From NCBI GenBank assembly GCA_025056455.1, contig JANWVY010000006.1, positions 186,001 to 250,000 on the forward strand: DNA of 64,000 nt. The letters run 5' to 3'. The notes beneath the pieces were generated by a model. That model saw nothing but the letters and a program-made list of their open reading frames with translations. It searched no databases and was not told where the DNA came from. Below, piece by piece: positions 1-64,000 of the stretch. The stretch comes from Bryobacteraceae bacterium (GTDB lineage: Bacteria; Acidobacteriota; Terriglobia; Bryobacterales; Bryobacteraceae). Both the position numbers and the translations under genes were made by a program. How positions within the stretch are numbered: position 1 is the stretch's first letter; each line of letters begins with the position of its first letter.

Positions 1-239
1 TCTGACCCCGCATTGAGCAGCATAATGGTGAAGACAAACAAAACCATAATGGCTCCGGCATAGACGATCATCTGAGCCGCAGCCATGAACTCGGCGCCTA
101 GAAGCAAATAGAGCACCGCGAGAGCAGCCATCACGCCGACTAAGGACAAGGCGCTTGAGATCGGGTGCCGCTGCACCACTAAGTTGACGCCGCAGCCGAC
201 GGCAATTGCCGCAAAAATCAAAAAGAGAATCGCATCCAT
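1..239 (-). CDS. nuoJ: NADH-quinone oxidoreductase subunit J, 5' part
   Basis: The first 79 codons of NuoJ are visible; the rest lies beyond the left edge. NuoJ is a membrane-arm subunit of complex I. The N-terminus is hydrophobic, followed by a short polar turn with QRHPISSALSL, which is the usual NuoJ pattern, and then by the membrane segment ending AAQMIVYAGAIMVLFVF, which is highly conserved in the family. The ATG at 239 begins 15 bases after the nuoH stop, in the same direction, so it belongs to the nuo operon. In most bacteria nuoI separates nuoH from nuoJ; here it does not. Confidence 0.93.
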   Translation of the reverse strand, partial: MDAILFLIFAAIAVGCGVNLVVQRHPISSALSLVGVMAALAVLYLLLGAEFMAAAQMIVYAGAIMVLFVFTIMLLNAGS

Positions 240-254
240 CGTCGAGCTCGAACT

Positions 255-1448
255 TCAATTCACGATCGCCACAAGAATTCCGGTGGCGAGCAGTTGAACG
301 ACTGACACCGGGAACAGGAACGTCCAGGTGAACTTCATGAGCTGGTCATAGCGGAACCGCGGCAAGGTGCCGCGAACCCAAATGAACAGGAAGAGAATCG
401 CGCCGGTCTTGGCGGCGAACCAGAACAAGGGGGTTAACGCGTCGCGCAACAGGGGAAGCGTGAAAATACCCGCCAAACCGAGAAGGACGACGCCTAGAAC
501 GGGAAACGTGTACTTATCCCAGGGACGCGTGGGACTGGTTTGGGTGGCGTGATAGAACGCCAGCAAGGAGAATCCAACGAAGATGGCCGGGGGGATCCAA
601 TTTGAAATGACTTCTGGCAGGGGTGGATTCCAACCCCCCAGGAACAAATGGGTGGCTACGGCGGAAATCGTCACCATGTTGCAGTATTCCGCGGTAAAGA
701 ATGCGGCGAAATTGGTGCTACTGTATTCGGTGTGAAAGCCGGCTACCAACTCGTTTTCGGCTTCTGGCAGGTCGAAGGGCACACGGTTGGTCTCCGCGAA
801 GCCAGCAATGAGAAAAACAATAAAAGCGAGTAGCTGCGGCATCGGCATCTGAAAAATGTGCCACTTCGGGATGAGGCCAAAGTAGAAACCCGCCTGAGCC
901 TCTGCAATTTCGCGCAAGCTCAGTGTGTTGCACATCAGCAAGGGCGAAACGATAGCCAGCGCTAGCGGAAGCTCGTAGCTAATCATCTGAGCCGAACTGC
1001 GCAAACCGCCCAGCAAGGCATATTTGTTGTTGGAAGCCCAACCGCCAAGCGCGACAGCGTAGACGCTAACCGACGAGATCGCTAGAATCACCAGAATGCC
1101 CAGATTGACGTTCGCCAGTTCGAGATAGGTCTTGTAGCCAAAGACTTCAACTTGCTTTCCAAAGGGGATGACCGAGATCGACACAAGCGCCAGGGCGACG
1201 GCCAAGAAAGGCGCCAGAAGGTAATAAAATTTGTTGACCTGGGCAGGCAGCACACCTTCCTTGGTCACCAGCTTGATCAAATCGGCGAGAGGCTGGAGCA
1301 AACCATGCGGACCGACGCGGTAGGGTCCCACGCGCAACTGGATATGGGCGAGCACCTTGCGTTCGATCCAAACTAAGTATGCGGCGGTAGTGAGCAAAAC
1401 GAAGGCCACTAACGCGGCCTTGATGCCGGTGATGATGAAAAATTCCAT
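255..1448 (-). CDS. nuoH: NADH-quinone oxidoreductase subunit H
   Basis: Membrane subunit at the interface of the complex I peripheral and membrane arms; it forms much of the quinone channel. Family signatures are clear: ERKVLAHIQLRVGP (about residues 29-42), GGLRSSAQMISYELPL (about 147-162), AETNRVPFDLPEAENELV (about 218-235) and FIWVRGTLPRFRYDQL (about 355-370). It has 397 residues against 325-365 for commonly studied homologues. The excess lies mainly at about 277-340, between the GGWNPP turn and the last conserved helix, and contains two extra hydrophobic stretches. The ATG start lies 15 bases downstream of the nuoG stop. Confidence 0.96.
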   Translation of the reverse strand: MEFFIITGIKAALVAFVLLTTAAYLVWIERKVLAHIQLRVGPYRVGPHGLLQPLADLIKLVTKEGVLPAQVNKFYYLLAPFLAVALALVSISVIPFGKQVEVFGYKTYLELANVNLGILVILAISSVSVYAVALGGWASNNKYALLGGLRSSAQMISYELPLALAIVSPLLMCNTLSLREIAEAQAGFYFGLIPKWHIFQMPMPQLLAFIVFLIAGFAETNRVPFDLPEAENELVAGFHTEYSSTNFAAFFTAEYCNMVTISAVATHLFLGGWNPPLPEVISNWIPPAIFVGFSLLAFYHATQTSPTRPWDKYTFPVLGVVLLGLAGIFTLPLLRDALTPLFWFAAKTGAILFLFIWVRGTLPRFRYDQLMKFTWTFLFPVSVVQLLATGILVAIVN

Positions 1449-1463
1449 TCTTTGTCCGCTAGA

Positions 1464-3545
1464 CTAAGGGCGGTACAGCTCGCCCGGGTATTCGAGAACA
1501 GACGTCAACTTCTTCGAATAACGACCCAAAGAGCCAGACGTGAACAGAGTGTTGCTCGCCGACTGGATCAGGTCCGGCCGAGAAATCACCGGAATCCTGC
1601 CATTCAGGGGGCTGGTTTGCGCAGCCTGTCCTGTGGCGACGACTGGCAAAGGAATATTATAGCCTCGAACTTGGGTTCGGATTTGCTCAAAGACGCTTTG
1701 CACCGTCCAAATTCCGAGGTTCAGCTTCATTTCCTTCGCCAGTAAGCCCATGATTTCGAGGTCCGGTTTCGTTCCCATGGTCTTGGCGGCGGCCGTCAGC
1801 TTCTGGCACTGACCCGTGACATTGGTCACCGTGCCGTTCTTTTCATAGGCGCTGGCCGCCGGTAGTACAACGTCAGCCCGCTGAGCGGTTTCGGTGAGAA
1901 ACATCTCTTGGACGACAACGAAAGCGTTTGCCGCAGCTAAGGAATAGCGCGCGAGAGGATTGGCTCCAACCACCCAGAGCACATCAAGATCGGTTGCGGC
2001 CATCATTTCCGGCAGCGTCAAGCCAGGATTATCAACAGGCTGGTAGCCAGGCCCGAGATCGGGCAACAAGCCCATGTCGACTGCGCCGCGCGAATTGGAG
2101 TAGTCGACCAGGCAAATATACTTGACGGGAATGTTCAGCGAGTCAGCAAATGCAACCAGCCGCCGGACATCCTCCCCTTTGATGGAAGAGCCAAAGAGGA
2201 TGAGCAGCTCCGGCTCCTGCGAAAGCATGGGGCGGAGGGATTCAACCCCTTCCAATTCCTTTCCAGGCTCGGTTCGCACCCGGGAAACTGAGTACTGGTC
2301 CTCGCGCACCGGCCCGCGCGTGACGGTGTAGACTCGGGCGTTGTGATGGCGGAAGTTGGCGCGAAGTTGATAGGCCAGCAGCGGGTGCTCCTGCGCAAGG
2401 TCAGCGCCTACCACGAGCGCGGCTTTCATCTGATAGCAATCTTCGACAGTGGCCAGTGCGTTGGTGCGACCCGCGAGAGCATCCATGAGGGTCACCACAT
2501 CCCCCGAGCGGTGGTGATCAATGTTATTTGTGCCGAGTCCTTGCCGGGCGAACTTCTGTAGGAAGAAATTCTCTTCGTTTGTCGTTTTGGTGGAGCCTAC
2601 GATGCCAAACTTGCCGTTGCGCGCCTTGACTTCGGCGAATTTCTTGGCCACGGCCTCGAGCGCTTTGGCCCAGCTCACCTCTTGCAGCTTTCCATCGATG
2701 CGCATCAAGGGCGAAGTAAGGCGTTCGGGGTGGTCCTGAAAGTCGAAGGCAAACCGCCCTTTGATGCAGAGAAACTCTCCGTTAATACCGCTTTTGTCCC
2801 GGTTATTGCCCCGGACGATTTTTTCGTTGCGCACGCCGAGAGTGGTCTTGCAGCCATTGGAGCAAAAGGTGCAGATCGTACCGACGTGCTTCATTTCCCA
2901 GGGCCGGGTCTGGTAGCGGTACGTTCCGCTGGTGAGCGCACCGACAGGGCAAATGTCAATGCAAGCTCCGCATTCATCGCACTCCAGGTGATCGCCATGG
3001 CTGGGTGCAATTTCGCTGTAGACGCCGCGGTTCACGATGCCCAGAGCTCCAACGCCCATCCCCTCGCTACAGACGCGGATACAGCGATAGCACAGAATGC
3101 AGCGAGGCGCATCGTAAAACACAATCGGCGACCATTGTTTTTCGTCTACATGGTGCTTGATTTCTGTGAAACGGCTCTCGGCCGCTCCGTATCGAAACAC
3201 CATGTCCTGCAATTCGCACTCGCCACCCTTATCGCAGACCGGGCAGTCCAAGGGGTGATTGGTGAGGAGGAACTCCAGGGTCGATTTGCGCGCCTTCACC
3301 ACTGGGTCGCTTTCCGTTTTCACCACCATGCCTTCGGCCACAGGGAGGGTGCAGCTAGCCTGGAGTTTGGGCATCTTTTCTACTTCAACCAGGCACATCC
3401 GGCAGGCCGCTTGGAGCGAAAACCCTTCGTAATAGCAGAAGGCCGGGATCTCGATGCCCGCGCGCTTAGCCGCATCGATCACGAGTGTGCCGGGAGGCGC
3501 TTGAACCGTTTTGCCGTTGATGGTGAGAGTGACCAAATCAGCCAT
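1464..3545 (-). CDS. nuoG: NADH-quinone oxidoreductase subunit G
   Basis: Iron-sulfur subunit of the NADH-oxidising arm of complex I, 693 residues. The N-terminal ferredoxin-like domain has the CRMCLVEVE cluster motif and the following HPLDCPVCDKGGECELQ motif. Next come CILCYRCIRVC and CDECGACIDICPVG (4Fe-4S ligands), and CTFCSNGCKT at the start of the molybdopterin-oxidoreductase-like domain, which in complex I binds no cofactor. The length fits the shorter NuoG type rather than the 900-residue enterobacterial form. It lies 17 bases from nuoF upstream in the same operon. Confidence 0.96.
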   Translation of the reverse strand: MADLVTLTINGKTVQAPPGTLVIDAAKRAGIEIPAFCYYEGFSLQAACRMCLVEVEKMPKLQASCTLPVAEGMVVKTESDPVVKARKSTLEFLLTNHPLDCPVCDKGGECELQDMVFRYGAAESRFTEIKHHVDEKQWSPIVFYDAPRCILCYRCIRVCSEGMGVGALGIVNRGVYSEIAPSHGDHLECDECGACIDICPVGALTSGTYRYQTRPWEMKHVGTICTFCSNGCKTTLGVRNEKIVRGNNRDKSGINGEFLCIKGRFAFDFQDHPERLTSPLMRIDGKLQEVSWAKALEAVAKKFAEVKARNGKFGIVGSTKTTNEENFFLQKFARQGLGTNNIDHHRSGDVVTLMDALAGRTNALATVEDCYQMKAALVVGADLAQEHPLLAYQLRANFRHHNARVYTVTRGPVREDQYSVSRVRTEPGKELEGVESLRPMLSQEPELLILFGSSIKGEDVRRLVAFADSLNIPVKYICLVDYSNSRGAVDMGLLPDLGPGYQPVDNPGLTLPEMMAATDLDVLWVVGANPLARYSLAAANAFVVVQEMFLTETAQRADVVLPAASAYEKNGTVTNVTGQCQKLTAAAKTMGTKPDLEIMGLLAKEMKLNLGIWTVQSVFEQIRTQVRGYNIPLPVVATGQAAQTSPLNGRIPVISRPDLIQSASNTLFTSGSLGRYSKKLTSVLEYPGELYRP

Positions 3546-3562
3546 TTTCTTCAGACCGCCTT

Positions 3563-4885
3563 TTATTGGACAACTACAAACGGATGATTCGCCGAGGCCG
3601 GCATTGCGACCTGCACCTTGGCGATTTTCGCTTCAAACTCATGACGGAATTTCTGAACAATGGAAATGGTAGGCAAGGCAGCGGCGTCACCGAGCGGGCA
3701 GAAGGTGCGGCCGAGCATATTCTGAGCCAGGTCGCCGACCAGGTCGATATCGCGGCTTGTGCCGAGGCCTTGGTCGAGCCGTGTCAGCAACTTCTTCAAC
3801 CAGGTTGTGCCCTCGCGGCAGGGAATGCACCAACCACAGCTTTCGTGTTGATAGAAGTGCATGATGCGCAAGGCGGCTTTCACCATGTCAGTGTCTTCGT
3901 CCATGATGATGACCCCGCCCGAGCCGAGCATGGTGCCAGCCTTGGCCATGGAATCGTAGTCCATGGTAAGCGGCCAGGCTTCTTCGCCCGTGAGCACCGG
4001 GCAGGAGGAGCCCCCTGGGATGAAGGCTTTCATCTTTTTGCCGCCGCGAATGCCGCCGCCCACCTCGTTGATCATCTTCTCGACCGGGAATCCGAGCCGG
4101 AGTTCATACACTCCTGGCTTGTTGATGTGTCCGGTCAAGCAGGTCAGCTTAGTTCCGCCCGCCTTAGGCACCCCTAGTTCGGCCCACGCTTTTCCCCCCA
4201 TCTCGATAATGCTGGGCACGGCGCAGAACGTTTCTACGTTATTCAGAACCGTGGGACATTGGTAGAGCCCGGCAACGGCTGGAAATGGAGGGCGGATCCG
4301 CGGTTGTCCGCGTTTGCCTTCGAGCGATTCGAGCAAGGCGGACTCTTCGCCGCATTCGTAGGCGCCAGCGCCCGTGTGGGTATAAAGATCAAACTCGATG
4401 CCGCGGCCAAGGATATTCTTGCCGAGATAATTGCGGGAATACGCTTCCTCAATCGCCCGGTCCATGATGTCGATCAAGTAGCGGTATTCGCCGCGGATGT
4501 AAATATAGCCCCGCTTGGCGCCCACTGCTTGCGCCGCGATGAGAACGCCTTCAATCAACAGGTGGGGGTCATTTTCCATGAGCACCCGGTCCTTGCAGGT
4601 GCCTGGCTCGGATTCATCAGCGTTGACTACGATGTATTTGGGTTTGGGCGACTGACGTGGAACGAAGCTCCATTTCAAGCCAGTGGGAAAGCCTGCCCCG
4701 CCACGGCCACGCAGGTTCGAGGCTTTCACCTCCTCGATAATCTGTTCCTGTGTCATCTCCAAGCACTTCTCAAAGGATCGATAGCCGCCGTGTGCCAAAT
4801 ACGTATCGATATGAGCCGAATTGGGTAAACCAAAGCGGCGCGTTAGCACGCGTGTCTCAAGCGGACTTGGTTCGTTGTACAGCAT
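3563..4885 (-). CDS. nuoF: NADH-quinone oxidoreductase subunit F
   Basis: FMN- and NADH-binding subunit of complex I (440 residues). The glycine-rich GRGGAGFPTGLKW motif (NADH site), NADESEPGTCKDR, YIRGEY and the FMN-site stretch GAGAYECGEESALLESLEG are all present. Near the C-terminus the 4Fe-4S ligands SCGWCIPCREGT and a later CPLGDAAALP supply the N3 cluster. It starts at ATG 4885, only 5 bases after the nuoE stop, so the two are probably co-translated; NuoE and NuoF form the electron-input module with NuoG. Confidence 0.97.
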   Translation of the reverse strand: MLYNEPSPLETRVLTRRFGLPNSAHIDTYLAHGGYRSFEKCLEMTQEQIIEEVKASNLRGRGGAGFPTGLKWSFVPRQSPKPKYIVVNADESEPGTCKDRVLMENDPHLLIEGVLIAAQAVGAKRGYIYIRGEYRYLIDIMDRAIEEAYSRNYLGKNILGRGIEFDLYTHTGAGAYECGEESALLESLEGKRGQPRIRPPFPAVAGLYQCPTVLNNVETFCAVPSIIEMGGKAWAELGVPKAGGTKLTCLTGHINKPGVYELRLGFPVEKMINEVGGGIRGGKKMKAFIPGGSSCPVLTGEEAWPLTMDYDSMAKAGTMLGSGGVIIMDEDTDMVKAALRIMHFYQHESCGWCIPCREGTTWLKKLLTRLDQGLGTSRDIDLVGDLAQNMLGRTFCPLGDAAALPTISIVQKFRHEFEAKIAKVQVAMPASANHPFVVVQ

Positions 4886-4890
4886 GGCTC

Positions 4891-5373
4891 TTATTGGACC
4901 TTTTTCAGGCTGTCGATGATCTGATCAAACTTTTCGGGAGTTACATGATGATGGAAGTCGTAATTCACCTGGATGGCCGGAGCCCATGAGCAAGCCCCGA
5001 TGCACTCTACTTCCTCAAGAGAAAACTGTCCGTCGGCCGACACTTGTTTGTGTCCAAGCCCGAGCTTTTGACAAGCGTGTTCAAACAGCTTGTCAGCGTC
5101 CCATAACAAGCAGCTAATGTTGGTGCAGATTTGAATGTGATATTTGCCCATCGGTTTGCGATGAAGCATGGAGTAGTAAGAAACTACTTCATCCACTTGA
5201 ACCGGCGGGATGTTGAGACGCTTGGCCACTTCCTGTACCAGTTCGGGCGTAATGCAGCCAACCTCGTCCTGAGTAAACATCAGCATGGGGACAAGGGCGC
5301 TTTTCTCCTTGCCTGGGGGATAGCTGGCAATCAGTTTGGCCAATTTCTTTTCTAGTTCGGGAGAGAAAGTCAT
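4891..5373 (-). CDS. nuoE: NADH-quinone oxidoreductase subunit E
   Basis: Thioredoxin-like 2Fe-2S subunit (160 residues) that partners NuoF. The four cluster cysteines are seen as CTNISC and, about 35 residues later, ECIGAC, which is the expected spacing for the N1a cluster. The N-terminal helical part, with PGKEKSALVPML and the paired Pro-Val segment before VVSYYSML, is typical. Its start overlaps the nuoD stop by 4 bases, indicating translational coupling. Confidence 0.96.
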   Translation of the reverse strand: MTFSPELEKKLAKLIASYPPGKEKSALVPMLMFTQDEVGCITPELVQEVAKRLNIPPVQVDEVVSYYSMLHRKPMGKYHIQICTNISCLLWDADKLFEHACQKLGLGHKQVSADGQFSLEEVECIGACSWAPAIQVNYDFHHHVTPEKFDQIIDSLKKVQ

Positions 5374-6605
5374 CGATCTGTGTCTCCAAGGACGAAGTCC
5401 ATGCTACCGAGCGAGGCGATGGAATCAGCGATCGGGTAGCCCTCAAACATCGTGGGAAGGGCTTGAAGGTTGCCAAAGCTAGGCGTGCGCATAAAAACCC
5501 GGTACGGTTTGGAGGTGCCATCGCTGACCACGTAATAACCGAGCTCGCCGCGGGGCGACTCCACCACCTGATAAACTTCGCCAGCTGGGACCCGGAAGCC
5601 TTCGGTAACGATCTTGAAGTGGTAGATCAGGGCCTCCATTTCGGTCTTCATCTTTTCGCGATCGGGCAGCACGACTTTAGGAGCATCCGCCGTCACCGGC
5701 CCGCCGGGCATTCCATCGCGGGCTTGCTGGATAATCTTGAGGCTTTCCCGCATTTCCGCCATGCGGACTAAGTAGCGGGCGTAGACGTCATTTTCGGTGC
5801 GGGTAGGAACGTCGAAGTCAAATTTTTCATAGCCCGAGTAGGGGGCGTCTTTGCGAGCGTCCACCTTCAGGCCGGCGCCCCGCAGCATGGGCCCGGTGAC
5901 GCCAAGATCCAGCATGTCTTGTAAGCTGATGAAACCGACGCCTTGGGTGCGCCGCTTAAAGATGGGGTTTTCGTTGAGCAGTCCCTCGAACATGTCCAGG
6001 CGCGATGGCATGACCTTGAGGAACTTATCAATCCACTTCTCCCATCCCCGGGGGGCATCTAGGGCCAGGCCTCCGATGCGGAAGTAACTCGTCATCATGC
6101 GCTGTCCAGAGAAGAACTCAAACAGCCGCAGGATTTCTTCGCGCTCGCGGAAGCAGTAGAAGAACATGCTCATAGCGCCCACATCCAAGGCGCTCGTGCC
6201 CAGCCAGACGAGGTGAGAGTTGATGCGCGTAATCTCGGTCAGCATGACGCGCATAAACTGCGCGCGCGGGGGCACTTCGAGGCCGAGCAGCTTTTCGACC
6301 GCCAAGCAGTAGCACAGGTTATTGGAGAGGTTGGCCAGATAGTCGACCCGGTCGGTGAGGGGAACCACTTGCTGCCAGGTCCGCACCTCACACTGTTTCT
6401 CGATGCCCGTATGCAAGTAGCCAATCTCGGGGACCGCCTTGGTGATGGTTTCGCCATCCAGCTCTAGCACAATACGCAATACGCCATGCGTAGAGGGGTG
6501 CTGCGGGCCCATGTTCAGGGTCATCCGCCGCGTGGTTCCGGCTTGAGGCTCACCAGCTTCTTCGGCTAGCTCAACCAGCGTCTCGTAATCAGCCATTGGG
6601 GGCAA
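5370..6605 (-). CDS. nuoD: NADH-quinone oxidoreductase subunit D
   Basis: The 49-kDa subunit, which lines the quinone-reduction site of complex I and is related to the large subunit of NiFe hydrogenases. It has 411 residues. The diagnostic MGPQHPSTHGVLR motif near residue 32 is present, with the family segments GYLHTGIEKQCE, RINSHLVWLGT, PYSGYEKFDFDVP and the C-terminal FVLGDTDR. The nickel-site cysteines of hydrogenases are absent, as expected. It lies between nuoC (18 bases upstream) and nuoE (4-base overlap). Confidence 0.97.
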   Translation of the reverse strand: MPPMADYETLVELAEEAGEPQAGTTRRMTLNMGPQHPSTHGVLRIVLELDGETITKAVPEIGYLHTGIEKQCEVRTWQQVVPLTDRVDYLANLSNNLCYCLAVEKLLGLEVPPRAQFMRVMLTEITRINSHLVWLGTSALDVGAMSMFFYCFREREEILRLFEFFSGQRMMTSYFRIGGLALDAPRGWEKWIDKFLKVMPSRLDMFEGLLNENPIFKRRTQGVGFISLQDMLDLGVTGPMLRGAGLKVDARKDAPYSGYEKFDFDVPTRTENDVYARYLVRMAEMRESLKIIQQARDGMPGGPVTADAPKVVLPDREKMKTEMEALIYHFKIVTEGFRVPAGEVYQVVESPRGELGYYVVSDGTSKPYRVFMRTPSFGNLQALPTMFEGYPIADSIASLGSMDFVLGDTDR

Positions 6606-6623
6606 CTCCTTGATTGCGCCTCG

Positions 6624-7115
6624 CTACTGCTGCTCGGCGTAGCTGTACTTATAACCGTGGATAGGGAAATCTTTTCGAAGCGGATGCCCTTTCCATCCTT
6701 CGGGCATCATGATTCGCTTGAGGTTGGGATGATTGCGGAAAGTGATTCCAAATAAGTCAAATGTTTCCCGTTCGTACCAATCGGCAGACCGCCAGACCGA
6801 GTATACGGAGTCAATTTCCGGCTTTTCTCCGCTCACGGGGCATTTCAACCGCAGCCAGCGATTCTTCTCCAGGGATTGTAGGTGGTAGACGACTTCAAAG
6901 CGCGGCTCGCGCGGATACCAATCCACAGCGGTGACGCTCGAAAGGCGGATGAAATTTTGCTCTGTTTTTAGAAAGCGGCATACGTCAACAATTTGCGCCG
7001 GATCAAGGATGAGCGTGGTTTCGCCGTAAGCAAGCTTGGCGCTTTGAACTGCCGAGGGAAACTGAGCCGTTAACGCAGAAACGACAGGATCTTGGAGGAG
7101 AGTTTCGGGGATCAT
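6624..7115 (-). CDS. nuoC: NADH-quinone oxidoreductase subunit C
   Basis: The 30-kDa subunit of the connecting arm of complex I (163 residues), separate from NuoD and not fused as in enterobacteria. The family signature ERETFDLFGITFRNHPNL followed by GHPLRKDFP is present, as is DWYPREPRFEVVYHL. The start overlaps the nuoA stop by 4 bases (7112-7115), so no room remains for nuoB, which normally sits between nuoA and nuoC. Confidence 0.95.
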   Translation of the reverse strand: MIPETLLQDPVVSALTAQFPSAVQSAKLAYGETTLILDPAQIVDVCRFLKTEQNFIRLSSVTAVDWYPREPRFEVVYHLQSLEKNRWLRLKCPVSGEKPEIDSVYSVWRSADWYERETFDLFGITFRNHPNLKRIMMPEGWKGHPLRKDFPIHGYKYSYAEQQ

Positions 7116-7525
7116 TTCAACACCTGCTTCTTCTGCTGGAAGGTCTGCTCGTCTTCGAGCTGCCAGTCGAGCACCCCCTTTTTCCAGATGTAAAAGAAGC
7201 CGGACAGAATCAGAATGATGAACAAGAACATCTCAATGAAGGCGAAAAGTTTCAGATCGCGATAAACAACCGCCCAGGGGTACAAGAAGATTGCTTCGAT
7301 GTCGAACAAAATGAAAAGCATGGCCACCAAATAAAACTTCACGCTAAAGCGTTCTTTGGCCGAGCCAATGGGATTGACGCCGCATTCATAGGGCGTATCT
7401 TTCACTTTGTTTTTGACCCGCTTGCCAACGAGGAAAGAAAGGCCCACCAAAGCGGCGGCTACTACCACCCCAAGCAGCACTTGCAACAGGATGGGGAAAT
7501 ATTGTTCGGGATAGGTGGAGGGCAT
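7112..7525 (-). CDS. nuoA: NADH-quinone oxidoreductase subunit A
   Basis: Small membrane subunit of complex I (137 residues) with three hydrophobic helices. The family signature TPYECGVNPIGSAKERFSVKFY, which sits in the loop beside the quinone site, is present at about residues 44-65, followed by FILFDIEAIFLYPWAVVY. It is the first gene of the nuo operon. A good sigma-70-type promoter lies upstream (7554-7583). Confidence 0.95.
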   Translation of the reverse strand: MPSTYPEQYFPILLQVLLGVVVAAALVGLSFLVGKRVKNKVKDTPYECGVNPIGSAKERFSVKFYLVAMLFILFDIEAIFLYPWAVVYRDLKLFAFIEMFLFIILILSGFFYIWKKGVLDWQLEDEQTFQQKKQVLK

Positions 7526-7553
7526 GTGTTTGGCTCTTTTCCCCTAAATTCTG

Positions 7554-7583
7554 ATCATACGGAGGCGTAGGAAGAGGTGTCAA
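7554..7583 (-). promoter_or_regulatory. Probable sigma-70 promoter of the nuo operon
   Basis: On the minus strand an exact TTGACA (7578-7583) is followed after 18 bases by TATGAT (7554-7559). The -10 box lies about 28 bases upstream of the nuoA ATG, in the 215-base gap between pntB and nuoA. The match to the consensus is seen directly; activity is inferred. Confidence 0.65.
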
Positions 7584-7740
7584 ACGAAGGCTCGAAACAC
7601 AAACAAACATAGCCCGACCGAAATGTTTCTTTGAGAGCGGAGAAGTAAGGAGGAGGTGGGGGACAAGCGGCCGGCTCAGGCCAGACGAATTCCGTGGCTG
7701 CGGCCTGCGAATCTCTCGCGCCGGAGGTGAAGCGCAGCGG

Positions 7741-9117
7741 TCAGGCGACCTTGGGGAGTTGCTTGACGATCTCAGCGACGAACTGTTTGGCGTCTCCAAA
7801 CAGCATCAGGGTGCGATCGGAATAGTAAAGCTCGTTGTCAATTCCCGCGAAGCCTGGATTTAAGCTGCGCTTAATCACCATGACCGTCTGCGCTTTATCG
7901 ACATCCAGGATGGGCATGCCGTAGATCGGGCTTGACGTGTCGTGGCGAGCGGCGGGATTCACAACGTCGTTCGCACCAATGACGAGCGCCACGTCCGCTT
8001 CGCTGAACTCGGAGTTGATTTCCTCCATCTCGTGTAAACGCTCGTAGGAGATGTCGGCTTCGGCCAGCAGGACGTTCATGTGGCCGGGCATTCGTCCCGC
8101 CACGGGGTGGATGGCGAACTGCACGTCCACCCCACGTTTGACGAGTTGATCAGTGAGCTCGCGGATTTTGTGCTGCGCTTGGGCCACGGCCATGCCATAA
8201 CCTGGGACCACAATCACCTTGCGGGCGGCGGCCAAGATCGCGGCAGCGTCTTCAGGCGAGGCACTGCGCACGGGCCGCTGCTGGGCGGCCGTGGTGGAGC
8301 CTTCCTGTGCTTGGCCAAAAGCGCCAAAAAGAACGTTGGTGAAACTGCGGTTCATGGCTTTGCACATCAACACCGAGAGAATGAAGCCGGAAGCTGCATT
8401 TAGGGCGCCGGCAATGATGAGCAACTTGTTGTTGAGAGCAAAACCCATGGCAGCCGCGGCCATTCCGGCGTAGGAGTTAAGCAGCGCGATCACTGTAGGC
8501 ATGTCACCGCCGCCGATGGGAATAATCAACAGCACGCCGAACAGGAGCGCAAGCAAGCTAAATGCAGGGAAGGCCCAACCGGGCGCGCTCCCTTCAATCG
8601 TCCAAGCCCCCAGGGCTACGGCGATTCCCAACAAGGAAAGATTGACCACGTTCTGCCCGCGGTAGGTTACCGGGCGCGTGGGCACCAGCTCTTGCAATTT
8701 GGCGAAGGCCATGACACTGGCGGTGAAAGTGAGATAGCCGAGGAGGGTCTCAACGACAAGGGCGAACATGCGGAAGCCGTGCGGTTGGTGCTGGTAGTAT
8801 TCCGCTGTTCCGACCAAAGCAGCCGCGAGCGCGCCGAAGGCATGCGAGAGAGCCGTCAACTGCGGCACGGCTGTCATAGGCATGAGAAAGGCGAGCGGAG
8901 CGCCGATGGCGCTGCCCACAACCATCCCCACAACGATCCATTCATAGCTGACGACTTCGTGGCGCAACAGCGTGCCGACGACAGCAAACAGCATCCCGAT
9001 TTGTCCTGCTCGCACGCCGCGGCGAGCCGTTGTCGGCGAATTCAGCCACTTAATGGAGAGGGTGATTAAAATCGCAGCAATCAGGTAGGAGATCTGCCAG
9101 AAGGCTTGCGGGCTCAC
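7741..9117 (-). CDS. pntB: NAD(P) transhydrogenase subunit beta
   Basis: Membrane subunit plus NADP(H)-binding domain III of the proton-translocating transhydrogenase, which reduces NADP+ with NADH using the proton gradient. It has 458 residues. The N-terminal 260 residues hold about nine hydrophobic helices with short loops such as GIGGGDMPTVIALLNSYAG-type glycine-rich turns. The C-terminal domain starts at VIVVPGYGMAVAQAQHK and continues through HPVAGRMPGHMNVLLAEA and VIGANDVVNPAAR, the NADP-binding signatures. The start overlaps the pntAb stop by 4 bases. Confidence 0.96.
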   Translation of the reverse strand: MSPQAFWQISYLIAAILITLSIKWLNSPTTARRGVRAGQIGMLFAVVGTLLRHEVVSYEWIVVGMVVGSAIGAPLAFLMPMTAVPQLTALSHAFGALAAALVGTAEYYQHQPHGFRMFALVVETLLGYLTFTASVMAFAKLQELVPTRPVTYRGQNVVNLSLLGIAVALGAWTIEGSAPGWAFPAFSLLALLFGVLLIIPIGGGDMPTVIALLNSYAGMAAAAMGFALNNKLLIIAGALNAASGFILSVLMCKAMNRSFTNVLFGAFGQAQEGSTTAAQQRPVRSASPEDAAAILAAARKVIVVPGYGMAVAQAQHKIRELTDQLVKRGVDVQFAIHPVAGRMPGHMNVLLAEADISYERLHEMEEINSEFSEADVALVIGANDVVNPAARHDTSSPIYGMPILDVDKAQTVMVIKRSLNPGFAGIDNELYYSDRTLMLFGDAKQFVAEIVKQLPKVA

Positions 9118-9407
9118 TTCTTGTCGTCCTTCCTGAACATCTTCAACATGCGGTCGGTGATGAGGAAGCCGCTGACGATGTTAATCGTGGCGGTCACTAC
9201 AGCCAAGGTCCCTAAGACCTTACTGAGAACGGTCGCCTCACCCGAACCGGTGATCAGAATGGCGCCGACAACGGAAATCGCCGAGATGGCGTTGGTCAGC
9301 GACATCAAAGGTGTATGAAGCAATGGGGAAACCTTATGCACGAGCTCCAAGCCGAGGAATCCCGCCAGAACGAACACATAAATGCTAAGTTCCACTTCCA
9401 CGCTCAT
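9114..9407 (-). CDS. pntAb: NAD(P) transhydrogenase subunit alpha, membrane part
   Basis: Small membrane protein (97 residues) corresponding to the C-terminal membrane segment of the enterobacterial PntA. It has three to four hydrophobic helices, with the conserved HKVSPLLHTPLMSLTNAISA stretch and a DKK-rich C-terminal tail. The three-gene arrangement (PntAa, PntAb, PntB as separate proteins) is known from Rhodospirillum and many other bacteria. It overlaps both neighbours by 4 bases. Confidence 0.94.
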   Translation of the reverse strand: MSVEVELSIYVFVLAGFLGLELVHKVSPLLHTPLMSLTNAISAISVVGAILITGSGEATVLSKVLGTLAVVTATINIVSGFLITDRMLKMFRKDDKK

Positions 9408-10567
9408 GCTTGCACCGCCGTTTGCAGGAGAGAACGCACTTTCGGATGGACCACCTGGCCGCCTTCGGCAACCAGCGATTCGCGAATGATCTCATCCTCG
9501 AGATTGAGATGGATCTGTCCGTCTTTGATCATGTTTTTGAGGAAGGCGGCTAGGTTGCGCGAGTACATCATGCTCGCGTGATAGGGGACAGAAGAAGGCA
9601 AATTTACGGGTCCAAGGATTTGCACGCCGCCTTCCCAGACGGTTTCTCCGGCCCGCGTGAGCTCGCAGTTTCCGCCGCGTTCGGCGGCCAGATCGACAAT
9701 CACCGATCCGAGCGGCAAGGCGTGAACCATTTCTCTGGTGATCAGGACCGGGGCGCGGCGGCCAGGCACGGCGGCCGTGGTGATGACGACGTCTTGCTCT
9801 TTCAAGGCTACGGCCATTTGTTCGCGCTGGCGGCGATAATCGGCCTCGGAGAGCTCTCGCGCATATCCGCCCTCGCCTTCGCCTTTCGCCCCCCCGAGAT
9901 CAATTTGAAGAAATTTTGCTCCCAAACTTTCGATCTGTTCGCGGACGGCGGCGCGAACATCGTAGCCCATCACGACGGCTCCAAGGCGCCTGGCCGTGGC
10001 GATGGCCTGCAACCCGGCTACGCCCGCGCCAAGGACGAGAACGCGGGCAGCGGGCACCGTGCCTGCGGCCGTCATCATCATGGGAAACATGCGCGGCAAG
10101 GCGTGCGCCGCAATTAACACGGCTTTGTAACCAGCAATCGAGGCCATGGAGGAGAGCGCGTCCATGCTTTGCGCCCGTGTGATTCGAGGCACCAGTTCCA
10201 TGGCGAATAATCGGGCTCCGGTGGAAGCAATCTTCGCGGCAAACGCGGGCTCGGACAGAGGATCGCAAAAGCCAATTAGGGTGTGGTTCGAGTTCAGACC
10301 TTGCGTTTCGTTCACCCGCACGTGAAGAAGAATCTGAGCTTTTTCGCGTACTTGTTCAGCATTGTCGGCCCAGTTGACTCCTTTGGCAGAATATTCGCTA
10401 TCTGGAAAACCCGCCGCGGCGCCCGCGCCTTTTTCCATCCACACTTCAACACCCAGCTTGCTGAGGATGTCCAGCGCTTTTGGCGTCATGGCTACGCGGC
10501 GCTCCCCGGGCGCGGTTTCTTTCACCACTCCGACCTTCAATGACAAGCTCGGCTGAACCTCCTTCAA
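9404..10567 (-). CDS. pntAa: NAD(P) transhydrogenase subunit alpha, NAD-binding part
   Basis: Soluble NAD(H)-binding domain I of the transhydrogenase (387 residues). The Rossmann fold is marked by VLVLGAGVAGLQAIATARRLG at about residue 170; related alanine-dehydrogenase-like segments include VGVVKETAPGERRVAMTP at the N-terminus and LITREMVHALPLGSVIVDLA. It is first in the pntAa-pntAb-pntB unit. ATG 10567 begins the family-typical N-terminus after a short leader. Confidence 0.95.
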   Translation of the reverse strand: MKEVQPSLSLKVGVVKETAPGERRVAMTPKALDILSKLGVEVWMEKGAGAAAGFPDSEYSAKGVNWADNAEQVREKAQILLHVRVNETQGLNSNHTLIGFCDPLSEPAFAAKIASTGARLFAMELVPRITRAQSMDALSSMASIAGYKAVLIAAHALPRMFPMMMTAAGTVPAARVLVLGAGVAGLQAIATARRLGAVVMGYDVRAAVREQIESLGAKFLQIDLGGAKGEGEGGYARELSEADYRRQREQMAVALKEQDVVITTAAVPGRRAPVLITREMVHALPLGSVIVDLAAERGGNCELTRAGETVWEGGVQILGPVNLPSSVPYHASMMYSRNLAAFLKNMIKDGQIHLNLEDEIIRESLVAEGGQVVHPKVRSLLQTAVQA

Positions 10568-10684
10568 GTCGCGCGTTTACAGGGGCGCAATCTGGATCCG
10601 CGCATCAAACATCGATTTCAATCCTAGTGGTACGCCCCTTATTATCTTTCATTCCCCATCTTCTTTCATCTTGTGGCCGGCGGG

Positions 10685-11959
10685 TCACAGCACGCGCAAC
10701 AAATGATAGGTCTTTTTGCCCGAACGCAGCAAAATGGCCCCAGGCCACTCCATGTCTGCAGCAGTCACGGTTTTCCGCGTGGCGTCGACACGTTTGTTAT
10801 TGAGGTAAAACCCACCGCCTTCGATGAGCTTTCGCGCCGCGCCCTTGCTTTCTGCGATTCGCGTGCGAGTGAGGAGATCCGGCAAGGCGAGACCGGCTTC
10901 GAGTTCGGCGCGAGAAACCGTACTTGAGGGCACTTCCCGCGCCAGCAACTCCAGTGTTGCCTCGTCGGGAACAAGATCCGCTGAGCCAAACAAAAGGCGA
11001 GAGGCTTGTTCGACGGCGCGCAGGGCCTGCTCGCCGTGCACCATTCGCGTGCATTCGGCGGCCAGAACCTTCTGCGCAGTTCGCTCTTCCGGTTTCTCTC
11101 TGGTGATGGCGGCGAGTTCCTGAATTTGAGCGGGATCGAGAAACGTAAACAGCTTGAGGTAGGCGATGACGTCGGCATCGGCCGTTTGGATCCAGTATTG
11201 ATACAGCTGGTAGGGGCTGGTGAGGTTTTCGTCTAAATAGACCGCGCCCTCCTCGCTTTTGCCAAATTTTTTGCCGGTTGAGGTGGTCAGTAAGGGGAAG
11301 GTGATTCCTTCGGCCCGGCGTCTGAGCATCCGGCGCACCAAATCGGCGCCGGAGACGATGTTGCCCCATTGATCGCTGCCTCCCATTTGAATGGTGCAGT
11401 CGTACTCGCGGCATAAGTGCAGGAAGTCATAGGCCTGGAGCAGCATATAACTGAATTCGGTGTAAGAAATACCTTGATCACGGCCTTCCAGGCGGATGCG
11501 AACCGAGTCGCGCTTGACCATTTCGTTCACCGAAAAGTGTTTGCCAATGTCGCGTAAAAAGTCGATCAGTTTCAGCGAGCACAGCCAGTCGGCGTTGTTG
11601 AGCAGGAGGGCTCCTTGAGGCGGCGAGAAATCGAGGAAGCGCGCCAGCTGCTTGCGCATGCCTTCGCAGTTGGCCTGCACTTGTTCTGGGGTGAGCAGTG
11701 CCCGCTCGCTGGTTTTGCCGCTAGGATCGCCAATCAGCCCGGTGCCGCCGCCGACGAGAACAATGGGGCGATGCCCGGCGCGCTGCGCATGAGCCAAGCC
11801 CATGATCGGGATCAGACTGCCGAGATGGAGGCTTGCCGCCGTAGGGTCGAAGCCCACATAGAGCGTGCGCCGGGCTTCAAGCAAGTAGCGATCTAGGTCC
11901 TCGCTGGTGGTTTGCGCCAGAAACCCACGCCAGCGAAATTCTGCCATCAAGTCCTTCAT
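10685..11959 (-). CDS. tyrS: Tyrosyl-tRNA synthetase
   Basis: Class I aminoacyl-tRNA synthetase charging tRNA-Tyr in the cytosol. The HIGH-like motif is HLGS (in DPTAASLHLGSLIP) and the KMSKS-like motif is KFGKS. The tyrosine-binding region includes the QMGGSDQWGNI stretch. A C-terminal S4 RNA-binding domain contains SKGAARKLIEGGGFYLNNKR. The open frame extends upstream to a GTG at 11983. I chose ATG 11959 because MKDLMAEFRWRGF matches the usual family start; ATG 11947, with AAGGA just upstream, is an alternative. About 424 residues, normal length. Confidence 0.95.
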   Translation of the reverse strand: MKDLMAEFRWRGFLAQTTSEDLDRYLLEARRTLYVGFDPTAASLHLGSLIPIMGLAHAQRAGHRPIVLVGGGTGLIGDPSGKTSERALLTPEQVQANCEGMRKQLARFLDFSPPQGALLLNNADWLCSLKLIDFLRDIGKHFSVNEMVKRDSVRIRLEGRDQGISYTEFSYMLLQAYDFLHLCREYDCTIQMGGSDQWGNIVSGADLVRRMLRRRAEGITFPLLTTSTGKKFGKSEEGAVYLDENLTSPYQLYQYWIQTADADVIAYLKLFTFLDPAQIQELAAITREKPEERTAQKVLAAECTRMVHGEQALRAVEQASRLLFGSADLVPDEATLELLAREVPSSTVSRAELEAGLALPDLLTRTRIAESKGAARKLIEGGGFYLNNKRVDATRKTVTAADMEWPGAILLRSGKKTYHLLRVL

Positions 11960-12022
11960 GGGAGAACTTTTAGTATCGCCCACAGAGGAGGCAGGATCGA
12001 TTGCCGGAGCGGGCCAGTCGAC

Positions 12023-12478
12023 TTAAATGTAGGCGATGACGTCGATCTCGACTAGGGAGTTGCCGGGGATGCCTCCTGCGGCGGCGATGGTGGTTCGCAC
12101 GGGGGGCTCTGGCCCGAAGCGACCAAGAAAGACTTCGTTCATGGCCTGGTAGTCTTTGAGGTCATTGAGGTAAACATTGCACTTTAGCACCTTCTCCATC
12201 GAGGAGCCGCACTCTTCTAACCGTTTTTGGATTTCATCGAGTACGTGCTTGGTGTGGGCCTTGATGTCGCCTTCAAAATGGGCGCCAATTCCCGCAATAA
12301 AGAGCAAGTTACCGTAGGAGACGGCGCCGCTAAACAAAGGTGTTTTTTCTGGCTTCTTGCCATTGCGATAATGCACCCGTTTTTGGGGTTTGTTTTGAGC
12401 CTTCGCCGCTGGACTCGCAGCGACAGTAGCGCCGCCAGCCAGACTTGCGGCTAGGAATTTTCTGCGACTGTTGGGCAT
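12023..12478 (-). CDS. Exported RidA/YjgF/YER057c family protein
   Basis: The C-terminal 120 residues form a RidA domain: GNLLFIAGIGAHFEGD, the mid-domain NVYLNDLKDYQAMNEVF and the ending PVRTTIAAAGGIPGNSLVEIDVIAY, which keeps the Arg and Glu used by imine-hydrolysing members. Unusually, the N-terminus reads MPNSRRKFLAASLAGGA and ends AKA, a twin-arginine-type signal peptide. The ATG at 12478 is chosen over upstream ATGs at 12505 and 12496 because a perfect GAGGAGG lies 4 bases before it. RidA proteins are usually cytosolic and remove reactive enamines; the exported role here is unknown. Confidence 0.85.
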   Translation of the reverse strand: MPNSRRKFLAASLAGGATVAASPAAKAQNKPQKRVHYRNGKKPEKTPLFSGAVSYGNLLFIAGIGAHFEGDIKAHTKHVLDEIQKRLEECGSSMEKVLKCNVYLNDLKDYQAMNEVFLGRFGPEPPVRTTIAAAGGIPGNSLVEIDVIAYI

Positions 12479-12482
12479 GAAT

Positions 12483-12489
12483 CCTCCTC
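12483..12489 (-). promoter_or_regulatory. Shine-Dalgarno site that sets the RidA-like start
   Basis: GAGGAGG on the minus strand sits 4 bases before ATG 12478. It decides against the two upstream in-frame ATGs and places the twin-arginine motif close to the N-terminus. Confidence 0.7.
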
Positions 12490-12626
12490 GCCGCATGATA
12501 CGCAATTTCTAGCATGCCGGGCTTGGAAGGAGGGTCGAGGCGTAGCCGCTTGGAGGCTTCCCCATACGGTAGTCGCGTTGCCGCTCCAGCGGGCGGTGGT
12601 TTGAATTCGCTAGGATCGGCTAAGGC

Positions 12627-15017
12627 ATGGGTGAGCCGGGTATCGAGCCTGTGGCATCGCTGCTTGGACGGGAGTGTCATCCGCTTGACGTGTTCTTCCG
12701 TCCGCGGTCAGTGGCTGTCGTTGGTGCTAGTGAAGCGCCGGGCAGCGTCGGACGGGCGACGTTTTGGAATCTCATCAGCTCACCCTTTGGCGGAGTGGTC
12801 TATCCTGTTCATCCCAAGCGCAATAGCGTCTTAGGGGTCAAGGCTTACTCTTCTGTCCTCAAGATTGCCGAAGCGATTGATCTGGCGGTGATTGCTACGC
12901 CAGCTCAGGCGGTCCCTGGCGTCATCCGGGAATGTGTTGAGGCAGGCGTCAAGGGAGCGATTATCCTCGCCGCCGGCTTTCGCGAGCTCGGGCCGGCGGG
13001 ACTCGCGCTGGAACAGCAAGTCGTGGAGGAAGCGCGCAAAGGTGCTCTGCGGATCGTGGGGCCGAATTGCTTGGGAGTGATGTCGCCGGTGACGGGCCTA
13101 AACGCCACCTTCGCCTCCTGCATGGCGCGGCCAGGCAGCGTCGCCTTTTTGAGCCAAAGTGGAGCCCTGTGCACGGCTGTGCTGGATTGGGGTCGGAGGG
13201 AGATGGTGGGCTTCAGCGCATTTGTGTCGACCGGCTCCATGGCTGACCTTGGCTGGGGCGATTGGATTGAGTATCTCGGGCAGGACCCTTCAACGCGCAG
13301 CATCTTGATTTACATGGAGTCGGTTGGCGATCCGGGCGGATTTCTCTCCGCCGCACGCGAGGTGTCTTTCGGCAAGCCCATCCTGGTGATTAAAGCGGGG
13401 CGGACTGCTGGGGGAGCAAAGGCCGCCGCTGCGCACACGGGGGCGCAAGCAGGAAATGACGAGGTTGTGGACGCGGCTCTGCGACGTTGCGGGGTTCTCC
13501 GTGTGCACCAGCTTTCCGAGCTCTTCTACATGGCCGAGGTTCTTGGCAAACAGCCCCGTCCACGCGGCAAACGGCTCGCGATTGTCACCAACGCGGGAGG
13601 CCCAGGCGTGCTTGCCGCCGATGCTCTCATCCGCGCAGGGGGAGAACTCGCGCCGCTCGCTGAGGAAACGCAGCGACAGCTCAACGAAGCGTTACCTCCC
13701 GAGTGGAGCCATAACAACCCAGTTGACATTCTCGGGGACGCCCCGCCAGAACGATTCGCCAAGGCGATTGAGATTGTTGCGAAGGATCCGAACACCGACG
13801 GAGTCCTGGCGGTTCTTGCGCCACAGGCAGCCACCGACGCGACTAGGACGGCGGAACAGTTAAGGCCCTTCGCCCGTCTTTCCGGGAAACCGTTTCTGGC
13901 CAGCTGGATGGGCGCCTGCGAGGTTGCCAGCGGAGCGAGCATCTTGCAAGCTGCTGACATCCCTACGTTTCCCTATCCGGACACGGCGGCCCGCATGTTC
14001 TTATACATGTGGGCGCACCATGAAAATCTTCGCGCCATTTATGAAACTCCTGCGCTCGAGCCCACGCAAGGGGATTTGCCCCCGGGTGATCCGCGGACGC
14101 TGCTGGAAGGCAAAGAAGTGCTGAGTGAGGCCGAGATCCAGCAGCTTGTGGACGCCTATGCGTTGCGGTTGCCGGTTGGGTGCAAGCTCACGGTTGGCAG
14201 TTTTGTTGATGAACAATTTGGGCCAGCTCTTTTTGTGGAGAGCTCTGCTGGGCGGCGCGCGGTCGGCTTGCCGCCCCTCACGACTACGCTGGCGGGATTG
14301 ATGCTAGACCAGCTGGGAGGCCTAGATGCTCCGCGGCAATCCATGGAGCAAATTCTGGTGCGCTTGGGGCGGATGGTGGTGGAGCAACCGCGAATTGAGA
14401 GATGCCGCCTCTCTGCGCGCGAGGCACAGATTGTGCTTCATCCTTCAAGCAAAGCGTTCGATTCGCTGCCCAAGCCAGCCATCCGTCCTTATCCGCTGGA
14501 ATATGTCGATACCTGGAAGATGAAAAACGGCGAGACCGTCATCATCCGTCCCATCCGGCCTGAGGATGAGCCTCTAATTGCTCGCTTTCATGAAACGTTG
14601 AGTGAGCGCACGGTCTACTTTCGCTACCTATCGGCGCTCAAACTTTCCACCCGGATTGCACACGAGCGGCTAGTGCGCATCTGCTTTATTGATTATGCGC
14701 GCCAAATTGCTCTGGTCGTGGAATGGCAAAATCGCATCATTGCTGTAGCCCGTCTTTATAAGGATCCGCAAGCCTACGCCCGAGGTCGACGGGAGGCCGA
14801 GTTTGCCCTTGTGGTAAGCGATGAGTTCCAAGGACTGGGCCTTGGCAAGGAACTTCTGCGGCGGATCCTCGACATTGCGCGAAAAGAGGGAGTGGAGACC
14901 TTGTTTGGCGAGATTTCGGCGGAGAATCAACGCATGCAAGCCATTTGCCGCGCCATCGGATTTCGCATCCGCCGCGATTTTACCGATACGACGGTGATTG
15001 CGACGCTGCAGCTTTAG
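12627..15017 (+). CDS. NDP-forming acyl-CoA synthetase-like / GNAT acetyltransferase fusion (Pat-like)
   Basis: This 796-residue protein has a CoA-binding domain (about 20-130, start [11 protein letters not shown]), succinyl-CoA-ligase-like domains (about 140-460, with VGPNCLGV and the AHTGA motif around His270), a short ATP-grasp remnant (about 498-605) and a C-terminal GNAT domain (about 635-796, acetyl-CoA loop GLGLGK at 736-741). The order matches the protein lysine acetyltransferase Pat/YfiQ family. The N-terminal half of ATP-grasp (about 75 residues) seems missing: YALRLP runs almost directly into [10 protein letters not shown]. Loss of synthetase activity is therefore likely, and an acetyltransferase role is more plausible. 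GTG 12651 is an alternative start. Confidence 0.85.
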
Positions 15018-15817
15018 CGCCCGGTAAAGCGCGGTTCTCGCTTCTCGAGAAAGTGAGCCACCCCTTCCTTGAAATCTTCGCAATCCAAGCTTTCCAACAT
15101 TTCCTGAATGGCGAGATCCATGGCCTGATCGAGGGTTTGCGACTGAGCAGCGTAGATCTGCCGCTTCATGATGCGGAGCGAGCGGGGGGAAACCGTTGTA
15201 GCCAGCTCGCGGGCGAAGCTCTGGACCGCAGCGACAAAACCTTCGTCGGGCAAAAGGCGGTGCACCAAGCCCAGTTCGAGCGCCTCCCGCGCTTCCACTT
15301 TGCGGGAAGTGAACATTAGCTCGAGCGCCTTGGGCAGGCCAATCAGCCGCGGCAAAATCCAGGCTAAGCCGTACTCCGCAATGAGACCACGCCGCGAGAA
15401 GATGACATTGAAGCTAGCGGATTCAGAAGCAAAGCGGAAGTCGCAATACAGCGGGATGACAAAGCCCAAGCCAACCGCCGGTCCATGAATCGCGGCCAGG
15501 AGCGGTTTCGGAATCGAAAGTAGCCAGGAGTGCTGGCGCTGGCTGTTTTGAGCTTCCGCGCCGCTCACCTTGCGATGCTCTGCGGGCTGGCCGCTCTCGG
15601 CCACCGAACGCAGCAAGCTCAAGTCCGCGCCTGCACAAAAGCCCCGGCCAGCGCCGGTAATTACAATTGCCCGCACCCGCTCATCCTCGCTGGCCGAGCG
15701 TAGGGCAGCGTTGAACTCTTCCTCCATTTGGCGGGTCCAAGCATTTAAGCGGTCTGGACGGTTCAAGGTGACCGTGGCCACCCAATCTGTGACATCGTAG
15801 AGAATTTGTTCGTACAT
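15014..15817 (-). CDS. Enoyl-CoA hydratase/isomerase family protein
   Basis: Crotonase-fold protein of 267 residues. The oxyanion-hole segments are [14 protein letters not shown] and [20 protein letters not shown]; the downstream helix [21 protein letters not shown] is typical of hydratases and isomerases acting on acyl-CoA. The exact substrate cannot be read from the sequence. Its 3' end overlaps the convergent acyl-CoA synthetase/GNAT gene by 4 bases. The SDR gene lies 51 bases upstream on the same strand, so a short lipid-related transcription unit is possible. Confidence 0.9.
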
Positions 15818-15868
15818 CTGAGCGTTGTCCCTGCTGGTTCGACTACCATAGCACTGCGGGGGGCGGGC

Positions 15869-16651
15869 TTAAAGGCGGCCGCGTGTATGCGGCGAGTTGG
15901 CTTGCAGGATCATCCGTAGCGCGAAGGGGAGTTTTGTAAGCACGGCTACAAGAAACCGGTAGCGCCAGCCGGGAATCACGCAAACTTGGCCCCGGTCGAG
16001 CCCTTCAAGCGACGCCCGCACGACCTCTTCGGCCTGCATCCACCAGGAGCGAGGGACTGCGTTACGATCCACGCCCATCACATCGTGAAACTCGGTGTAG
16101 GTGAATCCAGGACAGAGAGCTTGGACTTTGACTGGGCTTTTCCGGGCGCGCAGCTCGAGTGCGAGACCTTCGCTAAAGGCGAGCATCCAAGCTTTCGTTG
16201 CGCAATAGCTGACGTTGGCGGGGCTGCGGGCGAAAGCGGCCACTGAGGCCACGTTGATGATGCCCCCTTGACCTTGGCGCACTAGGTTGTTGAGGGCGGC
16301 GTGCGTCAACCTCACCGCCGCCATCACATGGAGTTCGTGCATGGCGAGCTGGCCTTGAAGCTCTGCTTCCCAAAACAAGCGCGTCGTTCCGAATCCTGCG
16401 TTGTTCACCAAGAGGGCTAACCGTGGTTCTTGGCTCAGACGCTGCGCGAGGATCTCTTGCTCCGAGCGCAGGGTCAGGTCTGAGCGAATCAACTCGCAGT
16501 GGACTGACAACTGGCGGGCCAGCTGTTCAAGCCTCTCCCTCCGCCGCGCAATCAAAACCAGGTCGTAGCCGCGGGCAGCAAGCTGCCGGGCGAACTCCGA
16601 CCCGAGTCCACTCGAGGCGCCTGTAATCCACGCCACTGGTCGATCGGCCAT
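15869..16651 (-). CDS. Short-chain dehydrogenase/reductase
   Basis: Classical SDR of 260 residues. The cofactor motif TGASSGLGSEFARQLA and the following ARRRERLEQLA suggest NADP preference, from the basic residues after strand 2. NNAG, the active-site Ser in INVASVAAF and YxxxK as YCATK are all present. The C-terminus ends with a hydrophobic segment (RYRFLVAVLTKLPFALRMI), as in members that act on lipids or sterols. The substrate is unknown. It lies between the DtxR-like regulator gene and an enoyl-CoA hydratase gene, all on the minus strand. Confidence 0.9.
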   Translation of the reverse strand: MADRPVAWITGASSGLGSEFARQLAARGYDLVLIARRRERLEQLARQLSVHCELIRSDLTLRSEQEILAQRLSQEPRLALLVNNAGFGTTRLFWEAELQGQLAMHELHVMAAVRLTHAALNNLVRQGQGGIINVASVAAFARSPANVSYCATKAWMLAFSEGLALELRARKSPVKVQALCPGFTYTEFHDVMGVDRNAVPRSWWMQAEEVVRASLEGLDRGQVCVIPGWRYRFLVAVLTKLPFALRMILQANSPHTRGRL

Positions 16652-16717
16652 CGCTTCAGTTTAGAGGATTTCGCGGATTGGACCGAACGGCGCCGGGTGG
16701 GCGAGGGGCTTGGTCCT

Positions 16718-17380
16718 TCAAGAGGTGAGGGGAGCCACCCACACCCGGCTAGAGGCCGCATCTCCGAGTTGGACCCTGTCGCTTTTGACTTCCAGAGTGA
16801 CGGTCTCGTCGTAGTTTTTGCGGATCATGCGCACGCGCGCGCCGGGATGGATGCCGAGGCCGTCCAGAAACTCAAGCAGTTCTCGGTCCCGCTCGAAGAC
16901 GCTCATCACGCGCGCGTCACGATCGGGCGAAAGCTCGGAAAGGGGCAACCAGCCGCGGCGGCGGCGCTCTTCCGGCGTGTCCATCCCGATCCGGTTGCCG
17001 TGCGGGCAGGCTTCTGCTGGCCCGAGCTTATCGAGGAGTTTCCGCTCAAAGTCGGCGGACACGGCATGCTCGAGTTGCTCGGCCTCCTCGTGCACCTTGA
17101 ACCATTCCATGCCAAAGATTTCCGTCAGCATCCGTTCGATCAGGTGATGGCGGTTTAGCAACTTGTTGGCAATCTCGCGGCCTGAGGGCGTCAGGCGAAG
17201 CTGCCCGTCTGGCTCCACCAGGATCAAACCATCACGCTTGAGCCGTTTGATGGCCATGGTGACCGCCGGCGGCGAGACTTTGAGCCAGCGCGCCAACGTA
17301 GCGGCAATCACGACTTCCCCTTCACTCTCCGCTTCTGCGATCGCCTTCAAATAGTTCTCTTTGGAAATTGTGATCCTCAC
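16718..17380 (-). CDS. DtxR/MntR-family metal-dependent transcriptional regulator
   Basis: This 220-residue protein has an N-terminal winged helix-turn-helix (LARWLKVSPPAVTMAIKRL), a metal-binding dimerisation domain (RHHLIERMLTEIFG, KVHEEAEQLEHAVS, CPHGNRIG) and a C-terminal FeoA/SH3-like domain from about 145. The Cys, His and Glu residues in these segments match the metal ligands of the family, which represses uptake genes when Mn or Fe is bound. It starts at GTG 17380 with GAAGG just upstream. No metal transporter is adjacent, so the target genes are elsewhere or it regulates itself. Confidence 0.9.
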   Translation of the reverse strand: MRITISKENYLKAIAEAESEGEVVIAATLARWLKVSPPAVTMAIKRLKRDGLILVEPDGQLRLTPSGREIANKLLNRHHLIERMLTEIFGMEWFKVHEEAEQLEHAVSADFERKLLDKLGPAEACPHGNRIGMDTPEERRRRGWLPLSELSPDRDARVMSVFERDRELLEFLDGLGIHPGARVRMIRKNYDETVTLEVKSDRVQLGDAASSRVWVAPLTS

Positions 17381-17508
17381 GCCTTCTTTCCCTCATTCTA
17401 CGATGGGCAGGGCCGGTTCTTGGTCCCGGTCAGGTTTTCGGTTTGGGAACCCCTGAGAGGCGGGGTTCGCGGTATAGTCAAGCAGTTGCAAGCGGATGCA
17501 ACGGCCAG

Positions 17509-18726
17509 GTGAAATTGCTCGTGGTCACCATTCAACACATTTCCAAAGTCTATTGCCTGTATCGAAGACCGCTAGACCGACTGGTTGAAGCGCTGCCGTT
17601 TTTTGGCCAGCCTCGCCACACCAAGTTTTGGGCCCTGCGCGACGTCAGTTTCGAGGTTGAGCGGGGGGAAATTGTGAGCGTGGTCGGGCCAAACGGATCT
17701 GGCAAAAGCACGCTGCTACAGATTGTGAGCGGGATTCTGCAACCCACGAGCGGGCGAGTCCTGACCCAGGGTCGCATGGCCGCTTTGCTCGAGCTCGGGG
17801 CGGGTTTTAATCCCGAATTTAGCGGCCGCGAAAATGTTTTTCTCAGCGGGGAAATTCTCGGACTTTCGCGGCGCGAAATGGAGCGCGCCTTCCCGAAAAT
17901 CGCCGCGTTTGCGGAACTTGGCGACTTCATGGACCGCCCAGTGAAGGAGTACTCAAGCGGGATGTACGTGCGGTTGGCGTTCTCCACGGCGATTCACGTC
18001 GAGCCCGATGTTTTGATCGTGGACGAGGCTTTGTCTGTCGGTGACGCAATCTTCGCCAGCCGGTGCATCAAAAAGTTTGAAGAACTCAAAGCGCGCAAGG
18101 TGACGGTTTTATTTGTTTCGCATGATCTCGGTTTGGTGAAGCGGCTGTCGAACCGGGCCGTGCTGTTGCTAAACGGCGAAGTAGCGGCGCTAGGCTCTGC
18201 CAGTGACGTCGTCAACCGTTACGTTGGACTGGTGCACGAGCGTGAGCGGAAACACGAGCTTGAGGGACGAGCGGAGGACTTCGGTAGTTTCCGCCACGGG
18301 GATGGGACCAGCCGGATTGAAGCCATTTGGATTTTGAACAGCCGCGGCGAGCCAGCCGCCGTGGTGCGGCGCGGAGAAACAGTGACCATTCGCCTGCGGG
18401 CTCGCTTCCATGCTCGTTCGCAGCAGCCCATGGTGGGTCTGCTGATCCGCAACCGCCTGGGAATGGACATCTTTGGCACGAATTCGAGGATTGAGGGAGT
18501 GGATCTCGGAAAGTTTCAACCCGGTGAATTGCTAGAATTGGACTTCACGTTTGAGTGCTGGTTGGCGCGCAACGAATACACGGTGACCGTCGCTACGCAA
18601 CATGCCGACGGGGCCAGCCAGGACTGGGTGGATGACGCGCTCAGCTTTCGCGTGGCTGATCCGAGAGACATTGCTGGCGTTGTGGATTTGCGCGCGACGG
18701 TGAGCTGGCGCCGGGTGTTGGACTAG
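17509..18726 (+). CDS. Wzt-like polysaccharide ABC transporter ATP-binding protein
   Basis: ABC ATPase with Walker A GPNGSGKST, signature EYSSGMYVRLAFS, Walker B VLIVDEALS and H-loop FVSHD. A C-terminal domain of about 150 residues (from about 255) resembles the carbohydrate-binding Wzt C-terminal domain of O-antigen or teichoic-acid exporters. The open frame reaches back to 17443, but the first 22 residues look non-native and a TATAGT box lies at 17472-17477. GTG 17509 is therefore chosen (405 residues). The partner permease (Wzm type) is not next to it, which is unusual. Confidence 0.88.
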   Translation: MKLLVVTIQHISKVYCLYRRPLDRLVEALPFFGQPRHTKFWALRDVSFEVERGEIVSVVGPNGSGKSTLLQIVSGILQPTSGRVLTQGRMAALLELGAGFNPEFSGRENVFLSGEILGLSRREMERAFPKIAAFAELGDFMDRPVKEYSSGMYVRLAFSTAIHVEPDVLIVDEALSVGDAIFASRCIKKFEELKARKVTVLFVSHDLGLVKRLSNRAVLLLNGEVAALGSASDVVNRYVGLVHERERKHELEGRAEDFGSFRHGDGTSRIEAIWILNSRGEPAAVVRRGETVTIRLRARFHARSQQPMVGLLIRNRLGMDIFGTNSRIEGVDLGKFQPGELLELDFTFECWLARNEYTVTVATQHADGASQDWVDDALSFRVADPRDIAGVVDLRATVSWRRVLD

Positions 18727-18767
18727 ATGATCAGGGAAACGATGGCAGGAGGGGCCAAGAAAGCGCG

Positions 18768-20276
18768 ATGCAAACTGGCGCGGCGGGTGTGAGCGGGCAA
18801 ACGGCGCAGCTTCACGAGGACACAGCTTTCTTTGGTCATCCGCGAGGTCTCTCCACTCTGTTCTTCACAGAATTCTGGGAGCGGTGGGGGTATTACGGAA
18901 TGCGCTCGTTGCTGATCCTGTTTATGACGGCAGCAGCAGCGCAGGGTGGCTTGGGGTTTTCAGACGCCAAGGCCGCAGCCATTTACGGGCTTTTTACGGC
19001 ATCGGCCTACCTTGCTAGTTTACCGGGCGGATGGATTGCCGATCGCATTCTCGGACAGCGCAAAGCGGTGCTTGTCGGAGGAGCCATGATTTCGGCGGGC
19101 TACTTGATGCTAGCCATTCCTATCGAGGAGCTGTTTTTCCTAGGGCTGGTCGTTGTCGTAGCAGGTACGGGCTTGCTCAAGCCGAATATCAGCACGATTG
19201 TAGGCCAGATTTACAAACCCGGGGATCCGCGACGCGATGCTGGCTTTTCGATTTTTTACATGGGGATCAACATGGGGGCCTTTTTTGCGCCCTTGGCCTG
19301 TGGCTGGGTGGCTCGCAGTGTGAGCTGGCGGGCCGGGCTTGCCGTGGCGGGCGTTGGGATGGTTCTGGGCTTGGCGCAATACCTTTACGGCTACCGCTAT
19401 TTGGGGGAAGCTGGCCTGCGCCCGGTCCGCCTCTCACCGGGCGAGGACCAAAAACAGAGAGCGATTCTCCGTTGGGTGCTTGTGGCTAGCGCTGTGCTCG
19501 TCGCTGTGCTGGCAGCGGCGCAGGGCAGTGGACTTGTTCTGATTACGGCGGAATCGCTGAACAACGCGGCTGGCGTTGTCTTGTTTCTTGTGACGGTGGG
19601 TTTGTTTGTGTGGTTGTTTTTCGCCATGCGCTGGACCCCGGAGGAGCGCAAGCGGATAGCTGTGATCGCGGTCCTTTTCCTGGCTTCGACCCTGTTCTGG
19701 TCTGCCTTCGAGCAAGCAGGTTCGACTTTAAACTTTTTCGCGGCTCGGAGCACGGACAACCGCATTTTTGGCTGGGAATATCCCCCAAGCTGGCTCCAGT
19801 CGCTGAACGGTCTGTTTATTTGGACGCTAGCGCCCGTCTTTGCTTGGATGTGGCTCAAGCTGGGTGACCGCGAGCCTTCCAGTCCGGCGAAGTTTGCTTG
19901 GGGGCTGGTACTGCTCGGCGCCGGCTACGTCGTGCTGATGTTCGGCGCGCAACAGGCTGCTAGCGGGGCCAAGGTAAGCCCGCTGTGGCTGACAGCCACC
20001 TACTTTTTGCACACGCTCGGGGAGCTGTGCCTAAGCCCGGTCGGGCTCAGCGCCATCACGAAGCTAGCGCCAGAGCGAGTGGCTGGCCTCATGATGGGGG
20101 TGTGGTTTCTCTCCATTTCTGCTGGCAATTACTTAGGTGGGAAGGTGGCCGGCTTCTACGCCTCCCTTTCCTTGCCCACGTTGTTTTTGACCATTGGCTT
20201 GTTTGCGATTGGCGCTGGGGTGATTCTAGCCCTCTTCGTGCGTCCGATCGTCCGGCTCATGGGCGGAGTGAAATAA
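18768..20276 (+). CDS. POT/PTR2-family proton-dependent oligopeptide transporter
   Basis: Membrane transporter of 502 residues with about 14 hydrophobic helices. The ExxER motif of the family is in helix 1 (FFTEFWERWGYYGMRS), followed by the GGWIADRILGQRKAVLVGG loop and the mid-protein FYMGINMGAFFAPL stretch. These proteins import di- and tripeptides with protons. The next gene, starting immediately after the stop, is an M24 peptidase, which fits uptake and breakdown of proline-containing peptides. Confidence 0.93.
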   Translation: MQTGAAGVSGQTAQLHEDTAFFGHPRGLSTLFFTEFWERWGYYGMRSLLILFMTAAAAQGGLGFSDAKAAAIYGLFTASAYLASLPGGWIADRILGQRKAVLVGGAMISAGYLMLAIPIEELFFLGLVVVVAGTGLLKPNISTIVGQIYKPGDPRRDAGFSIFYMGINMGAFFAPLACGWVARSVSWRAGLAVAGVGMVLGLAQYLYGYRYLGEAGLRPVRLSPGEDQKQRAILRWVLVASAVLVAVLAAAQGSGLVLITAESLNNAAGVVLFLVTVGLFVWLFFAMRWTPEERKRIAVIAVLFLASTLFWSAFEQAGSTLNFFAARSTDNRIFGWEYPPSWLQSLNGLFIWTLAPVFAWMWLKLGDREPSSPAKFAWGLVLLGAGYVVLMFGAQQAASGAKVSPLWLTATYFLHTLGELCLSPVGLSAITKLAPERVAGLMMGVWFLSISAGNYLGGKVAGFYASLSLPTLFLTIGLFAIGAGVILALFVRPIVRLMGGVK

Positions 20277-21452
20277 GTGTCTCGCATCGCTGAGATTCAA
20301 GAGATTTTGCGAAAGCTTGGTATTCCAGGGTGGCTGTTCTATGATCACCACCGGCGGGATCCGCTTGCGTACCGGATTCTTCAGTTCGAGCCGCCGCGCA
20401 CGCCAACGCGGCGCTGGTTTTATTTCATCCCGGCGCAGGGAGAGCCCCAGGCCTTGGTGCATCGCATCGAACCGGGGATGCTGGATGCGCTGCCGGGAAA
20501 TAAGCGTCTATACGCAAGCTGGGAATCGCTGGCTGGGGCGCTTGCCGTGATGCTGGAAGGCGTGGAAAGCGTGGCGATGCAACATTCGCCACATTGCGCC
20601 ATCCCCTACGTGGCGCTTGTGGACGGTGGCACGGTAGAGCTGGTGCAAAGCGTGGGGCCGCGCGTGGTGACCTCGGCGGACTTGGTGCAGTATTTCGAAG
20701 CGCGCTGGAGCGAACAGCAACGGCAATCGCACTTTGAGGCGGGCGTACGGGTGGATGCCATTCGCCGTGCCGCGTTTCAGCGCATTTCCGATGCTCACCG
20801 CCGCGGCGAGATCCCCAACGAATTTCAGATCCAGCAGTTCATCCGGCAAGCCGTGGCCCAGAACGGGATGGTAATCGACGACCATGGCCCCATTGTCGCG
20901 GTCAACGCCAATGCCTCGAATCCTCACTACGACCCGACGGCGAAGGACCATGCCGAGATCCGGCCTGGCGATTTGGTGCTCATTGATCTGTGGGCCAAAT
21001 TGGAAGCGCCAAACAGTGTCTTTTATGACATCACCTGGGTAGGATATTGTGGTCCCAATCCGCCCGAAAAAATGCTTCAAATTTTTGATGTTGTCATTGG
21101 GGCCCGCAACGCCGCCATCCAAGCCGTGAAGGACGCCGTCGCCAGTCAAACGCCGCTGGCGGGTTATCAAGTGGACGACGTTTGCCGCGGATTCATCCAG
21201 GCTCGTGGCTGGGGAGAGTATTTTATTCACCGTACGGGTCACTCCATCGGGACTGAGGTTCACGGAACGGGAGCCAATATGGACAATCTGGAAAGTCATG
21301 ACACGCGCCAGATCATTCCCGGCTTGTGTTTCTCCATTGAGCCGGGAATTTACCTTCCCGAGTTTGGTATCCGTTCTGAGGTGAACGTTTATGTTGGGGA
21401 GCGGGAGGCCGTTGTGACCGGAGAAGTGCAGGAGAAGCTTTTGCTGCTGTGA
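20277..21452 (+). CDS. M24-family metallopeptidase (Xaa-Pro dipeptidase/aminopeptidase-like)
   Basis: This 391-residue protein has a creatinase-like N-terminal domain and a pita-bread catalytic domain from about 150. The five metal ligands are recognisable: Asp in LVLIDLWAK, Asp in FYDITW, His in HRTGHSIGTEVHG, Glu in FSIEPGIYLPE and Glu in IRSEVNVYV. It is expected to cleave Xaa-Pro bonds in the cytosol. The GTG start follows the POT stop with no gap, and its stop overlaps the next GTG start by 4 bases, so all three genes appear co-translated. Confidence 0.9.
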   Translation: MSRIAEIQEILRKLGIPGWLFYDHHRRDPLAYRILQFEPPRTPTRRWFYFIPAQGEPQALVHRIEPGMLDALPGNKRLYASWESLAGALAVMLEGVESVAMQHSPHCAIPYVALVDGGTVELVQSVGPRVVTSADLVQYFEARWSEQQRQSHFEAGVRVDAIRRAAFQRISDAHRRGEIPNEFQIQQFIRQAVAQNGMVIDDHGPIVAVNANASNPHYDPTAKDHAEIRPGDLVLIDLWAKLEAPNSVFYDITWVGYCGPNPPEKMLQIFDVVIGARNAAIQAVKDAVASQTPLAGYQVDDVCRGFIQARGWGEYFIHRTGHSIGTEVHGTGANMDNLESHDTRQIIPGLCFSIEPGIYLPEFGIRSEVNVYVGEREAVVTGEVQEKLLLL

Positions 21453-23095
21453 AACGCGGTTGGCCAGTTCGGCTTGTCTGCGCCATCGGGTTGAGCTGGC
21501 TTGCCAGTGTCCTACCTGTTAGCGCTCAGCGTCCGCTGCTGTGGCAACGCCGAGCCAATACGTTTCGGATCGAAATCGGCAAGCGCCCGATGGAGATCGA
21601 GCTCGTGACGGCGTCGCTGGTCCGAGTTTCACGAGGTGTTTTGTCGAGTTCCCGCCGTCCCTACACCGACGAGCCGGTGGAAGCCCATGCGACGGGTTTG
21701 CCGGGAGGGTTGCAGATTGACACTCAGGAATTACGGCTTCAAGTTTCCAACACCGATGGTCTGGTGAGGGTGAGCCTGCTCGGGGGGCTGACCCTGCTGG
21801 TCGAGACGGCGGCCCAGCTGCTGGATGGCGCGGCGCGGTTGGAATTTGAAATTCAGCCGAGCGAGAAACTATATGGTTTTGGCCCGCGACCCCACTGGGA
21901 ACTCGACGCCCGCGGCTTGCTGTTGAAGTCTGCCACGCCTTCCTACATCTCAAGCCGCGGCTACTCGGTTTGGTTTCCTGGATCTCCGCTCTTTGAGTTT
22001 GATGTTGGGAGCTCGCGGAAGGACCGCTTGTCGATCCGCGGTCAGCAAATCGGGAACTTGGAGTATTTCTTGGCCTTTGGTCCCTCGGTGAAAGAGATCT
22101 GGGAGCAGAGGATGAAAGTGCAGGGATCCATGCAGCAAACGGTGGCCGCGGCAGATGTGGAATTTCTGCGTGGCGCCTGGCTGCCGCGGGGTGCGACTCC
22201 GCTGCCGATGACAGGCCAGGTGTGCGAGGACGCCCGCGCGCTTGTTCACGCTGCTCTTTCTGGAGTTTTTCTTCCTGCCTTTGATCTCGCCAAATACCAG
22301 CAGGCCGAGGAAGCGACCTTCCAGCGCGCTGTGAGCCTGGGTTTGCTGGCGCCTGTTCTTTTCGACTCCTCGCCACAGACCTGGCCGCCCTCAAGGCAAA
22401 CCATGTTGGACCAAGTCGCCAAGCGGAGAAAGCAGCTGAACCATTACTTGCTGGTGTATGCCGATGAGGTTCGAGCGCGGGGTTATCCCGTGATCCATCC
22501 GCTGCTGATGCAATTCCCCCGCGATCCGCTCGCCGCTCGACGTGCGGATCTGTTTATGGTTGGAGATGAGATGCTGGTAGCGCCATTCTGCGATGGCCAG
22601 CCAAGGACGTTTTATTTGCCCATGGGGCAATGGACGGACTGGAACACGGAGCGGATCTATCCGGGCAAGCGCGAAGTGGAACTTGAGGCTCCCGGCGACG
22701 GAGTGATCCTGCTCATCAAGAACGGCTCTATTGTGCCAGTTGCCGGAGTTGAGTCTGGCGATCCCACTCAGTTGCATTATTTTCCGAAGAATGGTGGCGA
22801 ATTTTTTATTTACGAGCCGGAGGCGAGCGATTATACGCAGATTCACGCCAGTCCCGCCGCGGAGGTTTACCGCTTGGAGATTGAATCCAAGGTGAGCCGC
22901 TTGTATGAGTGGGTCCTGCATCATATGGACAAGCCAGCGGCCGTGGAACAGGTTTCGGGTCCGATTTATCGACAGGCGCCAGCCCCAGGTCCGCTCACGC
23001 CGGGGAGCTGGCGATATGATGAGCGGATGCGCCGGCTGCATATTGGCGTGGATGCCGCGGCGCACTCAGACGTCATTGTGAATGTCCGTTTCTAG
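21449..23095 (+). CDS. Secreted GH31-like protein lacking the catalytic core
   Basis: A signal peptide (MKRGWPVRLVCAIGLSWLA, cleaved near VSAQ) precedes a GH31-type N-terminal beta-sandwich (about 30-225; QPSEKLYGFGPRPHWELD, LEYFLAFGPSVKEI). The end of the barrel and C-terminal domain follow at about 270-440 (QFPRDP, ADLFMVGDEMLVAPF, FYLPMGQWTDWNT). The intervening barrel, which carries the WxDMNE-type nucleophile and the acid/base Asp, is reduced to about 45-65 residues and has neither motif. Length is 548 against 700-900 for active members. It may bind carbohydrate without hydrolysing it, or be decaying. The frame is intact and coupled to the peptidase gene. Confidence 0.75.
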   Translation: MKRGWPVRLVCAIGLSWLASVLPVSAQRPLLWQRRANTFRIEIGKRPMEIELVTASLVRVSRGVLSSSRRPYTDEPVEAHATGLPGGLQIDTQELRLQVSNTDGLVRVSLLGGLTLLVETAAQLLDGAARLEFEIQPSEKLYGFGPRPHWELDARGLLLKSATPSYISSRGYSVWFPGSPLFEFDVGSSRKDRLSIRGQQIGNLEYFLAFGPSVKEIWEQRMKVQGSMQQTVAAADVEFLRGAWLPRGATPLPMTGQVCEDARALVHAALSGVFLPAFDLAKYQQAEEATFQRAVSLGLLAPVLFDSSPQTWPPSRQTMLDQVAKRRKQLNHYLLVYADEVRARGYPVIHPLLMQFPRDPLAARRADLFMVGDEMLVAPFCDGQPRTFYLPMGQWTDWNTERIYPGKREVELEAPGDGVILLIKNGSIVPVAGVESGDPTQLHYFPKNGGEFFIYEPEASDYTQIHASPAAEVYRLEIESKVSRLYEWVLHHMDKPAAVEQVSGPIYRQAPAPGPLTPGSWRYDERMRRLHIGVDAAAHSDVIVNVRF

Positions 23096-23106
23096 GGCAG
23101 TTGGTT

Positions 23107-23142
23107 GAGGAGGGCAAGTGGTCCTAGCGGGCTCTTGTCCTC
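23107..23142. terminator. Possible terminator hairpin between convergent genes
   Basis: GAGGA (107-111) and CAAG (115-118) pair with CTTG (134-137) and TCCTC (138-142), a 9-base-pair stem with a 3-base bulge. There is no T-run. Its place between two convergent stops supports a termination role on one or both strands. Confidence 0.3.
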
Positions 23143-23146
23143 TCGA

Positions 23147-23845
23147 TTAGGAGTGCGGTCTTTCGCGTTTACGCACCCAGAGGAAGCAATGGTTGCCTAG
23201 GCGTCCAGCGTCATTGCGGCGGAAGAACAGCAAGTCGAGGTAGCGCAGTGGCCACAGCGTCCAGCCGAGCACCCCGTGCGCCGCAATTCTCCACAGCCTC
23301 CAGGGCAGTAATTGCTTGACGAATTCCAAGGTGAAGACGAGCATGGTTGCAGCCGGTCCCGTCCGCCATCCCTCGTGGATGACCTCTAACTCAGGCGGCA
23401 ACAGCAATTTCAACCCTTGTGGCGTAAAGCGACGATAATCGTCAGGGTAGGCGTGAAAGGGATGGCAAAACGGCGTGACCAGATGGGCATAGCCTCCCGG
23501 GCGCAACACCCTGGTGATCTCCCGGATAACCCTGTCCGGATGGCGCACATGTTCGAGAACGGCGTCGCACTCTACCCGGTCGAACACAGCAGGGCGAAAA
23601 GGGAGCGCTTCGGCGTTGGCCACGACGTCCACTTCGGGCGTTGCCAGGAGGTCCACGTTGAGATAGCCGGGCGTTAATGAGCCAGCGCCGCCCAGGTAGA
23701 GATTCCGCGCGCCGACCGGGAAGCCGGGGTCCTCTTGCGGGTTGTGAATCAGAGGAGCGGGAGGCTCTAAGAGCCGGCGCAGGCGATCGCGCCAGTGGCT
23801 CGATCGGCGGCGTGCGTAGACCTCACGCAGGGGCGTTTCGATCAT
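23147..23845 (-). CDS. SAM-dependent methyltransferase (class I)
   Basis: This 232-residue protein has the methyltransferase-11-type core: YLGGAGSLTPGYLNVDLL (motif I with an acidic strand-2 end), VVANAEALPFRPAVFDRV, DAVLEHVRHPDRVIREITRVLRPGG and VTPFCHPFHAYPDDYRRFT. This arrangement is common in methyltransferases encoded near glycan genes, and the PFHAYPDDYRRF segment is typical of them. The substrate is unknown. The C-terminal 60 residues are hydrophobic and basic, suggesting membrane association. Confidence 0.88.
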   Translation of the reverse strand: MIETPLREVYARRRSSHWRDRLRRLLEPPAPLIHNPQEDPGFPVGARNLYLGGAGSLTPGYLNVDLLATPEVDVVANAEALPFRPAVFDRVECDAVLEHVRHPDRVIREITRVLRPGGYAHLVTPFCHPFHAYPDDYRRFTPQGLKLLLPPELEVIHEGWRTGPAATMLVFTLEFVKQLLPWRLWRIAAHGVLGWTLWPLRYLDLLFFRRNDAGRLGNHCFLWVRKRERPHS

Positions 23846-23906
23846 ACTCGCCAGTACGTGCGCACTTTCACAGTGTAATGCAACCCGCGCGCTATCCTAG
23901 GGAATC

Positions 23907-24545
23907 ATGGCAACGGTCGCCTCGCTACAGGTAGGCAAGGTGCGAACACTCGAGTCCGAGGGACGGTTCTGGACCACTGCCACGTTCAAGGAACCCGTCG
24001 TAGGCCCGGTTTGGCTGAGCAGGTTGGGATTTGCCGGAGACGAACAAGCGGACCGGAAGAATCACGGCGGCCCGGACAAAGCTGCTCTCGTCTACAGCGC
24101 CGATCATTACGCTGGATGGCATCCAGACGTCATCTCGCAGCCACTACCCTATGGCGCCTTCGGCGAAAATCTTTCAGTGAGGGGAATGCAGGAGGCGGAT
24201 GTGGCGGTGGGCGACATTTATCGCTTGGGCGGCGCTACGGTCCAGGTGAGCCAGCCCCGTCAACCCTGCTCGAAACAGGCACGAAGGTGGGGAGTAGCCG
24301 ATCTTGTTGTCCGGATCAACCAAACGGGACGAACGGGCTGGTATTTGAGGGTTCTCGAGGAAGGAGAGGTTCAGGCAGGGGACCGTTTTGAGCTTCTTGA
24401 CCGGCCCCATCCGGAATGGCCTCTCCCACTGGTGCACGAAATTTTCCACTTTCGAAAGAAGGACCTAGAGGCGGCTCGCCGCCTTGCTGCTTGTCCGGCG
24501 CTCGCTCTTGCTTGGAAGCGCGAATTGCTGAGACGCTTGAGCTGA
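23907..24545 (+). CDS. MOSC domain protein (YiiM-like)
   Basis: A MOSC domain of about 160 residues has the conserved HGGPDKAALVYSADHYAGW, GAFGENLSVRGM and QPRQPCSKQARRWG, which includes the invariant Cys that binds sulfur or molybdenum cofactor in the family. A C-terminal 3-alpha region follows. YiiM proteins reduce N-hydroxylated base analogues with molybdenum cofactor. The stop codon at 24543 lies inside a 14-base tandem repeat, so slippage there would change the C-terminal residues. Confidence 0.88.
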   Translation: MATVASLQVGKVRTLESEGRFWTTATFKEPVVGPVWLSRLGFAGDEQADRKNHGGPDKAALVYSADHYAGWHPDVISQPLPYGAFGENLSVRGMQEADVAVGDIYRLGGATVQVSQPRQPCSKQARRWGVADLVVRINQTGRTGWYLRVLEEGEVQAGDRFELLDRPHPEWPLPLVHEIFHFRKKDLEAARRLAACPALALAWKRELLRRLS

Positions 24546-24560
24546 GACGCTTGAGCTGAG
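24527..24560. repeat. 14-base tandem repeat across the MOSC gene end
   Basis: Unit GCTGAGACGCTTGA occurs at 24527-24540 and 24541-24554, followed by a partial copy (GCTGAG) to 24560. The MOSC stop codon (24543-24545) falls in the second copy. Because 14 is not divisible by three, gain or loss of a unit would shift the frame near the C-terminus. Confidence 0.85.
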
Positions 24561-24564
24561 GGAG

Positions 24565-25953
24565 TCATTGGCTGGCAGCGGTGCGGAGATAGACAATGGA
24601 TCGCGCGCTGCGGTAGGCCACAACGTAGTGCGCCAGCCAGGGCTTGAGATCTTCATAGTTGGTGATGGCCAAGGAAGGATTCAAGGGTCCGAGACCGTCA
24701 ACGATTGCTTCGGGAGCAGTGTGCAGTAGAAGAAGACGGTTGTTTTGAGCCAGCTGTGGGAAGGTGGGCCTGCTTGTCCACAGATGCCGGTCGGCAATCA
24801 CGCCGGTGAGCGGCTGTGAATCCAAAAACTTGGTGGCGGCGGGAAGGCGCGAGTAGGCATAGATTTCGGGCCGGTAACCCCAGACCAGCAGCGAGCGCAC
24901 GCTACGCTTTTTTAGCTCCTCGGCAACCATCCGGCTGTCGTCGTGCAGCAGCAGGTCGTTCCACGGTTTTCCCATCCCCACCAGCACGTGGCGCGGTCCG
25001 AAGCGAGCTAGCGGGATGAACAGCAAGGCCAAGATGCAGGTCCGGGCGCAGGATGGCAAGGCGGACACGCCCCATGCCCCGAGCACGACCAGGGGCGCTA
25101 GAAGTTGGAAGTAGTATCGAGGGAAAAAGCGCGCTCCAGCTGCAACGGCGGCGCAAGAGACCAGCAGCCAGAGGGCAGCCTGGCGGTTGAATCGCTGGCG
25201 GCGGAGGAAGAAACATGCTGTGCTGGCGGCGAGCGTCGCGTGAAAGCCTAGCCAGTTCAGAGTTCGGCGCAAACCTTCGAGCCAAGGAGAGGGATAAGGC
25301 GAGTCAGCAGCGTAGCGGAAGCCCCACTGCCAAACCTGTTCCCAATATTCTCGGAGGGCGCCTCCACCCCAGAGCCAGATCAGGAATGGGGCTTGGATCA
25401 AGAGGCAGCCTCCAGCCAGCGCTCGAAACGAGCGCCACTGCCAGGCAAGGCATGCCGCGCCGACATACAGAGCCTTGGTGTGAACCAGCATGGCGATTCC
25501 ACAGGCGATTCCCGCGCGAAAAGGCTGGCTACGGAGGCAGAACCAGATGGCCAGCAAGTGAGGCGCAATCAAAAGCAGATCGGGGGCCACGGGCAAGACC
25601 GCGGAAGGGACACCAAAGGTAAGGAAAAACGCCAGCAACGCGGCCGCAGTTCGAGCCTCTCGCTGGCCCCACCACTCCCGGGCCAATAGGTAGGCGCAGT
25701 AGCACGTAAAAAGGATCAGAATCGTGCCGGCAAGACGGAGGGGCCAGCCATACCAACCTCCGAAAAGTGTGTAGAAAGCTGCGCTGAGCGGGGGCTTATC
25801 AAACCACACGTCGCGGTACAGCATCTTGCCGCGCAACATTTCAAGCCCAGCCGCTAGCGGGTAAGCTTCTTCGACCCAAACCACGCGCCAGTGGCAGAAC
25901 CGGCTTGCCGCCACGAGCAAGGCCGCAGCAAGGAGTCCGTGACGGGGTGTCAT
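24565..25953 (-). CDS. GT39-like membrane glycosyltransferase family protein
   Basis: Polytopic membrane protein of 462 residues with about ten hydrophobic segments and a mostly soluble C-terminal part (from about 330). The first loop contains VEEAYPLAAGLEMLRGKM followed by LYRDVWFDKPPLSAAFY, which is the acidic-loop pattern of PMT/GT39 and ArnT-like lipid-linked sugar transferases. The acceptor is unknown. It overlaps the galU stop by 4 bases on the same strand, so it is probably co-expressed with UDP-glucose synthesis, which fits an envelope glycosylation role. Confidence 0.8.
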   Translation of the reverse strand: MTPRHGLLAAALLVAASRFCHWRVVWVEEAYPLAAGLEMLRGKMLYRDVWFDKPPLSAAFYTLFGGWYGWPLRLAGTILILFTCYCAYLLAREWWGQREARTAAALLAFFLTFGVPSAVLPVAPDLLLIAPHLLAIWFCLRSQPFRAGIACGIAMLVHTKALYVGAACLAWQWRSFRALAGGCLLIQAPFLIWLWGGGALREYWEQVWQWGFRYAADSPYPSPWLEGLRRTLNWLGFHATLAASTACFFLRRQRFNRQAALWLLVSCAAVAAGARFFPRYYFQLLAPLVVLGAWGVSALPSCARTCILALLFIPLARFGPRHVLVGMGKPWNDLLLHDDSRMVAEELKKRSVRSLLVWGYRPEIYAYSRLPAATKFLDSQPLTGVIADRHLWTSRPTFPQLAQNNRLLLLHTAPEAIVDGLGPLNPSLAITNYEDLKPWLAHYVVAYRSARSIVYLRTAASQ

Positions 25954-26837
25954 TGGGTGCGAGCTAGCAATTTTTCGAGCTTCAGGCGAAAATCCTGGCC
26001 ATAGGCGGGATCGGCCAGGGCGAATTCGACAAAAGTTTCAAAGTAGCTCGGGAAATTGCCGATATCGTAGCGGCGTTCTTCTGGCGGTAATTTCAACGCC
26101 AGCACTCGCTTGCCCTCTTCGCACAGCATTTGAATGGCGTCGGTCAACTGGATCTCGTTGCGTTTATCCGGCTTGACGCGCCGGATCATATCGAAGATCA
26201 GGGGCGAGAATGCATAGCGGCCGGCCACGGCGAGCGTACTCGGGGCTTCTTCCGGGGATGGTTTTTCAACGATGCGCGAAACTAAAAGCGTGCCATCGGC
26301 GTTTTCGCTAACTTCCACAACGCCATAGTGCCGCACTTCTTCGCGAGGGACCTCTTCCACTGCGATTACGGCGCTAGCGCGTTTGACATCAAACAGTTCC
26401 GCCATTCGGGAGACAGCCCTTGACTGGGCGTTGAGACCTAGAATCGAATCTCCGAGCGCCACGATGACCGGTTGTTCGCCGGCGAAATTTGCTCCGCACA
26501 GCACAGCGTCACCCAGGCCACGCGGAGCCCTCTGGCGGGTGTAGAAGAAGTGAGCTTCCAGGTCTTCGAACTCGAGCTCGGCCAGCAGCTCATGCTTGTT
26601 CCCTTGCTTCAACAGACGGGTGAGTTCTGGATCGCTGTCGAAATGGTTTTCAATGGAGGATTTGTTGCGTCCGGTAACGAAAAGGATATCCTCCACGCCG
26701 TTTGCTACGAGTTCTTCAACCACATACTGCACAATGGGCTTCCGTGCCACCGGCAGCATCTCCTTAGGCTGAGATTTCGTAGCTGGAAGCAACCGCGTGC
26801 CATGGCCGGCAACGGGCACAATTGCGCTTCGAATCAA
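25950..26837 (-). CDS. galU: UTP-glucose-1-phosphate uridylyltransferase
   Basis: Nucleotidyltransferase making UDP-glucose from UTP and glucose-1-phosphate. The N-terminal signature GHGTRLLPATKSQPKEMLPV and the following KPIVQYVVEELVANGVEDIL are characteristic, as are GLGDAVLCGANFAGEQP and VVEVSENADGTLLVSRIVEKP. The frame reaches to a TTG at 26858. I chose TTG 26837 because GGAGG lies 7 bases before it and the resulting MIRSAIVPVAG is the usual N-terminus (295 residues). The product probably feeds the neighbouring membrane glycosyltransferase and other envelope enzymes. Confidence 0.94.
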   Translation of the reverse strand: MIRSAIVPVAGHGTRLLPATKSQPKEMLPVARKPIVQYVVEELVANGVEDILFVTGRNKSSIENHFDSDPELTRLLKQGNKHELLAELEFEDLEAHFFYTRQRAPRGLGDAVLCGANFAGEQPVIVALGDSILGLNAQSRAVSRMAELFDVKRASAVIAVEEVPREEVRHYGVVEVSENADGTLLVSRIVEKPSPEEAPSTLAVAGRYAFSPLIFDMIRRVKPDKRNEIQLTDAIQMLCEEGKRVLALKLPPEERRYDIGNFPSYFETFVEFALADPAYGQDFRLKLEKLLARTQ

Positions 26838-26844
26838 TCTGTAT

Positions 26845-26849
26845 CCTCC
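26845..26849 (-). promoter_or_regulatory. Shine-Dalgarno site that sets the galU start
   Basis: GGAGG on the minus strand, 7 bases before TTG 26837, favours this start over the TTG at 26858, which would place the site inside the coding region. Confidence 0.55.
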
Positions 26850-26870
26850 ACGTTCCAATTTTTCCTGCGA

Positions 26871-28643
26871 TCACCGCAGGCGAACTTCTGGCATGAACAA
26901 GACGTCTTGCTGGCTGGCGTTCAGCAGGCGGAGAAGCTTTGTGAGCGGTTGAAGGGAGGCCGCCATTTTCACAATCAACTCGGCTTGTTTGGCCTCGCTC
27001 GATTCTCCTTCATCGCCGGTGAGTTTAGCGGCCAGCGCCTCGATGGGGGTTCGCTTGCGCGGGTAGGTCCGGAGGGTGATTTTGTCGGAGTCCTTGAGCT
27101 GGATGGCGCGACGCACGTGTTTCAGCGCGACTTCATAGCCGCCCAGCTCATCCACCAAGCCGATCGATTTTGCGTCGGCCCCGGTCCAGATGCGGCCTCT
27201 GGCGATTTGCAGGACCTTCTCCTTCGGCAGTTTGCGACCCTCGGAGACTTTCGAGGTGAAGTCGTCGTAGACTCGATCAAGCCATTGCTGAAAGCGTTGC
27301 CACTCTTCTTTGGAAAAGTCCGATGTGGTAGAAAACATTCGGGAATTTTGCCCGACATGAACCTCGTCCCAGGAGACGCCCACTTTGTCCCACAGACCGC
27401 TGGTGAGAAGCTTTCCGCCGAGCACTCCAATGGATCCCGTGATTGTGCCAGGATGGGCTACAATTTTGTCAGCCGCCATTGCCACAAAATATCCGCCGGA
27501 GCCTGCCAGGCTGCTCATGGAGACAATCACCGGTTTGCCGGCTTTTTTGGCGCGCACGGTTTCCCGCCAAATGGCATCGGAAGCGACATAACTTCCGCCG
27601 GGGCTGTCTACGCGGAAAAGGATGGCTTTGACGTCTGAGTCACGAACGGCTTGTCGAAAGGCTGCGGTGATGGTGTCTGAACCCATGGTGGAGGTGCCAT
27701 CGGTTGGCGAAAATTCACTTTTGCCCCGCATCACCGGGCCCACTCCAAAGATCAAGGCCACGACCGGGCCCGAGCTATGGGGACGGCCGACCCGGTCCAG
27801 GTACTTGGACAAGTAGAGAAACTCCGCGCCCGCAGGGGCTTTCTTTTTGACCCGATCAAACACTTCGTCGCGATAGGCCAGGCCGTCCACGAGCTTGGCA
27901 TCCAGCGCTTCTTTGCCGAAAAAGGGCGCTTGATCGACCAGGGCGCGAACGTGGGCAACCGGCAGTTTTCTCCCCTTGGAAACACCATCGAGAATTTGGT
28001 CGAAAAAGGAGTCGCGGATCCGTTCGAGCGCCTCGCGGTGGGCCGCTGTGAACTTCTTCTCGGTATACATGTTCATCGCGTTTTTGTACTCAAAGCGATG
28101 ATCCATGCGGGGAACGACGCCCAGTTTGTCGAAGGTCCCTCTTAAGAACATCCCTTCCAAGAGCAGGCCTGTAAATCCGATGTCGCCCGAGGGTTGAAGC
28201 CAAATTTCATCAAAGGCGCTCGCCAAGTAGTAGGATGCAGTGGCCGGCCCAAACTCACCGAAGGTTTCCGCAAAAGCGACTGCAAACTTTTTCTTGGACC
28301 GGAAGGAAGTAACGGCGTCGCGAATTTCTTGGATGGCGGCCATGCCCATGGAGGCGGCGCCGAGGCGCGCCACTAGGCCCACAACGCGCGAATCATCTTC
28401 CGCTTTTTTGAGCGCTTCAACGATATCGCGGAGCACGGGTGTGTTTTGACTCACCAGCTTGGCGAAGGGGTCGTCGGGTTCGTCTTCAAGCAAGGCCGTT
28501 TCTAGGTTCAGTTCGAGAATGGCGACAGCTGGCACCTTGCCTTTCGCCGAGCGCAGAATGGTTGCGGCAACCAGCAACAGCACGGCACCGAGCACGGTGA
28601 GGGCGCCAATCCAGGCCAACAGCTTCCTTATCCAGTTGCGCAT
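26871..28643 (-). CDS. sppA: Signal peptide peptidase SppA, long form
   Basis: Membrane-anchored serine protease of about 590 residues with two tandem S49 domains. It removes leftover signal peptides. An N-terminal membrane helix (WIRKLLAWIGALTVLGAVL) is followed by the N-terminal domain, in which EYKNAMNMY contains the candidate general-base Lys. The C-terminal domain has SMSSLAGSGGYFVAMAAD, with the candidate nucleophile Ser, and HPGTITGSIGV. The frame extends upstream to 28730, but ATG 28643 gives the normal N-terminus directly before the membrane anchor. The C-terminus ends in a short helical tail. Confidence 0.93.
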   Translation of the reverse strand: MRNWIRKLLAWIGALTVLGAVLLLVAATILRSAKGKVPAVAILELNLETALLEDEPDDPFAKLVSQNTPVLRDIVEALKKAEDDSRVVGLVARLGAASMGMAAIQEIRDAVTSFRSKKKFAVAFAETFGEFGPATASYYLASAFDEIWLQPSGDIGFTGLLLEGMFLRGTFDKLGVVPRMDHRFEYKNAMNMYTEKKFTAAHREALERIRDSFFDQILDGVSKGRKLPVAHVRALVDQAPFFGKEALDAKLVDGLAYRDEVFDRVKKKAPAGAEFLYLSKYLDRVGRPHSSGPVVALIFGVGPVMRGKSEFSPTDGTSTMGSDTITAAFRQAVRDSDVKAILFRVDSPGGSYVASDAIWRETVRAKKAGKPVIVSMSSLAGSGGYFVAMAADKIVAHPGTITGSIGVLGGKLLTSGLWDKVGVSWDEVHVGQNSRMFSTTSDFSKEEWQRFQQWLDRVYDDFTSKVSEGRKLPKEKVLQIARGRIWTGADAKSIGLVDELGGYEVALKHVRRAIQLKDSDKITLRTYPRKRTPIEALAAKLTGDEGESSEAKQAELIVKMAASLQPLTKLLRLLNASQQDVLFMPEVRLR

Positions 28644-28697
28644 AGTTCTTCTATTGCAGCATGTTTCAGGGGGAAAAGTTCGTTCTATGATCGAAAC

Positions 28698-29600
28698 TTG
28701 GCCATTGAATTGACCACCCTTGCAGAGCACACCGGAAAGCGTCTGGACCAGGTGCTAAAACAGCAATTGCCGGAATTTAGCCGGGCCCAGATCCAGGAAT
28801 GGATTCGTCAGAGCCGCGTCCTAGTGAACGGTGTACCGGCCAAGGCGTCTTATCTTTTAAGAGGCGGCGAAAGGGTACAGGTGGAACCTGCGCTTCGGCC
28901 GCCTCTAAAGGCCCAGCCCGAAGATTTACCCTTGGAAATTCTCTATGAGGACACTGCGGTGATTGCCGTGAATAAACCTGCCGGCATGGTGGTGCATGCG
29001 GGCGCCGGAGTGCGCTCGGGCACGTTGGTCAACGCCTTGCTGCACCGCTTCGAACAACTTTCTTCGGCTGGGGGCGAGTTGCGGCCAGGCATCGTGCACC
29101 GTCTAGATAAGGATACCAGCGGGGTTTTATTGGTGGCCCGCAACGATGCGGCGCACCATCACCTGGCGGCTCAGTTTTCCTCGCGCCAAGTCGAGAAGAT
29201 CTACCTCGCCCTGGTAGATGGAGTGATGCGGGGCGACCAAGGGCGAGTCGATAAGCCAATTGCCAGGGATCCCAAGAACCGTATCCGGATGACGGCCCGG
29301 CTCCGTACGGGTCGCGCTGCGCAAACCGAGTACCGTGTCTTGCGCCGTTTTTCCCGGCACACGCTGGTGGAGGTGAGCCTGGGCACGGGGCGCACTCATC
29401 AAATCCGCGTGCACTTGGCAAGCCTCGGTCATCCGGTTGCTGGAGACCGTTTATACGGGGGGCGCCCGCTTGCCGGGCTGAACCGTTTCTTCCTGCATGC
29501 CCATCGAATTCGCTTTGTCAGCCCGGCCCACCACAGGGTGGTGTGTGTGGAAGCCCCCCTGCCGCGAGAGCTTGAGCAGTTGCTTGAAACGCTCCTATAA
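28698..29600 (+). CDS. rluD: RluD-family 23S rRNA pseudouridine synthase
   Basis: This 300-residue protein has an N-terminal S4 RNA-binding domain (about 10-75, RLDQVLKQQLPEFSRAQIQEW) and a pseudouridine synthase domain. The catalytic Asp lies in IVHRLDKDTSGVLLVA, and GRTHQIRVHLASLGHPVAGD is present downstream. The first codon is TTG. Family members isomerise uridines in helix 69 or related parts of 23S rRNA; assignment to RluD rather than RluC is by overall layout and is not certain. It is divergent from sppA with a 54-base gap. Confidence 0.9.
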   Translation: MAIELTTLAEHTGKRLDQVLKQQLPEFSRAQIQEWIRQSRVLVNGVPAKASYLLRGGERVQVEPALRPPLKAQPEDLPLEILYEDTAVIAVNKPAGMVVHAGAGVRSGTLVNALLHRFEQLSSAGGELRPGIVHRLDKDTSGVLLVARNDAAHHHLAAQFSSRQVEKIYLALVDGVMRGDQGRVDKPIARDPKNRIRMTARLRTGRAAQTEYRVLRRFSRHTLVEVSLGTGRTHQIRVHLASLGHPVAGDRLYGGRPLAGLNRFFLHAHRIRFVSPAHHRVVCVEAPLPRELEQLLETLL

Positions 29601-29601
29601 T
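29572..29601 (+). promoter_or_regulatory. Probable promoter of the VWFA-related gene
   Basis: TTGAGC (29572-29577) and an exact TATAAT (29596-29601) are separated by 18 bases. The -10 box overlaps the stop codon of the upstream pseudouridine synthase gene, 20 bases before the next ATG. Confidence 0.5.
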
Positions 29602-29621
29602 CGAAGCGGGAAGCTCACTTC

Positions 29622-30584
29622 ATGAAGTCGACTTTAATGCGAAAGCTTTTCGTCTCTCTCGCCAGCGTAACCGCGCTGGCGCTCGGACTGCTAGCGCAGA
29701 GCAATCCCTCAGCCCCCTCCCCTGCAAAACCGGATGCGGAGGACCCCCAAAACCGCATCATCCTCGACGTAACGCGCGTCAACATCCTGTACACCGTTTC
29801 GGATAAAAAAGGCCGCTTCGTGACCAATCTCACCAAAGATGATTTCGAAGTTTTCGAAAACAAGAAGCGGCAGACGGTTCTCGAGTTCACCGCAGAAAGC
29901 GATCTCCCGCTGCGCTTAGCGCTTCTGATTGACACGAGCAATAGCGTCCGGGACCGCTTCCGTTTTGAGCAGGAGGCGGCCATCGAATTCCTCAATAGCC
30001 TGCTGCGACCCCGTGTCGACCGCGCCATGGTGGTGAGTTTCGACACCGCGCCGGAGCTGGTGGCTGACTTCACGGACGATCACGAGAAGTTAGTGAAAGC
30101 CATTCGCGACTTGCGCCCAGGCGGTGGCACGGCTCTCTATGATGCAATTTTTATGGCCTGTCGGGACCGTCTGATGAGAGACCAGCCCCGCCACAAATTC
30201 CGGCGGGCCATTGTGATTCTCAGCGACGGCGACGATAACCAGAGCCGCTACACGAGAGAGCAAGCTCTGGAAATGGCTCAGAAGGCCGATGCGGTGATTT
30301 ATACCATTTCCACCAACATCACGCGGGTTGAGTCAGACGGCGACAAAATCCTCAAGTATTTCGCGCAGGAGACGGGCGGTTTGGCGCTGTTTCCCTTCAA
30401 GGTAGAGGATCTAGCGCAATCCTTCGAAAACATCTCCAACGAGCTCCGCTCCCAGTACAACCTGTTATATCGGCCGGATCCGCTCCACACCGATGGTTTG
30501 TACCATCGCGTGGAGATTCGCGTGAAGTCTCGCAAGGACCTGATCGTTCGGGCGCGCAAAGGCTACTACGCGCCGCGCCTGTAA
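29622..30584 (+). CDS. Secreted VWFA-related domain protein (acidobacterial type)
   Basis: A signal peptide (MKSTLMRKLFVSLASVTAL, cleaved near LLAQ) precedes a short linker rich in Pro and Ser. It is followed by the conserved VNILYTVSDKKGRFVTNLTKDDFEVFENKK segment, split here by family convention, and then a von Willebrand A domain. The metal-site motif is DTSNSVRD with RPGGGTALYDA and LSDGDDN later. This architecture matches the VWFA-related family expanded in Acidobacteriota. Its function is unknown. The gene has its own likely promoter. Confidence 0.88.
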   Translation: MKSTLMRKLFVSLASVTALALGLLAQSNPSAPSPAKPDAEDPQNRIILDVTRVNILYTVSDKKGRFVTNLTKDDFEVFENKKRQTVLEFTAESDLPLRLALLIDTSNSVRDRFRFEQEAAIEFLNSLLRPRVDRAMVVSFDTAPELVADFTDDHEKLVKAIRDLRPGGGTALYDAIFMACRDRLMRDQPRHKFRRAIVILSDGDDNQSRYTREQALEMAQKADAVIYTISTNITRVESDGDKILKYFAQETGGLALFPFKVEDLAQSFENISNELRSQYNLLYRPDPLHTDGLYHRVEIRVKSRKDLIVRARKGYYAPRL

Positions 30585-30621
30585 GCTTCGGGGCAGACCG
30601 ATTTTCGCGACAATCCAAGAC

Positions 30622-31209
30622 TCAGCGAGGGACGGCCACTGGCCGTTGTAGCTCGACCGAGGCGAGGTCTAGCCACTGATTACAGCCGATGTTGCGAACG
30701 AAAGTCAGACGTTCCACGGGGAAGCGCCGGGAGACCGGCGCTTCCGCCCAGAGCTTGCGGGCCGCTTCTGCGATCGCCGGAACAGACTCGACCGGAATGC
30801 CTTGAGCTAAAGTGATGTGCGGGTGATAGGGAAAAGGTTCCTCAAAGGCCAGCGCGCCGCTATTGAGAATCTGGTGTAGCTCCATCAGCTTCTCGCGACC
30901 CTCGCCGAGTTCGATGTAAACCACGTTAGTCGTCGGAAACACTTCAATTTCCTTGGCCTCAAGGTCGAAGGCGGAAACGTGGCTGGTGTGCTTGAGGATG
31001 TGCTGCCAAGCCAGTTCTTCCGTCGAGGGAAGAAAGCGAGGAGGCATCAAGGTAACGTGGGCGTGCGGGTCGCAGCCGGGCACTAGCTTAAGCCTCAGCT
31101 CGTCCAGGAATTTGCCGAGCGGGTCGGGAATGTAGGTGACCAGGGCGAAGGAGCCAGTGCGATCGAACCCATTCTTACCAGATTCCATCTTTTCAAAAGT
31201 GAAGGACAA
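30622..31209 (-). CDS. 2H phosphoesterase / 2'-5' RNA ligase-like protein
   Basis: This 195-residue protein has two HxT/Sx motifs, HVTL (after CDPHA) and HITL (after YHP), which define the 2H phosphoesterase fold of LigT and ThpR-type proteins acting on 2',3'-cyclic or 2'-5' phosphodiester bonds. The true substrate is not evident. It lies 24 bases downstream of the adjacent waaA-lpxK end in the minus direction and may be co-transcribed with it. A perfect inverted repeat, ACGGCC-ACT-GGCCGT (30632-30646), sits just inside the 3' end. Confidence 0.85.
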   Translation of the reverse strand: MSFTFEKMESGKNGFDRTGSFALVTYIPDPLGKFLDELRLKLVPGCDPHAHVTLMPPRFLPSTEELAWQHILKHTSHVSAFDLEAKEIEVFPTTNVVYIELGEGREKLMELHQILNSGALAFEEPFPYHPHITLAQGIPVESVPAIAEAARKLWAEAPVSRRFPVERLTFVRNIGCNQWLDLASVELQRPVAVPR

Positions 31210-31233
31210 ACCTTCCAGGTTATAGCATAAGGA

Positions 31234-33594
31234 TCAAGGACAGGGCGCTAGCTTCGGTACTAGCCATTCCCAAAACTTCTCTTCTGCTTCCAGCCGAAGT
31301 CGTGTTTTTAACCAAAATGTATGAATCCCCTTGAGCAGATGCGCCGCCTCTTCGGGTAGATTCACGAAGTCCTTTTCAGTCATTAACAGCGCCGTGGCGC
31401 CTGAGGTCAGAGCCTGAGACCTCAACCATTGCAGCTCTCGAGCACGATAGTGGTGGTGATCCGGAAAAGCGCACGCGAATTTTGGCCGTAAGCCCAGCTC
31501 TTTGAGCGTCTTCCAGAAGGATTGCGGGTTGCCTAAGCCGCAAAAGGCCGCCACGTGCTCCTGTCGGAGTGCGGGGAGCGGGAGTGAGCGGCCTTCGCTC
31601 ACGCTGACCCACTCCACGGCTTCGGTCTGAGCGTAGAAGACCGGCGCGCTCGGCTGATACTTGCGAAGTTTCTGTTCGAGGGCGGGCCAGGGCGTAAAGC
31701 TACTCCGGGTGATGAGGAAACAAGAGGCACGGCGAAGCGCGCAAGGGGGCTCACGCAGCTGGCCAAGCGGGAACAGGCCTCCAGCAAAAGGATTTAGGGC
31801 GTCGATGACAACGATGTCCACGTCCCTGGCCAGGCGCCAGTGTTGAAACCCGTCCTCCAGAAGGAAGAGATGCGGGTTCCAGCGCTCGAGGAGAAGCCGT
31901 GCCAAGCCGACGCGATCCGGGCCAATACCCAGGGCGGCATGGCCTTGCCGCAGTAGGATTTGAGCTTCGTCGCCGGTGCAAGCCGTGCTAGAACTTTTCT
32001 CCGGGAAAACGAGGAGCTGTCGTTGAGACGAGCGGCGGCGGTAACCGCGAGTGAGAATGGCCACCCGCAGGCCGCGGCGGTTCAAATTCTCCGCCAAGTA
32101 GGCGACCAGGGGCGTTTTGCCGGCTCCGCCCATGGCGATCGAACCCACGCTAAGCACGGGTCGTTCGAGTTTTTGGCGGCGGCGCATCTTCCTTGCGCGG
32201 TCGATCCAGAGCCCAGCCAGCCAGAAAGCGGATAGCGGTCGGAGGATGAGCCGTGCGCAGAGGGGGCGAAGAGGTTCCGGCACGGCCTGCCGCCGAGCCT
32301 CATCGATCGCTTCAAAAGCCCGTTGAATAGCGCCGCGTTTGGACTCTGCCAGTTGCTGGGCCCGCCGTCCGAGCGCAGAAGCCCGGATGCCGTCGCGGAG
32401 AATCGTCGCTACGGCTGGGGCGAGATCCTCGACTGAGCCAATCACAGCCACCGCCCCCCCCACACGAAATTCTTCGGCAATATCGGGAAAATTCTCCATG
32501 TGAGGCCCAACGATGACGGGCTTGGCGGCAAAGGCCGGCTCGAGCAGATTGTGACCGCCGCGTTGAGCCAAACTCCCGCCTATAAAAACCACCGAGGCCA
32601 AGGGGAACAAGGAGGCAAGTTCTCCAATCGTGTCCAGCAGAAGCACGCCGGGCAAGGCCAGAGAATCGTCTTCTTGAAGCAGAGAGCGACGCCGAAAGTC
32701 GATGCCGGCGGAAGTCAGTTTCGAGGCCGCAGCGTCGAATCGCTCGGGACGCCTGGGCGCTAGAATCAGCAGCAGTTGGGGGAACTCCGCCGCGAGCTGC
32801 CGGAAAGCGGAAATGACCGCGTCGTCTTCGTCCACATCGGTGGGGCCCGCCGGTGGCATCGTGCTGGCGGCTATCCAGATCTGGCCTGGCGCGCAGCGTT
32901 TGACAAAGCTTTGAATCGCTGCAGGGGGCGGGTGGTTGATGAGTTGGGAATCGTATTTGAGATTTCCGCTAATCTGCACCCTTTCTGGCGGGGCGCCCAG
33001 TTGCAGGTAGCGTCCGGCGGCCTGATGGTTTTGAACCAAAATCCGGTCTGGCCAGCGCAGCACGTGCCGGAAAGCCCACCGCCAGCGGCGATATTTGGGA
33101 AAAGCGCGATCTGAGATGCGTCCATTGAGAATCAACAAACCGCAGCCGAACCGCTTGGCCTCACGGTAGAGGTTTGGCCAGATTTCGGTTTCCAAAACGA
33201 CGAGTACGCTAGGACGGAGTCTTCGCAGAACCCGTCGCACAATCCAGCAAACATCAACCGGGGCGTAAAAGACGCCATCGACCAGAGCCGCCAGGCGTTG
33301 TTCGGCGACCTGGCGGGCGGCCACGGTGGTCACGGAGAGAAACAACGGCGTGGAGGGCCACGCCGCGCGAAGCTGTTCAAGGAGAGCGACTGCGCTCAAG
33401 ACCTCTCCCACGGAGACAGCATGCAACCAAATGCCGCCGGGAACCGTCGCATCCAGAAGGCGAGGCGGTTGGCCCAAGCGTTCCCCTAAGCCTTTCCAGT
33501 ACCGGCGGTCCCGGAAGCCACGTTGGACAAAGTAAAGTAGGATCCAGGGTAAGATGAGTGCGCTGAGAAGGCGGTAAAGCAAATCAATGAGCAC
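31234..33594 (-). CDS. waaA-lpxK: Fused Kdo transferase (WaaA) and lipid A 4'-kinase (LpxK)
   Basis: One 786-residue frame carries two lipid A enzymes. Residues 1-430 are WaaA: an N-terminal membrane anchor, LHAVSVGEV with the catalytic Glu (about 64), LVVLETEIWPNL, and GGSLAQRGGHNLLEPA (about 340-355). Residues 445-786 are LpxK: Walker A GGAGKTP (about 489-495), ILTRGYRR, LLEDGFQHWRLARD and FPDHHHY near the end. LpxK phosphorylates the lipid A disaccharide and WaaA then adds Kdo, so the fusion links consecutive steps. It starts at GTG 33594, overlapping the divergent gene's ATG. Confidence 0.93.
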   Translation of the reverse strand: MLIDLLYRLLSALILPWILLYFVQRGFRDRRYWKGLGERLGQPPRLLDATVPGGIWLHAVSVGEVLSAVALLEQLRAAWPSTPLFLSVTTVAARQVAEQRLAALVDGVFYAPVDVCWIVRRVLRRLRPSVLVVLETEIWPNLYREAKRFGCGLLILNGRISDRAFPKYRRWRWAFRHVLRWPDRILVQNHQAAGRYLQLGAPPERVQISGNLKYDSQLINHPPPAAIQSFVKRCAPGQIWIAASTMPPAGPTDVDEDDAVISAFRQLAAEFPQLLLILAPRRPERFDAAASKLTSAGIDFRRRSLLQEDDSLALPGVLLLDTIGELASLFPLASVVFIGGSLAQRGGHNLLEPAFAAKPVIVGPHMENFPDIAEEFRVGGAVAVIGSVEDLAPAVATILRDGIRASALGRRAQQLAESKRGAIQRAFEAIDEARRQAVPEPLRPLCARLILRPLSAFWLAGLWIDRARKMRRRQKLERPVLSVGSIAMGGAGKTPLVAYLAENLNRRGLRVAILTRGYRRRSSQRQLLVFPEKSSSTACTGDEAQILLRQGHAALGIGPDRVGLARLLLERWNPHLFLLEDGFQHWRLARDVDIVVIDALNPFAGGLFPLGQLREPPCALRRASCFLITRSSFTPWPALEQKLRKYQPSAPVFYAQTEAVEWVSVSEGRSLPLPALRQEHVAAFCGLGNPQSFWKTLKELGLRPKFACAFPDHHHYRARELQWLRSQALTSGATALLMTEKDFVNLPEEAAHLLKGIHTFWLKTRLRLEAEEKFWEWLVPKLAPCP

Positions 33595-34177
33595 GCGCAG
33601 CTTCTGCTTAATACTTCTCCTGAGTATAGCGGTTCAAGGGGCGGACAAAGACAAACGCTTCCGCGTCAATCCTGCAAGTAGCTATCCCAACAAACAAACC
33701 GTGTCCGGACTCACCATTGCTGTGATCCCCTACACCACAGCCGAGCAAGCCCGAAGCGCCTTTGGCAAGGTGAATCCTTACGAACATGGCGTGCTCCCGC
33801 TGCTCCTCGTGATGCAGAATGAGACGGGCAAAGCCCTGCGCTTGGGTGGCATGACGATTTATCTGGTGGGTCCAGACCGCTCAAAGATTGAACCGGTTCC
33901 GCCGGCCGAAGTGCAATATCTTGAGGGACCCCAGCGACCAAGCTTAGGGGGCAGCCCTTTGCCCAACCCGTTTCCGCGCAAAAAAAGAAGTAAACTGGCG
34001 GCGCCGGAAATCGAAGGTCTTGGATTCCACGCCAAAATGCTTCCCGCTGGCGAATCGGCGCACGGCTTTGTGTATTTCCAATCTGGTCTCCGCAAAGGCG
34101 CGACTCTGTACATTAGCGGCATCGCCGACGCGAGTACGGGAGAAGAATTGCTCTATTTCGAAATTCCTGTCAATTAA
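33587..34177 (+). CDS. Hypothetical secreted protein
   Basis: This 196-residue protein has a clear signal peptide (SFCLILLLSIAVQGADK). I recognise no family. The mature part contains a segment of hydrophobic beta-strand pattern (GLTIAVIPYTTAEQARSAFG, GVLPLLLVMQNETGKALR, MTIYLVGPD), a Pro-rich loop with a basic RKKRSK patch at about 127-132, and GFVYFQSGLRKGATLYISG at the end. The layout is that of a small beta-sandwich periplasmic protein. Its ATG overlaps the GTG of the divergent waaA-lpxK gene by 8 bases. Confidence 0.75.
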   Translation: MSTRSFCLILLLSIAVQGADKDKRFRVNPASSYPNKQTVSGLTIAVIPYTTAEQARSAFGKVNPYEHGVLPLLLVMQNETGKALRLGGMTIYLVGPDRSKIEPVPPAEVQYLEGPQRPSLGGSPLPNPFPRKKRSKLAAPEIEGLGFHAKMLPAGESAHGFVYFQSGLRKGATLYISGIADASTGEELLYFEIPVN

Positions 34178-34200
34178 GTTCCACTTTCGGCAAGCCCGGC

Positions 34201-34235
34201 TATAATTGCCAAAGGCTTCGTCTGGGCTTAAGCCC
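34201..34235 (+). promoter_or_regulatory. -10-like box and palindrome before the serine hydrolase gene
   Basis: TATAAT (34201-34206) is an exact -10 consensus, though no convincing -35 lies upstream. Eighteen bases further on is the 12-base perfect palindrome GGGCTTAAGCCC (34224-34235). The palindrome could be an operator or a small transcript hairpin; neither can be decided from sequence. Confidence 0.35.
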
Positions 34236-34266
34236 GTGGCTTGAGCGCCATTAATTTGGAATACCC

Positions 34267-35490
34267 ATGATGACTTGGATCTGGCTCTTTCTCATGATGT
34301 TGAGCGGCCGGATGATTCTGGCCGAACCGGTCGGCGATTGGAAGCAGGCTGGTCTAGACCCGAAACGTCTCGCGCAGATTGCCGAGCGCATGAAGGATTA
34401 CGTGGATCGAGGTGAATTGGCAGGTGTGGTGACCTTAGTATCCCGGCATGGCGTGCTGGGCGCTCTGCATGCCGCTGGCTGGGCCGATGCCGTCGAAAAG
34501 AAGCCCATGCGCACGGATTCGATTTTCCAGATCATGTCCATGACCAAGCCCGTGTGTGCCACGGCGATCATGATGCTGGTGGAAGAGGGCCGTCTCGCTC
34601 TTCATGATCCGGTGGAGAAGTATCTGCCAGAATTCCGCGGGCAAATGATGGTGGCGGCGCGCGAAGAGGGCCGTGTGCGCTTAGAAAAGCCCAAGCGTCC
34701 GGTCACGGTTCGCGATCTGATGACCCACACTTCGGGCATGACTGGGCCCCCGCCCTCCCTCGCCGAGCTTTACACGCGGATGGACTGGTCGCTGGCAGAT
34801 GCTGTCCGGATCTTTGCCCAGCAGCCGCTCGAATTCGAACCCGGTACACGCTGGCTTTACAGCAACACGGGAATCGCCACGCTGGGGCGGCTGGTAGAAG
34901 TGGCCAGCGGTATGAGTTTTGAGAAATTTCTCGAGGCGAGAATTTTTCAGCCCCTAGGCATGAAGGATAGCTTCTTGTTTCCACCTGCCGATAAGCTGGA
35001 CCGGATTGTTGTGGTTCATAGCGTTGTGAATGGCAAAATCGTGGACGCGCCGGCAACGATTCTAGGCGGTGATTCTCGAAAGTTCCGGTCGGGAGCGCGC
35101 TACTCGGCGCCCGAGTTTGGCATGTACTCTACGGCCTCAGACCTGGCGACCTTCTACAACATGCTGCGGGCGGGGGGTGTCCATGGCGGCGCCCGTTTGC
35201 TTTCGAAGACTTCCGTGCAGGTGATGACTGCCCTGCACACGGGCGATCTCAAGGCTGGCCACAATCCAGGCTGTGGTTTTGGTCTGGGATGGGAAGTGAC
35301 AAAAGAGCCAGCCGGCACGCTGAATCTGATGTCGGTTGGTTCCTACGGTCATGGCGGGGCTTTTGGGACACACGGTTGGGTTGATCCGGCCAAGGACCTT
35401 GTGGGTGTCTTTCTCATGCAGCATGCGGGTTACAGTGGCAACGCCAAGCAGGTGTTTATTGCCATGGCTGGCGCGGCCGCAGTGGATTAA
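34267..35490 (+). CDS. Secreted beta-lactamase-fold serine hydrolase
   Basis: This 407-residue protein has a signal peptide (MTWIWLFLMMLSGRMILAE). It belongs to the class C beta-lactamase/D-aminopeptidase/esterase family. The active-site SxxK is SMTK (Ser91, Lys94), the second motif is YSN (about 198-200), and a late GHGGAFGTHGW provides the third element. Many family members are esterases or peptidoglycan-related peptidases rather than antibiotic hydrolases, so no resistance role is inferred. Confidence 0.88.
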   Translation: MMTWIWLFLMMLSGRMILAEPVGDWKQAGLDPKRLAQIAERMKDYVDRGELAGVVTLVSRHGVLGALHAAGWADAVEKKPMRTDSIFQIMSMTKPVCATAIMMLVEEGRLALHDPVEKYLPEFRGQMMVAAREEGRVRLEKPKRPVTVRDLMTHTSGMTGPPPSLAELYTRMDWSLADAVRIFAQQPLEFEPGTRWLYSNTGIATLGRLVEVASGMSFEKFLEARIFQPLGMKDSFLFPPADKLDRIVVVHSVVNGKIVDAPATILGGDSRKFRSGARYSAPEFGMYSTASDLATFYNMLRAGGVHGGARLLSKTSVQVMTALHTGDLKAGHNPGCGFGLGWEVTKEPAGTLNLMSVGSYGHGGAFGTHGWVDPAKDLVGVFLMQHAGYSGNAKQVFIAMAGAAAVD

Positions 35491-35541
35491 GAGGTGCGGT
35501 AGATCACGCTCAAATTTTGGCGGAATCCTGGTAGAATCACC

Positions 35542-35919
35542 ATGATGTTTCAAGGACTCGAGCACACGGCGATTGCCTCGCCGGATCCCAAGCGGCTGGC
35601 TCAGTGGTATTGCGATCACCTTGGTTTTCACATCAACTACACTTACGATGTGTTTTACTTCGTGAAGGCGCCGAACGGTACGATGTTGGAGATCATCCCA
35701 TCGGAGGGCCCATTCGAGCGACCTGGAATGAAGGATCCTGGCATCCGACATCTGGCCATCGCCGTCGACGACTTTGACGCAGCGCACCGAGCACTCCAGG
35801 AAAAGGGCGTGAAATTCCTAACCGAACCTTACAACAATCAAGGAAATCGCCTCGTGTTCTTTGAAGACGGCGACGGAAATATCCTGCACCTGATCCAGCG
35901 CGAGAAGCCACTGCCCTAA
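35542..35919 (+). CDS. VOC (glyoxalase/bleomycin-resistance fold) protein
   Basis: Single-domain VOC protein of 125 residues with paired beta-alpha-beta-beta-beta units: LEHTAIASPDPKRLAQWY at the N-terminus and GIRHLAIAVDDFDAAHRAL in the second half. His and Glu residues at the usual metal-binding strand positions are present (EHTAI, LEIIP, IRHLA, ILHLI). The substrate is unknown. The MFS gene begins 9 bases after its stop, so the two may form a unit. TAGAAT ends 4 bases before the ATG, hinting at a nearly leaderless transcript. Confidence 0.85.
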   Translation: MMFQGLEHTAIASPDPKRLAQWYCDHLGFHINYTYDVFYFVKAPNGTMLEIIPSEGPFERPGMKDPGIRHLAIAVDDFDAAHRALQEKGVKFLTEPYNNQGNRLVFFEDGDGNILHLIQREKPLP

Positions 35920-35928
35920 GGTCGCTCC

Positions 35929-37134
35929 TTGATCCGGCGGATCTTCAAGGCGTTCGAGTATCGCGATTTTCGTCTCATGTGGCTCGGCGCCTGCACCTCG
36001 AGCATTGGCACTTGGATGCAAAAGCTGGCGCAGAGCTGGCTGGTGCTGGAGCTGTCTGGTTCTTCCCGGCTGCTGGGCTTGGACTCTTTCCTTGGTGAGA
36101 TTCCCATCCTGCTGTTCTCGCTGGTGGGGGGAGTAATCGCGGACCGGCACGACCGCCGCCATTTGCTTCTGGCCTCACAGGTCACGCAAATGACCTGTGC
36201 TTTCCTATTGGGCGCTTTGCTGGGTGCTGGAGTGGTGCAGGTGTGGCACATCCTAACGCTCAGTTTTGTAACTGGGCTGGCCCAAGCTTTTGGGGGACCA
36301 GCTTATCAGGCCTTGATTCCGCGGCTGGTCAAGGCGGAAGATTTGCCCAATGCCATCGCGCTCAATTCCATTCAGTTCAATCTGGCGCGCATCATCGGGC
36401 CGATGGTGGGGGGGCTTGCGATGGCCAAGCTAGGCGCAGCCTGGTGCTTTACCTTCAACGGGGCGTCGTTTATCGCCGTGATTGTTTCTCTCCTGTTGTT
36501 GCATGAGCGTTATGTGCCAGCGGAATCCTCCAAGTCGGTGATCGATAGCATGAAGGACGGTTTGGCGTTCATCCGCCAGCGCCGGGCCATGCGACCGCTC
36601 ATTGCGCTGGCCTTCCTGATGACCTTCCTGGGGATCCCGCTAGTGGTGTTTCTGCCCGTTTTTGCTCGCGATGTCTTTTTACAGGACGCCAATACCTACA
36701 CGTTGTTGTTGTCTGTGTCGGGCGCAGGTTCTGTCACCGGCGCCTTGACGGTAGCCGCCTTCGGTCACATCCGGAACAAAGGCAAGCTCACGTTGGCCAC
36801 GATGGGCGCGCTCGGCGTGTTGATGCTCGGATTCGCGTTGTCGCGAACTCTAATTTTGAGCTGCCTGTTACTGTTTTTGGGCGGAGCCGCGCTGATTATT
36901 TGCTTTGCCATGATCAGCTCGCTGGTGCAATTGATCACCTCGGATGAGATGCGCGGTCGTGTGATGAGCGTCTACAACGTTGCCTTCCGGGGAGGGATGC
37001 CGCTGGGCAGCCTGCTTTCTGGCGAACTCATTCATGACTTTTCTGCCCCGCCCGTCATTGCCGCCAACGGGGCCCTGCTGACTTTGCTGTCTCTTTACTT
37101 TCTATGTGCGCGCAAAGAGGTATCGGAGTTGTGA
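35929..37134 (+). CDS. MFS transporter (EntS-like)
   Basis: Major facilitator protein of 401 residues with about 12 hydrophobic helices, starting at TTG. The N-terminus IFKAFEYRDFRLMWLGACTS followed by MQKLAQSWLVLELSGSS is typical of the EntS-like/DUF894 exporter group, as is GGVIADRHDRRHLLLASQ (MFS motif A variant) and MRGRVMSVYNVAFRGGMPLG near the end. The transported compound is unknown. It follows the VOC gene closely. Confidence 0.88.
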   Translation: MIRRIFKAFEYRDFRLMWLGACTSSIGTWMQKLAQSWLVLELSGSSRLLGLDSFLGEIPILLFSLVGGVIADRHDRRHLLLASQVTQMTCAFLLGALLGAGVVQVWHILTLSFVTGLAQAFGGPAYQALIPRLVKAEDLPNAIALNSIQFNLARIIGPMVGGLAMAKLGAAWCFTFNGASFIAVIVSLLLLHERYVPAESSKSVIDSMKDGLAFIRQRRAMRPLIALAFLMTFLGIPLVVFLPVFARDVFLQDANTYTLLLSVSGAGSVTGALTVAAFGHIRNKGKLTLATMGALGVLMLGFALSRTLILSCLLLFLGGAALIICFAMISSLVQLITSDEMRGRVMSVYNVAFRGGMPLGSLLSGELIHDFSAPPVIAANGALLTLLSLYFLCARKEVSEL

Positions 37135-37155
37135 GGGTAAAATCGGAAAAGAACG

Positions 37156-37842
37156 ATGAGGCTAGCGGTTTCCTTTCTGCTGTTGGTTTTGACTGCGCTG
37201 GCGGCAAGTATTCCCGGTTTGAAGCGGGCGCGGGACCGGCAAGATCGCGCGGCGCTTGAGAAGATCGTGGCTGAGCTGGCAGCCAAAGCGGAACGAGCTT
37301 CCGACGACGCTTCGGCGCACTACCATCTGGCTCTAGCCGAATCCTACCTTGCGGAGGTGAACCTCGAACTCAAGCTCCGCAATGAAGCGAAGGCGGCCGC
37401 CGAGGCGGGGATCCGCGCGGCTGAAAAGGCAGTCGCTTTGCAGTCAGGAAATGCGGAATATCACCGGATTTTAGGCACGCTTTGCGGCCAGGTGATTCCG
37501 GCCAACGTCCTAGCGGGAATCCGCTACGGCAAGTGCGCCCTTGAGCACGTCAATAAAGCGATCGAGCTTAATCCCAAATCTTGGGAAGCGCATTTGAGCC
37601 GAGGGGTTGGCAATTATTACCTTCCGCCCAGCTTTGGAGGAGGCGTCGGGCTAGCCATCAAAGATTTTCAGAAGGCGATCGAACTAAACTCTCGTTCGGC
37701 GGACGCTTATCTTTGGCTGGGGGTGGCCTATCGAAAAACGAACCAATTTGCTGAGGCCCGCAAGGCGCTCGAAAAGTCCCTGGAGCTAAACCCGGACAGG
37801 TTGTGGGCGAAGGAACTTTTGGAGAAAACGCCCCGCGAATGA
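37156..37842 (+). CDS. Secreted TPR-repeat protein
   Basis: This 228-residue protein has a signal peptide (MRLAVSFLLLVLTALAASIPG) followed by about four TPR-type helical repeats. Examples are AHYHLALAESYLAEVN, AEYHRILGTLCGQVI, AHLSRGVGNYYLPPSFGGG and ADAYLWLGVAYRKTNQFAEA. It is probably periplasmic and a protein-interaction scaffold. Its stop overlaps the start of the next membrane protein gene in an ATGA arrangement, so the two are translationally coupled. Confidence 0.85.
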   Translation: MRLAVSFLLLVLTALAASIPGLKRARDRQDRAALEKIVAELAAKAERASDDASAHYHLALAESYLAEVNLELKLRNEAKAAAEAGIRAAEKAVALQSGNAEYHRILGTLCGQVIPANVLAGIRYGKCALEHVNKAIELNPKSWEAHLSRGVGNYYLPPSFGGGVGLAIKDFQKAIELNSRSADAYLWLGVAYRKTNQFAEARKALEKSLELNPDRLWAKELLEKTPRE

Positions 37843-39470
37843 AAGCTCATCTCGGCCCTGTGTGCGCCTTAGCGGCGTTGACCGCGATCAGTTTCTTCCA
37901 CTTTCCTGGCCATACTTACTTACAATCTGACACGCAAATCTACGTCCCGATTCTCGAGCGTTTGTGGGATTCGTCTGTCTTGGCCAAGGACCTTGTCGCG
38001 CAAAAGCCGCATGTTGCCTTCACCATGTATGACGAAGTGACCTTAGGTCTTCGCAGACTCACCGGGATGGGCGTGCGCGAGGGGCTTTTCCTCCAGCAGA
38101 TCTTTTTTCGCTTTGCCGCTTTGCTGGGTGTTTATTTATTTGGACTTACGCTGCAACAAGGAAAGGCAGCGGCGCTCTTGGTGGCGGCTTGCTTAGGTTT
38201 GGGCGCCACCATCGTGGGTCCAGCTGTTCTGGTGGTGGAATACGAGCCGAACCCGCGCACCAACGCCATTGCCTTAATTTTGCTAGCGACGGGACTGGTC
38301 GCCCATCGCCAACATTTTTTGGCGGGGGTAGCGGCCGGAACAGCCTTCCTCTATCACGTTCCGGCGGTATATCCGTTTTGGCTGTCGTACTTCGTGCTTT
38401 CCCTCATTCCTTCCGCCCCGGATTGGATGCGCCGGCGCATTCAGGGTCTAGCGCCCATGGCTGTGTCCGTCTTGATTCTCTTTTTGCTTTCGCAATGGCA
38501 ACCTGGAGTGAAGGAAAAACAGGAATTCTTCGCCACGATTGACGCGAGTCTCGAAAAAATGATGCGGGAGCGGGCCCCTTACAACTGGATTTCGCTCTGG
38601 CCGCCGGCCTATATCGGGCACTACTTGTTTTACGCAGCAGCTCTGTACGGGGCCTGGTTTCGCCTACGCAGCACTCTGGACCGCGATGTAGGTCTTTTGC
38701 TGGCGTGGATGCCCGCCCTAGGGTTGTTGAGCATGCCGGTTTCGTATCTGCTGTTAGAGCGTGCGAAATGGATTCTCATGCCGCAACTACAACCCATGCG
38801 GGCGCTCCTTTACGTGGTGGCGGTGGCTGTCATTCTTACTTGCTCCGCAGGTGTGATGGCAGCGCGGGCGGGGCGGTGGCCGGAGGCTCTAGCCTGGTTT
38901 CTGATCGCCTACAGCCCTTCTTCGCACACAAGAACCGTTCAAGTGCTCTTCGATTGGAGCAATCCTGCTTTTCGTGCGGCTGCGCTTACGGTTGTGCTCG
39001 TTGCGGCCTGTGCAGTGGCGGCGAGCCGCTGGCGCCGGGCTTGGCCAGCGCTGGTTGTGGTTGCTTTTCTGCCCTACTGGGCGATGCCGGCGCTGGCCAA
39101 AGTGCGCAATTACCCCGCGCTGCACCACGCCGAGCTCGATGAATTGTCCCGCTGGGCACGGGAGAAGACCCCGCGCGAAGCCGTTTTTCTGTTTCCGGAC
39201 ATGGGAAAAGCGCTTGTCCCTGGCGTTTTTCGGGCCCAGGCGCTGCGCACCGTCTACGTCGATTGGAAGGGTGGCGGCCAAATCAACTTCTTGCGCGACT
39301 TCATCAAGGTCTGGCTGCCGCGTTGGCAAGAGACGATGGCGCAAGGCTTTCTGGGCGATCTGTTGGCCTACCGCCGGTTTGATATTGATTACGTCGTGCT
39401 CAGCAAAGCGGTCAAGGGCCAACAACCGGTGTTTGAGAACCGCCGCTACTATGTGTACAAAATCCGTTGA
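37839..39470 (+). CDS. Polytopic membrane protein, function unknown
   Basis: Membrane protein of about 543 residues with roughly ten hydrophobic segments and a soluble C-terminal part after about 425. I do not recognise a named family. The overall layout (short cytosolic N-terminus, a first loop with YLQSDTQIYVPILERLW, many helices and a C-terminal soluble tail) recalls lipid-linked sugar transferase-like proteins, but no catalytic motif is identified. The frame can start at 37803, but ATG 37839 overlaps the TPR stop (ATGA) and is preferred. Confidence 0.75.
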   Translation: MKAHLGPVCALAALTAISFFHFPGHTYLQSDTQIYVPILERLWDSSVLAKDLVAQKPHVAFTMYDEVTLGLRRLTGMGVREGLFLQQIFFRFAALLGVYLFGLTLQQGKAAALLVAACLGLGATIVGPAVLVVEYEPNPRTNAIALILLATGLVAHRQHFLAGVAAGTAFLYHVPAVYPFWLSYFVLSLIPSAPDWMRRRIQGLAPMAVSVLILFLLSQWQPGVKEKQEFFATIDASLEKMMRERAPYNWISLWPPAYIGHYLFYAAALYGAWFRLRSTLDRDVGLLLAWMPALGLLSMPVSYLLLERAKWILMPQLQPMRALLYVVAVAVILTCSAGVMAARAGRWPEALAWFLIAYSPSSHTRTVQVLFDWSNPAFRAAALTVVLVAACAVAASRWRRAWPALVVVAFLPYWAMPALAKVRNYPALHHAELDELSRWAREKTPREAVFLFPDMGKALVPGVFRAQALRTVYVDWKGGGQINFLRDFIKVWLPRWQETMAQGFLGDLLAYRRFDIDYVVLSKAVKGQQPVFENRRYYVYKIR

Positions 39471-39556
39471 ATCCGTCTCGCTGGCTGGAGTCTGTCTACG
39501 GGAGCGGACAAGCATAGGTTTTCGAACTGGCCGTCTCAGAGTGATACCCTATATTC

Positions 39557-40114
39557 ATGCGATTACTTGTACTTGTTGCTGCGGCGGCCACCTGCTCTAG
39601 CCTTGCCTTCGGCGCGGATAAACCGGGAGCGATTAAGGCAGTTGGGAAGCCCGGACGCGCCGGGGTCTGGATCGACGGAAAATATGTAGGCCCGGCGAGC
39701 CGCTTTACGGTGACGGAAAAGTACCCCGTGGATCCCGGTGAGCACGAAGTGACGCTTCGAGATCCGCGTTACGAAGACTTTACGACGAAGGTGACGGTGG
39801 CGCCCGGAAAGACGGCCAAAGTGAGATACAAGCTGAAGGAAGTGCCGCTCGCGCCTCCGCCCTACGGCCGGTTGCGTTTTGGGGGAGGCGAGGCCGAGTC
39901 TTTCATTTCTGTGACGGCGGGCGATGTGACTCCAGTGTTCATCAACGACCGTTTCTATGGCTACGTCGATGAGCTAAACAACGTAGGTGGGGGGCTGCTG
40001 TTGCCTCCTGGCGAATACAAGCTGCGGGTCGAGTCGCCAATCAATGGCACGATCAATCAGGACATCAAAATTGAGGCCAATAAGGTCACCGTGGTTCCGT
40101 TGAAAGGGAAGTAG
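39557..40114 (+). CDS. Secreted PEGA-like domain protein
   Basis: This 185-residue protein has a signal peptide (MRLLVLVAAAATCSSLAFG). A PEGA-like beta-domain follows, with AGVWIDGKYVGPASRFTV, DPGEHEVTLRDPRYEDFTTKV and PGKTAKVRYKL. A second, related beta-unit at about 115-185 has PVFINDRFYGYVDELNN, PPGEYKLRVESPINGT and IEANKVTVVPLKG. PEGA domains are envelope-associated and often near secretion systems. Its last 29 bases overlap the 3' end of the convergent ribokinase gene. Confidence 0.75.
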   Translation: MRLLVLVAAAATCSSLAFGADKPGAIKAVGKPGRAGVWIDGKYVGPASRFTVTEKYPVDPGEHEVTLRDPRYEDFTTKVTVAPGKTAKVRYKLKEVPLAPPPYGRLRFGGGEAESFISVTAGDVTPVFINDRFYGYVDELNNVGGGLLLPPGEYKLRVESPINGTINQDIKIEANKVTVVPLKGK

Positions 40115-41048
40115 ACTGCTGGAGGAAGGCGTCGACTTCGGCGCGTGAGGGGATGGAGGCCTGTGCGCCCGCTTTGGTGGTCGAAAGGGCCGCGGCGGCG
40201 TTGGCGAAACGCAGGGCCTCGCCTAGTGGGCGGTCCTCAGCCAAGGCAATGGCGAGAGCCCCATTGAAGGTGTCGCCCGCCGCGGTGGTATCGACCGCTT
40301 GAACGGGGAAGGCTGGGGCGTGGATCTCTTGATGCCCATCCCACCACAGGCAGCCCTTTTCACCTAGTTTCAAGAGCACGGCCCCGACGCTGGTGCGAGT
40401 CCGCAGCTCGCGCGCCAGGCGTGCGGCTTCCTCGAGATCAAGCGAGCGAGGGGCCGAGCCAAGCAGCATGCAAGCCTCGGTTTCATTTGGAGTCAAAATA
40501 TCCACCAATGACAGCAGCCCAGCGTCCAGTGTCCGCGCAGGCGCGGGATCGAGAATCGTGGCAGCTTCTTCTTGCCGCGCCAGTTGAAGTCCTGCCGAAA
40601 CCGTCTCAAGCGGAGTCTCGAGCTGAAATAACGCATAGTCCGCGTTGCGAAAGGTAGAGCGCAGTCCTCCGAGGTCTGCGGGCGTGAAGACAGCGTTTGC
40701 GCCCGGCGCGACCACGATCGAATTGCGTCCTTGCCGGTCCACCCAGATCATGGCGACTCCGGTGGGTTGGGACTTTGTGGCGTGCACGGCGCTCACATCC
40801 ACGCCAGCCGCAGCTAAGCTCGCTTTGAGGTGGTCGGCAAAGAGGTCATAGCCCACACGCCCGGCCATGCGGACTGCAACCTCGCCCCGGGCCAGCTTCC
40901 CGCAAGCGCAAGCCTGATTGGCCCCTTTGCCGCCTGGGAGCATTTGAAAGTTTGAGCCGAGCACGGTTTGGCCGGGGGCTGGAAGTGTCTCCACCGACAG
41001 CACAAAGTCCATGTTCAGACTGCCGGCCACCACCACCAGAGGCTTCAT
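40086..41048 (-). CDS. rbsK: Ribokinase (PfkB family)
   Basis: Sugar kinase of 320 residues that phosphorylates ribose at O5. The N-terminal SLNMDFVLSVETLPAPGQT, the substrate loop LPGGKGANQACACGKL and the catalytic DTTAAGDTFNGALA (anion hole and base Asp) all match ribokinase better than fructokinase. It starts at ATG 41048, 10 bases downstream of the DUF507-like gene stop. Its 3' end overlaps the PEGA-like gene by 29 bases. No ribose transporter is nearby, so it may salvage ribose from nucleosides. Confidence 0.9.
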   Translation of the reverse strand: MKPLVVVAGSLNMDFVLSVETLPAPGQTVLGSNFQMLPGGKGANQACACGKLARGEVAVRMAGRVGYDLFADHLKASLAAAGVDVSAVHATKSQPTGVAMIWVDRQGRNSIVVAPGANAVFTPADLGGLRSTFRNADYALFQLETPLETVSAGLQLARQEEAATILDPAPARTLDAGLLSLVDILTPNETEACMLLGSAPRSLDLEEAARLARELRTRTSVGAVLLKLGEKGCLWWDGHQEIHAPAFPVQAVDTTAAGDTFNGALAIALAEDRPLGEALRFANAAAALSTTKAGAQASIPSRAEVDAFLQQSTSLSTEPR

Positions 41049-41058
41049 CCGGAAGGGC

Positions 41059-41649
41059 TCAACGCGATGCTAAATCGATGCCGAAGCGCTTCAACTCTTC
41101 TGCGTAGTAGCGTTTGTGAAGTAAGTCCCACTCCTCGCTGCCTTCGGGAATATCGCGTTTTTGGGAACGAATTTTCGCGCGCGCGGCGCGGTCCACTTTC
41201 TCTTCGATGCCGAGCAAATCGGTGATTACTCTCACCATTTCCAGGCGGACGTCATTAGGTTCCTTTTTGAGCCGGAAGTAGCGCTCCTTGCGTACAGCGG
41301 TGATAAGCTTGTGTGAGATGTCGGTGATTTTGTCGCGCGAAAGCTTCATGCCATCGCCCGTATCGCGTCCGGAGGCGCGAATGACCTTGCGCTCCTTCAC
41401 CATCTGGTTTTTGATGCGGCGGAACATTTCTTGGTAGCTGACGCCCTCACGCCGCATATAGTCGGCATACTGGGCGAGAATTTCACGAACTTCTTCGTTC
41501 AGCCGGTCCTCGACGGCAAGTTCTTCCTCGATGATGGAAGCCAGTACTTGAGCACCGCTTACGGGGTTGGAAGTTTCAAGGATGTGAGGGTGAAGCCTCT
41601 TGACGATTTCGCGTCCAAGATACTGAATGAATTCGGAGGCAAGTAGCAT
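41059..41649 (-). CDS. DUF507-like protein with two related halves
   Basis: This 196-residue cytosolic helical protein resembles DUF507. The second half (from about 100, MKLSRDKITDISHKLITAVRK) is the clearer match, with VRVITDLLGIEEKVDRAARAKIRSQKRDIPEGSEEW; the N-terminal half (EFIQYLGREIVKRLHPHI, IIEEELAVEDRLNEEVREIL) follows the same pattern, so it seems an internal duplication. Function is unknown. It is preceded by an excellent promoter (41674-41703) and followed closely by the ribokinase gene. Confidence 0.75.
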   Translation of the reverse strand: MLLASEFIQYLGREIVKRLHPHILETSNPVSGAQVLASIIEEELAVEDRLNEEVREILAQYADYMRREGVSYQEMFRRIKNQMVKERKVIRASGRDTGDGMKLSRDKITDISHKLITAVRKERYFRLKKEPNDVRLEMVRVITDLLGIEEKVDRAARAKIRSQKRDIPEGSEEWDLLHKRYYAEELKRFGIDLASR

Positions 41650-41673
41650 TCTTGGGCGTTAATTCAATTCGCT

Positions 41674-41703
41674 AGTGTACTGGTACGGCGGCGGGAGTGT
41701 CAA
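41674..41703 (-). promoter_or_regulatory. Strong sigma-70 promoter of the DUF507-like gene
   Basis: On the minus strand an exact TTGACA (41698-41703) and TACACT (41674-41679) are separated by 18 bases, 24 bases before the ATG. It is one of the two best promoter matches in the window. Confidence 0.6.
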
Positions 41704-41824
41704 ACTCGAGCGCAGTGACCTGGCGGCGAAAGGGTAATTGCAGACAGCCGTTGCCAGGGCTGAACGTAGCGCCAGGCCTTGGGAGAGCGGTTTACAGTTG
41801 AAGGAACCGGCCTTGGGCTGAGCT

Positions 41825-43384
41825 TCACTCAAAGCTCACATGGAGACCCTGGCGAATGACCGAGTGTTTCTGAAATTCTTCGCGTTTGTATGGGAAATCG
41901 CTCCGGTAATGGCCTCCCCGGCTTTCTTGGCGCGCTTCGGCGCAACGCGCGATGAGGCCGGCTACAGTGAACAGGCTGCGCAGTTCAAAGTGGCAGCGCT
42001 CGGGCATGGCGATTGTGCGGTGGCGCGTTTCCTCCAAACGGTCTAACAACAGCCGTAATCCGTTTGCATGGCGCACAAGACCGGCATGCTGCCAGGCGAG
42101 TTCGCGCAGCTCGTTTTCTTCGATTTCGGGGAAGACAAGGTTTGGCGGCTGGCTGCGAGTGGGAGCTGGCCGGCCGGTCCAGTCCTTCATGGCCGTGCCG
42201 GCGCGGGCCCCGAAAACAACGCCTTCCAGTAGCGAGTTGCTAGCAAGACGGTTTGCGCCATGAACACCCGTACAAGCAACCTCGCCCGCAGCGTAGAGCC
42301 GGGGAACATTGGTGCGGCCATGCAAATCGGTCCGGACGCCGCCCATGGCGTAGTGTGCAGCGGGATGCACTGGAGCGGGCTGCCGCTCAAGATCGATGCC
42401 AAAGTGGAGGCAAGTTTCATAGATGCGCGGGAAGCGCTGGCGAATCCCGCTTAAGTGGGTGAGGTCCAGATAGACGTGATCCTCGCCCGAGGCGGCAAGT
42501 TCTTCGACAATGGAGCGGGAAACAACGTCTCGCGGCGCCAGTTCCGCCAAAGGATGACGCGCGAGCATGAAGCGCTCACCCTTCCGGTTGCGGAGGTAGG
42601 CGCCTTCGCCACGCAAGGCCTCGGATAACAGAAAGCGGGGCGCACCCTCAAGGTGCAGCGCTGTAGGATGAAACTGGACGAATTCGATATCGCTGATGTC
42701 AGCGCCGGCTCGTGACGCCATGGCTACTCCGTCACCCGTGGCCACGTCCGGGTTCGTCGTTTCCTTGAAAACGCGGCCCAGGCCGCCAGTTGCCAGCAAA
42801 ACCGCGCGGGCGCGGATGGAGATGAGTTGTCCGCGGTTGCCATCAAGGGCTAGAACACCGACCACTTCGCCATCCTCAACGAGCAGATCAGTGACGGAAG
42901 CAAAGCTCTCAAAGCGGATCCGGGGCAGGGAAGCAGCTCGCCAGTAGAGGGTGCGAACAATTTCTCGGCCTGTCGAGTCTCCGTGGGCGTGCAGGACGCG
43001 CGAGCGCGAATGCGCTCCTTCGCGGGCAAAAAGTAGCTTGGAACCCTCGCGGTCAAACTCGGCGCCCCAGTGAATCAGTTGCCGGATGGCGTCCGGTCCT
43101 TCCTCAACCAGCACGTGGACCGCATCGCGGTTACATAGCCCGTCGCCGGCTGCAATGGTGTCTTGCTCATGGAGCTCGATCTGGTCGTCGTCGCTCAAGG
43201 CCGCGGCAATGCCGCCTTGTGCATACTGCGAAGCCGATTCTTCCATACTGTCTTTGGCGAGAACGACGACTTCGCCCGCTTTGCAAAGCTCGACTGCGGC
43301 GCGGAGTCCGGCGACGCCCGCGCCAACTACGAGAAAATCCGTGGTCAGTATTTCAGGAGGCTGTCCGATGCCTCCATGGTACAA
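41825..43384 (-). CDS. nadB: L-aspartate oxidase
   Basis: FAD-dependent enzyme converting aspartate to iminoaspartate, the first step of de novo NAD synthesis; 519 residues. FAD-site VVGAGVAGLRAAVEL lies near the N-terminus. YAQGGIAAALSDDDQIELHEQ, the catalytic-site HPAAHYAMGGVRTDLHGRT and LYAAGEVACTGVHGANRLA are family signatures. The C-terminal domain is typical. The start is TTG 43384, with few alternatives; it lies inside or beside the 5' end of the divergent aroB gene. nadA and nadC are not in this window. Confidence 0.93.
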   Translation of the reverse strand: MYHGGIGQPPEILTTDFLVVGAGVAGLRAAVELCKAGEVVVLAKDSMEESASQYAQGGIAAALSDDDQIELHEQDTIAAGDGLCNRDAVHVLVEEGPDAIRQLIHWGAEFDREGSKLLFAREGAHSRSRVLHAHGDSTGREIVRTLYWRAASLPRIRFESFASVTDLLVEDGEVVGVLALDGNRGQLISIRARAVLLATGGLGRVFKETTNPDVATGDGVAMASRAGADISDIEFVQFHPTALHLEGAPRFLLSEALRGEGAYLRNRKGERFMLARHPLAELAPRDVVSRSIVEELAASGEDHVYLDLTHLSGIRQRFPRIYETCLHFGIDLERQPAPVHPAAHYAMGGVRTDLHGRTNVPRLYAAGEVACTGVHGANRLASNSLLEGVVFGARAGTAMKDWTGRPAPTRSQPPNLVFPEIEENELRELAWQHAGLVRHANGLRLLLDRLEETRHRTIAMPERCHFELRSLFTVAGLIARCAEARQESRGGHYRSDFPYKREEFQKHSVIRQGLHVSFE

Positions 43385-43393
43385 CGGTTGGGT

Positions 43394-44467
43394 ATGGCTG
43401 TTTTTCGGGTAGCGGCGTCCTCAAGCGCCTATGACGCCGTTGTCGAACGCGGCATTCTCCAGCGAGCAGCAGAGTTTCTCCCTGCAAAAGCCGGCGCGGT
43501 GTTTGTGGTAACGACGGAGGATGTTTGGCGGCTGCATGGCAGCACACTCCAGAGCGCACTCGGACGGCGACTTCGCCAGGTGCTGTTTTTTGCGGGTGGA
43601 GAAGAACACAAGCGATTGAGCGAAGTCGAACGCCTAGCCGAGGAGCTGGTGCAAGCCGGCGCTGACCGCTCGAGTCTTCTGGTTGCGTTTGGGGGAGGAA
43701 TTGTTAACGACGTCGGCGGATTTCTCGCCGCCATCTTCATGCGGGGCATCCCGGTTTTGCAAATTCCAACCACTTTGCTGGCTCAGGTCGATGCCGCAGT
43801 GGGGGGAAAAACTGGGGTCAACTTGGTTTGCGGGAAGAACTTGGTGGGAAGCTTTCATCAGCCCGTCGCAGTGCTGATTGATCCTGACGTTCTGCGCACC
43901 CTGCCTGAGAGAGAATACCGCGCCGGCTTGTTCGAGATCATCAAATGCGGTGTGATCCGAAGTCCGCGCCTGTTCGATTTGCTGGTGACGCGCCGGGCCG
44001 ATGTTTTCGCACAGACACCAGCGGTTGTGGAGGAGATGATCGGCGAATCTGTGCGAATCAAAGCTGAAGTCGTGGCGGCGGATGAAAGGGAAGGGGATCT
44101 CCGCCGCATCCTGAATTTTGGCCATACGCTGGGTCACGCCTTAGAGGCGGAAACCGGCTACAGCCGTTTTCTCCACGGCGAGGCTGTGGCTTTCGGCATG
44201 AAGGCAGCGACGCATTTAGCGCGTCTGGCGGGAGTGTTAGGGCCAGAGGACGGCGAGCGAATTCTCTCTTGCGTGTCTGCTTATGGTCCCATCCCTTCGC
44301 TCGAAGGCATCCAGGCTTCGGCCCTCGTGGCGCGGCTCGGCGCCGACAAAAAGACTGTTCAAGGGAAGGTGCATTTCGTTCTGCCGGAAAGGATTGGCGC
44401 CGTAAAAATTGTTTCTGGGCTGGAAGAAGCAAAGATTCTCGAAGCTACCGAGGCGGCCTTGCGATGA
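43394..44467 (+). CDS. aroB: 3-dehydroquinate synthase
   Basis: NAD- and zinc-dependent enzyme that closes DAHP to 3-dehydroquinate in the shikimate pathway. The NAD-binding GGGIVNDVGGFLAA and substrate-binding PTTLLAQVDAAVGGKTGVN are present. The zinc ligands are Glu in EIIKCGVI, His in HTLGHALE and His in LHGEAVAFG. The open frame extends upstream into nadB, but ATG 43394 gives the normal length (357 residues); ATG 43376 is possible. The stop overlaps the ubiE/menG start as ATGA. Confidence 0.95.
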   Translation: MAVFRVAASSSAYDAVVERGILQRAAEFLPAKAGAVFVVTTEDVWRLHGSTLQSALGRRLRQVLFFAGGEEHKRLSEVERLAEELVQAGADRSSLLVAFGGGIVNDVGGFLAAIFMRGIPVLQIPTTLLAQVDAAVGGKTGVNLVCGKNLVGSFHQPVAVLIDPDVLRTLPEREYRAGLFEIIKCGVIRSPRLFDLLVTRRADVFAQTPAVVEEMIGESVRIKAEVVAADEREGDLRRILNFGHTLGHALEAETGYSRFLHGEAVAFGMKAATHLARLAGVLGPEDGERILSCVSAYGPIPSLEGIQASALVARLGADKKTVQGKVHFVLPERIGAVKIVSGLEEAKILEATEAALR

Positions 44468-45201
44468 AGGCAGCGGGTACCACGCCGGACGGAGTTCAGG
44501 GAGAAGAACAAGTCGCGCGCTGGGTCCGTGACATGTTCTCCCAGGTGGCGGGCCGGTATGATCAACTCAACCATTTGTTGTCATTCCAATTGGACCGCTA
44601 CTGGCGCTTCCGTACCGCTCAGCGCGTCCAGCAGGTCCTCCAAAGACCTGATGCGCGAGTGCTGGATCTTTGCTGCGGGACTGGTGATCTCTTGGTCGAA
44701 CTGGAGAAACGAGCTGGCCGGCCGCTGATGGGCAGCGACTTTTGCCACCCGATGCTGCTAGGAGCAAGGACCAAGATCGACGCTCGGCGCTTGCGCTCGC
44801 TTCTTTTTGAAGCGGACGCCTTACGTTTGCCGCTCGCCGATCAAAGTTTGGATCTCCTGACGGTAGCCTTTGGGGTACGCAATTTCGCCAATTACCGGAA
44901 AGGTTTCGAAGAAATGAAGCGAGTGCTCAAGCCCGGTGGGCTCGCGGCCATTCTGGAATTTTCTCAACCGCGTACTCCGATTTTTGCCTCGCTGTATGCG
45001 TTCTACTCCAGGCGGGTTCTACCCGCAGTAGGCGGCTGGATTTCGGGTTCGCGCTCAGCCTACGTCTATCTCCCTGATTCGGTTCGCAAGTTTCCCGACG
45101 CCGAGCAGCTTGCGATGCTGCTCAGAGAGTGTGGCTTCCGCGAAGTTGAATTCGAACGTTTGACGTTCGGTATTGTTGCGCTGCATCTGGCGACCGCATA
45201 A
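44464..45201 (+). CDS. Quinone biosynthesis methyltransferase UbiE/MenG
   Basis: Class I SAM methyltransferase of 245 residues that methylates demethylmenaquinone or a ubiquinone precursor. VRDMFSQVAGRYDQLNHLLS and YWRFRTAQRV are the N-terminal UbiE/MenG signature, followed by LDLCCGTGDLL (motif I), LTVAFGVRNFANYRKGFEEM (with RVLKPGG) and the C-terminal YVYLPDSVRKFPDAEQL. ATG 44464 overlaps the aroB stop by 4 bases. In an organism with menaquinone the MenG role is more likely; the quinone type is not shown here. Confidence 0.92.
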   Translation: MKAAGTTPDGVQGEEQVARWVRDMFSQVAGRYDQLNHLLSFQLDRYWRFRTAQRVQQVLQRPDARVLDLCCGTGDLLVELEKRAGRPLMGSDFCHPMLLGARTKIDARRLRSLLFEADALRLPLADQSLDLLTVAFGVRNFANYRKGFEEMKRVLKPGGLAAILEFSQPRTPIFASLYAFYSRRVLPAVGGWISGSRSAYVYLPDSVRKFPDAEQLAMLLRECGFREVEFERLTFGIVALHLATA

Positions 45202-45246
45202 AGGCTTGAACGATAGCCAACGGCCTCGGATCGCCTTTCTAGAGCT

Positions 45247-47094
45247 CTAGCCTGGCTCGCCGTGCACCGATTCGGCATATAACAGATCCCCGGTGCGGCC
45301 GTCGAAGTACTGGATCACGACGTGCGGCTTGGGGTAGGCCACCCATCGCGAAGCGAGTTCGCTTAGGGGATTGGAAAACACATTGTTCACTTGAGCCACG
45401 GCATAGACCGGCCACCGGCGCAAGTGGCTTGGCACATCATTGCGGAAAAACGTCGACCACCGAATTTCGCACTTCCGGCCGCGCGAGTCAAAGATTCCGT
45501 TGGGCGGGCGGTCACCTTCGCTCCGCGCCGGGTGATTGGCGGAATTATGGGGGCCGGAGCAGAACTCCCACACTTTGTCTGTCACCCGAATGGCGAAACT
45601 GTTGTGCAAATCGCCAGTCAACACGAGGACTGGCTTATTCAAGCGGGACCAGAAGTCAATCAGCATCTCCCGCTCTTCGACGAAGGCGGTCCAGGCGTCG
45701 TCTTTGCCGGAGATTGGGCCGTCCGAGCCGGGTGTGCCGACGTGCGGAATCATAAGGTTCACCGACGAGGCGAGGAAGAAAAAATCCGCGTCACTTGAGG
45801 ACATGCTTTTGATGAGCCATTGGCGCTGGGCCTGGCCAAGCATGGACAAACCCTTGCGGTAGGGATCTTTCGGGTCATGCTGGTCGCGTAAGCTGCGCGT
45901 GTCGAGTAAATAGAACTCGGCATTGCCGACGCGAAACTTGCCATAGGAGTGCCGGCCGATCGAATAGACGCAGTTGCCATCCATGCGCGCTTGGGGAAAG
46001 ATTCGAAGCGCGTGTTTGTCAAGCACTTTGACAATTTGATAAACGCCGGCATTGGGATCGCCATCCGAGTGATCCAATCTCGGATCATCGACGCCTGCAA
46101 GCTGACCTCCCCAGTGCACGTGAAGGTTGCTGAGATGCTGAAGATCAAGCTGGGTGAAATCCGTTGCCTCATCGGTCAAAACGTCGCTGCCGGCTTTGAG
46201 TCTTGCCCGGCCGAAATGGGCGGGTTGAGAGGTTTCCAGGGGATTGCTTCCAGCGATGTAGTCAAACCAGGCGCGCATGGCAATGTCGCGGAAGACTGCA
46301 CGCCGTGTGCGGATTCCCGCAGTGCCGGTGCCGTAGACGTCATTGAGAATCTCATGATCGTCTGGGGTGAAGTAACAGGGGACGTCCTTGTGCCAGCTGG
46401 CCATAGGGACGCCACGTTCAAGAAAGAACTTGTAATTCTCCCAGACGCCGACAATGCTGGGGGCGAGCTTCACGATGGGCGGCAAGGCGCTTTCCGGACA
46501 GCCAGTCTGGCGCTGCCATTGTTCCACGGTGAAGTCGCGTTTGTCTTCGTAAAGCCAGTCGCCGTTCAGAATGGCGAAATGCACTTTATCGAGCAGCGTT
46601 TGGCGCATGCGCTGAAAGGCGGGAAGGTCCGGTCCCATGCCCTGGTTCGGCTTTTGATTGTTGCAAGAGCCGAATTCAAATCGAAAGTTAAACAAGCCGC
46701 GCGGGTTGAGCTCGCCACGATAGTCATCCTCGCTCGGCAGTGTCCGGAAGGAGCCGCCGTGTTGATTCGATCCGGCCGTTGCCGAACCGGCGACAAGCTG
46801 GTAGAAGTACCGCGTGTCAGGTTTCAAATCCCGAATTTCAATCCAGGCGCTGTTGTCGTGATCGAAAACCGTTTCAACGGGCGCTGAGATTTGATCCATG
46901 CGGTCAGGATGTGTCCCATAGCGCACGCGAAAGGGACCCGGCGAGGAGGTGCGGCCCCAGATGTGAATGCTGCGAGGCCCGACACGGCCGAGGATGGGTC
47001 CATGGGTGATTTGTAGGGCGCCGGTTTGGGAATTTGCGGGCAGGCTGAAAGCTGTAATGGCGGCTCGGGTGAGCTGGCGGCGGTTGAGTTTCAC
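45247..47094 (-). CDS. PhoD-like phosphatase/phosphodiesterase (exported)
   Basis: Exported metallophosphoesterase of 615 residues. The N-terminus NRRQLTRAAITAFSLPA resembles a twin-arginine signal. A fibronectin-like domain (HIWGRTSSPGPFRVRYGT) precedes the catalytic domain with GSCNNQK, FAILNGDWLYED, YFTPDDHEILND, LLDTRSLRDQ and VLTGDLHNSFA. These are the metal-site segments of PhoD. It likely releases phosphate from phosphodiesters in the periplasm. No Pho box was looked for reliably; the 102-base gap upstream holds no clear promoter. Confidence 0.9.
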   Translation of the reverse strand: MKLNRRQLTRAAITAFSLPANSQTGALQITHGPILGRVGPRSIHIWGRTSSPGPFRVRYGTHPDRMDQISAPVETVFDHDNSAWIEIRDLKPDTRYFYQLVAGSATAGSNQHGGSFRTLPSEDDYRGELNPRGLFNFRFEFGSCNNQKPNQGMGPDLPAFQRMRQTLLDKVHFAILNGDWLYEDKRDFTVEQWQRQTGCPESALPPIVKLAPSIVGVWENYKFFLERGVPMASWHKDVPCYFTPDDHEILNDVYGTGTAGIRTRRAVFRDIAMRAWFDYIAGSNPLETSQPAHFGRARLKAGSDVLTDEATDFTQLDLQHLSNLHVHWGGQLAGVDDPRLDHSDGDPNAGVYQIVKVLDKHALRIFPQARMDGNCVYSIGRHSYGKFRVGNAEFYLLDTRSLRDQHDPKDPYRKGLSMLGQAQRQWLIKSMSSSDADFFFLASSVNLMIPHVGTPGSDGPISGKDDAWTAFVEEREMLIDFWSRLNKPVLVLTGDLHNSFAIRVTDKVWEFCSGPHNSANHPARSEGDRPPNGIFDSRGRKCEIRWSTFFRNDVPSHLRRWPVYAVAQVNNVFSNPLSELASRWVAYPKPHVVIQYFDGRTGDLLYAESVHGEPG

Positions 47095-47196
47095 GGCGAA
47101 GAGCTCCTTCGAGAAAGTGTCTCAGAATCGCTGCTGGAACGCACGCGAAGGGGACCAATCTGGATTCCACACCCCGCAGCTCAAGAACCCGCCAGC

Positions 47197-47622
47197 CTAC
47201 GAGGTTGTTCGAAGCATCCACAACACAAGGATGGCGCGGAGGCTCCACAGCCAGGTCCGGATCCAGTTTGTCGCCACGAGCCGCTGGTGCGCTTGGGACT
47301 CGAAGCCGTGGGCGAGAATTTCATGCTGGGGCACTTGGAGAAGCCAGGTGGAGGCCCAGATCAAAACGACGAGGATCAGTCCGAGCCAGGCGGCGCCAGA
47401 GAGGTTGCGTGCCGGAGGAAAGGCGACGAGCCAAATGGCTGTTCCCAATTCGATCAACATCGGCGCTGCAACCACGAGGGTGGTCGACGCTGAATGCGCT
47501 TGCTCATACTCGGCAAAGCCGCTTCTTCCGACCCGCGCCATTAAGGGATAGTGAACCACTTGCACAAACCAGATCAGGCCTGTCATGAACAGGGTGGCGG
47601 CGCTGTGGATGAGCAGAATCAT
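47197..47622 (-). CDS. Small four-helix membrane protein, function unknown
   Basis: This 141-residue protein has about four hydrophobic segments (LLIHSAATLFMTGLIWFVQ, LVVAAPMLIELGTAIWLV, GLILVVLIWASTWLLQV, RTWLWSLRAILVLWML). Conserved-looking HxxxL/QVVHYPL and QVPQHEIL motifs with His residues resemble the DUF1772-type membrane protein pattern, but I am not sure. It starts ATG overlapping the site-2 protease gene stop (4 bases), so the two are probably co-translated. Confidence 0.75.
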   Translation of the reverse strand: MILLIHSAATLFMTGLIWFVQVVHYPLMARVGRSGFAEYEQAHSASTTLVVAAPMLIELGTAIWLVAFPPARNLSGAAWLGLILVVLIWASTWLLQVPQHEILAHGFESQAHQRLVATNWIRTWLWSLRAILVLWMLRTTS

Positions 47623-48728
47623 GCGCGTTCCACGTTGGTGCGATCCAGGCGGCGAAGGAGTAAGAACTCAGTCAAGTTCTCCGCGGTCAATAAACCACGG
47701 AGTTCCTCGCCTTCCATGACTAAGGCGCAGGTTCCCGCTTGGGCCAGCAAGAGCATGGCTTCGGAGAGGTCCATTCGGGGGTCCAAACGGAGGAAGTCGC
47801 GTTCCATCACCCCAGCGACGTAGCTGTCCGGCCCTTCTTGAGCCATCGCGCGGAGCAGCGTCCCGCGGCTTAACAAGCCAATGACGTTCGAGCCGCTCAT
47901 CACAGGGAAGTCTTGCTGGGAAGTCGCCAGTAGCAAGTTGGCTGCATCCCGGATCGTTTGCCCGTGGGACAAGGTTCGGAAATCGGTAATCATGGCGGCG
48001 CTCACCGGCACCCCTTGCGTCAATTGCCGGCCCATGAGTGCTGCGCTTTCCTGCGCCGCGCCGAGATAGACGAAGAAAGCAATAAAGATGAGCATGTAGT
48101 TGGCGCTAATCAAACCATAGAGACCCATGCCGATGGCGAGGATGCGGCCTGCTTTGGCTGCCAGTTCGGTGGCCTGCGATTCGCCGTATTTCAGAGCGAG
48201 CATGGATCTCAGCACCCGCCCCCCATCCATCGGAAACGCCGGCAGCAGATTGAACAGAGCTAACACAATGTTCCCCAGGGCGACCTGACCCAGCAGGTTA
48301 CCCCCCCGGCGCCGGAAGACTTGATCCCAATCCAGACTTCCGAACAGGCCAGCGGCGAGGCCAATCAACACGCCGGCGATCACAATGTTAACGGCCGGTC
48401 CCGCCAGAGCGATCCACAATTCCTCGGCTGGTTTGGGATTTCGTTCAAGCCGCGCGACCCCGCCGATCGGAAACAGAACGATTTCAATCGTCCGGATTCC
48501 GTAGCGCCGGGAAACGAACGAATGCCCAAATTCATGCAGAAGCACAGAGCCAAACAAGGCCAGAACGTAGATTGCTGCTTGCGCGCCAGAAGGGCCTTCC
48601 AAGCCAATCACGGCTAGAAAAATCACAAAAAGGACGAATGTGAAGTGGAAGCGGACGGGCACGCCGAACACTCTCAGCGAGAAGAGACCGCCATTGGAGG
48701 CGGCCGTTTTCTGATTGCGAGGTTCCAT
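47619..48728 (-). CDS. Site-2 protease (M50) with C-terminal CBS domains
   Basis: Intramembrane zinc metalloprotease of about 369 residues. The zinc motif is HEFGH in LHEFGHSFVSRRYG, and the third ligand is in LFNLLPAFPMDGGRVLRS. Two CBS domains follow from about 235 to the end (FRTLSHGQTIRDAANLLLA and DLSEAMLLLAQAGTCALV), which would bind an adenine nucleotide and regulate activity. ATG 48728 is preferred over a TTG 18 bases upstream. Substrates, often anti-sigma factors or sporulation-type regulators elsewhere, are unknown. Confidence 0.9.
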   Translation of the reverse strand: MEPRNQKTAASNGGLFSLRVFGVPVRFHFTFVLFVIFLAVIGLEGPSGAQAAIYVLALFGSVLLHEFGHSFVSRRYGIRTIEIVLFPIGGVARLERNPKPAEELWIALAGPAVNIVIAGVLIGLAAGLFGSLDWDQVFRRRGGNLLGQVALGNIVLALFNLLPAFPMDGGRVLRSMLALKYGESQATELAAKAGRILAIGMGLYGLISANYMLIFIAFFVYLGAAQESAALMGRQLTQGVPVSAAMITDFRTLSHGQTIRDAANLLLATSQQDFPVMSGSNVIGLLSRGTLLRAMAQEGPDSYVAGVMERDFLRLDPRMDLSEAMLLLAQAGTCALVMEGEELRGLLTAENLTEFLLLRRLDRTNVERA

Positions 48729-48796
48729 TCCGCGACTATAAAACAAATTTTGGGGACGCTAGCGGTCCGGGGGCAGGCAAATCAGCGGGGAGGAAC

Positions 48797-49735
48797 TCAC
48801 ACCGCTTCGGCTTGGGTGACGGGAGCGGAGAGGGCGATGTAGTCTGGGCGGTCGGCCGCGCTTTGGTGCCGGTAACTGCGGATCACCTCTCCGTGATAGA
48901 GGAGAAAGACCCCAGGCATTTGGAAGCCATCTCCCACCAACGTTCCGACGCCATGTTTTTCCAAGACGCCAGCCTGAAAGCCACGCCACCAGACTTTCGG
49001 GCCGAAGAGCTTGCTCAGGGATCCCCGGGTCAAGCCAAATGCCCGGTACAGCGCTTGGTTCGTGTCGCTGATGCGCGCGACGTCTTCTAATTGATAACGG
49101 CGGAAAAACTGCTCGGCTTGTTCTTCGGTGCCCATGTGAACCAGGACCAGGCGGACGCCCGACTCTTCAATCTTGGCCCGGGCATTCGCTAGGTCAGCCA
49201 GGGCCTCGCGGCAGAAGGTGCAGCCAAAATGCCGGAGAAAGACCACGAGCGTCGGCCAGCGCCGGCTCATTTCTAGAAGGCTCATTCCCTGATGTGTTTT
49301 CGTGCGAAGAGACATGCGGATGATCTCAGGCGAGGCCACACGGCGGCGGCCGAGAGAAGCGTCATGGGCCCCTTTCAGGATGAGCGCAAAAGGAATCCAC
49401 CAGATCACATCATTGGTCAAGATCGTCCAACCCAGATTCCAGGGCAAGCGGCCCTGCGAGGCTGCAGAGAGGAATCCAATCGGGCCGAAGATCTTACCGA
49501 GCAGGCCCACCAGCACAATTGGCCAGTGACGGTTTGGGTCCGTCGCTGCAATCAGATAACCCACCCCGTAAACTCCAACGATCATCCCGATGCACTGCCA
49601 CAATTCGGGATAATTGGGCGCAGGCATGGCCAGCCAGTTGAAGATGGTGAGCGGAAATAGTACGGCGAAGCCTCCCCAAACGAGGTTGTAGACGCCGGCC
49701 GCGAAAAGTGTGTATTTCTTCCAACGAGGACCCAT
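48797..49735 (-). CDS. Membrane-anchored peroxiredoxin-like (AhpC/TSA/SelL-type) fusion
   Basis: This 312-residue protein combines about four N-terminal membrane helices (residues 10-122) with a thioredoxin-like domain (about 160-300). The catalytic pair is CTFC (Cys172, Cys175) in FLRHFGCTFCREAL, the same place as the UxxU/CxxC pair of SelL-like proteins. FQMPGVFLLYHGEVIRSYRH is typical of the family C-terminus. A membrane-linked thiol peroxidase or disulfide reductase on the cytosolic face is plausible. The membrane part resembles small DoxX-like integral domains, but the assignment is weak. Confidence 0.78.
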   Translation of the reverse strand: MGPRWKKYTLFAAGVYNLVWGGFAVLFPLTIFNWLAMPAPNYPELWQCIGMIVGVYGVGYLIAATDPNRHWPIVLVGLLGKIFGPIGFLSAASQGRLPWNLGWTILTNDVIWWIPFALILKGAHDASLGRRRVASPEIIRMSLRTKTHQGMSLLEMSRRWPTLVVFLRHFGCTFCREALADLANARAKIEESGVRLVLVHMGTEEQAEQFFRRYQLEDVARISDTNQALYRAFGLTRGSLSKLFGPKVWWRGFQAGVLEKHGVGTLVGDGFQMPGVFLLYHGEVIRSYRHQSAADRPDYIALSAPVTQAEAV

Positions 49736-49804
49736 ACCGCTTCATCCAACGAGATGCCCAGTTGTGGGCGCCCGCTTTAAAATTACAAACGCGCTCCCCG
49801 AAAA

Positions 49805-50788
49805 ATGATTGTTGAAGCGACGCCGAACGGGATTTGCCTCCCTGAGATCGGCTTGTGGCTAGACGCCCGCGAGCCGTCGCCGGCCTGCTGGATTTCGCAC
49901 GCGCACCGCGATCACGCCAGATCGGCACACGGCCTGGTGGTCGCCACTTCGGCCACGCTTTCACTGTATCAGGCCCGCGTGAATGGTGAGCTTGGGGGTG
50001 GCAATCAAATGCTGGCCCTCAATTACGGGGAGTGCCTCGAGTGGCGGGGCGCCCGGTTGACGGCTCTGCCCGCAGGACATATCGTGGGCGCGGCGCAACT
50101 TCTGGTGGAATACGGTGGCGAACGGTTGCTTTACACCGGAGACATCAAGCTCCGTGCGCCTCTGTGCGGTACCCAAAGCGTCGTAGTGCCTTGCGACCAG
50201 CTGATTGTGGAGTCGACCTTCGGTCTACCCATCTACCATTTCATCGAGCGGGAAGAAGCGCGCCAGCGCATTGCCGCTTTTGCACAGGAGTGTCTGGTCG
50301 AGCAAGCGACACCTGTTTTCCTTGGTTACGCTCTCGGCCGTGGGCAGGAAATTGTCTATGCCTTGCGACAAGCTGGAATCCCGGTAGCGGTGCACGGAGC
50401 CATCGCGCGCTTTCTCCCTTTCTATGCGGAGCAAGGATTCGATGCTGCGGGATGGGAGCCTTACGAAAAGGGATCGCACCGGGGCCGGGCGCTGGTTTTG
50501 GCGCCGGGCATGCGGAAGTTTCTCGAGGCCTCCGGCAAGGATTATCGCATTGCGTATGTCTCGGGATGGGCGGCCGTCAGCAACGCCCGTGCGCGGGTTG
50601 GGGCCGAATGCCTGATTCCGTATTCTGACCATGCTGATTTTGAGGAGCTTATCCAGCTTGTGACTCAATCTGGGGCGCGGCGCGTTCACGTGGTGCATGG
50701 CTACGTCAGCGCCTTTGCCCGCATTCTCCGCCAGCGCGGAATCGAGGCGGAAGCGGTTGAGGGACCATCGGAGGCAATCCAAGAGTAG
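49805..50788 (+). CDS. Ligase-associated MBL-fold DNA exonuclease
   Basis: Metallo-beta-lactamase-fold nuclease of 327 residues. Metal ligands are in HAHRDH (32-37), GHIVGA (91-96), TGD (111-113) and PYSDHADFEEL (about 272). A beta-CASP-like insertion spans about 140-245. It belongs to the ligase-associated exonuclease family found with an ATP-dependent ligase, an Lhr-type helicase and a metallophosphoesterase, all present here in order. It is the first gene; the ligase ATG follows its stop immediately. Confidence 0.92.
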   Translation: MIVEATPNGICLPEIGLWLDAREPSPACWISHAHRDHARSAHGLVVATSATLSLYQARVNGELGGGNQMLALNYGECLEWRGARLTALPAGHIVGAAQLLVEYGGERLLYTGDIKLRAPLCGTQSVVVPCDQLIVESTFGLPIYHFIEREEARQRIAAFAQECLVEQATPVFLGYALGRGQEIVYALRQAGIPVAVHGAIARFLPFYAEQGFDAAGWEPYEKGSHRGRALVLAPGMRKFLEASGKDYRIAYVSGWAAVSNARARVGAECLIPYSDHADFEELIQLVTQSGARRVHVVHGYVSAFARILRQRGIEAEAVEGPSEAIQE

Positions 50789-52396
50789 ATGGATCGATTC
50801 GCCGAAGTCTGCCACCAGGTGGCGCAAACGAACAGCCGCAAGCGCAAAATCGCCTTTGTGGCGGATTATCTGCGGAGCTTAGATGACCAGGATCTACAGC
50901 GCGCTGTGCGTTTCTTTTCGGGCCAGCCGCTGGCCAACCCCGACGCTCGCCTGGCGGTGGGCCACTCCAAGCTTCGGGAAGCCGTTCTCGCAGCCTCGGG
51001 CTGGGACTTGGAAACGCTCCGGCTTTGCTTTCGCGAGGTAGGGGACACGGGCGAGACCATCGGTTTGCTGCTACACGGTAAAACGGCCAATCAACCTCTT
51101 TCACTGGCCGAAGCCGAGCAGCTCTACGAGGAGCTCGACCGGGCTCGTCCAGCCGCCAAGGTGTCCTTACTCACGACGATCTTTTCCCGCTACCAGCCGT
51201 GCGCCATTCAGTATTTCGTCAAGGTCATCACGGGGAACCTGCGGATCGGTTTACAAGAAAAGATGGTGGAGGAGGCCATCGCCCTGGCGCATGGCGTGGC
51301 TCATGCCCCCGTTCGCCAGGCGAGCAATCGCTGTGGGGATCTGGCGCGTGTGGCCCTGGCGGCGCGCCGCGGCGAACTTCATCAAATTGAAGCCACGCTG
51401 TTTCATCCTATGGAATTCATGCTCGCCAAGCCACTCGAAGAAGTCCGCGAACTCGAGATGGAAACAGGTGGCTGGTTGGTGGAAGAGAAGTATGATGGCA
51501 TCCGCGCCCAAGTGCACCTCTCGCACAACCGTGTGCAGATCTTTTCCCGGGGCATGGAGGACATCACCGCTTCCTACCCGGAGCTAACCGCAGCATTTCG
51601 GTATTTGCCGGAAAGCCTGATTCTGGACGGAGAAATTCTGGCGTGGAAAGACGGCCGGGCGCTGAACTTCACGGTGCTGCAGCAGCGCCTGGCGCGCAAA
51701 AAGCTTACCGATGCGCATTTGAGCGAAATCCCCGTTGTGTTCATGGCTTACGACATTCTTTATCGCAATGGCGAGTTGCTGTTAGACCACCCACTCGAGC
51801 AAAGGCGAGCCCTGCTCGAGCGGACGCTTTGCGGGCGCGGCGCTCCGTTGCTGGTTTCGGGTCAGGAGCGCTTGGAGAGCCTGGAGGCCCTAGAAAGCCG
51901 TTTTCAACTTGCGAGAGAACACGGCAATGAAGGTTTGGTGCTCAAGCGAGCAGCGAGCCTTTACGAGCCGGGCCGCCGCACGGGTCAGTGGGTGAAGGTC
52001 AAACGGCCATACGCGACACTTGATGTCGTCATTACAGCTGCAGAACAAGGGCATGGGCGTCGCGCCACCATGCTTTCGGATTACACCTTTGCGGTCCGTT
52101 GTCAGGATCAATTTTTGAATGTGGGTAAGGCCTATTCGGGACTGACGGATGAAGAAATCCGGGAGTTGACGAAATTGCTTCGCGCTTCTGCGCTTGCTCG
52201 CTATGGCCGTGTGCTGCTGGTCAAGCCCGAGATCGTGCTCGAAGTGGCCTTTGATGGAATCCAAAAAAGCCCGCGTCATAAGAGCGGTTTCGCTTTGCGA
52301 TTTCCGCGGATTCTGCGCTGGCGTCGCGACAAAAAGCCGGATCAAGCCGACGATTTGGAGCGGGTAATCCATCTCTACGAGGCGTCGTTGCGGTGA
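50789..52396 (+). CDS. ATP-dependent DNA ligase (ligase-associated cluster type)
   Basis: This 535-residue ligase has an N-terminal helical DNA-binding domain (about 1-200), an adenylation domain with the nucleophile Lys234 in VEEKYDGIR, motif III FMAYDIL, motif IV EGLVLKR (381-387) and motif V WVKVKR (401-406), and an OB-fold domain. It seals nicks using ATP and is distinct from the NAD-dependent replicative LigA. It overlaps the helicase GTG start by 4 bases. No Ku or LigD genes are in the window, so it is not a classical end-joining unit. Confidence 0.93.
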   Translation: MDRFAEVCHQVAQTNSRKRKIAFVADYLRSLDDQDLQRAVRFFSGQPLANPDARLAVGHSKLREAVLAASGWDLETLRLCFREVGDTGETIGLLLHGKTANQPLSLAEAEQLYEELDRARPAAKVSLLTTIFSRYQPCAIQYFVKVITGNLRIGLQEKMVEEAIALAHGVAHAPVRQASNRCGDLARVALAARRGELHQIEATLFHPMEFMLAKPLEEVRELEMETGGWLVEEKYDGIRAQVHLSHNRVQIFSRGMEDITASYPELTAAFRYLPESLILDGEILAWKDGRALNFTVLQQRLARKKLTDAHLSEIPVVFMAYDILYRNGELLLDHPLEQRRALLERTLCGRGAPLLVSGQERLESLEALESRFQLAREHGNEGLVLKRAASLYEPGRRTGQWVKVKRPYATLDVVITAAEQGHGRRATMLSDYTFAVRCQDQFLNVGKAYSGLTDEEIRELTKLLRASALARYGRVLLVKPEIVLEVAFDGIQKSPRHKSGFALRFPRILRWRRDKKPDQADDLERVIHLYEASLR

Positions 52397-54927
52397 GCCA
52401 GGCTTCGATCGAAGAACTGCCGCGCCCCCTCCGGCATTGGTTTGAGGGGCGATTTCCAGCTGGACCCACGGCCATTCAACAACTTGCTCTACCGCACACC
52501 CTAGCGGGCGACAATACGCTGATTCTGGCCCCAACCGGTCACGGCAAGACGCTGGCAGCGTTTCTCTCTGTGTTGGCGAGACTAGCGGAACTAGGCGAGC
52601 GGTTGCCAAATGCGGTGTGCGCGATTTATGTCTCTCCTTTGCGATCCTTAACACGGGATGTGTTGCGCAACTTGTCCGAACCGCTGGAGGCAATCAACCG
52701 GGAGCTTAGCGAACGGCGTAAAATCCGGATGGAGGTCCGGACGGGGGACACAGCGGCGGGCGAACGCAGTCGCCAGCAGCGCAAACGGCCACACCTTCTC
52801 CTCACGACTCCGGAAAGTCTCAGTTCCCTTCTTTCGCAAAGCGCCTTTCACGACGGCCTCGATCCAGCAGTCGTGATTGCGGACGAGATCCATGCGCTTG
52901 CGGAAAACAAGCGCGGCACGCTGCTGGCCTTGGCGTTGGAACGGCTGGAGCATCGGGCCCGAGGGCCACTCCAGCGACTTGGGTTGTCGGCTACAGCCTG
53001 GCCAGTGGAAACGGTGATTCGATTCCTTTGCGGGCAGCGCCCTTGTGCCGTAGCGATGGTCGATCAACGGAAGGCGCACCGGCTCGAAATCGTGGTTCCG
53101 CCAGAGGATCACCCGCTGCCACCCGCTGGTTTCAACCCTTACCGCGTGGCTCAGCCCGTTGCCGACCTGGTGGAGCGTGCCCGATGCTCACTGGTTTTCA
53201 CCTCCACGCGCTCGGCCGCGGAGCGGCTAGGACTGGCGCTCAAAATTCTGCTGCCCCAATACGATGAGCAGATTGCCGTGCATCATGGCTCCATTGAGAA
53301 GGACGAACGGTTCGAAATTGAAGAAGGTCTGGCTACAGGGCGATGGAAAGCGGTGGTTTGCAGCACAAGCTTGGAGCTGGGTGTCGATTTTCAAGCCGTG
53401 GACCAAGTCCTTTTGATTGGCGCGCCGCGTGGGGTTTCCCGAGCCTTGCAGCGACTTGGCCGCAGCGGGCATCGAGTGGACGGCGTGGCCGCAGGCGCAC
53501 TTGTACCGCTCAGTCTGCCCGATTTGGCTGAATGCGTAGCGTTGCGTCGCGCGGCAGATCAAGGGCGCTGGGATGAGCTTCGCGTGCCGCGGGCTCCTCT
53601 AGACGTCTTGGCTCAGGTGTTACTAGGTATGGCGGTGGAACGGGTCTGGTCGCTCGATGAAGCCTACGAACTCGTGCGTGGAGCCGGTCCCTACCTCGAT
53701 CTCCCACGCCAAGATTTTGACCGGGTGATCGAGTATCTAGCTGGCGGCGGCGCCGTGCTCGGGCCTTCTGGACGTTACGGCAAGATTGTTGTCACGCAGG
53801 GCAGATTTCGCATCGCTTCCCCGAAAATCGCTCGGATGTACTACGCCAACATTGGCGCCATTAGCGACGACACGCAAATCAAGGTGGTGACAGAAGGCAA
53901 CCGTTACCTTGGGGCGGTTGAAGATGCTTTCCTGTCGAGCCTCCAGCCGGGTGAAGCTTTTATTCTGGGCGGTAAGACGGTGCGCGTCAAAAGCTACTAT
54001 CAGAACCTGGCCATCGTGGAGCCGGCGCGAGGCGAGCAAGTGAAGACGCCGCGTTGGATGGGCGGCAAGATGCCGCTCTCAGCGCAGCTTGCTGCCGAGC
54101 AGTTGCGTTTACGGCGGGATCTACGTCAGGCCTGGCAGCGGGGCGGCTTCGACGCCTGCGTGTCGGTGCTAGAGACCTGCTGGAGTCTCGATCGAGCGGC
54201 GGCCGAACGGCTGGCCCGTTACGTCGAGCGCCAGCAACGTGCCTTTCCCATCCCCGTGGATACGCCGGTCGCCATCGAACGCCTGCGCCAGCGCCGCGCA
54301 GAGCTCCTGTTGTTCCACGTGGTGGCAGGACGTGAAGTAAACCGCGCCTTGGCTTTTGTCGTGAGCCACCGCCTGGCGTTGGCCGGTAGTGTCGTGGCCA
54401 ACTTCGATGACCACGGATTCCTGTTATCCATTGACAAGAAGGCGTCTCCTTCCGAGAGCCAGCTACGCCAAAGCTTTCATCCCGACAACTGGCGCGCGGA
54501 CCTGCGCGCAGCGCTGGAGGCCAACGAAGCATTAGGAAGGAAATTTCGCGGTGTCGCCGAAACGGGCCACTTGATTCCCAAGCGCTCGCTCCGCGGGCCT
54601 GTTTCTTCCAAGTCATCTACTTGGAGCAGCGCGCTGCTATATAAAACGTTGCTGAAATACGAACCCGATCATCCTCTGGTGCGGGAAGCGGTGCGAGAGG
54701 CCATGGAGGACCAGATCGACGCCGAGCGCGCCGAGAAAGAGAGCCAGCGAATTTACGCTGCGCCTTGGGAGATCTATGAGCTTCCGCGTCCGTCGCCCTT
54801 TGCTCTGCCTCTATTTGCCCTCTTCAACCGGGAAGTGGTGCAAGCGGCTGATCCGGATCGAGCGCTCGACGACTACGTGGCCGCAGCCTATGACGAGTGG
54901 CAGGAAGGAGACCGGAGTTCGCTGTGA
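52393..54927 (+). CDS. Lhr-type DEXH-box helicase (Lhr-Core, ligase-associated)
   Basis: Superfamily 2 helicase of 844 residues. Walker A is APTGHGKT (46-53) and motif II is DEIH (164-167). Motifs V and VI appear in TSLELGVDFQAVDQVLL and LQRLGRSGHRVDG. The winged-helix and Lhr-specific C-terminal domains follow. Lhr-Core proteins unwind RNA-DNA and DNA duplexes in the 3'-5' direction; the ligase-linked family was studied in Pseudomonas putida. GTG 52393 overlaps the ligase stop and a GTG at 54924 overlaps its own stop, showing tight coupling. Confidence 0.93.
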   Translation: MSQASIEELPRPLRHWFEGRFPAGPTAIQQLALPHTLAGDNTLILAPTGHGKTLAAFLSVLARLAELGERLPNAVCAIYVSPLRSLTRDVLRNLSEPLEAINRELSERRKIRMEVRTGDTAAGERSRQQRKRPHLLLTTPESLSSLLSQSAFHDGLDPAVVIADEIHALAENKRGTLLALALERLEHRARGPLQRLGLSATAWPVETVIRFLCGQRPCAVAMVDQRKAHRLEIVVPPEDHPLPPAGFNPYRVAQPVADLVERARCSLVFTSTRSAAERLGLALKILLPQYDEQIAVHHGSIEKDERFEIEEGLATGRWKAVVCSTSLELGVDFQAVDQVLLIGAPRGVSRALQRLGRSGHRVDGVAAGALVPLSLPDLAECVALRRAADQGRWDELRVPRAPLDVLAQVLLGMAVERVWSLDEAYELVRGAGPYLDLPRQDFDRVIEYLAGGGAVLGPSGRYGKIVVTQGRFRIASPKIARMYYANIGAISDDTQIKVVTEGNRYLGAVEDAFLSSLQPGEAFILGGKTVRVKSYYQNLAIVEPARGEQVKTPRWMGGKMPLSAQLAAEQLRLRRDLRQAWQRGGFDACVSVLETCWSLDRAAAERLARYVERQQRAFPIPVDTPVAIERLRQRRAELLLFHVVAGREVNRALAFVVSHRLALAGSVVANFDDHGFLLSIDKKASPSESQLRQSFHPDNWRADLRAALEANEALGRKFRGVAETGHLIPKRSLRGPVSSKSSTWSSALLYKTLLKYEPDHPLVREAVREAMEDQIDAERAEKESQRIYAAPWEIYELPRPSPFALPLFALFNREVVQAADPDRALDDYVAAAYDEWQEGDRSSL

Positions 54928-55697
54928 GCCGTTTGGTGGAAATTGCTCGGGGGATCTGGGCGCATGCTTCGGGGGCGCTGTGGCTGGAGCTAATTCGAAC
55001 CTTGGTGATTGCCGACGCTCATCTTGGCTACGGGTGGGCTATGCGGCGCCGCGGCCAACTTGGTCCACTGCGGGACGAGGAGACGATTGCGAAGCTGCGC
55101 GGCACGGTGGAGGAGCTCACTCCGAGCGCAACGGTGTTTCTGGGCGATCTGGTGCATGCGCCGCGCCCCACACCAGAAGAAGGGGAACTCTTGCAAGCGG
55201 TCTTCGAGTGGTTGGCGAGCCGCACCCGTTTGATTCTTGTGGAAGGCAACCATGACCGGGGTTTTCGCCGTGACTTTGGCCATGTGGGTTTCGAAATTTG
55301 CCGGGAATGGAAGCGCGGCGAAGTTTGCGCGATCCACGGTGACCGGGCTGAGCTCAACCTGCCTGCCCACCATCTCATCGTCGGCCATTTTCATCCCACT
55401 CTTGGTCTCCGCGATGCGGCTGGAGCCCTTCACCGCTTGCCGGTCTTCCTGCACGATTCCAAGGCGACGGTACTGCCAGCTTTTTCACCGTTTGCTGCGG
55501 GGTGCGATGTACGCGAGGGAGTGCCTGAGCAAATGCTGTCGCTGTTTTCTTCATCGGAAGTAGCCGTCTTCGCCGTGACGGGCAGGCAAGTCAAAGCGCT
55601 AGGCTCTACTCGTCTGCGGTGCAGCGGCCGGGCAAGTGCGGCTGCGAGATCCTCAGATAACAAGGAAGAGGGACCGCAGAAGCGGCGTTTGGCTTGA
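54924..55697 (+). CDS. pdeM: Ligase-associated metallophosphoesterase (PdeM type)
   Basis: Calcineurin-like nuclease of about 257 residues. Metal motifs are DAH (31-33), GDLVH (74-78), GNHD (108-111), IHGD and GHFHP (154-158). Manganese-dependent endonuclease activity is known for the family. The start is taken as GTG 54924, which overlaps the helicase stop as GTGA; ATG 54897 would overlap by 31 bases. The C-terminal 40 residues are basic, low in complexity and not part of the fold. A strong hairpin covers its stop codon. Confidence 0.9.
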   Translation: MSRLVEIARGIWAHASGALWLELIRTLVIADAHLGYGWAMRRRGQLGPLRDEETIAKLRGTVEELTPSATVFLGDLVHAPRPTPEEGELLQAVFEWLASRTRLILVEGNHDRGFRRDFGHVGFEICREWKRGEVCAIHGDRAELNLPAHHLIVGHFHPTLGLRDAAGALHRLPVFLHDSKATVLPAFSPFAAGCDVREGVPEQMLSLFSSSEVAVFAVTGRQVKALGSTRLRCSGRASAAARSSDNKEEGPQKRRLA

Positions 55698-55720
55698 GCC
55701 TAGGGCTCCGCCAAACGCCG
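55683..55720 (+). terminator. Large hairpin spanning the repair-operon stop codon
   Basis: CGGCGTTTGGC (55683-55693) pairs perfectly with GCCAAACGCCG (55710-55720). An inner stem GAGCC/GGCTC (55696-55700 with 55704-55708) closes on a TAG loop. The pdeM stop (55695-55697) sits inside. Only AAAA follows, not a T-run, so rho-independent termination is uncertain, but position and stability favour an end-of-operon element. Confidence 0.55.
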
Positions 55721-55922
55721 AAAACGCATGGCGCTTGCCCCAAACGGCGCGCCCCGCTGGAGCTGTAGCCATGAACGCCCGCCGTCTGGAGACCGGCGAA
55801 CGAACGGTTGCACCTACCGCTAGGGATCGGTTGAAGGGCCGGGTGGCTTTAGAGCGAGGAAGCAGATGTGTTGGCGGCTCCCTACGCCCCCAGCTTGCCC
55901 TGCGTGATACGATCCAAGGTTG

Positions 55923-56804
55923 ATGAAGCACGCTGAATTCACCCGCCGCCAAGTTTTCCGCTCGCTGTTCGCCTTTCCAGTCGCAACCTCCCTGCAGGCT
56001 GCTATTGATTCGACGGTCCGCGGGGTCATGATCGGGGCCCAGAGCTACAGCTTCCGCGACCGCTCGCTGGATGACGCCATTCAGGCGATGCAGGAGATTG
56101 GGCTCGGATTTTGTGAGCTGTGGAGCGGACACGTCGAGCCCACCAGCACGCCTCAGAAGCGCATCCCGCGCGAGGAGATTCGCATGTGGCGCAAGACGGT
56201 TTCGCTCGATCATTTCCGTCAAGTCCGGGAGAAGTTTCGTCGAGCAGGAATCGTGCTCTACGCCTATAACTACAGTTTCCGCGATGACTTCGATGAGCAG
56301 GAGATTGCACGGGGCTTTGAATTCGCCAAGGCTCTGGGCGTGCAGGCGCTAACGGCGTCCTCCAACGTCTCGACGGCCAAACGCATCGATCCCTACGCGC
56401 GCAAGGCCAAGGTGCCCGTCGGCATGCACAACCACTCCCGCATTACGCCCAATGAGTTTGCTACGCCCGAAGACTTCGAGCAAGCCATGCGCGGCATGTC
56501 GCGATATATTGCCGTTAATCTCGACATCGGCCACTTTACCGCAGCGAACTTCGACCCCGTGTCGTTTCTCGAAAAACATCACAAAAGCGTTGTCACTTTG
56601 CACATTAAGGACCGCAAGAAGGATCAAGGTCCGAATGTGCCATTTGGCGAGGGTGACACCAAGATCAAGGAAGTGCTCCAATTGCTCCGGGACAAAAAAT
56701 GGAAGATCCCGGCCATGATCGAGTATGAGTATAAGGGCGCGGATACGGTGGCCGAAGTCCGACGCTGCTATGAGTATTGCCGCAAGGTGTTAGAGAAGGC
56801 GTAA
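55923..56804 (+). CDS. Exported sugar phosphate isomerase/epimerase-like protein
   Basis: TIM-barrel protein (AP endonuclease 2 superfamily) of about 293 residues. The N-terminus has [21 protein letters not shown], a twin-arginine-like signal. The barrel contains [50 protein letters not shown] and HIKDRKKD, with His, Glu and Asp residues of a likely metal site. The family includes xylose-isomerase-like and inosose-related enzymes; the substrate is unknown. TTG 55920 is an in-frame alternative one codon upstream; ATG 55923 is chosen. Confidence 0.85.
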
Positions 56805-56862
56805 GGGTAAATTTCCGAATGCATCTAAGGGGTGTGCAGGTCTAGGGGCCAGGCCTTCGCCG

Positions 56863-56878
56863 CCGGGCAAAGGCCCGG
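56863..56878 (+). promoter_or_regulatory. Small perfect hairpin before the pyrE-like gene
   Basis: CCGGGC (56863-56868) pairs with GCCCGG (56873-56878) across an AAAG loop, 19 bases before the next start codon. It could terminate upstream transcription or attenuate the downstream gene; pyrimidine genes are often controlled this way, but nothing here proves it. Confidence 0.3.
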
Positions 56879-56897
56879 GGGGAGCTACACTGAAGGC

Positions 56898-57512
56898 ATG
56901 GACCTCGTTCCTTCCCAACAGGACGTCATCAAGTTACTGGAGCAAACCGGCGCCTTGCGGCGGGGCCACTTTGTTTATCCCAACGGCCTCCACGCCGATG
57001 AATACCTCCAGGTGTCGCTTGCCATGCGGCACTATGAACATCTCAAAACCTTGAGTGTCGGCTTGAGCCGCAAGGTGAGACAAAACCCAGAATTGCGGGC
57101 CATGATTCCACAGTTATCCATCGTGGCGCCAGCGGGGGGTGGTGTGCCAGTGGCCTACGGCGTGTGCGAGGCCTTACGCGCCAAGCAGGTCTATTGGGCG
57201 GAATCGAATGGTGAGGATACGCCCCTGCACTTCCGGCAATATTTCGTAAGCCAGCCGGGCGAAAAGGTGCTTCTAGTGGATGACATCTTTCGTTCGGGAA
57301 AGCGACTCAGCGAATTGAAGTCGCTTGTTGAGGCGAACGGGGGCGAAGTGGTTGGACTGGCGGTGATGGTGTATCAACCAACGCCTCGCACGCCGGATTT
57401 CGGCAACCTTCCTTTGTTCTATCTTGCCAAGCTCGACGCCCACTATTCCAATGATGCAGATTCTTGTCTGTTGTGCCGCCAGGGTTTGCCGCTGGAAACC
57501 GTGTGGGTGTGA
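56898..57512 (+). CDS. PyrE-type phosphoribosyltransferase
   Basis: About 204 residues with the phosphoribosyltransferase fold. The PRPP-binding loop is VLLVDDIFRSGKRLSELKSL, a variant of the canonical DDxxTxG. The N-terminus (LLEQTGALRRGHFVYPNG, HADEYLQVSLAM) matches orotate phosphoribosyltransferase. The C-terminal SCLLCRQGLPLETV has a Cys pair also seen in some PyrE proteins. It is likely the orotate enzyme of pyrimidine synthesis, though the loop change leaves room for a related base. ATG 56898 is preferred to the upstream frame start. Confidence 0.85.
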   Translation: MDLVPSQQDVIKLLEQTGALRRGHFVYPNGLHADEYLQVSLAMRHYEHLKTLSVGLSRKVRQNPELRAMIPQLSIVAPAGGGVPVAYGVCEALRAKQVYWAESNGEDTPLHFRQYFVSQPGEKVLLVDDIFRSGKRLSELKSLVEANGGEVVGLAVMVYQPTPRTPDFGNLPLFYLAKLDAHYSNDADSCLLCRQGLPLETVWV

Positions 57513-57565
57513 AGCGGGTGAAGAGATGTTCTTGCGCACGCCTGGGCCAGGCATGCCGTGCACAG

Positions 57566-57595
57566 CCGCCTCGAGAGTTTTCTGTCGAGCAGCGG
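57566..57595. terminator. Possible bidirectional terminator between convergent genes
   Basis: CCGC-CTCGA (57566-57574) pairs with TCGAG and GCGG (57585-57589 and 57592-57595) with a two-base bulge, between the stops of the PyrE-type and GmhA genes. There is a short T-run inside the loop rather than after the stem. Confidence 0.4.
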
Positions 57596-57608
57596 TTCTA
57601 GGACAAGA

Positions 57609-58172
57609 TCAGCACTTTCCGTCAGCGTCCATAAAGTAGTAACAGATCATGTGGCAAATGATCATGTGGGCATCTTCGATGCGGCCCATGTGCGGGTTGG
57701 GCACGTGGATGTTGAGCTTCGAGAGCGCCGCCAGCTTACCTCCGTCTCGCCCGGTCAGCCCAATCGTCTCACAGCCAATGGAGTTGGCGTATTCAATCGC
57801 GCGCAAGACATTCGGCGAGTTGCCGGACCCGCTGATGCCCATGACCAGATCGCCGGGGCGAGCAAAATTTTTCAACTGCTCCACGAAGACCGCCTCGTAG
57901 GCGACGTCATTGGAATAGGCCGTGATGGTGGGCATGGAGTCCGTGAGGGCCTGAATGCGAAAGCGTTTCTGTCGGTTGAAGCTGGCGCCCTTGACCATGT
58001 CGCACACAAAGTGGGAGGCAGTGGCGGCGCTGCCCCCATTGCCGCACACGAAGATTTGCCGGTCGCGGGCGCGCGCTTCGGCAAACATGTCGATGGCCTT
58101 CTGAACCAGGGCGGTATCGATCAAGTGAAGGGTTTTGAGGCAATCCTGCCGGTAAGCTTCGGGAAAACTCAC
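57609..58172 (-). CDS. gmhA: Sedoheptulose-7-phosphate isomerase (GmhA-like)
   Basis: SIS-domain protein of 187 residues. The sugar-phosphate site is FVCGNGGSAATASHFVCD, with MGISGSGNSPNVLRAIEYA downstream and the C-terminal MGRIEDAHMIICHMICYYF typical of GmhA. The family converts sedoheptulose-7-phosphate to D-glycero-D-manno-heptose-7-phosphate, the first step of heptose synthesis. The frame runs upstream into the ROK gene, but GTG 58172 gives the right length and lies 10 bases after AAGGAG (58183-58188). It is the last gene of a five-gene operon. Confidence 0.9.
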   Translation of the reverse strand: MSFPEAYRQDCLKTLHLIDTALVQKAIDMFAEARARDRQIFVCGNGGSAATASHFVCDMVKGASFNRQKRFRIQALTDSMPTITAYSNDVAYEAVFVEQLKNFARPGDLVMGISGSGNSPNVLRAIEYANSIGCETIGLTGRDGGKLAALSKLNIHVPNPHMGRIEDAHMIICHMICYYFMDADGKC

Positions 58173-58173
58173 G

Positions 58174-59055
58174 TTACAAACACTCCTTGTTTTCCATTCT
58201 TGCTTGCTTGAGGCGCGCCAGCGCGGCTGCTCCCCATAAGACGGAATCATCGCCTAAGGCAGCCGGCTGGATGTCGATCCGTGCGCGCGACCAGTTTGTG
58301 ATCTGGCGGCGTAGTTCTGCGCGGAGGGGGGAAAACAGCCGATCTCCGGCCTTGCTGATGCCGCCGCCAATGACGATGCGGGAAGGATTGAGCAGCATGA
58401 TGCAGGACTTCAGACCGAGCGCCAAGTCCACGACGTATCGCTCGACAAAGTCTGGACGAGCAAATAATTCTGCTGCGGGCATCCCATAGTCCCGCTCGAG
58501 CCACAGCCCGGCGCACATCCGCTCCAAGCATCCCTGGCTGCCACACAGGCAAGGTGGGCCGCCGGGGCGCACCGTGAGATGTCCAATTTCCCCGGCGTAG
58601 CTGTCGGCGCCGCGCAGGATCTCTCCACCGGAAACGATTCCGCCCCCGATGCCCGTGGACAGCGTCATGTAGAAGAGTGGGTCCCTGTGGCGGCCAGCGC
58701 CGTAGAGAAATTCTCCGAGCGCCCCCGCGTTCGCATCGTTGTCCAGAACGGAGGCCAGGCCTAGCTCCTTTTGTGTCCAGGAGGGGAAATCAAAGTCCTG
58801 CCATCCGCCAACGTGCGTTGAGCACGCTACGCGCTGCCGGGCGAAATCCACAGGGCCGCCAAAGCCGACGCCGCAGCGATCGAACGAGGCTTGCTGTTTC
58901 CACGCAGCCACGATCCGGGCGACCTGCTCCAGCATCCAGTCGCGTCCGGCTTCGCGGTTGGTGGCAGCAGAGTGGCGCAAGACCAGGCGATCGCCATCGA
59001 AGGCGGCGAGGGTGAACTTAGTTCCTCCAATGTCAATGGCGAGCGTGTAACTCAT
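58174..59055 (-). CDS. ROK-family sugar kinase
   Basis: About 293 residues. The ATP-phosphate motif is IDIGGTKFTLAAFD at the N-terminus. The sugar-binding HLTVRPGGPPCLCGSQGCLE contains the zinc-binding CxCGxxGCxE signature of ROK kinases. GVGFGGPVDFARQRV and GTGIGGGIV are also typical. The sugar is unknown; glucose or N-acetylmannosamine kinases are the closest known roles. ATG 59055 overlaps the stop of the next gene upstream as ATGA. The context (GmhA, HldA-like kinase, HAD) suggests a heptose-related substrate. Confidence 0.9.
   Translation of the reverse strand: MSYTLAIDIGGTKFTLAAFDGDRLVLRHSAATNREAGRDWMLEQVARIVAAWKQQASFDRCGVGFGGPVDFARQRVACSTHVGGWQDFDFPSWTQKELGLASVLDNDANAGALGEFLYGAGRHRDPLFYMTLSTGIGGGIVSGGEILRGADSYAGEIGHLTVRPGGPPCLCGSQGCLERMCAGLWLERDYGMPAAELFARPDFVERYVVDLALGLKSCIMLLNPSRIVIGGGISKAGDRLFSPLRAELRRQITNWSRARIDIQPAALGDDSVLWGAAALARLKQARMENKECL
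58183..58188 (-). promoter_or_regulatory. Shine-Dalgarno site that sets the gmhA start
   Basis: AAGGAG on the minus strand, inside the end of the ROK gene, 10 bases before GTG 58172. It supports a short intergenic, coupled start for gmhA rather than the longer open frame. Confidence 0.6.
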
Positions 59056-60047
59056 AGCAGTCGCCGGGCAGCCTCCTGCACCTCGTCTGGGGTTGCCGTG
59101 CCTGTGCCTTTTTTCATGATTGTGACCGAAGCCACCAGGTTTCCCAGCGTGACCGCCCAAGCGGCGTTGCGGCAAACGCTGAAGGCGAGGGCCGCTCCGG
59201 CCGAGAAGCTATCTCCGGCGCCACAGATATCGACCGGATGTTCAACGGGATGAGTAGGAATCCAAGATTGCTGGCCATCCTGGACGATGACCGCTCCTTT
59301 TGGTCCCAGAGTCACGACTAGCAGCGGGCCGCCAATGAGCGCTTGCAGCTGCACATAATCCACGCGGCCCAAGGCCCGCAAACAGGCTTCCGCAGCTTCC
59401 TCTTCGTTCGGCTTCACGATGACGCCGCGGAAGAGTTCGGGTCGGCGCCGCGAATCCACCCATACTACAGTCGCTGGAGAGGACCGCGCAAAGTGGGCAA
59501 TCTCGTTTCGAACGGCTTCTGTCACGACGCCGCCAGCGCCCGTTTCGGCTTGGTCGGAAACGAGGATGACGTCAAATGTTGGAGCGGCCTGGCGAAACCG
59601 GACCAGAAACTGCTCTTCCAGATGCGTCGGCAGGGGAGCAGTATTGATGAAATCCACGCGCGGCTTGTCTTCTGCGCCAGTCTCGCGGTTGAGCAATTTA
59701 GTGTAGGTGAAGGTGTTCCATTCACGGGTGAACAGGCAGAGCGAATGGTCGATTTGACGGCGGGCGAGCGCTTGACGTAATTCGTATCCATGGCCATCAT
59801 CGCCGAGGATTCCGAGCACTGCGACCTTACCAGCGCCGAGGGCCGCCAAATTGTTTGCCACGGTTCCGCCAGCTCCTGGCGTGGTCTCGGTGGTAAGGAC
59901 GGCGATGCGCGGGATGCCCGTTTCGCGCGAAGGTTCGGCTTCTGCTGGATCGTAGCGGCACCAGCGGTCGAGACAGATGTCGCCGATCACAAGTGCGCGC
60001 TGGGAAGCAAACTGTTTGAGTACGCTTTCAACGTCTTTTGCCGTCAC
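59052..60047 (-). CDS. PfkB kinase, HldA-like (heptose-7-phosphate kinase type)
   Basis: About 331 residues, PfkB family. GDICLDRWCRYDPAEAEPS and the following PGAGGTVANNLAALGAGKV resemble the HldE kinase domain, and the C-terminal DICGAGDSFSAGAALAF supplies the anion hole and catalytic Asp. No nucleotidyltransferase domain is attached, unlike E. coli HldE. In context it probably phosphorylates the heptose made by GmhA. GTG 60047 overlaps the stop of the upstream gene as GTGA; the open frame to 60104 is rejected. Confidence 0.85.
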   Translation of the reverse strand: MTAKDVESVLKQFASQRALVIGDICLDRWCRYDPAEAEPSRETGIPRIAVLTTETTPGAGGTVANNLAALGAGKVAVLGILGDDGHGYELRQALARRQIDHSLCLFTREWNTFTYTKLLNRETGAEDKPRVDFINTAPLPTHLEEQFLVRFRQAAPTFDVILVSDQAETGAGGVVTEAVRNEIAHFARSSPATVVWVDSRRRPELFRGVIVKPNEEEAAEACLRALGRVDYVQLQALIGGPLLVVTLGPKGAVIVQDGQQSWIPTHPVEHPVDICGAGDSFSAGAALAFSVCRNAAWAVTLGNLVASVTIMKKGTGTATPDEVQEAARRLL

Positions 60048-61012
60048 AGCGCCTCCAGCACGGCCTTTCGCAAGGCGGGCAGCGTCGCTCGGTGATCCCC
60101 GCAAAAATAGAAGCTTTCCCCGCCGTCGGCCACCGTTCGGACCAAGATGGTCTTATGCGGCCGGAAGTAGTAGCCAGGATCGGATTTCGGCAGCTCCCGA
60201 TGGATGTTGCCTTGAATCGGCACTAGGTCGAAGACCGCCGTTGTGAAGCGCTGAATCCGGCGACCCTGTTGATGGGCGACATTGCGAGCCATGGCCAGCG
60301 CTTTGAGATACACCTCGGGGGCCATGATGGCAGAGCCAAAACAGAGCAGCACACCTCCCTGCAAGTTCTCCACGGCACGGGCGAAGATCAGGAAGTCCCG
60401 GTAGCTAGTTGCTCCGAAAGCTGCGCCGTCGCAGTTGGGATGCTCATGGAGGATGTCATATCCAATGCCGATGTGCACGGTTGCGGGAACGGCTGTGCGG
60501 TAGGCCGCCGCTAGTACGCTCAAATCTTTGTACGGGAATTTGCTTTCCAGGAGGCGCTGGCCGACAGCCTCGCCAAGTCCTAGCTCTTCGGCCGCGGCCT
60601 GGCGTACCCAGTCGTTTAATTCTCCCGTTTCTTTCCACAAGCCAAACTCGCCGGAACGAATGTATCGCGCCACGCTTTCGGTCGTGGCTCCGATGCGCGC
60701 TAGCTCGTAATCGTGGATCACTCCAGCGCCATTCATCGCGATGTGGCTGACGAGCCCCCTTTCCATCAGGTCGATGAGGTGGCGGTTGACACCGGCTCGG
60801 AGCACGTGGGCGCCCATCATCAGGATCCGTGCGGCCGCCGCCTGCTTGGCAGCCACAAGACTGGCGGCGACTTTCGACAAGTCCGGGTGTGAGAACTCTG
60901 GCGTTGGATCATCGAGTGCGAGCCACCGCCCGAGACTTAAATCGTGGACGCGTTCGGCCAGGGGCGCAAGGCGCAGGCGTGTGCGGTCAAACTGAGGATA
61001 GCGGGACGGCAT
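60044..61012 (-). CDS. Deoxyhypusine-synthase-like NAD-fold protein, function unknown
   Basis: This 322-residue protein has a Rossmann-like region MMGAHVLRAGVNRHLIDLME followed by GLVSHIAMNGAGVIHDYELA, which recalls deoxyhypusine synthase, and a second conserved region HIGIGYDILHEHPNCDGAAF. The lysine-containing motif of true deoxyhypusine synthase is not seen, and bacteria lack eIF5A, so that reaction is unlikely. ATG 61012 follows the HAD stop by 7 bases. Its position between a phosphatase and a heptose-type kinase points to sugar-phosphate chemistry. I cannot assign the reaction. Confidence 0.8.
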   Translation of the reverse strand: MPSRYPQFDRTRLRLAPLAERVHDLSLGRWLALDDPTPEFSHPDLSKVAASLVAAKQAAAARILMMGAHVLRAGVNRHLIDLMERGLVSHIAMNGAGVIHDYELARIGATTESVARYIRSGEFGLWKETGELNDWVRQAAAEELGLGEAVGQRLLESKFPYKDLSVLAAAYRTAVPATVHIGIGYDILHEHPNCDGAAFGATSYRDFLIFARAVENLQGGVLLCFGSAIMAPEVYLKALAMARNVAHQQGRRIQRFTTAVFDLVPIQGNIHRELPKSDPGYYFRPHKTILVRTVADGGESFYFCGDHRATLPALRKAVLEAL

Positions 61013-61019
61013 CAGGCTG

Positions 61020-61829
61020 CTAACATTCGTTTGGGAACAACAGCTCCTGAAGCTGGGGCAGCGGAAGATAGTTGGCTACGATGTAATCTGCTCCCACTTT
61101 GACCAGCCGCTCGCGCTTCCAAGCATCAATGCGCTGGCAGTGGGGCTCTTCGGTGGCGACTCCCACTGCAACGCCGCCCACCTGCTTCACGTTCTCGATT
61201 TCCACAAAACCGTCGCCAAAGCCTAGGAACTCCTCGCCTTTGGCCTCCGCCGCTTGAATGATGCGCTGAATTAGGATGGCCTTGGAAAAGGACTTGTAAT
61301 CGTCGAGTGCGCCCCAGCAGCCGCCGTCAAAGTAACGGGCAATGTCAAGCAGCCGAGCTTCCTCTTTCATGTCTTGATCATCGGTTCCGCTGGCCAGGTA
61401 AAGCTTCAAGCCGCGTTGCCGGAGTGATTCGAGCAGCGCGCGAGAGCCTGGAACGAGGTACTGCTCAGGCGAGGCCTCACCGGAGCGCAGCGCTTCCACG
61501 CGATCGCGAATCTTCGTCCACAGGAGATCTAAATAGCGGCGTTTGTAAACCAGGGGATCTTCGGGTTTACCGCCACGCTTGGCAACTTGCTCAGCGAGCT
61601 CAATCATCTGATAGATGGTGTCCTTGCCGGTCAGCCGGCCCACATAGTCACGGACAATTTCGGTGAGCTCGGCCTCGCTTTCCCCGGTCTTCAAACTCGC
61701 CAGTACCTCCACCATCATGGGCACCATGGTCTCGACCCAGCCTGAGCGAATGAGCGAGAGCGTGCCATCAAAGTCAAACAAGACGACGCGCGCACGGCTT
61801 GCGGGCACGCGGTTGATAATTTCAATCAT
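61020..61829 (-). CDS. HAD-family phosphatase
   Basis: This 269-residue haloacid dehalogenase protein has the nucleophile motif FDFDGTLSLIR, an alpha-helical cap (about 40-120), motif II YLASGTDD, motif III Lys in DDYKSFSKA and motif IV GFGDGFVEIENV. It resembles beta-phosphoglucomutase or phosphoglycolate phosphatase types rather than the classical GmhB. It may dephosphorylate the heptose bisphosphate made by the kinase in this operon. It is the first gene of the five-gene unit; no clear promoter was found in the 96 bases upstream. Confidence 0.85.
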   Translation of the reverse strand: MIEIINRVPASRARVVLFDFDGTLSLIRSGWVETMVPMMVEVLASLKTGESEAELTEIVRDYVGRLTGKDTIYQMIELAEQVAKRGGKPEDPLVYKRRYLDLLWTKIRDRVEALRSGEASPEQYLVPGSRALLESLRQRGLKLYLASGTDDQDMKEEARLLDIARYFDGGCWGALDDYKSFSKAILIQRIIQAAEAKGEEFLGFGDGFVEIENVKQVGGVAVGVATEEPHCQRIDAWKRERLVKVGADYIVANYLPLPQLQELLFPNEC

Positions 61830-61925
61830 TCCTTTTTACGGCGCCCGGAACTAAGGACCATGAAGAGAGACACAAGCAGGCGTGCTTTCCGGACGCAAGT
61901 CCCTCGCGCCATTTTCGCACGCTGG

Positions 61926-62588
61926 TCACCAATACTGCCATTTACCGGCTATCCACACGTAGGCGGACAGGCAGAGATTGGTGACTGCATGGGCCAAGAT
62001 ACAATCTCCAAGGCTTTTTGTTTTCACCATCCACCAGTTGTAAGCGACGCCGGCGAGGAACCCGACCTCCCAGTAGGAACCATGTTCGAGAGCAAACAAT
62101 ACGGCGACGATCCAGAAGGCCTGAGCCGAGTATTGACCAAGCGGAACTGATTCAAACTCGGGCCGGATGAGCCAGCGCATCAGCCAGGCTCGCCAGAAAA
62201 GTTCTTCCACAATTGGCACGAGGATGACTGCGCGTATAGCCCGAAACAACAAAGTGTGCCAGGGCAGGGAAGCATAGCCAGAGGCGGGGACCGGGGCTGC
62301 TCCGAGGATGGGATTGGCAAATAGCCAGTGTTTGCGCCAAGTGGGCGCCAGCGTGTCCGGCGCAATCCAGACCACAAACACAAGAATTCCAAGCAGAATC
62401 GAACCGCTCCAGTGGGGAGCGCGCAAGCTAATGACGCGCCGCGAAACAAACCAAAGCAACAGCGACAGGAGCACTACCCGTAGCGGGTATTCCACTTCAG
62501 GAGGTATCCCGAGTTTGCCGTCCAGGGACAAGAAAACCAGGAACGCAGCAAACGGAAGGACGTAAGGCAGCGAGGGATGGGTGTTCAT
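61926..62588 (-). CDS. CPBP-type intramembrane protease (CAAX protease-related, exosortase-linked type)
   Basis: Integral membrane protein of 220 residues with about seven hydrophobic helices. The active-site motifs of the CPBP family are present: IVEELFWRAWL (Glu128-Glu129), FALEHGSYW (His169) and HAVTNLCLS (His200, Asn204). The length and the SLPW and LAPTWRKHW segments fit the CAAX-protease-related family associated with exosortase/PEP-CTERM systems. No exosortase gene is in this window. It lies 59 bases from the TPR gene upstream on the same strand. Confidence 0.82.
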   Translation of the reverse strand: MNTHPSLPYVLPFAAFLVFLSLDGKLGIPPEVEYPLRVVLLSLLLWFVSRRVISLRAPHWSGSILLGILVFVVWIAPDTLAPTWRKHWLFANPILGAAPVPASGYASLPWHTLLFRAIRAVILVPIVEELFWRAWLMRWLIRPEFESVPLGQYSAQAFWIVAVLFALEHGSYWEVGFLAGVAYNWWMVKTKSLGDCILAHAVTNLCLSAYVWIAGKWQYW

Positions 62589-62646
62589 TTTGGTGAGGGT
62601 GAGCCGAAAAAACCGCCTTTTGCTGGTCGCTCCAATTCAAACCGGA

Positions 62647-64000
62647 CTAAATCCGGCTCAGCAATTCGCGAATGCGTTCCTCGTCTCGCTTGGACGGTTT
62701 GTTACGCAGCGCTTCTTCGGCTTCTTTCCGGGCCGCAGGTTTGTCGCCTTTTTGCGCCAGCGCGACAGCGAGATGGTAGCGATAAATTGGGTTTTTTTGG
62801 TCCTTGTTCACGATTTCGCGCAGGATCTGAATGGCGTTGTCGCTGAGATTCTTCTTAACGAAGATGTAGGCAAGGGTGTCGGCAATGTCCGGATGATGTG
62901 GGAACTTGGCTTTCGCCCTTTGGGCCAAGGTCAGGGCCTGGTCAAGGTCGCCGCCGTATTCCGCAATGTAATACGCCAGGTTATTCAGCGCCACCGCATT
63001 GTCGGGCTCGAGCTTCAAGATTTGCTCGTAGAGCGGTTTGGCGTCCTGCGGGCGGCCCTCGCCTTCATAAAGCAAGGCCAGCGGGACATAGGCTGCCGCA
63101 TCATTGGGGTTGAGCTCCTTGGCCTTTTCATACTCGGCGATTGATGTCTTTAGGTCTCCCTTTCGCCGGTAGGTTTCCGCCAGGCGGATTTGCACGTCGA
63201 AGTTCTTGGGGTTCTTTTCGAGCAGTTTGCGATATTCGCCGATGGCCAGGTCGTACTGCTGGGCCTCAACGGCCGTGTTGGCGAGCGCTAGGCGGTAGAA
63301 AGAGCGTTGCGGATTGACCTTCAAGTCTTCCTGGAGTAGCCGGATCGCCTCGTCGAACTTCTTGAGACCTTGAAGGGTCTGTACTTTCCCAAGGAGGCCG
63401 CGCGGATCGTTCGGCGCGACCTTTTGTAAGCGCTCGAAATTGGCGATGGCCTCGTCGTAACGTTTCTCTTGGTAGTTCAGTACGCCCATTTGGAAAAGGG
63501 CGTCTGGGTAGTCCGGGCTGAGCGCCAGAAGCTGCGTGAGTTCCTGGCGCGCCGTGGGACGGTCGCCGAGTCCCATGCGAGCACCCGTGCGGATCATCTG
63601 CGCCGTGATGTTGCTGCTGTCATATTGCAGAATCTCTTCGGCGGCCTGAAGCGCTTTGGTGAACTCGTTTTTAGCCAGGTGCAGCTGCGCGATCGCAATC
63701 CGCGCTGGGGTATAGTCCGGGCGGTATTTGATGGCTTCCTGGAATTGGATTCGAGCCTGTTCAAGATCGCCCTTGGCCACGTAGGCGCGGCCCAAATTGT
63801 AGCGAAGGACCACGTTTTCCGGTTGCCGGACGATCACCGAGTTGAGCTCGGAGATGGCAGTTTGCACCTTATCGCGGCTGCCGTCCTGCAGCCACAACGA
63901 GGCGCGCATGGCCGTGGCCTCGTAGTCGTTGGGGTTTTCCTTGATCACTTGCGAGACCAGATCGAGCGCTTCGGCGCTGCGCCCTCGAAGCACCAAGGTT
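62647..64000 (-). CDS. Large TPR-repeat protein, C-terminal part
   Basis: At least 450 residues remain; the frame is open to the right edge, so the start is missing. The visible part is about 12 tandem TPR units, for example NVVLRYNLGRAYVAKGDLEQA, ARIAIAQLHLAKNEFTKALQA, PDALFQMGVLNYQEKRYDEA and AVALNNLAYYIAEYGGDLDQA, ending with a charged KRDEERIRELLSRI tail. Such proteins are common in acidobacterial envelope and PEP-CTERM-linked gene sets, which fits the neighbouring CAAX-protease-like gene, but its function is not shown. Confidence 0.85.
   Translation of the reverse strand, partial: TLVLRGRSAEALDLVSQVIKENPNDYEATAMRASLWLQDGSRDKVQTAISELNSVIVRQPENVVLRYNLGRAYVAKGDLEQARIQFQEAIKYRPDYTPARIAIAQLHLAKNEFTKALQAAEEILQYDSSNITAQMIRTGARMGLGDRPTARQELTQLLALSPDYPDALFQMGVLNYQEKRYDEAIANFERLQKVAPNDPRGLLGKVQTLQGLKKFDEAIRLLQEDLKVNPQRSFYRLALANTAVEAQQYDLAIGEYRKLLEKNPKNFDVQIRLAETYRRKGDLKTSIAEYEKAKELNPNDAAAYVPLALLYEGEGRPQDAKPLYEQILKLEPDNAVALNNLAYYIAEYGGDLDQALTLAQRAKAKFPHHPDIADTLAYIFVKKNLSDNAIQILREIVNKDQKNPIYRYHLAVALAQKGDKPAARKEAEEALRNKPSKRDEERIRELLSRI

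Follow-up and report, generated by a model that had tools for sequence, protein, structure and literature searches.

ADP-heptose synthesis depends on the enzymes GmhA, HldA or HldE, GmhB, HldC and HldD. In an excerpt of a study of the isomerase GmhA, His61, Glu65, Gln175 and His183 are given as its zinc ligands (PMC5387315). A protein family with genes beside such enzymes is GSU2086. In Geobacter, GSU2085 (hldE), GSU2086 and GSU2087 (gmhA) occur together in one table on electrode growth, with values of -3.1, -3.2 and -3.7, respectively (PMC5585712). A functional account of the GSU2086 family was not found within the one open library searched. The third system of relevance is the nickel-pincer cofactor. 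According to an excerpt of a genome survey, about 15% of the analysed genomes carry larB, larE and larC without larA, and a non-LarA protein using this cofactor is expected (PMC11796402).

Organization of the operon

The window, which is the whole stretch of 64,000 nucleotides analysed and comes from a soil bacterium, harbours five minus-strand open reading frames at 57609-61829, confirmed as an operon (Table 1). Both the reading frames and their junctions agree with a preliminary description of this DNA, which reported five minus-strand genes with stop/start overlaps or gaps of 1 to 7 bases. In 5' to 3' gene order, a gap of 7 bases (counted with the likely start codons) separates the HAD gene from gene 2, followed by two overlaps of 4 bases (GTGA between gene 2 and PfkB, ATGA between PfkB and ROK) and a gap of 1 base between ROK and SIS. 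The HAD, PfkB, ROK and SIS assignments are backed by Pfam, the last three at the gathering scores for superfamily membership.

Table 1 Genes of the operon in 5' to 3' gene order
Gene product	Position	Strand	Remarks
HAD-family phosphatase	61020..61829	(-)	269 aa, operon gene 1; PF00702 53.5 bits
GSU2086-family protein (A clade), gene 2	60044..61012	(-)	322 aa; NF052581 386.9 bits
PfkB-family sugar kinase, HldA-like	59052..60047	(-)	GTG start; PF00294 102 bits
ROK-family sugar kinase	58174..59055	(-)	PF00480 188 bits
SIS-domain sugar-phosphate isomerase, GmhA-like	57609..58172	(-)	GTG start; PF13580 77 bits

Isomerase, kinases and phosphatase

The nearest solved chain to the SIS isomerase is GmhA (5i01, E 4.5e-32), and its score against the GmhA model TIGR00441 is 125.8 bits, below the cut-off of 209.45. 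Its metal site consists of His, Asp, Glu and His, so that two of the four GmhA zinc ligands are changed. The same set was found in 39 distinct SIS sequences linked to GSU2086 genes of the A clade. For the PfkB kinase, HldA (4e84, E 4e-13) is the only solved chain at E 1e-10, with 139 bits against the HldA/HldE kinase-domain model TIGR02198 (cut-off 345). The ROK kinase is nearest to a glucokinase (3vov, E 1.8e-44). All three proteins score under every specific NCBIfam cut-off listed. The predicted structure of the HAD protein (pLDDT 92.5) resembles beta-phosphoglucomutase-type HADs. NCBIfam contains a GmhB model, to which the HAD protein had no match at E 0.01; only TIGR02253, TIGR01681 and TIGR00099 were listed at this level, each under its cut-off. 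The preliminary description took GmhA, HldA and the HAD phosphatase for the first steps of heptose synthesis. The kinship to GmhA and HldA stands, these being the nearest solved chains, but a plain ADP-heptose start is not supported in view of the missed cut-offs, the altered zinc ligands and the HAD phosphatase lacking a GmhB match. Its remark that an HldC-type nucleotidyltransferase is absent holds for the operon but not for the genome, in which an HldC-like gene is located elsewhere (G000:C24:119391-119807; 179.5 bits, just short of the cut-off of 181.5); a genome devoid of this enzyme was therefore rejected.

The GSU2086-family protein

Gene 2 belongs to NCBIfam family GSU2086 over residues 7-316 (cut-off 250 bits). 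No Pfam match was found at E 0.001, and the match to Pfam deoxyhypusine synthase (DS) is sub-threshold (E 0.23, 11.1 bits against a cut-off of 27), for which reason deoxyhypusine synthase was rejected as its function. Among the best 50 of 815 Foldseek matches of its AlphaFold model (pLDDT 93.3), the PDB chains 6lrg, 7cmc, 6juy and 3c2q came out best with a TM of about 0.5; these similarities are distant, with rmsd values between 5 and 11 and identities of 9 to 16%, and the LarA lactate racemase superfamily was not among these 50. The deoxyhypusine synthase fold of 7cmc was matched with E 3.8e-7, a TM of about 0.5 and an rmsd of over 6. Judged by this model, gene 2 distantly resembles the deoxyhypusine-synthase-type fold, also that of the ArgZ/AgrE cyclodeaminase domain, and the earlier designation of an unassigned, deoxyhypusine-synthase-like protein is borne out. 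Profile comparison gave local probabilities of 93.8% for deoxyhypusine synthase and 94.0% for the cyclodeaminase, and under other settings 76% and 95 to 96%, respectively. As the two profile probabilities are equal, the choice of cofactor has to rest on more than homology. Residue K287 is present in 48 of 48 A-clade sequences, and the profile alignment to DS is gapped at this residue; the motif which we take to hold the catalytic lysine of DS has no certain position in gene 2.

Conservation and clades

The 80 loci closest to gene 2 were kept for counts of gene order, some of them on cut contigs. The order HAD, GSU2086, PfkB was found in 66 of these loci, from several phyla. Gene 2 is immediately preceded by HAD in 70 loci and immediately followed by PfkB in 72; one or other neighbour is missing in 14. 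The recurrence of this order in 66/80 loci of relatives shows that the core genes are not linked by chance. All five genes lie within 6.5 kb in 23 of the 80 loci, while ROK occurs near gene 2 in 35 and SIS in 30, again with some contigs cut. The HAD/GSU2086/PfkB core is one conserved unit, and the genes for ROK and the isomerase vary more.

Synteny in relatives, the check proposed in the preliminary description, was also followed by genome. An A-clade gene was found in 45 of 61 genomes (own genome included), 44 of which also carry an operon-type PfkB. Linkage held for this kinase, located at most 300 bases from gene 2 in 43 of the 45 carriers, but less so for the isomerase, found within 4 kb in only 35; contig breaks may lie behind some of the other 10. 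The SIS gene of G019 is located 2.1 Mb away, adjoining a second PfkB copy, and G030 (a 3.2-kb contig) and G035 have a SIS gene without an A-clade gene. Three genomes (G013, G015 and G018) keep HAD, PfkB and ROK with no GSU2086 gene separating HAD from PfkB; each harbours a distant paralog (C clade) elsewhere. As these three are of one family, the replacement may represent one or two events. C-clade genes stand alone. Residues common to the A and C clades (the latter with three sequences only) are rare in the B clade: S113 and W126 occur in 0/25 B-clade sequences, and H90, M230, Y282 and K287 in 1/25 each. A GmhA-type gene is present in the fetched stretch of 7 of 24 B-clade loci, directly adjacent in 3 of these; the other 17 have none nearby. 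An apparent fusion of HAD and GSU2086 (L131) was rejected, as the HAD lies in another frame.

Co-occurrence with LarC

A new observation is the joint occurrence of GSU2086 genes and LarC, which serves the maturation of the nickel-pincer cofactor. LarC was found in 90 of 93 GSU2086 carriers, compared to 121 of 204 other genomes. Among genomes without a cyclodeaminase gene the numbers are 59/61 and 111/194. In both counts, two genomes with partial hits under the cut-off (G189, G341) and other weaker matches were taken as non-carriers; when G189 and G341 are dropped, the set without cyclodeaminase gives 59/61 and 109/192. Controls were performed with 99 genomes, those with a complete listing of their families. 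In this set LarC is present in 25/26 carriers and 42/73 others (p 0.0002), and counted by family in 19/20 and 18/30 (p 0.0075). The link remains when the model includes genome size (p 0.001). DS-family genes, taken as a control, occur in 20/26 carriers and 49/73 others (p 0.46; by family p 0.52) when four genomes with a GSU2086 gene as their sole DS match are set DS-negative, and the same control gives p 0.018 when these four are set DS-positive.

The own genome carries LarC at G000:C23:27043-28146 (469.8 bits), over the cut-offs of TIGR00299 and NF052512, and a LarC-type gene lies inside the GSU2086 operon of Ornatilinea. Adjacency as a general rule was rejected, since tblastn with two LarC queries matched only L124 of the fetched loci. 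Among the matches listed, the rows compared by eye have LarC and GSU2086 on different contigs or separated by 36 kb or more. No LarE-type genes were found in the fetched GSU2086 loci by motif search. A LarB fragment lies 7.6 kb from the B-clade gene of L171; it was not counted as evidence.

Proposed pathway and alternatives

It is proposed, with about an even chance of being right, that the operon encodes a variant heptose-type sugar-phosphate pathway, in which the GSU2086 protein would act as a hidden-redox sugar-phosphate epimerase with NAD+ or a nickel-pincer nucleotide as cofactor. The ROK kinase would phosphorylate a free sugar, or feed in a salvaged one, and the SIS isomerase would interconvert a ketose phosphate and an aldose phosphate. 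The PfkB kinase may place a phosphate onto C1, and removal of the terminal phosphate by the HAD phosphatase would then leave a sugar 1-phosphate. The GSU2086 protein most likely flips a stereocentre of one pathway sugar phosphate, a hydride being taken and then returned; its fold is of the nicotinamide-cofactor type of DS and ornithine cyclodeaminase. The product could be activated by an HldC-like nucleotidyltransferase from elsewhere in the genome. Substrates, order of the steps, cofactor and product are what we infer in this scheme. Speaking for it are the conserved core, the paralog of the three genomes without gene 2 in the operon, the GmhA-type genes and the fusions near GSU2086 genes of other lineages, the Geobacter genes, the distant fold similarity and the association with LarC. 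Speaking against it are the missed cut-offs, the inconstant ROK and SIS genes, the 17 B-clade loci with no GmhA-type neighbour, the solitary C-clade genes and the sugar transporters of the Chloroflexota loci. The modified-heptose or related sugar-phosphate route of the preliminary description is in agreement with the conserved core and the GmhA/HldA kinship, but not in the form of a plain ADP-heptose start. More tentatively, and at somewhat less than an even chance, the GSU2086 family might use the nickel-pincer nucleotide without belonging to LarA, as a nickel-dependent sugar-phosphate epimerase in heptose-type pathways. If true, the proposed pathway would explain what a widespread but unnamed protein family does, and would point to an isomerase and kinase pair by which Acidobacteria, Planctomycetota, Chloroflexota and at least one relative of Desulfovibrio make or recycle a sugar. 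The nickel-pincer reading would be one answer to the genomes with larB, larE and larC that lack larA.

The operon could instead belong to an ordinary ADP-heptose route whose genes are scattered, with SIS as the sedoheptulose-7-phosphate isomerase, PfkB acting as HldA, HAD standing in for GmhB, the distant HldC-like gene coming last and GSU2086 and ROK being accessories. Indeed, the operon SIS protein is the sole match to the gmhA model in its genome, 20 of the 21 genomes compared, counting the own genome, have HldC-like genes of 168 to 185 bits (weak in the 21st, G037), and the own genome has four matches of heptosyltransferase type (Glyco_transf_9) that exceed the cut-off. However, the variant zinc site and the scores of kinase and isomerase far under the curated cut-offs argue against this, as does the lack of an HldD above the cut-off (best 119 against 274.6 bits). 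Furthermore, G012 keeps HldC without the A-clade gene and the operon-type PfkB, and its GmhA is nearer the cut-off. We consider ordinary ADP-heptose synthesis unlikely.

Salvage or catabolism of an imported or recycled unusual sugar, which would enter central metabolism after phosphorylation by ROK, isomerization, epimerization and a second phosphorylation, is likewise judged improbable for this operon. It is suggested by the Chloroflexota copies, which adjoin sugar ABC-transporter genes (the L114 and L124 permeases being assigned by eye), some of these loci adding a dehydrogenase (Gfo/Idh/MocA), a ROK-type regulator or an adenosine deaminase. With sugar-uptake genes beside these copies, salvage may be considered alongside synthesis, and the Chloroflexota context suits it at least as well. 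In contrast, no transporter gene was found by eye or with Pfam among the open reading frames of window positions 54000-64000, and a nucleotidyltransferase-PfkB fusion occurs in the GSU2086 cluster of L180 and, adjoining the A-clade GSU2086 and SIS genes, in that of Solidesulfovibrio, which also holds sialic-acid-type genes. Modification of a protein or polyamine by the GSU2086 protein, as by deoxyhypusine synthase, with the sugar genes merely linked genetically, would fit the fold and profile similarity, and in the phylum sample the Pfam DS cut-off is reached by eight GSU2086 genes, two of them in the B clade, when frame pieces are summed. The window protein, however, falls short of this cut-off, its genome has a separate DS-family gene (G000:C26:81093-82025), and GSU2086 genes are linked to those of sugar isomerases in several phyla, in Ornatilinea even as a fusion with GmhA (566 aa). 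This role is therefore regarded as very improbable.

Comparison with known systems

The operon is similar to ADP-heptose synthesis in its GmhA-like SIS, HldA-like PfkB and HAD phosphatase, with an HldC-like gene elsewhere. It differs in the two changed zinc ligands, the HAD phosphatase without a GmhB match, the lack of an HldD over its cut-off and the addition of the ROK kinase and the GSU2086 protein. The Geobacter GSU2085-GSU2087 genes share the placement of a GSU2086-family gene between a heptose-type kinase and isomerase, a likeness taken here from the table of the paper; the kinase there is annotated as HldE with an adenylyltransferase (PMC5585712), whereas the window operon has no nucleotidyltransferase and has HAD and ROK in addition. 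Gene 2 resembles deoxyhypusine synthase in overall fold and distant profile similarity, but scores under the DS cut-off. With ArgZ/AgrE and the ornithine cyclodeaminases of TIGR00300, named nickel-pincer-nucleotide-dependent in NCBIfam, it has in common the fold and a segment with an HD-x-E motif, while identity in structure alignments is about 11 to 14%, a full-length match is lacking and the genome context is different. The likeness to the LarA superfamily lies in the hidden-redox chemistry proposed for GSU2086 and in the association with LarC.

Operon layout and family assignments

The five tightly packed minus-strand genes of the preliminary description are all present in the window, which belongs to an assembly of 4.98 Mb that is 98.9% complete. 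In operon order the junctions are 7 bases (HAD/gene 2), a GTGA overlap, an ATGA overlap and 1 base (ROK/SIS). Just upstream lies a CAAX-protease-type gene (PF02517; window 61926-62588, minus strand). Of the relatives' loci L004-L032, 29 in all and some on cut contigs, 13 have such a gene at the same place.

Genes of the operon with their likely boundaries
Gene	Window position	Strand
HAD	61829-61020	minus
GSU2086-family protein (gene 2)	61012-60044	minus
PfkB	60047-59052	minus
ROK	59055-58174	minus
SIS	58172-57609	minus

HAD, PfkB, ROK and SIS domains were detected with Pfam. The nearest solved chains are HldA for PfkB (4e84, E 4e-13), GmhA for SIS (5i01, E 4.5e-32) and glucokinase for ROK (3vov, E 1.8e-44). 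HAD matched only 3kbb (E 0.003), and its AlphaFold model (pLDDT 92.5) is similar to HADs of the beta-phosphoglucomutase type and to others. The heptose-type route proposed earlier is only partly borne out by the NCBIfam models. SIS scores 126 bits with the GmhA model (cut-off 209), PfkB scores 139 bits with the HldA/HldE kinase domain model (cut-off 345), and HAD has no GmhB match at E 0.01. A plain heptose pathway is supported only in part. Elsewhere in the genome a stand-alone HldC-like gene (L141:9308-9820) directly precedes a gene that by eye looks like mfd; its placement in a locus of another genus (L144) is similar.

Gene 2 has no Pfam match at E 0.001 and belongs to the GSU2086 family (NCBIfam NF052581; 386.9 bits, cut-off 250). 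Its structure model, built from 48 sequences (pLDDT 93.3), gave among the best Foldseek rows 6lrg (AgrE with ornithine and NAD+), 7cmc (deoxyhypusine synthase), 6juy (ArgZ) and 3c2q, all distant matches with a TM of about 0.5, 11 to 15% identity and an rmsd of ~5 or more. The likeness to deoxyhypusine synthase noted from the sequence is borne out as a distant one, alongside one to AgrE and ArgZ.

Conservation of the operon

Among 61 genomes, own genome included, A-clade orthologs of gene 2 occur in 45 and the operon-type PfkB in 48. Both are present in 44 of the 45 carriers, at most 300 bases apart in 43; in the one carrier that lacks PfkB (G014) the A-clade gene lies at a contig end. PfkB occurs without the A-clade gene in G013, G015, G018 and G039 (64% complete). 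In 35 of the 45 carriers the SIS gene is at most 4 kb from the A-clade gene; in the other ten it is mostly on another contig. In G019 it lies 2.1 Mb from the HAD-GSU2086-PfkB unit, next to a second PfkB copy (G019:C1:6400594-6402952), and none was seen in G055.

Neighbourhoods were counted in the best 80 of 584 confirmed relatives from the contig database, so that the counts describe the closest ones; the nearest are labelled Acidobacteria, Bryobacterales, Bryobacteraceae and Solibacter MAGs. HAD is directly upstream of gene 2 in 70 of these 80 loci, PfkB directly downstream in 72 and both flank it in 66, while all five genes lie within 6.5 kb in 23; the mapping models were derived from the same loci, which favours detection and leaves adjacency unaffected. 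Both flanks are present in 47/52 loci labelled Acidobacteria (L053-L104) and in 19/28 of the others (L105-L132), labelled Planctomycetota, Armatimonadota, Chloroflexi, Omnitrophota, Acetothermia, Latescibacteria, Poribacteria and others. The neighbourhood data support a single pathway for the core of the operon; membership of ROK and SIS is less firmly supported.

Isomerase variant and clades of the GSU2086 family

The zinc ligands of GmhA are H61, E65, Q175 and H183, according to PMC5387315. At these positions the window SIS has His, Asp, Glu and His. The same set was found in 39 distinct SIS sequences near a same-strand A-scored GSU2086 gene, and its first half in 3 further, cut sequences. 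The exceptions are L083, with an HEQH copy more than 1 kb away, and the fused GmhA of L124, represented by two partial rows, in which the attached GSU2086 domain groups as B-like on the tree although its score labelled it A; L084 has an HEQH copy on the strand opposite to GSU2086. All 7 GmhA-type sequences near B genes are HEQH. Nine SIS sequences with no GSU2086 gene in reach comprise 6 HDEH, 1 HDQH and 2 HEQH. Judged by these ligand sets, the A clade goes with a putative variant isomerase and the B clade with the ordinary type.

G013, G015 and G018 keep HAD, PfkB and ROK, with SIS adjoining in two and elsewhere in G015; gene 2 is absent between HAD and PfkB, with no room left for it. All three carry, at unlinked positions, GSU2086 genes of a third, distant clade (C), whose split match pattern is seen in none of the remaining genomes among the 61. 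On a midpoint-rooted FastTree the clades separate, with support of 0.92 for A (joined by L178 and L180), 0.957 for B (joined by L124) and 1.0 for C. W126 and S113 are common to A and C and occur in 0/25 B sequences; H90, M230, Y282 and K287 are also common to both, and each occurs in 1/25 B sequences. The shared residues, and the presence of clade C where gene 2 is missing, suggest that A and C are functionally equivalent and that the operon depends on this function. However, three sequences, all of one family, make up clade C, and SIS persists without an A-clade gene in G030 and G035.

Predicted reaction and cofactor

Most likely, the GSU2086 protein would act as a hidden-redox sugar-phosphate epimerase alongside the variant isomerase, two kinases and the phosphatase; substrates, product and cofactor are predicted. 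By profile comparison gene 2 matches deoxyhypusine synthases over 258 columns and TIGR00300 cyclodeaminases over 118, at ~94% probability in each case, so homology cannot pick its cofactor. TIGR00300 is nickel-pincer-nucleotide-dependent by its NCBIfam name, the basis of which was not found in a literature search. The own genome encodes a TIGR00300 ornithine cyclodeaminase (L149:8916-10154, 526 bits), LarC (L198:6912-8186), a separate deoxyhypusine synthase (DS) family protein and a second GSU2086 protein of the B clade, its gene lying between uvrA and, following it, a CAAX protease gene (L033:8524-9285; both named by eye).

In a phylum sample of 297 genomes, GSU2086 is above cut-off in 93 and LarC (PF01969) is present in 211. 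The cofactor test covered LarC, and the carriers fetched from this sample are mostly of the B clade. LarC occurs in 90/93 GSU2086 carriers versus 121/204 others and, in TIGR00300-free genomes, in 59/61 versus 111/194. The carriers lacking LarC are G072 (75% complete), G309 (81%) and G236 (98%). The link persists when the model includes genome size (p 0.001) and when counted by family, the sole treatment of kinship (19/20 versus 18/30, p 0.0075; 99 genomes with families all listed). DS genes, taken as a control, were not associated with GSU2086 (p 0.46; 0.52 when counted by family) when four genomes whose DS match was GSU2086 only were scored negative, but gave p 0.018 when these were scored positive. 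That the GSU2086 family uses the nickel-pincer cofactor is a tentative reading, somewhat less likely than not, its odds slightly lowered by the weaker control. PMC11796402 places larB, larE and larC without larA in ~15% of genomes. In L171, ~7.6 kb separate a B-clade GSU2086 gene from a LarB gene (L171:15451-15999) that is truncated at the edge of the locus.

Comparison with other lineages

Between ROK and HAD lie a phosphofructokinase gene (PF00365, L178:5638-6918) in the operon of one relative and an adenosine deaminase gene (L114:5952-7007) in a Chloroflexi copy; a glutamine-amidotransferase-domain gene (PF13537, L130:10147-11544) after PfkB possibly hints at an amino sugar.

A GmhA-type gene lies within the fetched stretch in 7/24 B-clade loci, directly adjacent to GSU2086 in L167, L172 and L173 and separated from it by an HldA-like kinase gene in L174. 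In Geobacter, GSU2085 (hldE), GSU2086 and GSU2087 (gmhA) share one electrode-growth table in PMC5585712. Plasmid pDCAR1 of Solidesulfovibrio carbinolicus combines a fused nucleotidyltransferase-PfkB with GSU2086 A and a variant SIS gene, adjoining transketolase and sialic-acid-type genes; L180 resembles this cluster, with transketolase halves and an alcohol dehydrogenase. A Chloroflexota plasmid carries ABC transporter genes, Gfo/Idh/MocA, HAD, GSU2086, kinase and SIS. Ornatilinea apprima (L124) has, in order on one strand, HAD, GSU2086 A, PfkB, a LarC-type gene (L124:10063-11247; NF052512 130 bits, cut-off 50; TIGR00299 39 bits, below cut-off 90) and ROK, and on the opposite strand ABC sugar-transporter genes and a 566-aa GSU2086-GmhA fusion (L124:1837-3534).
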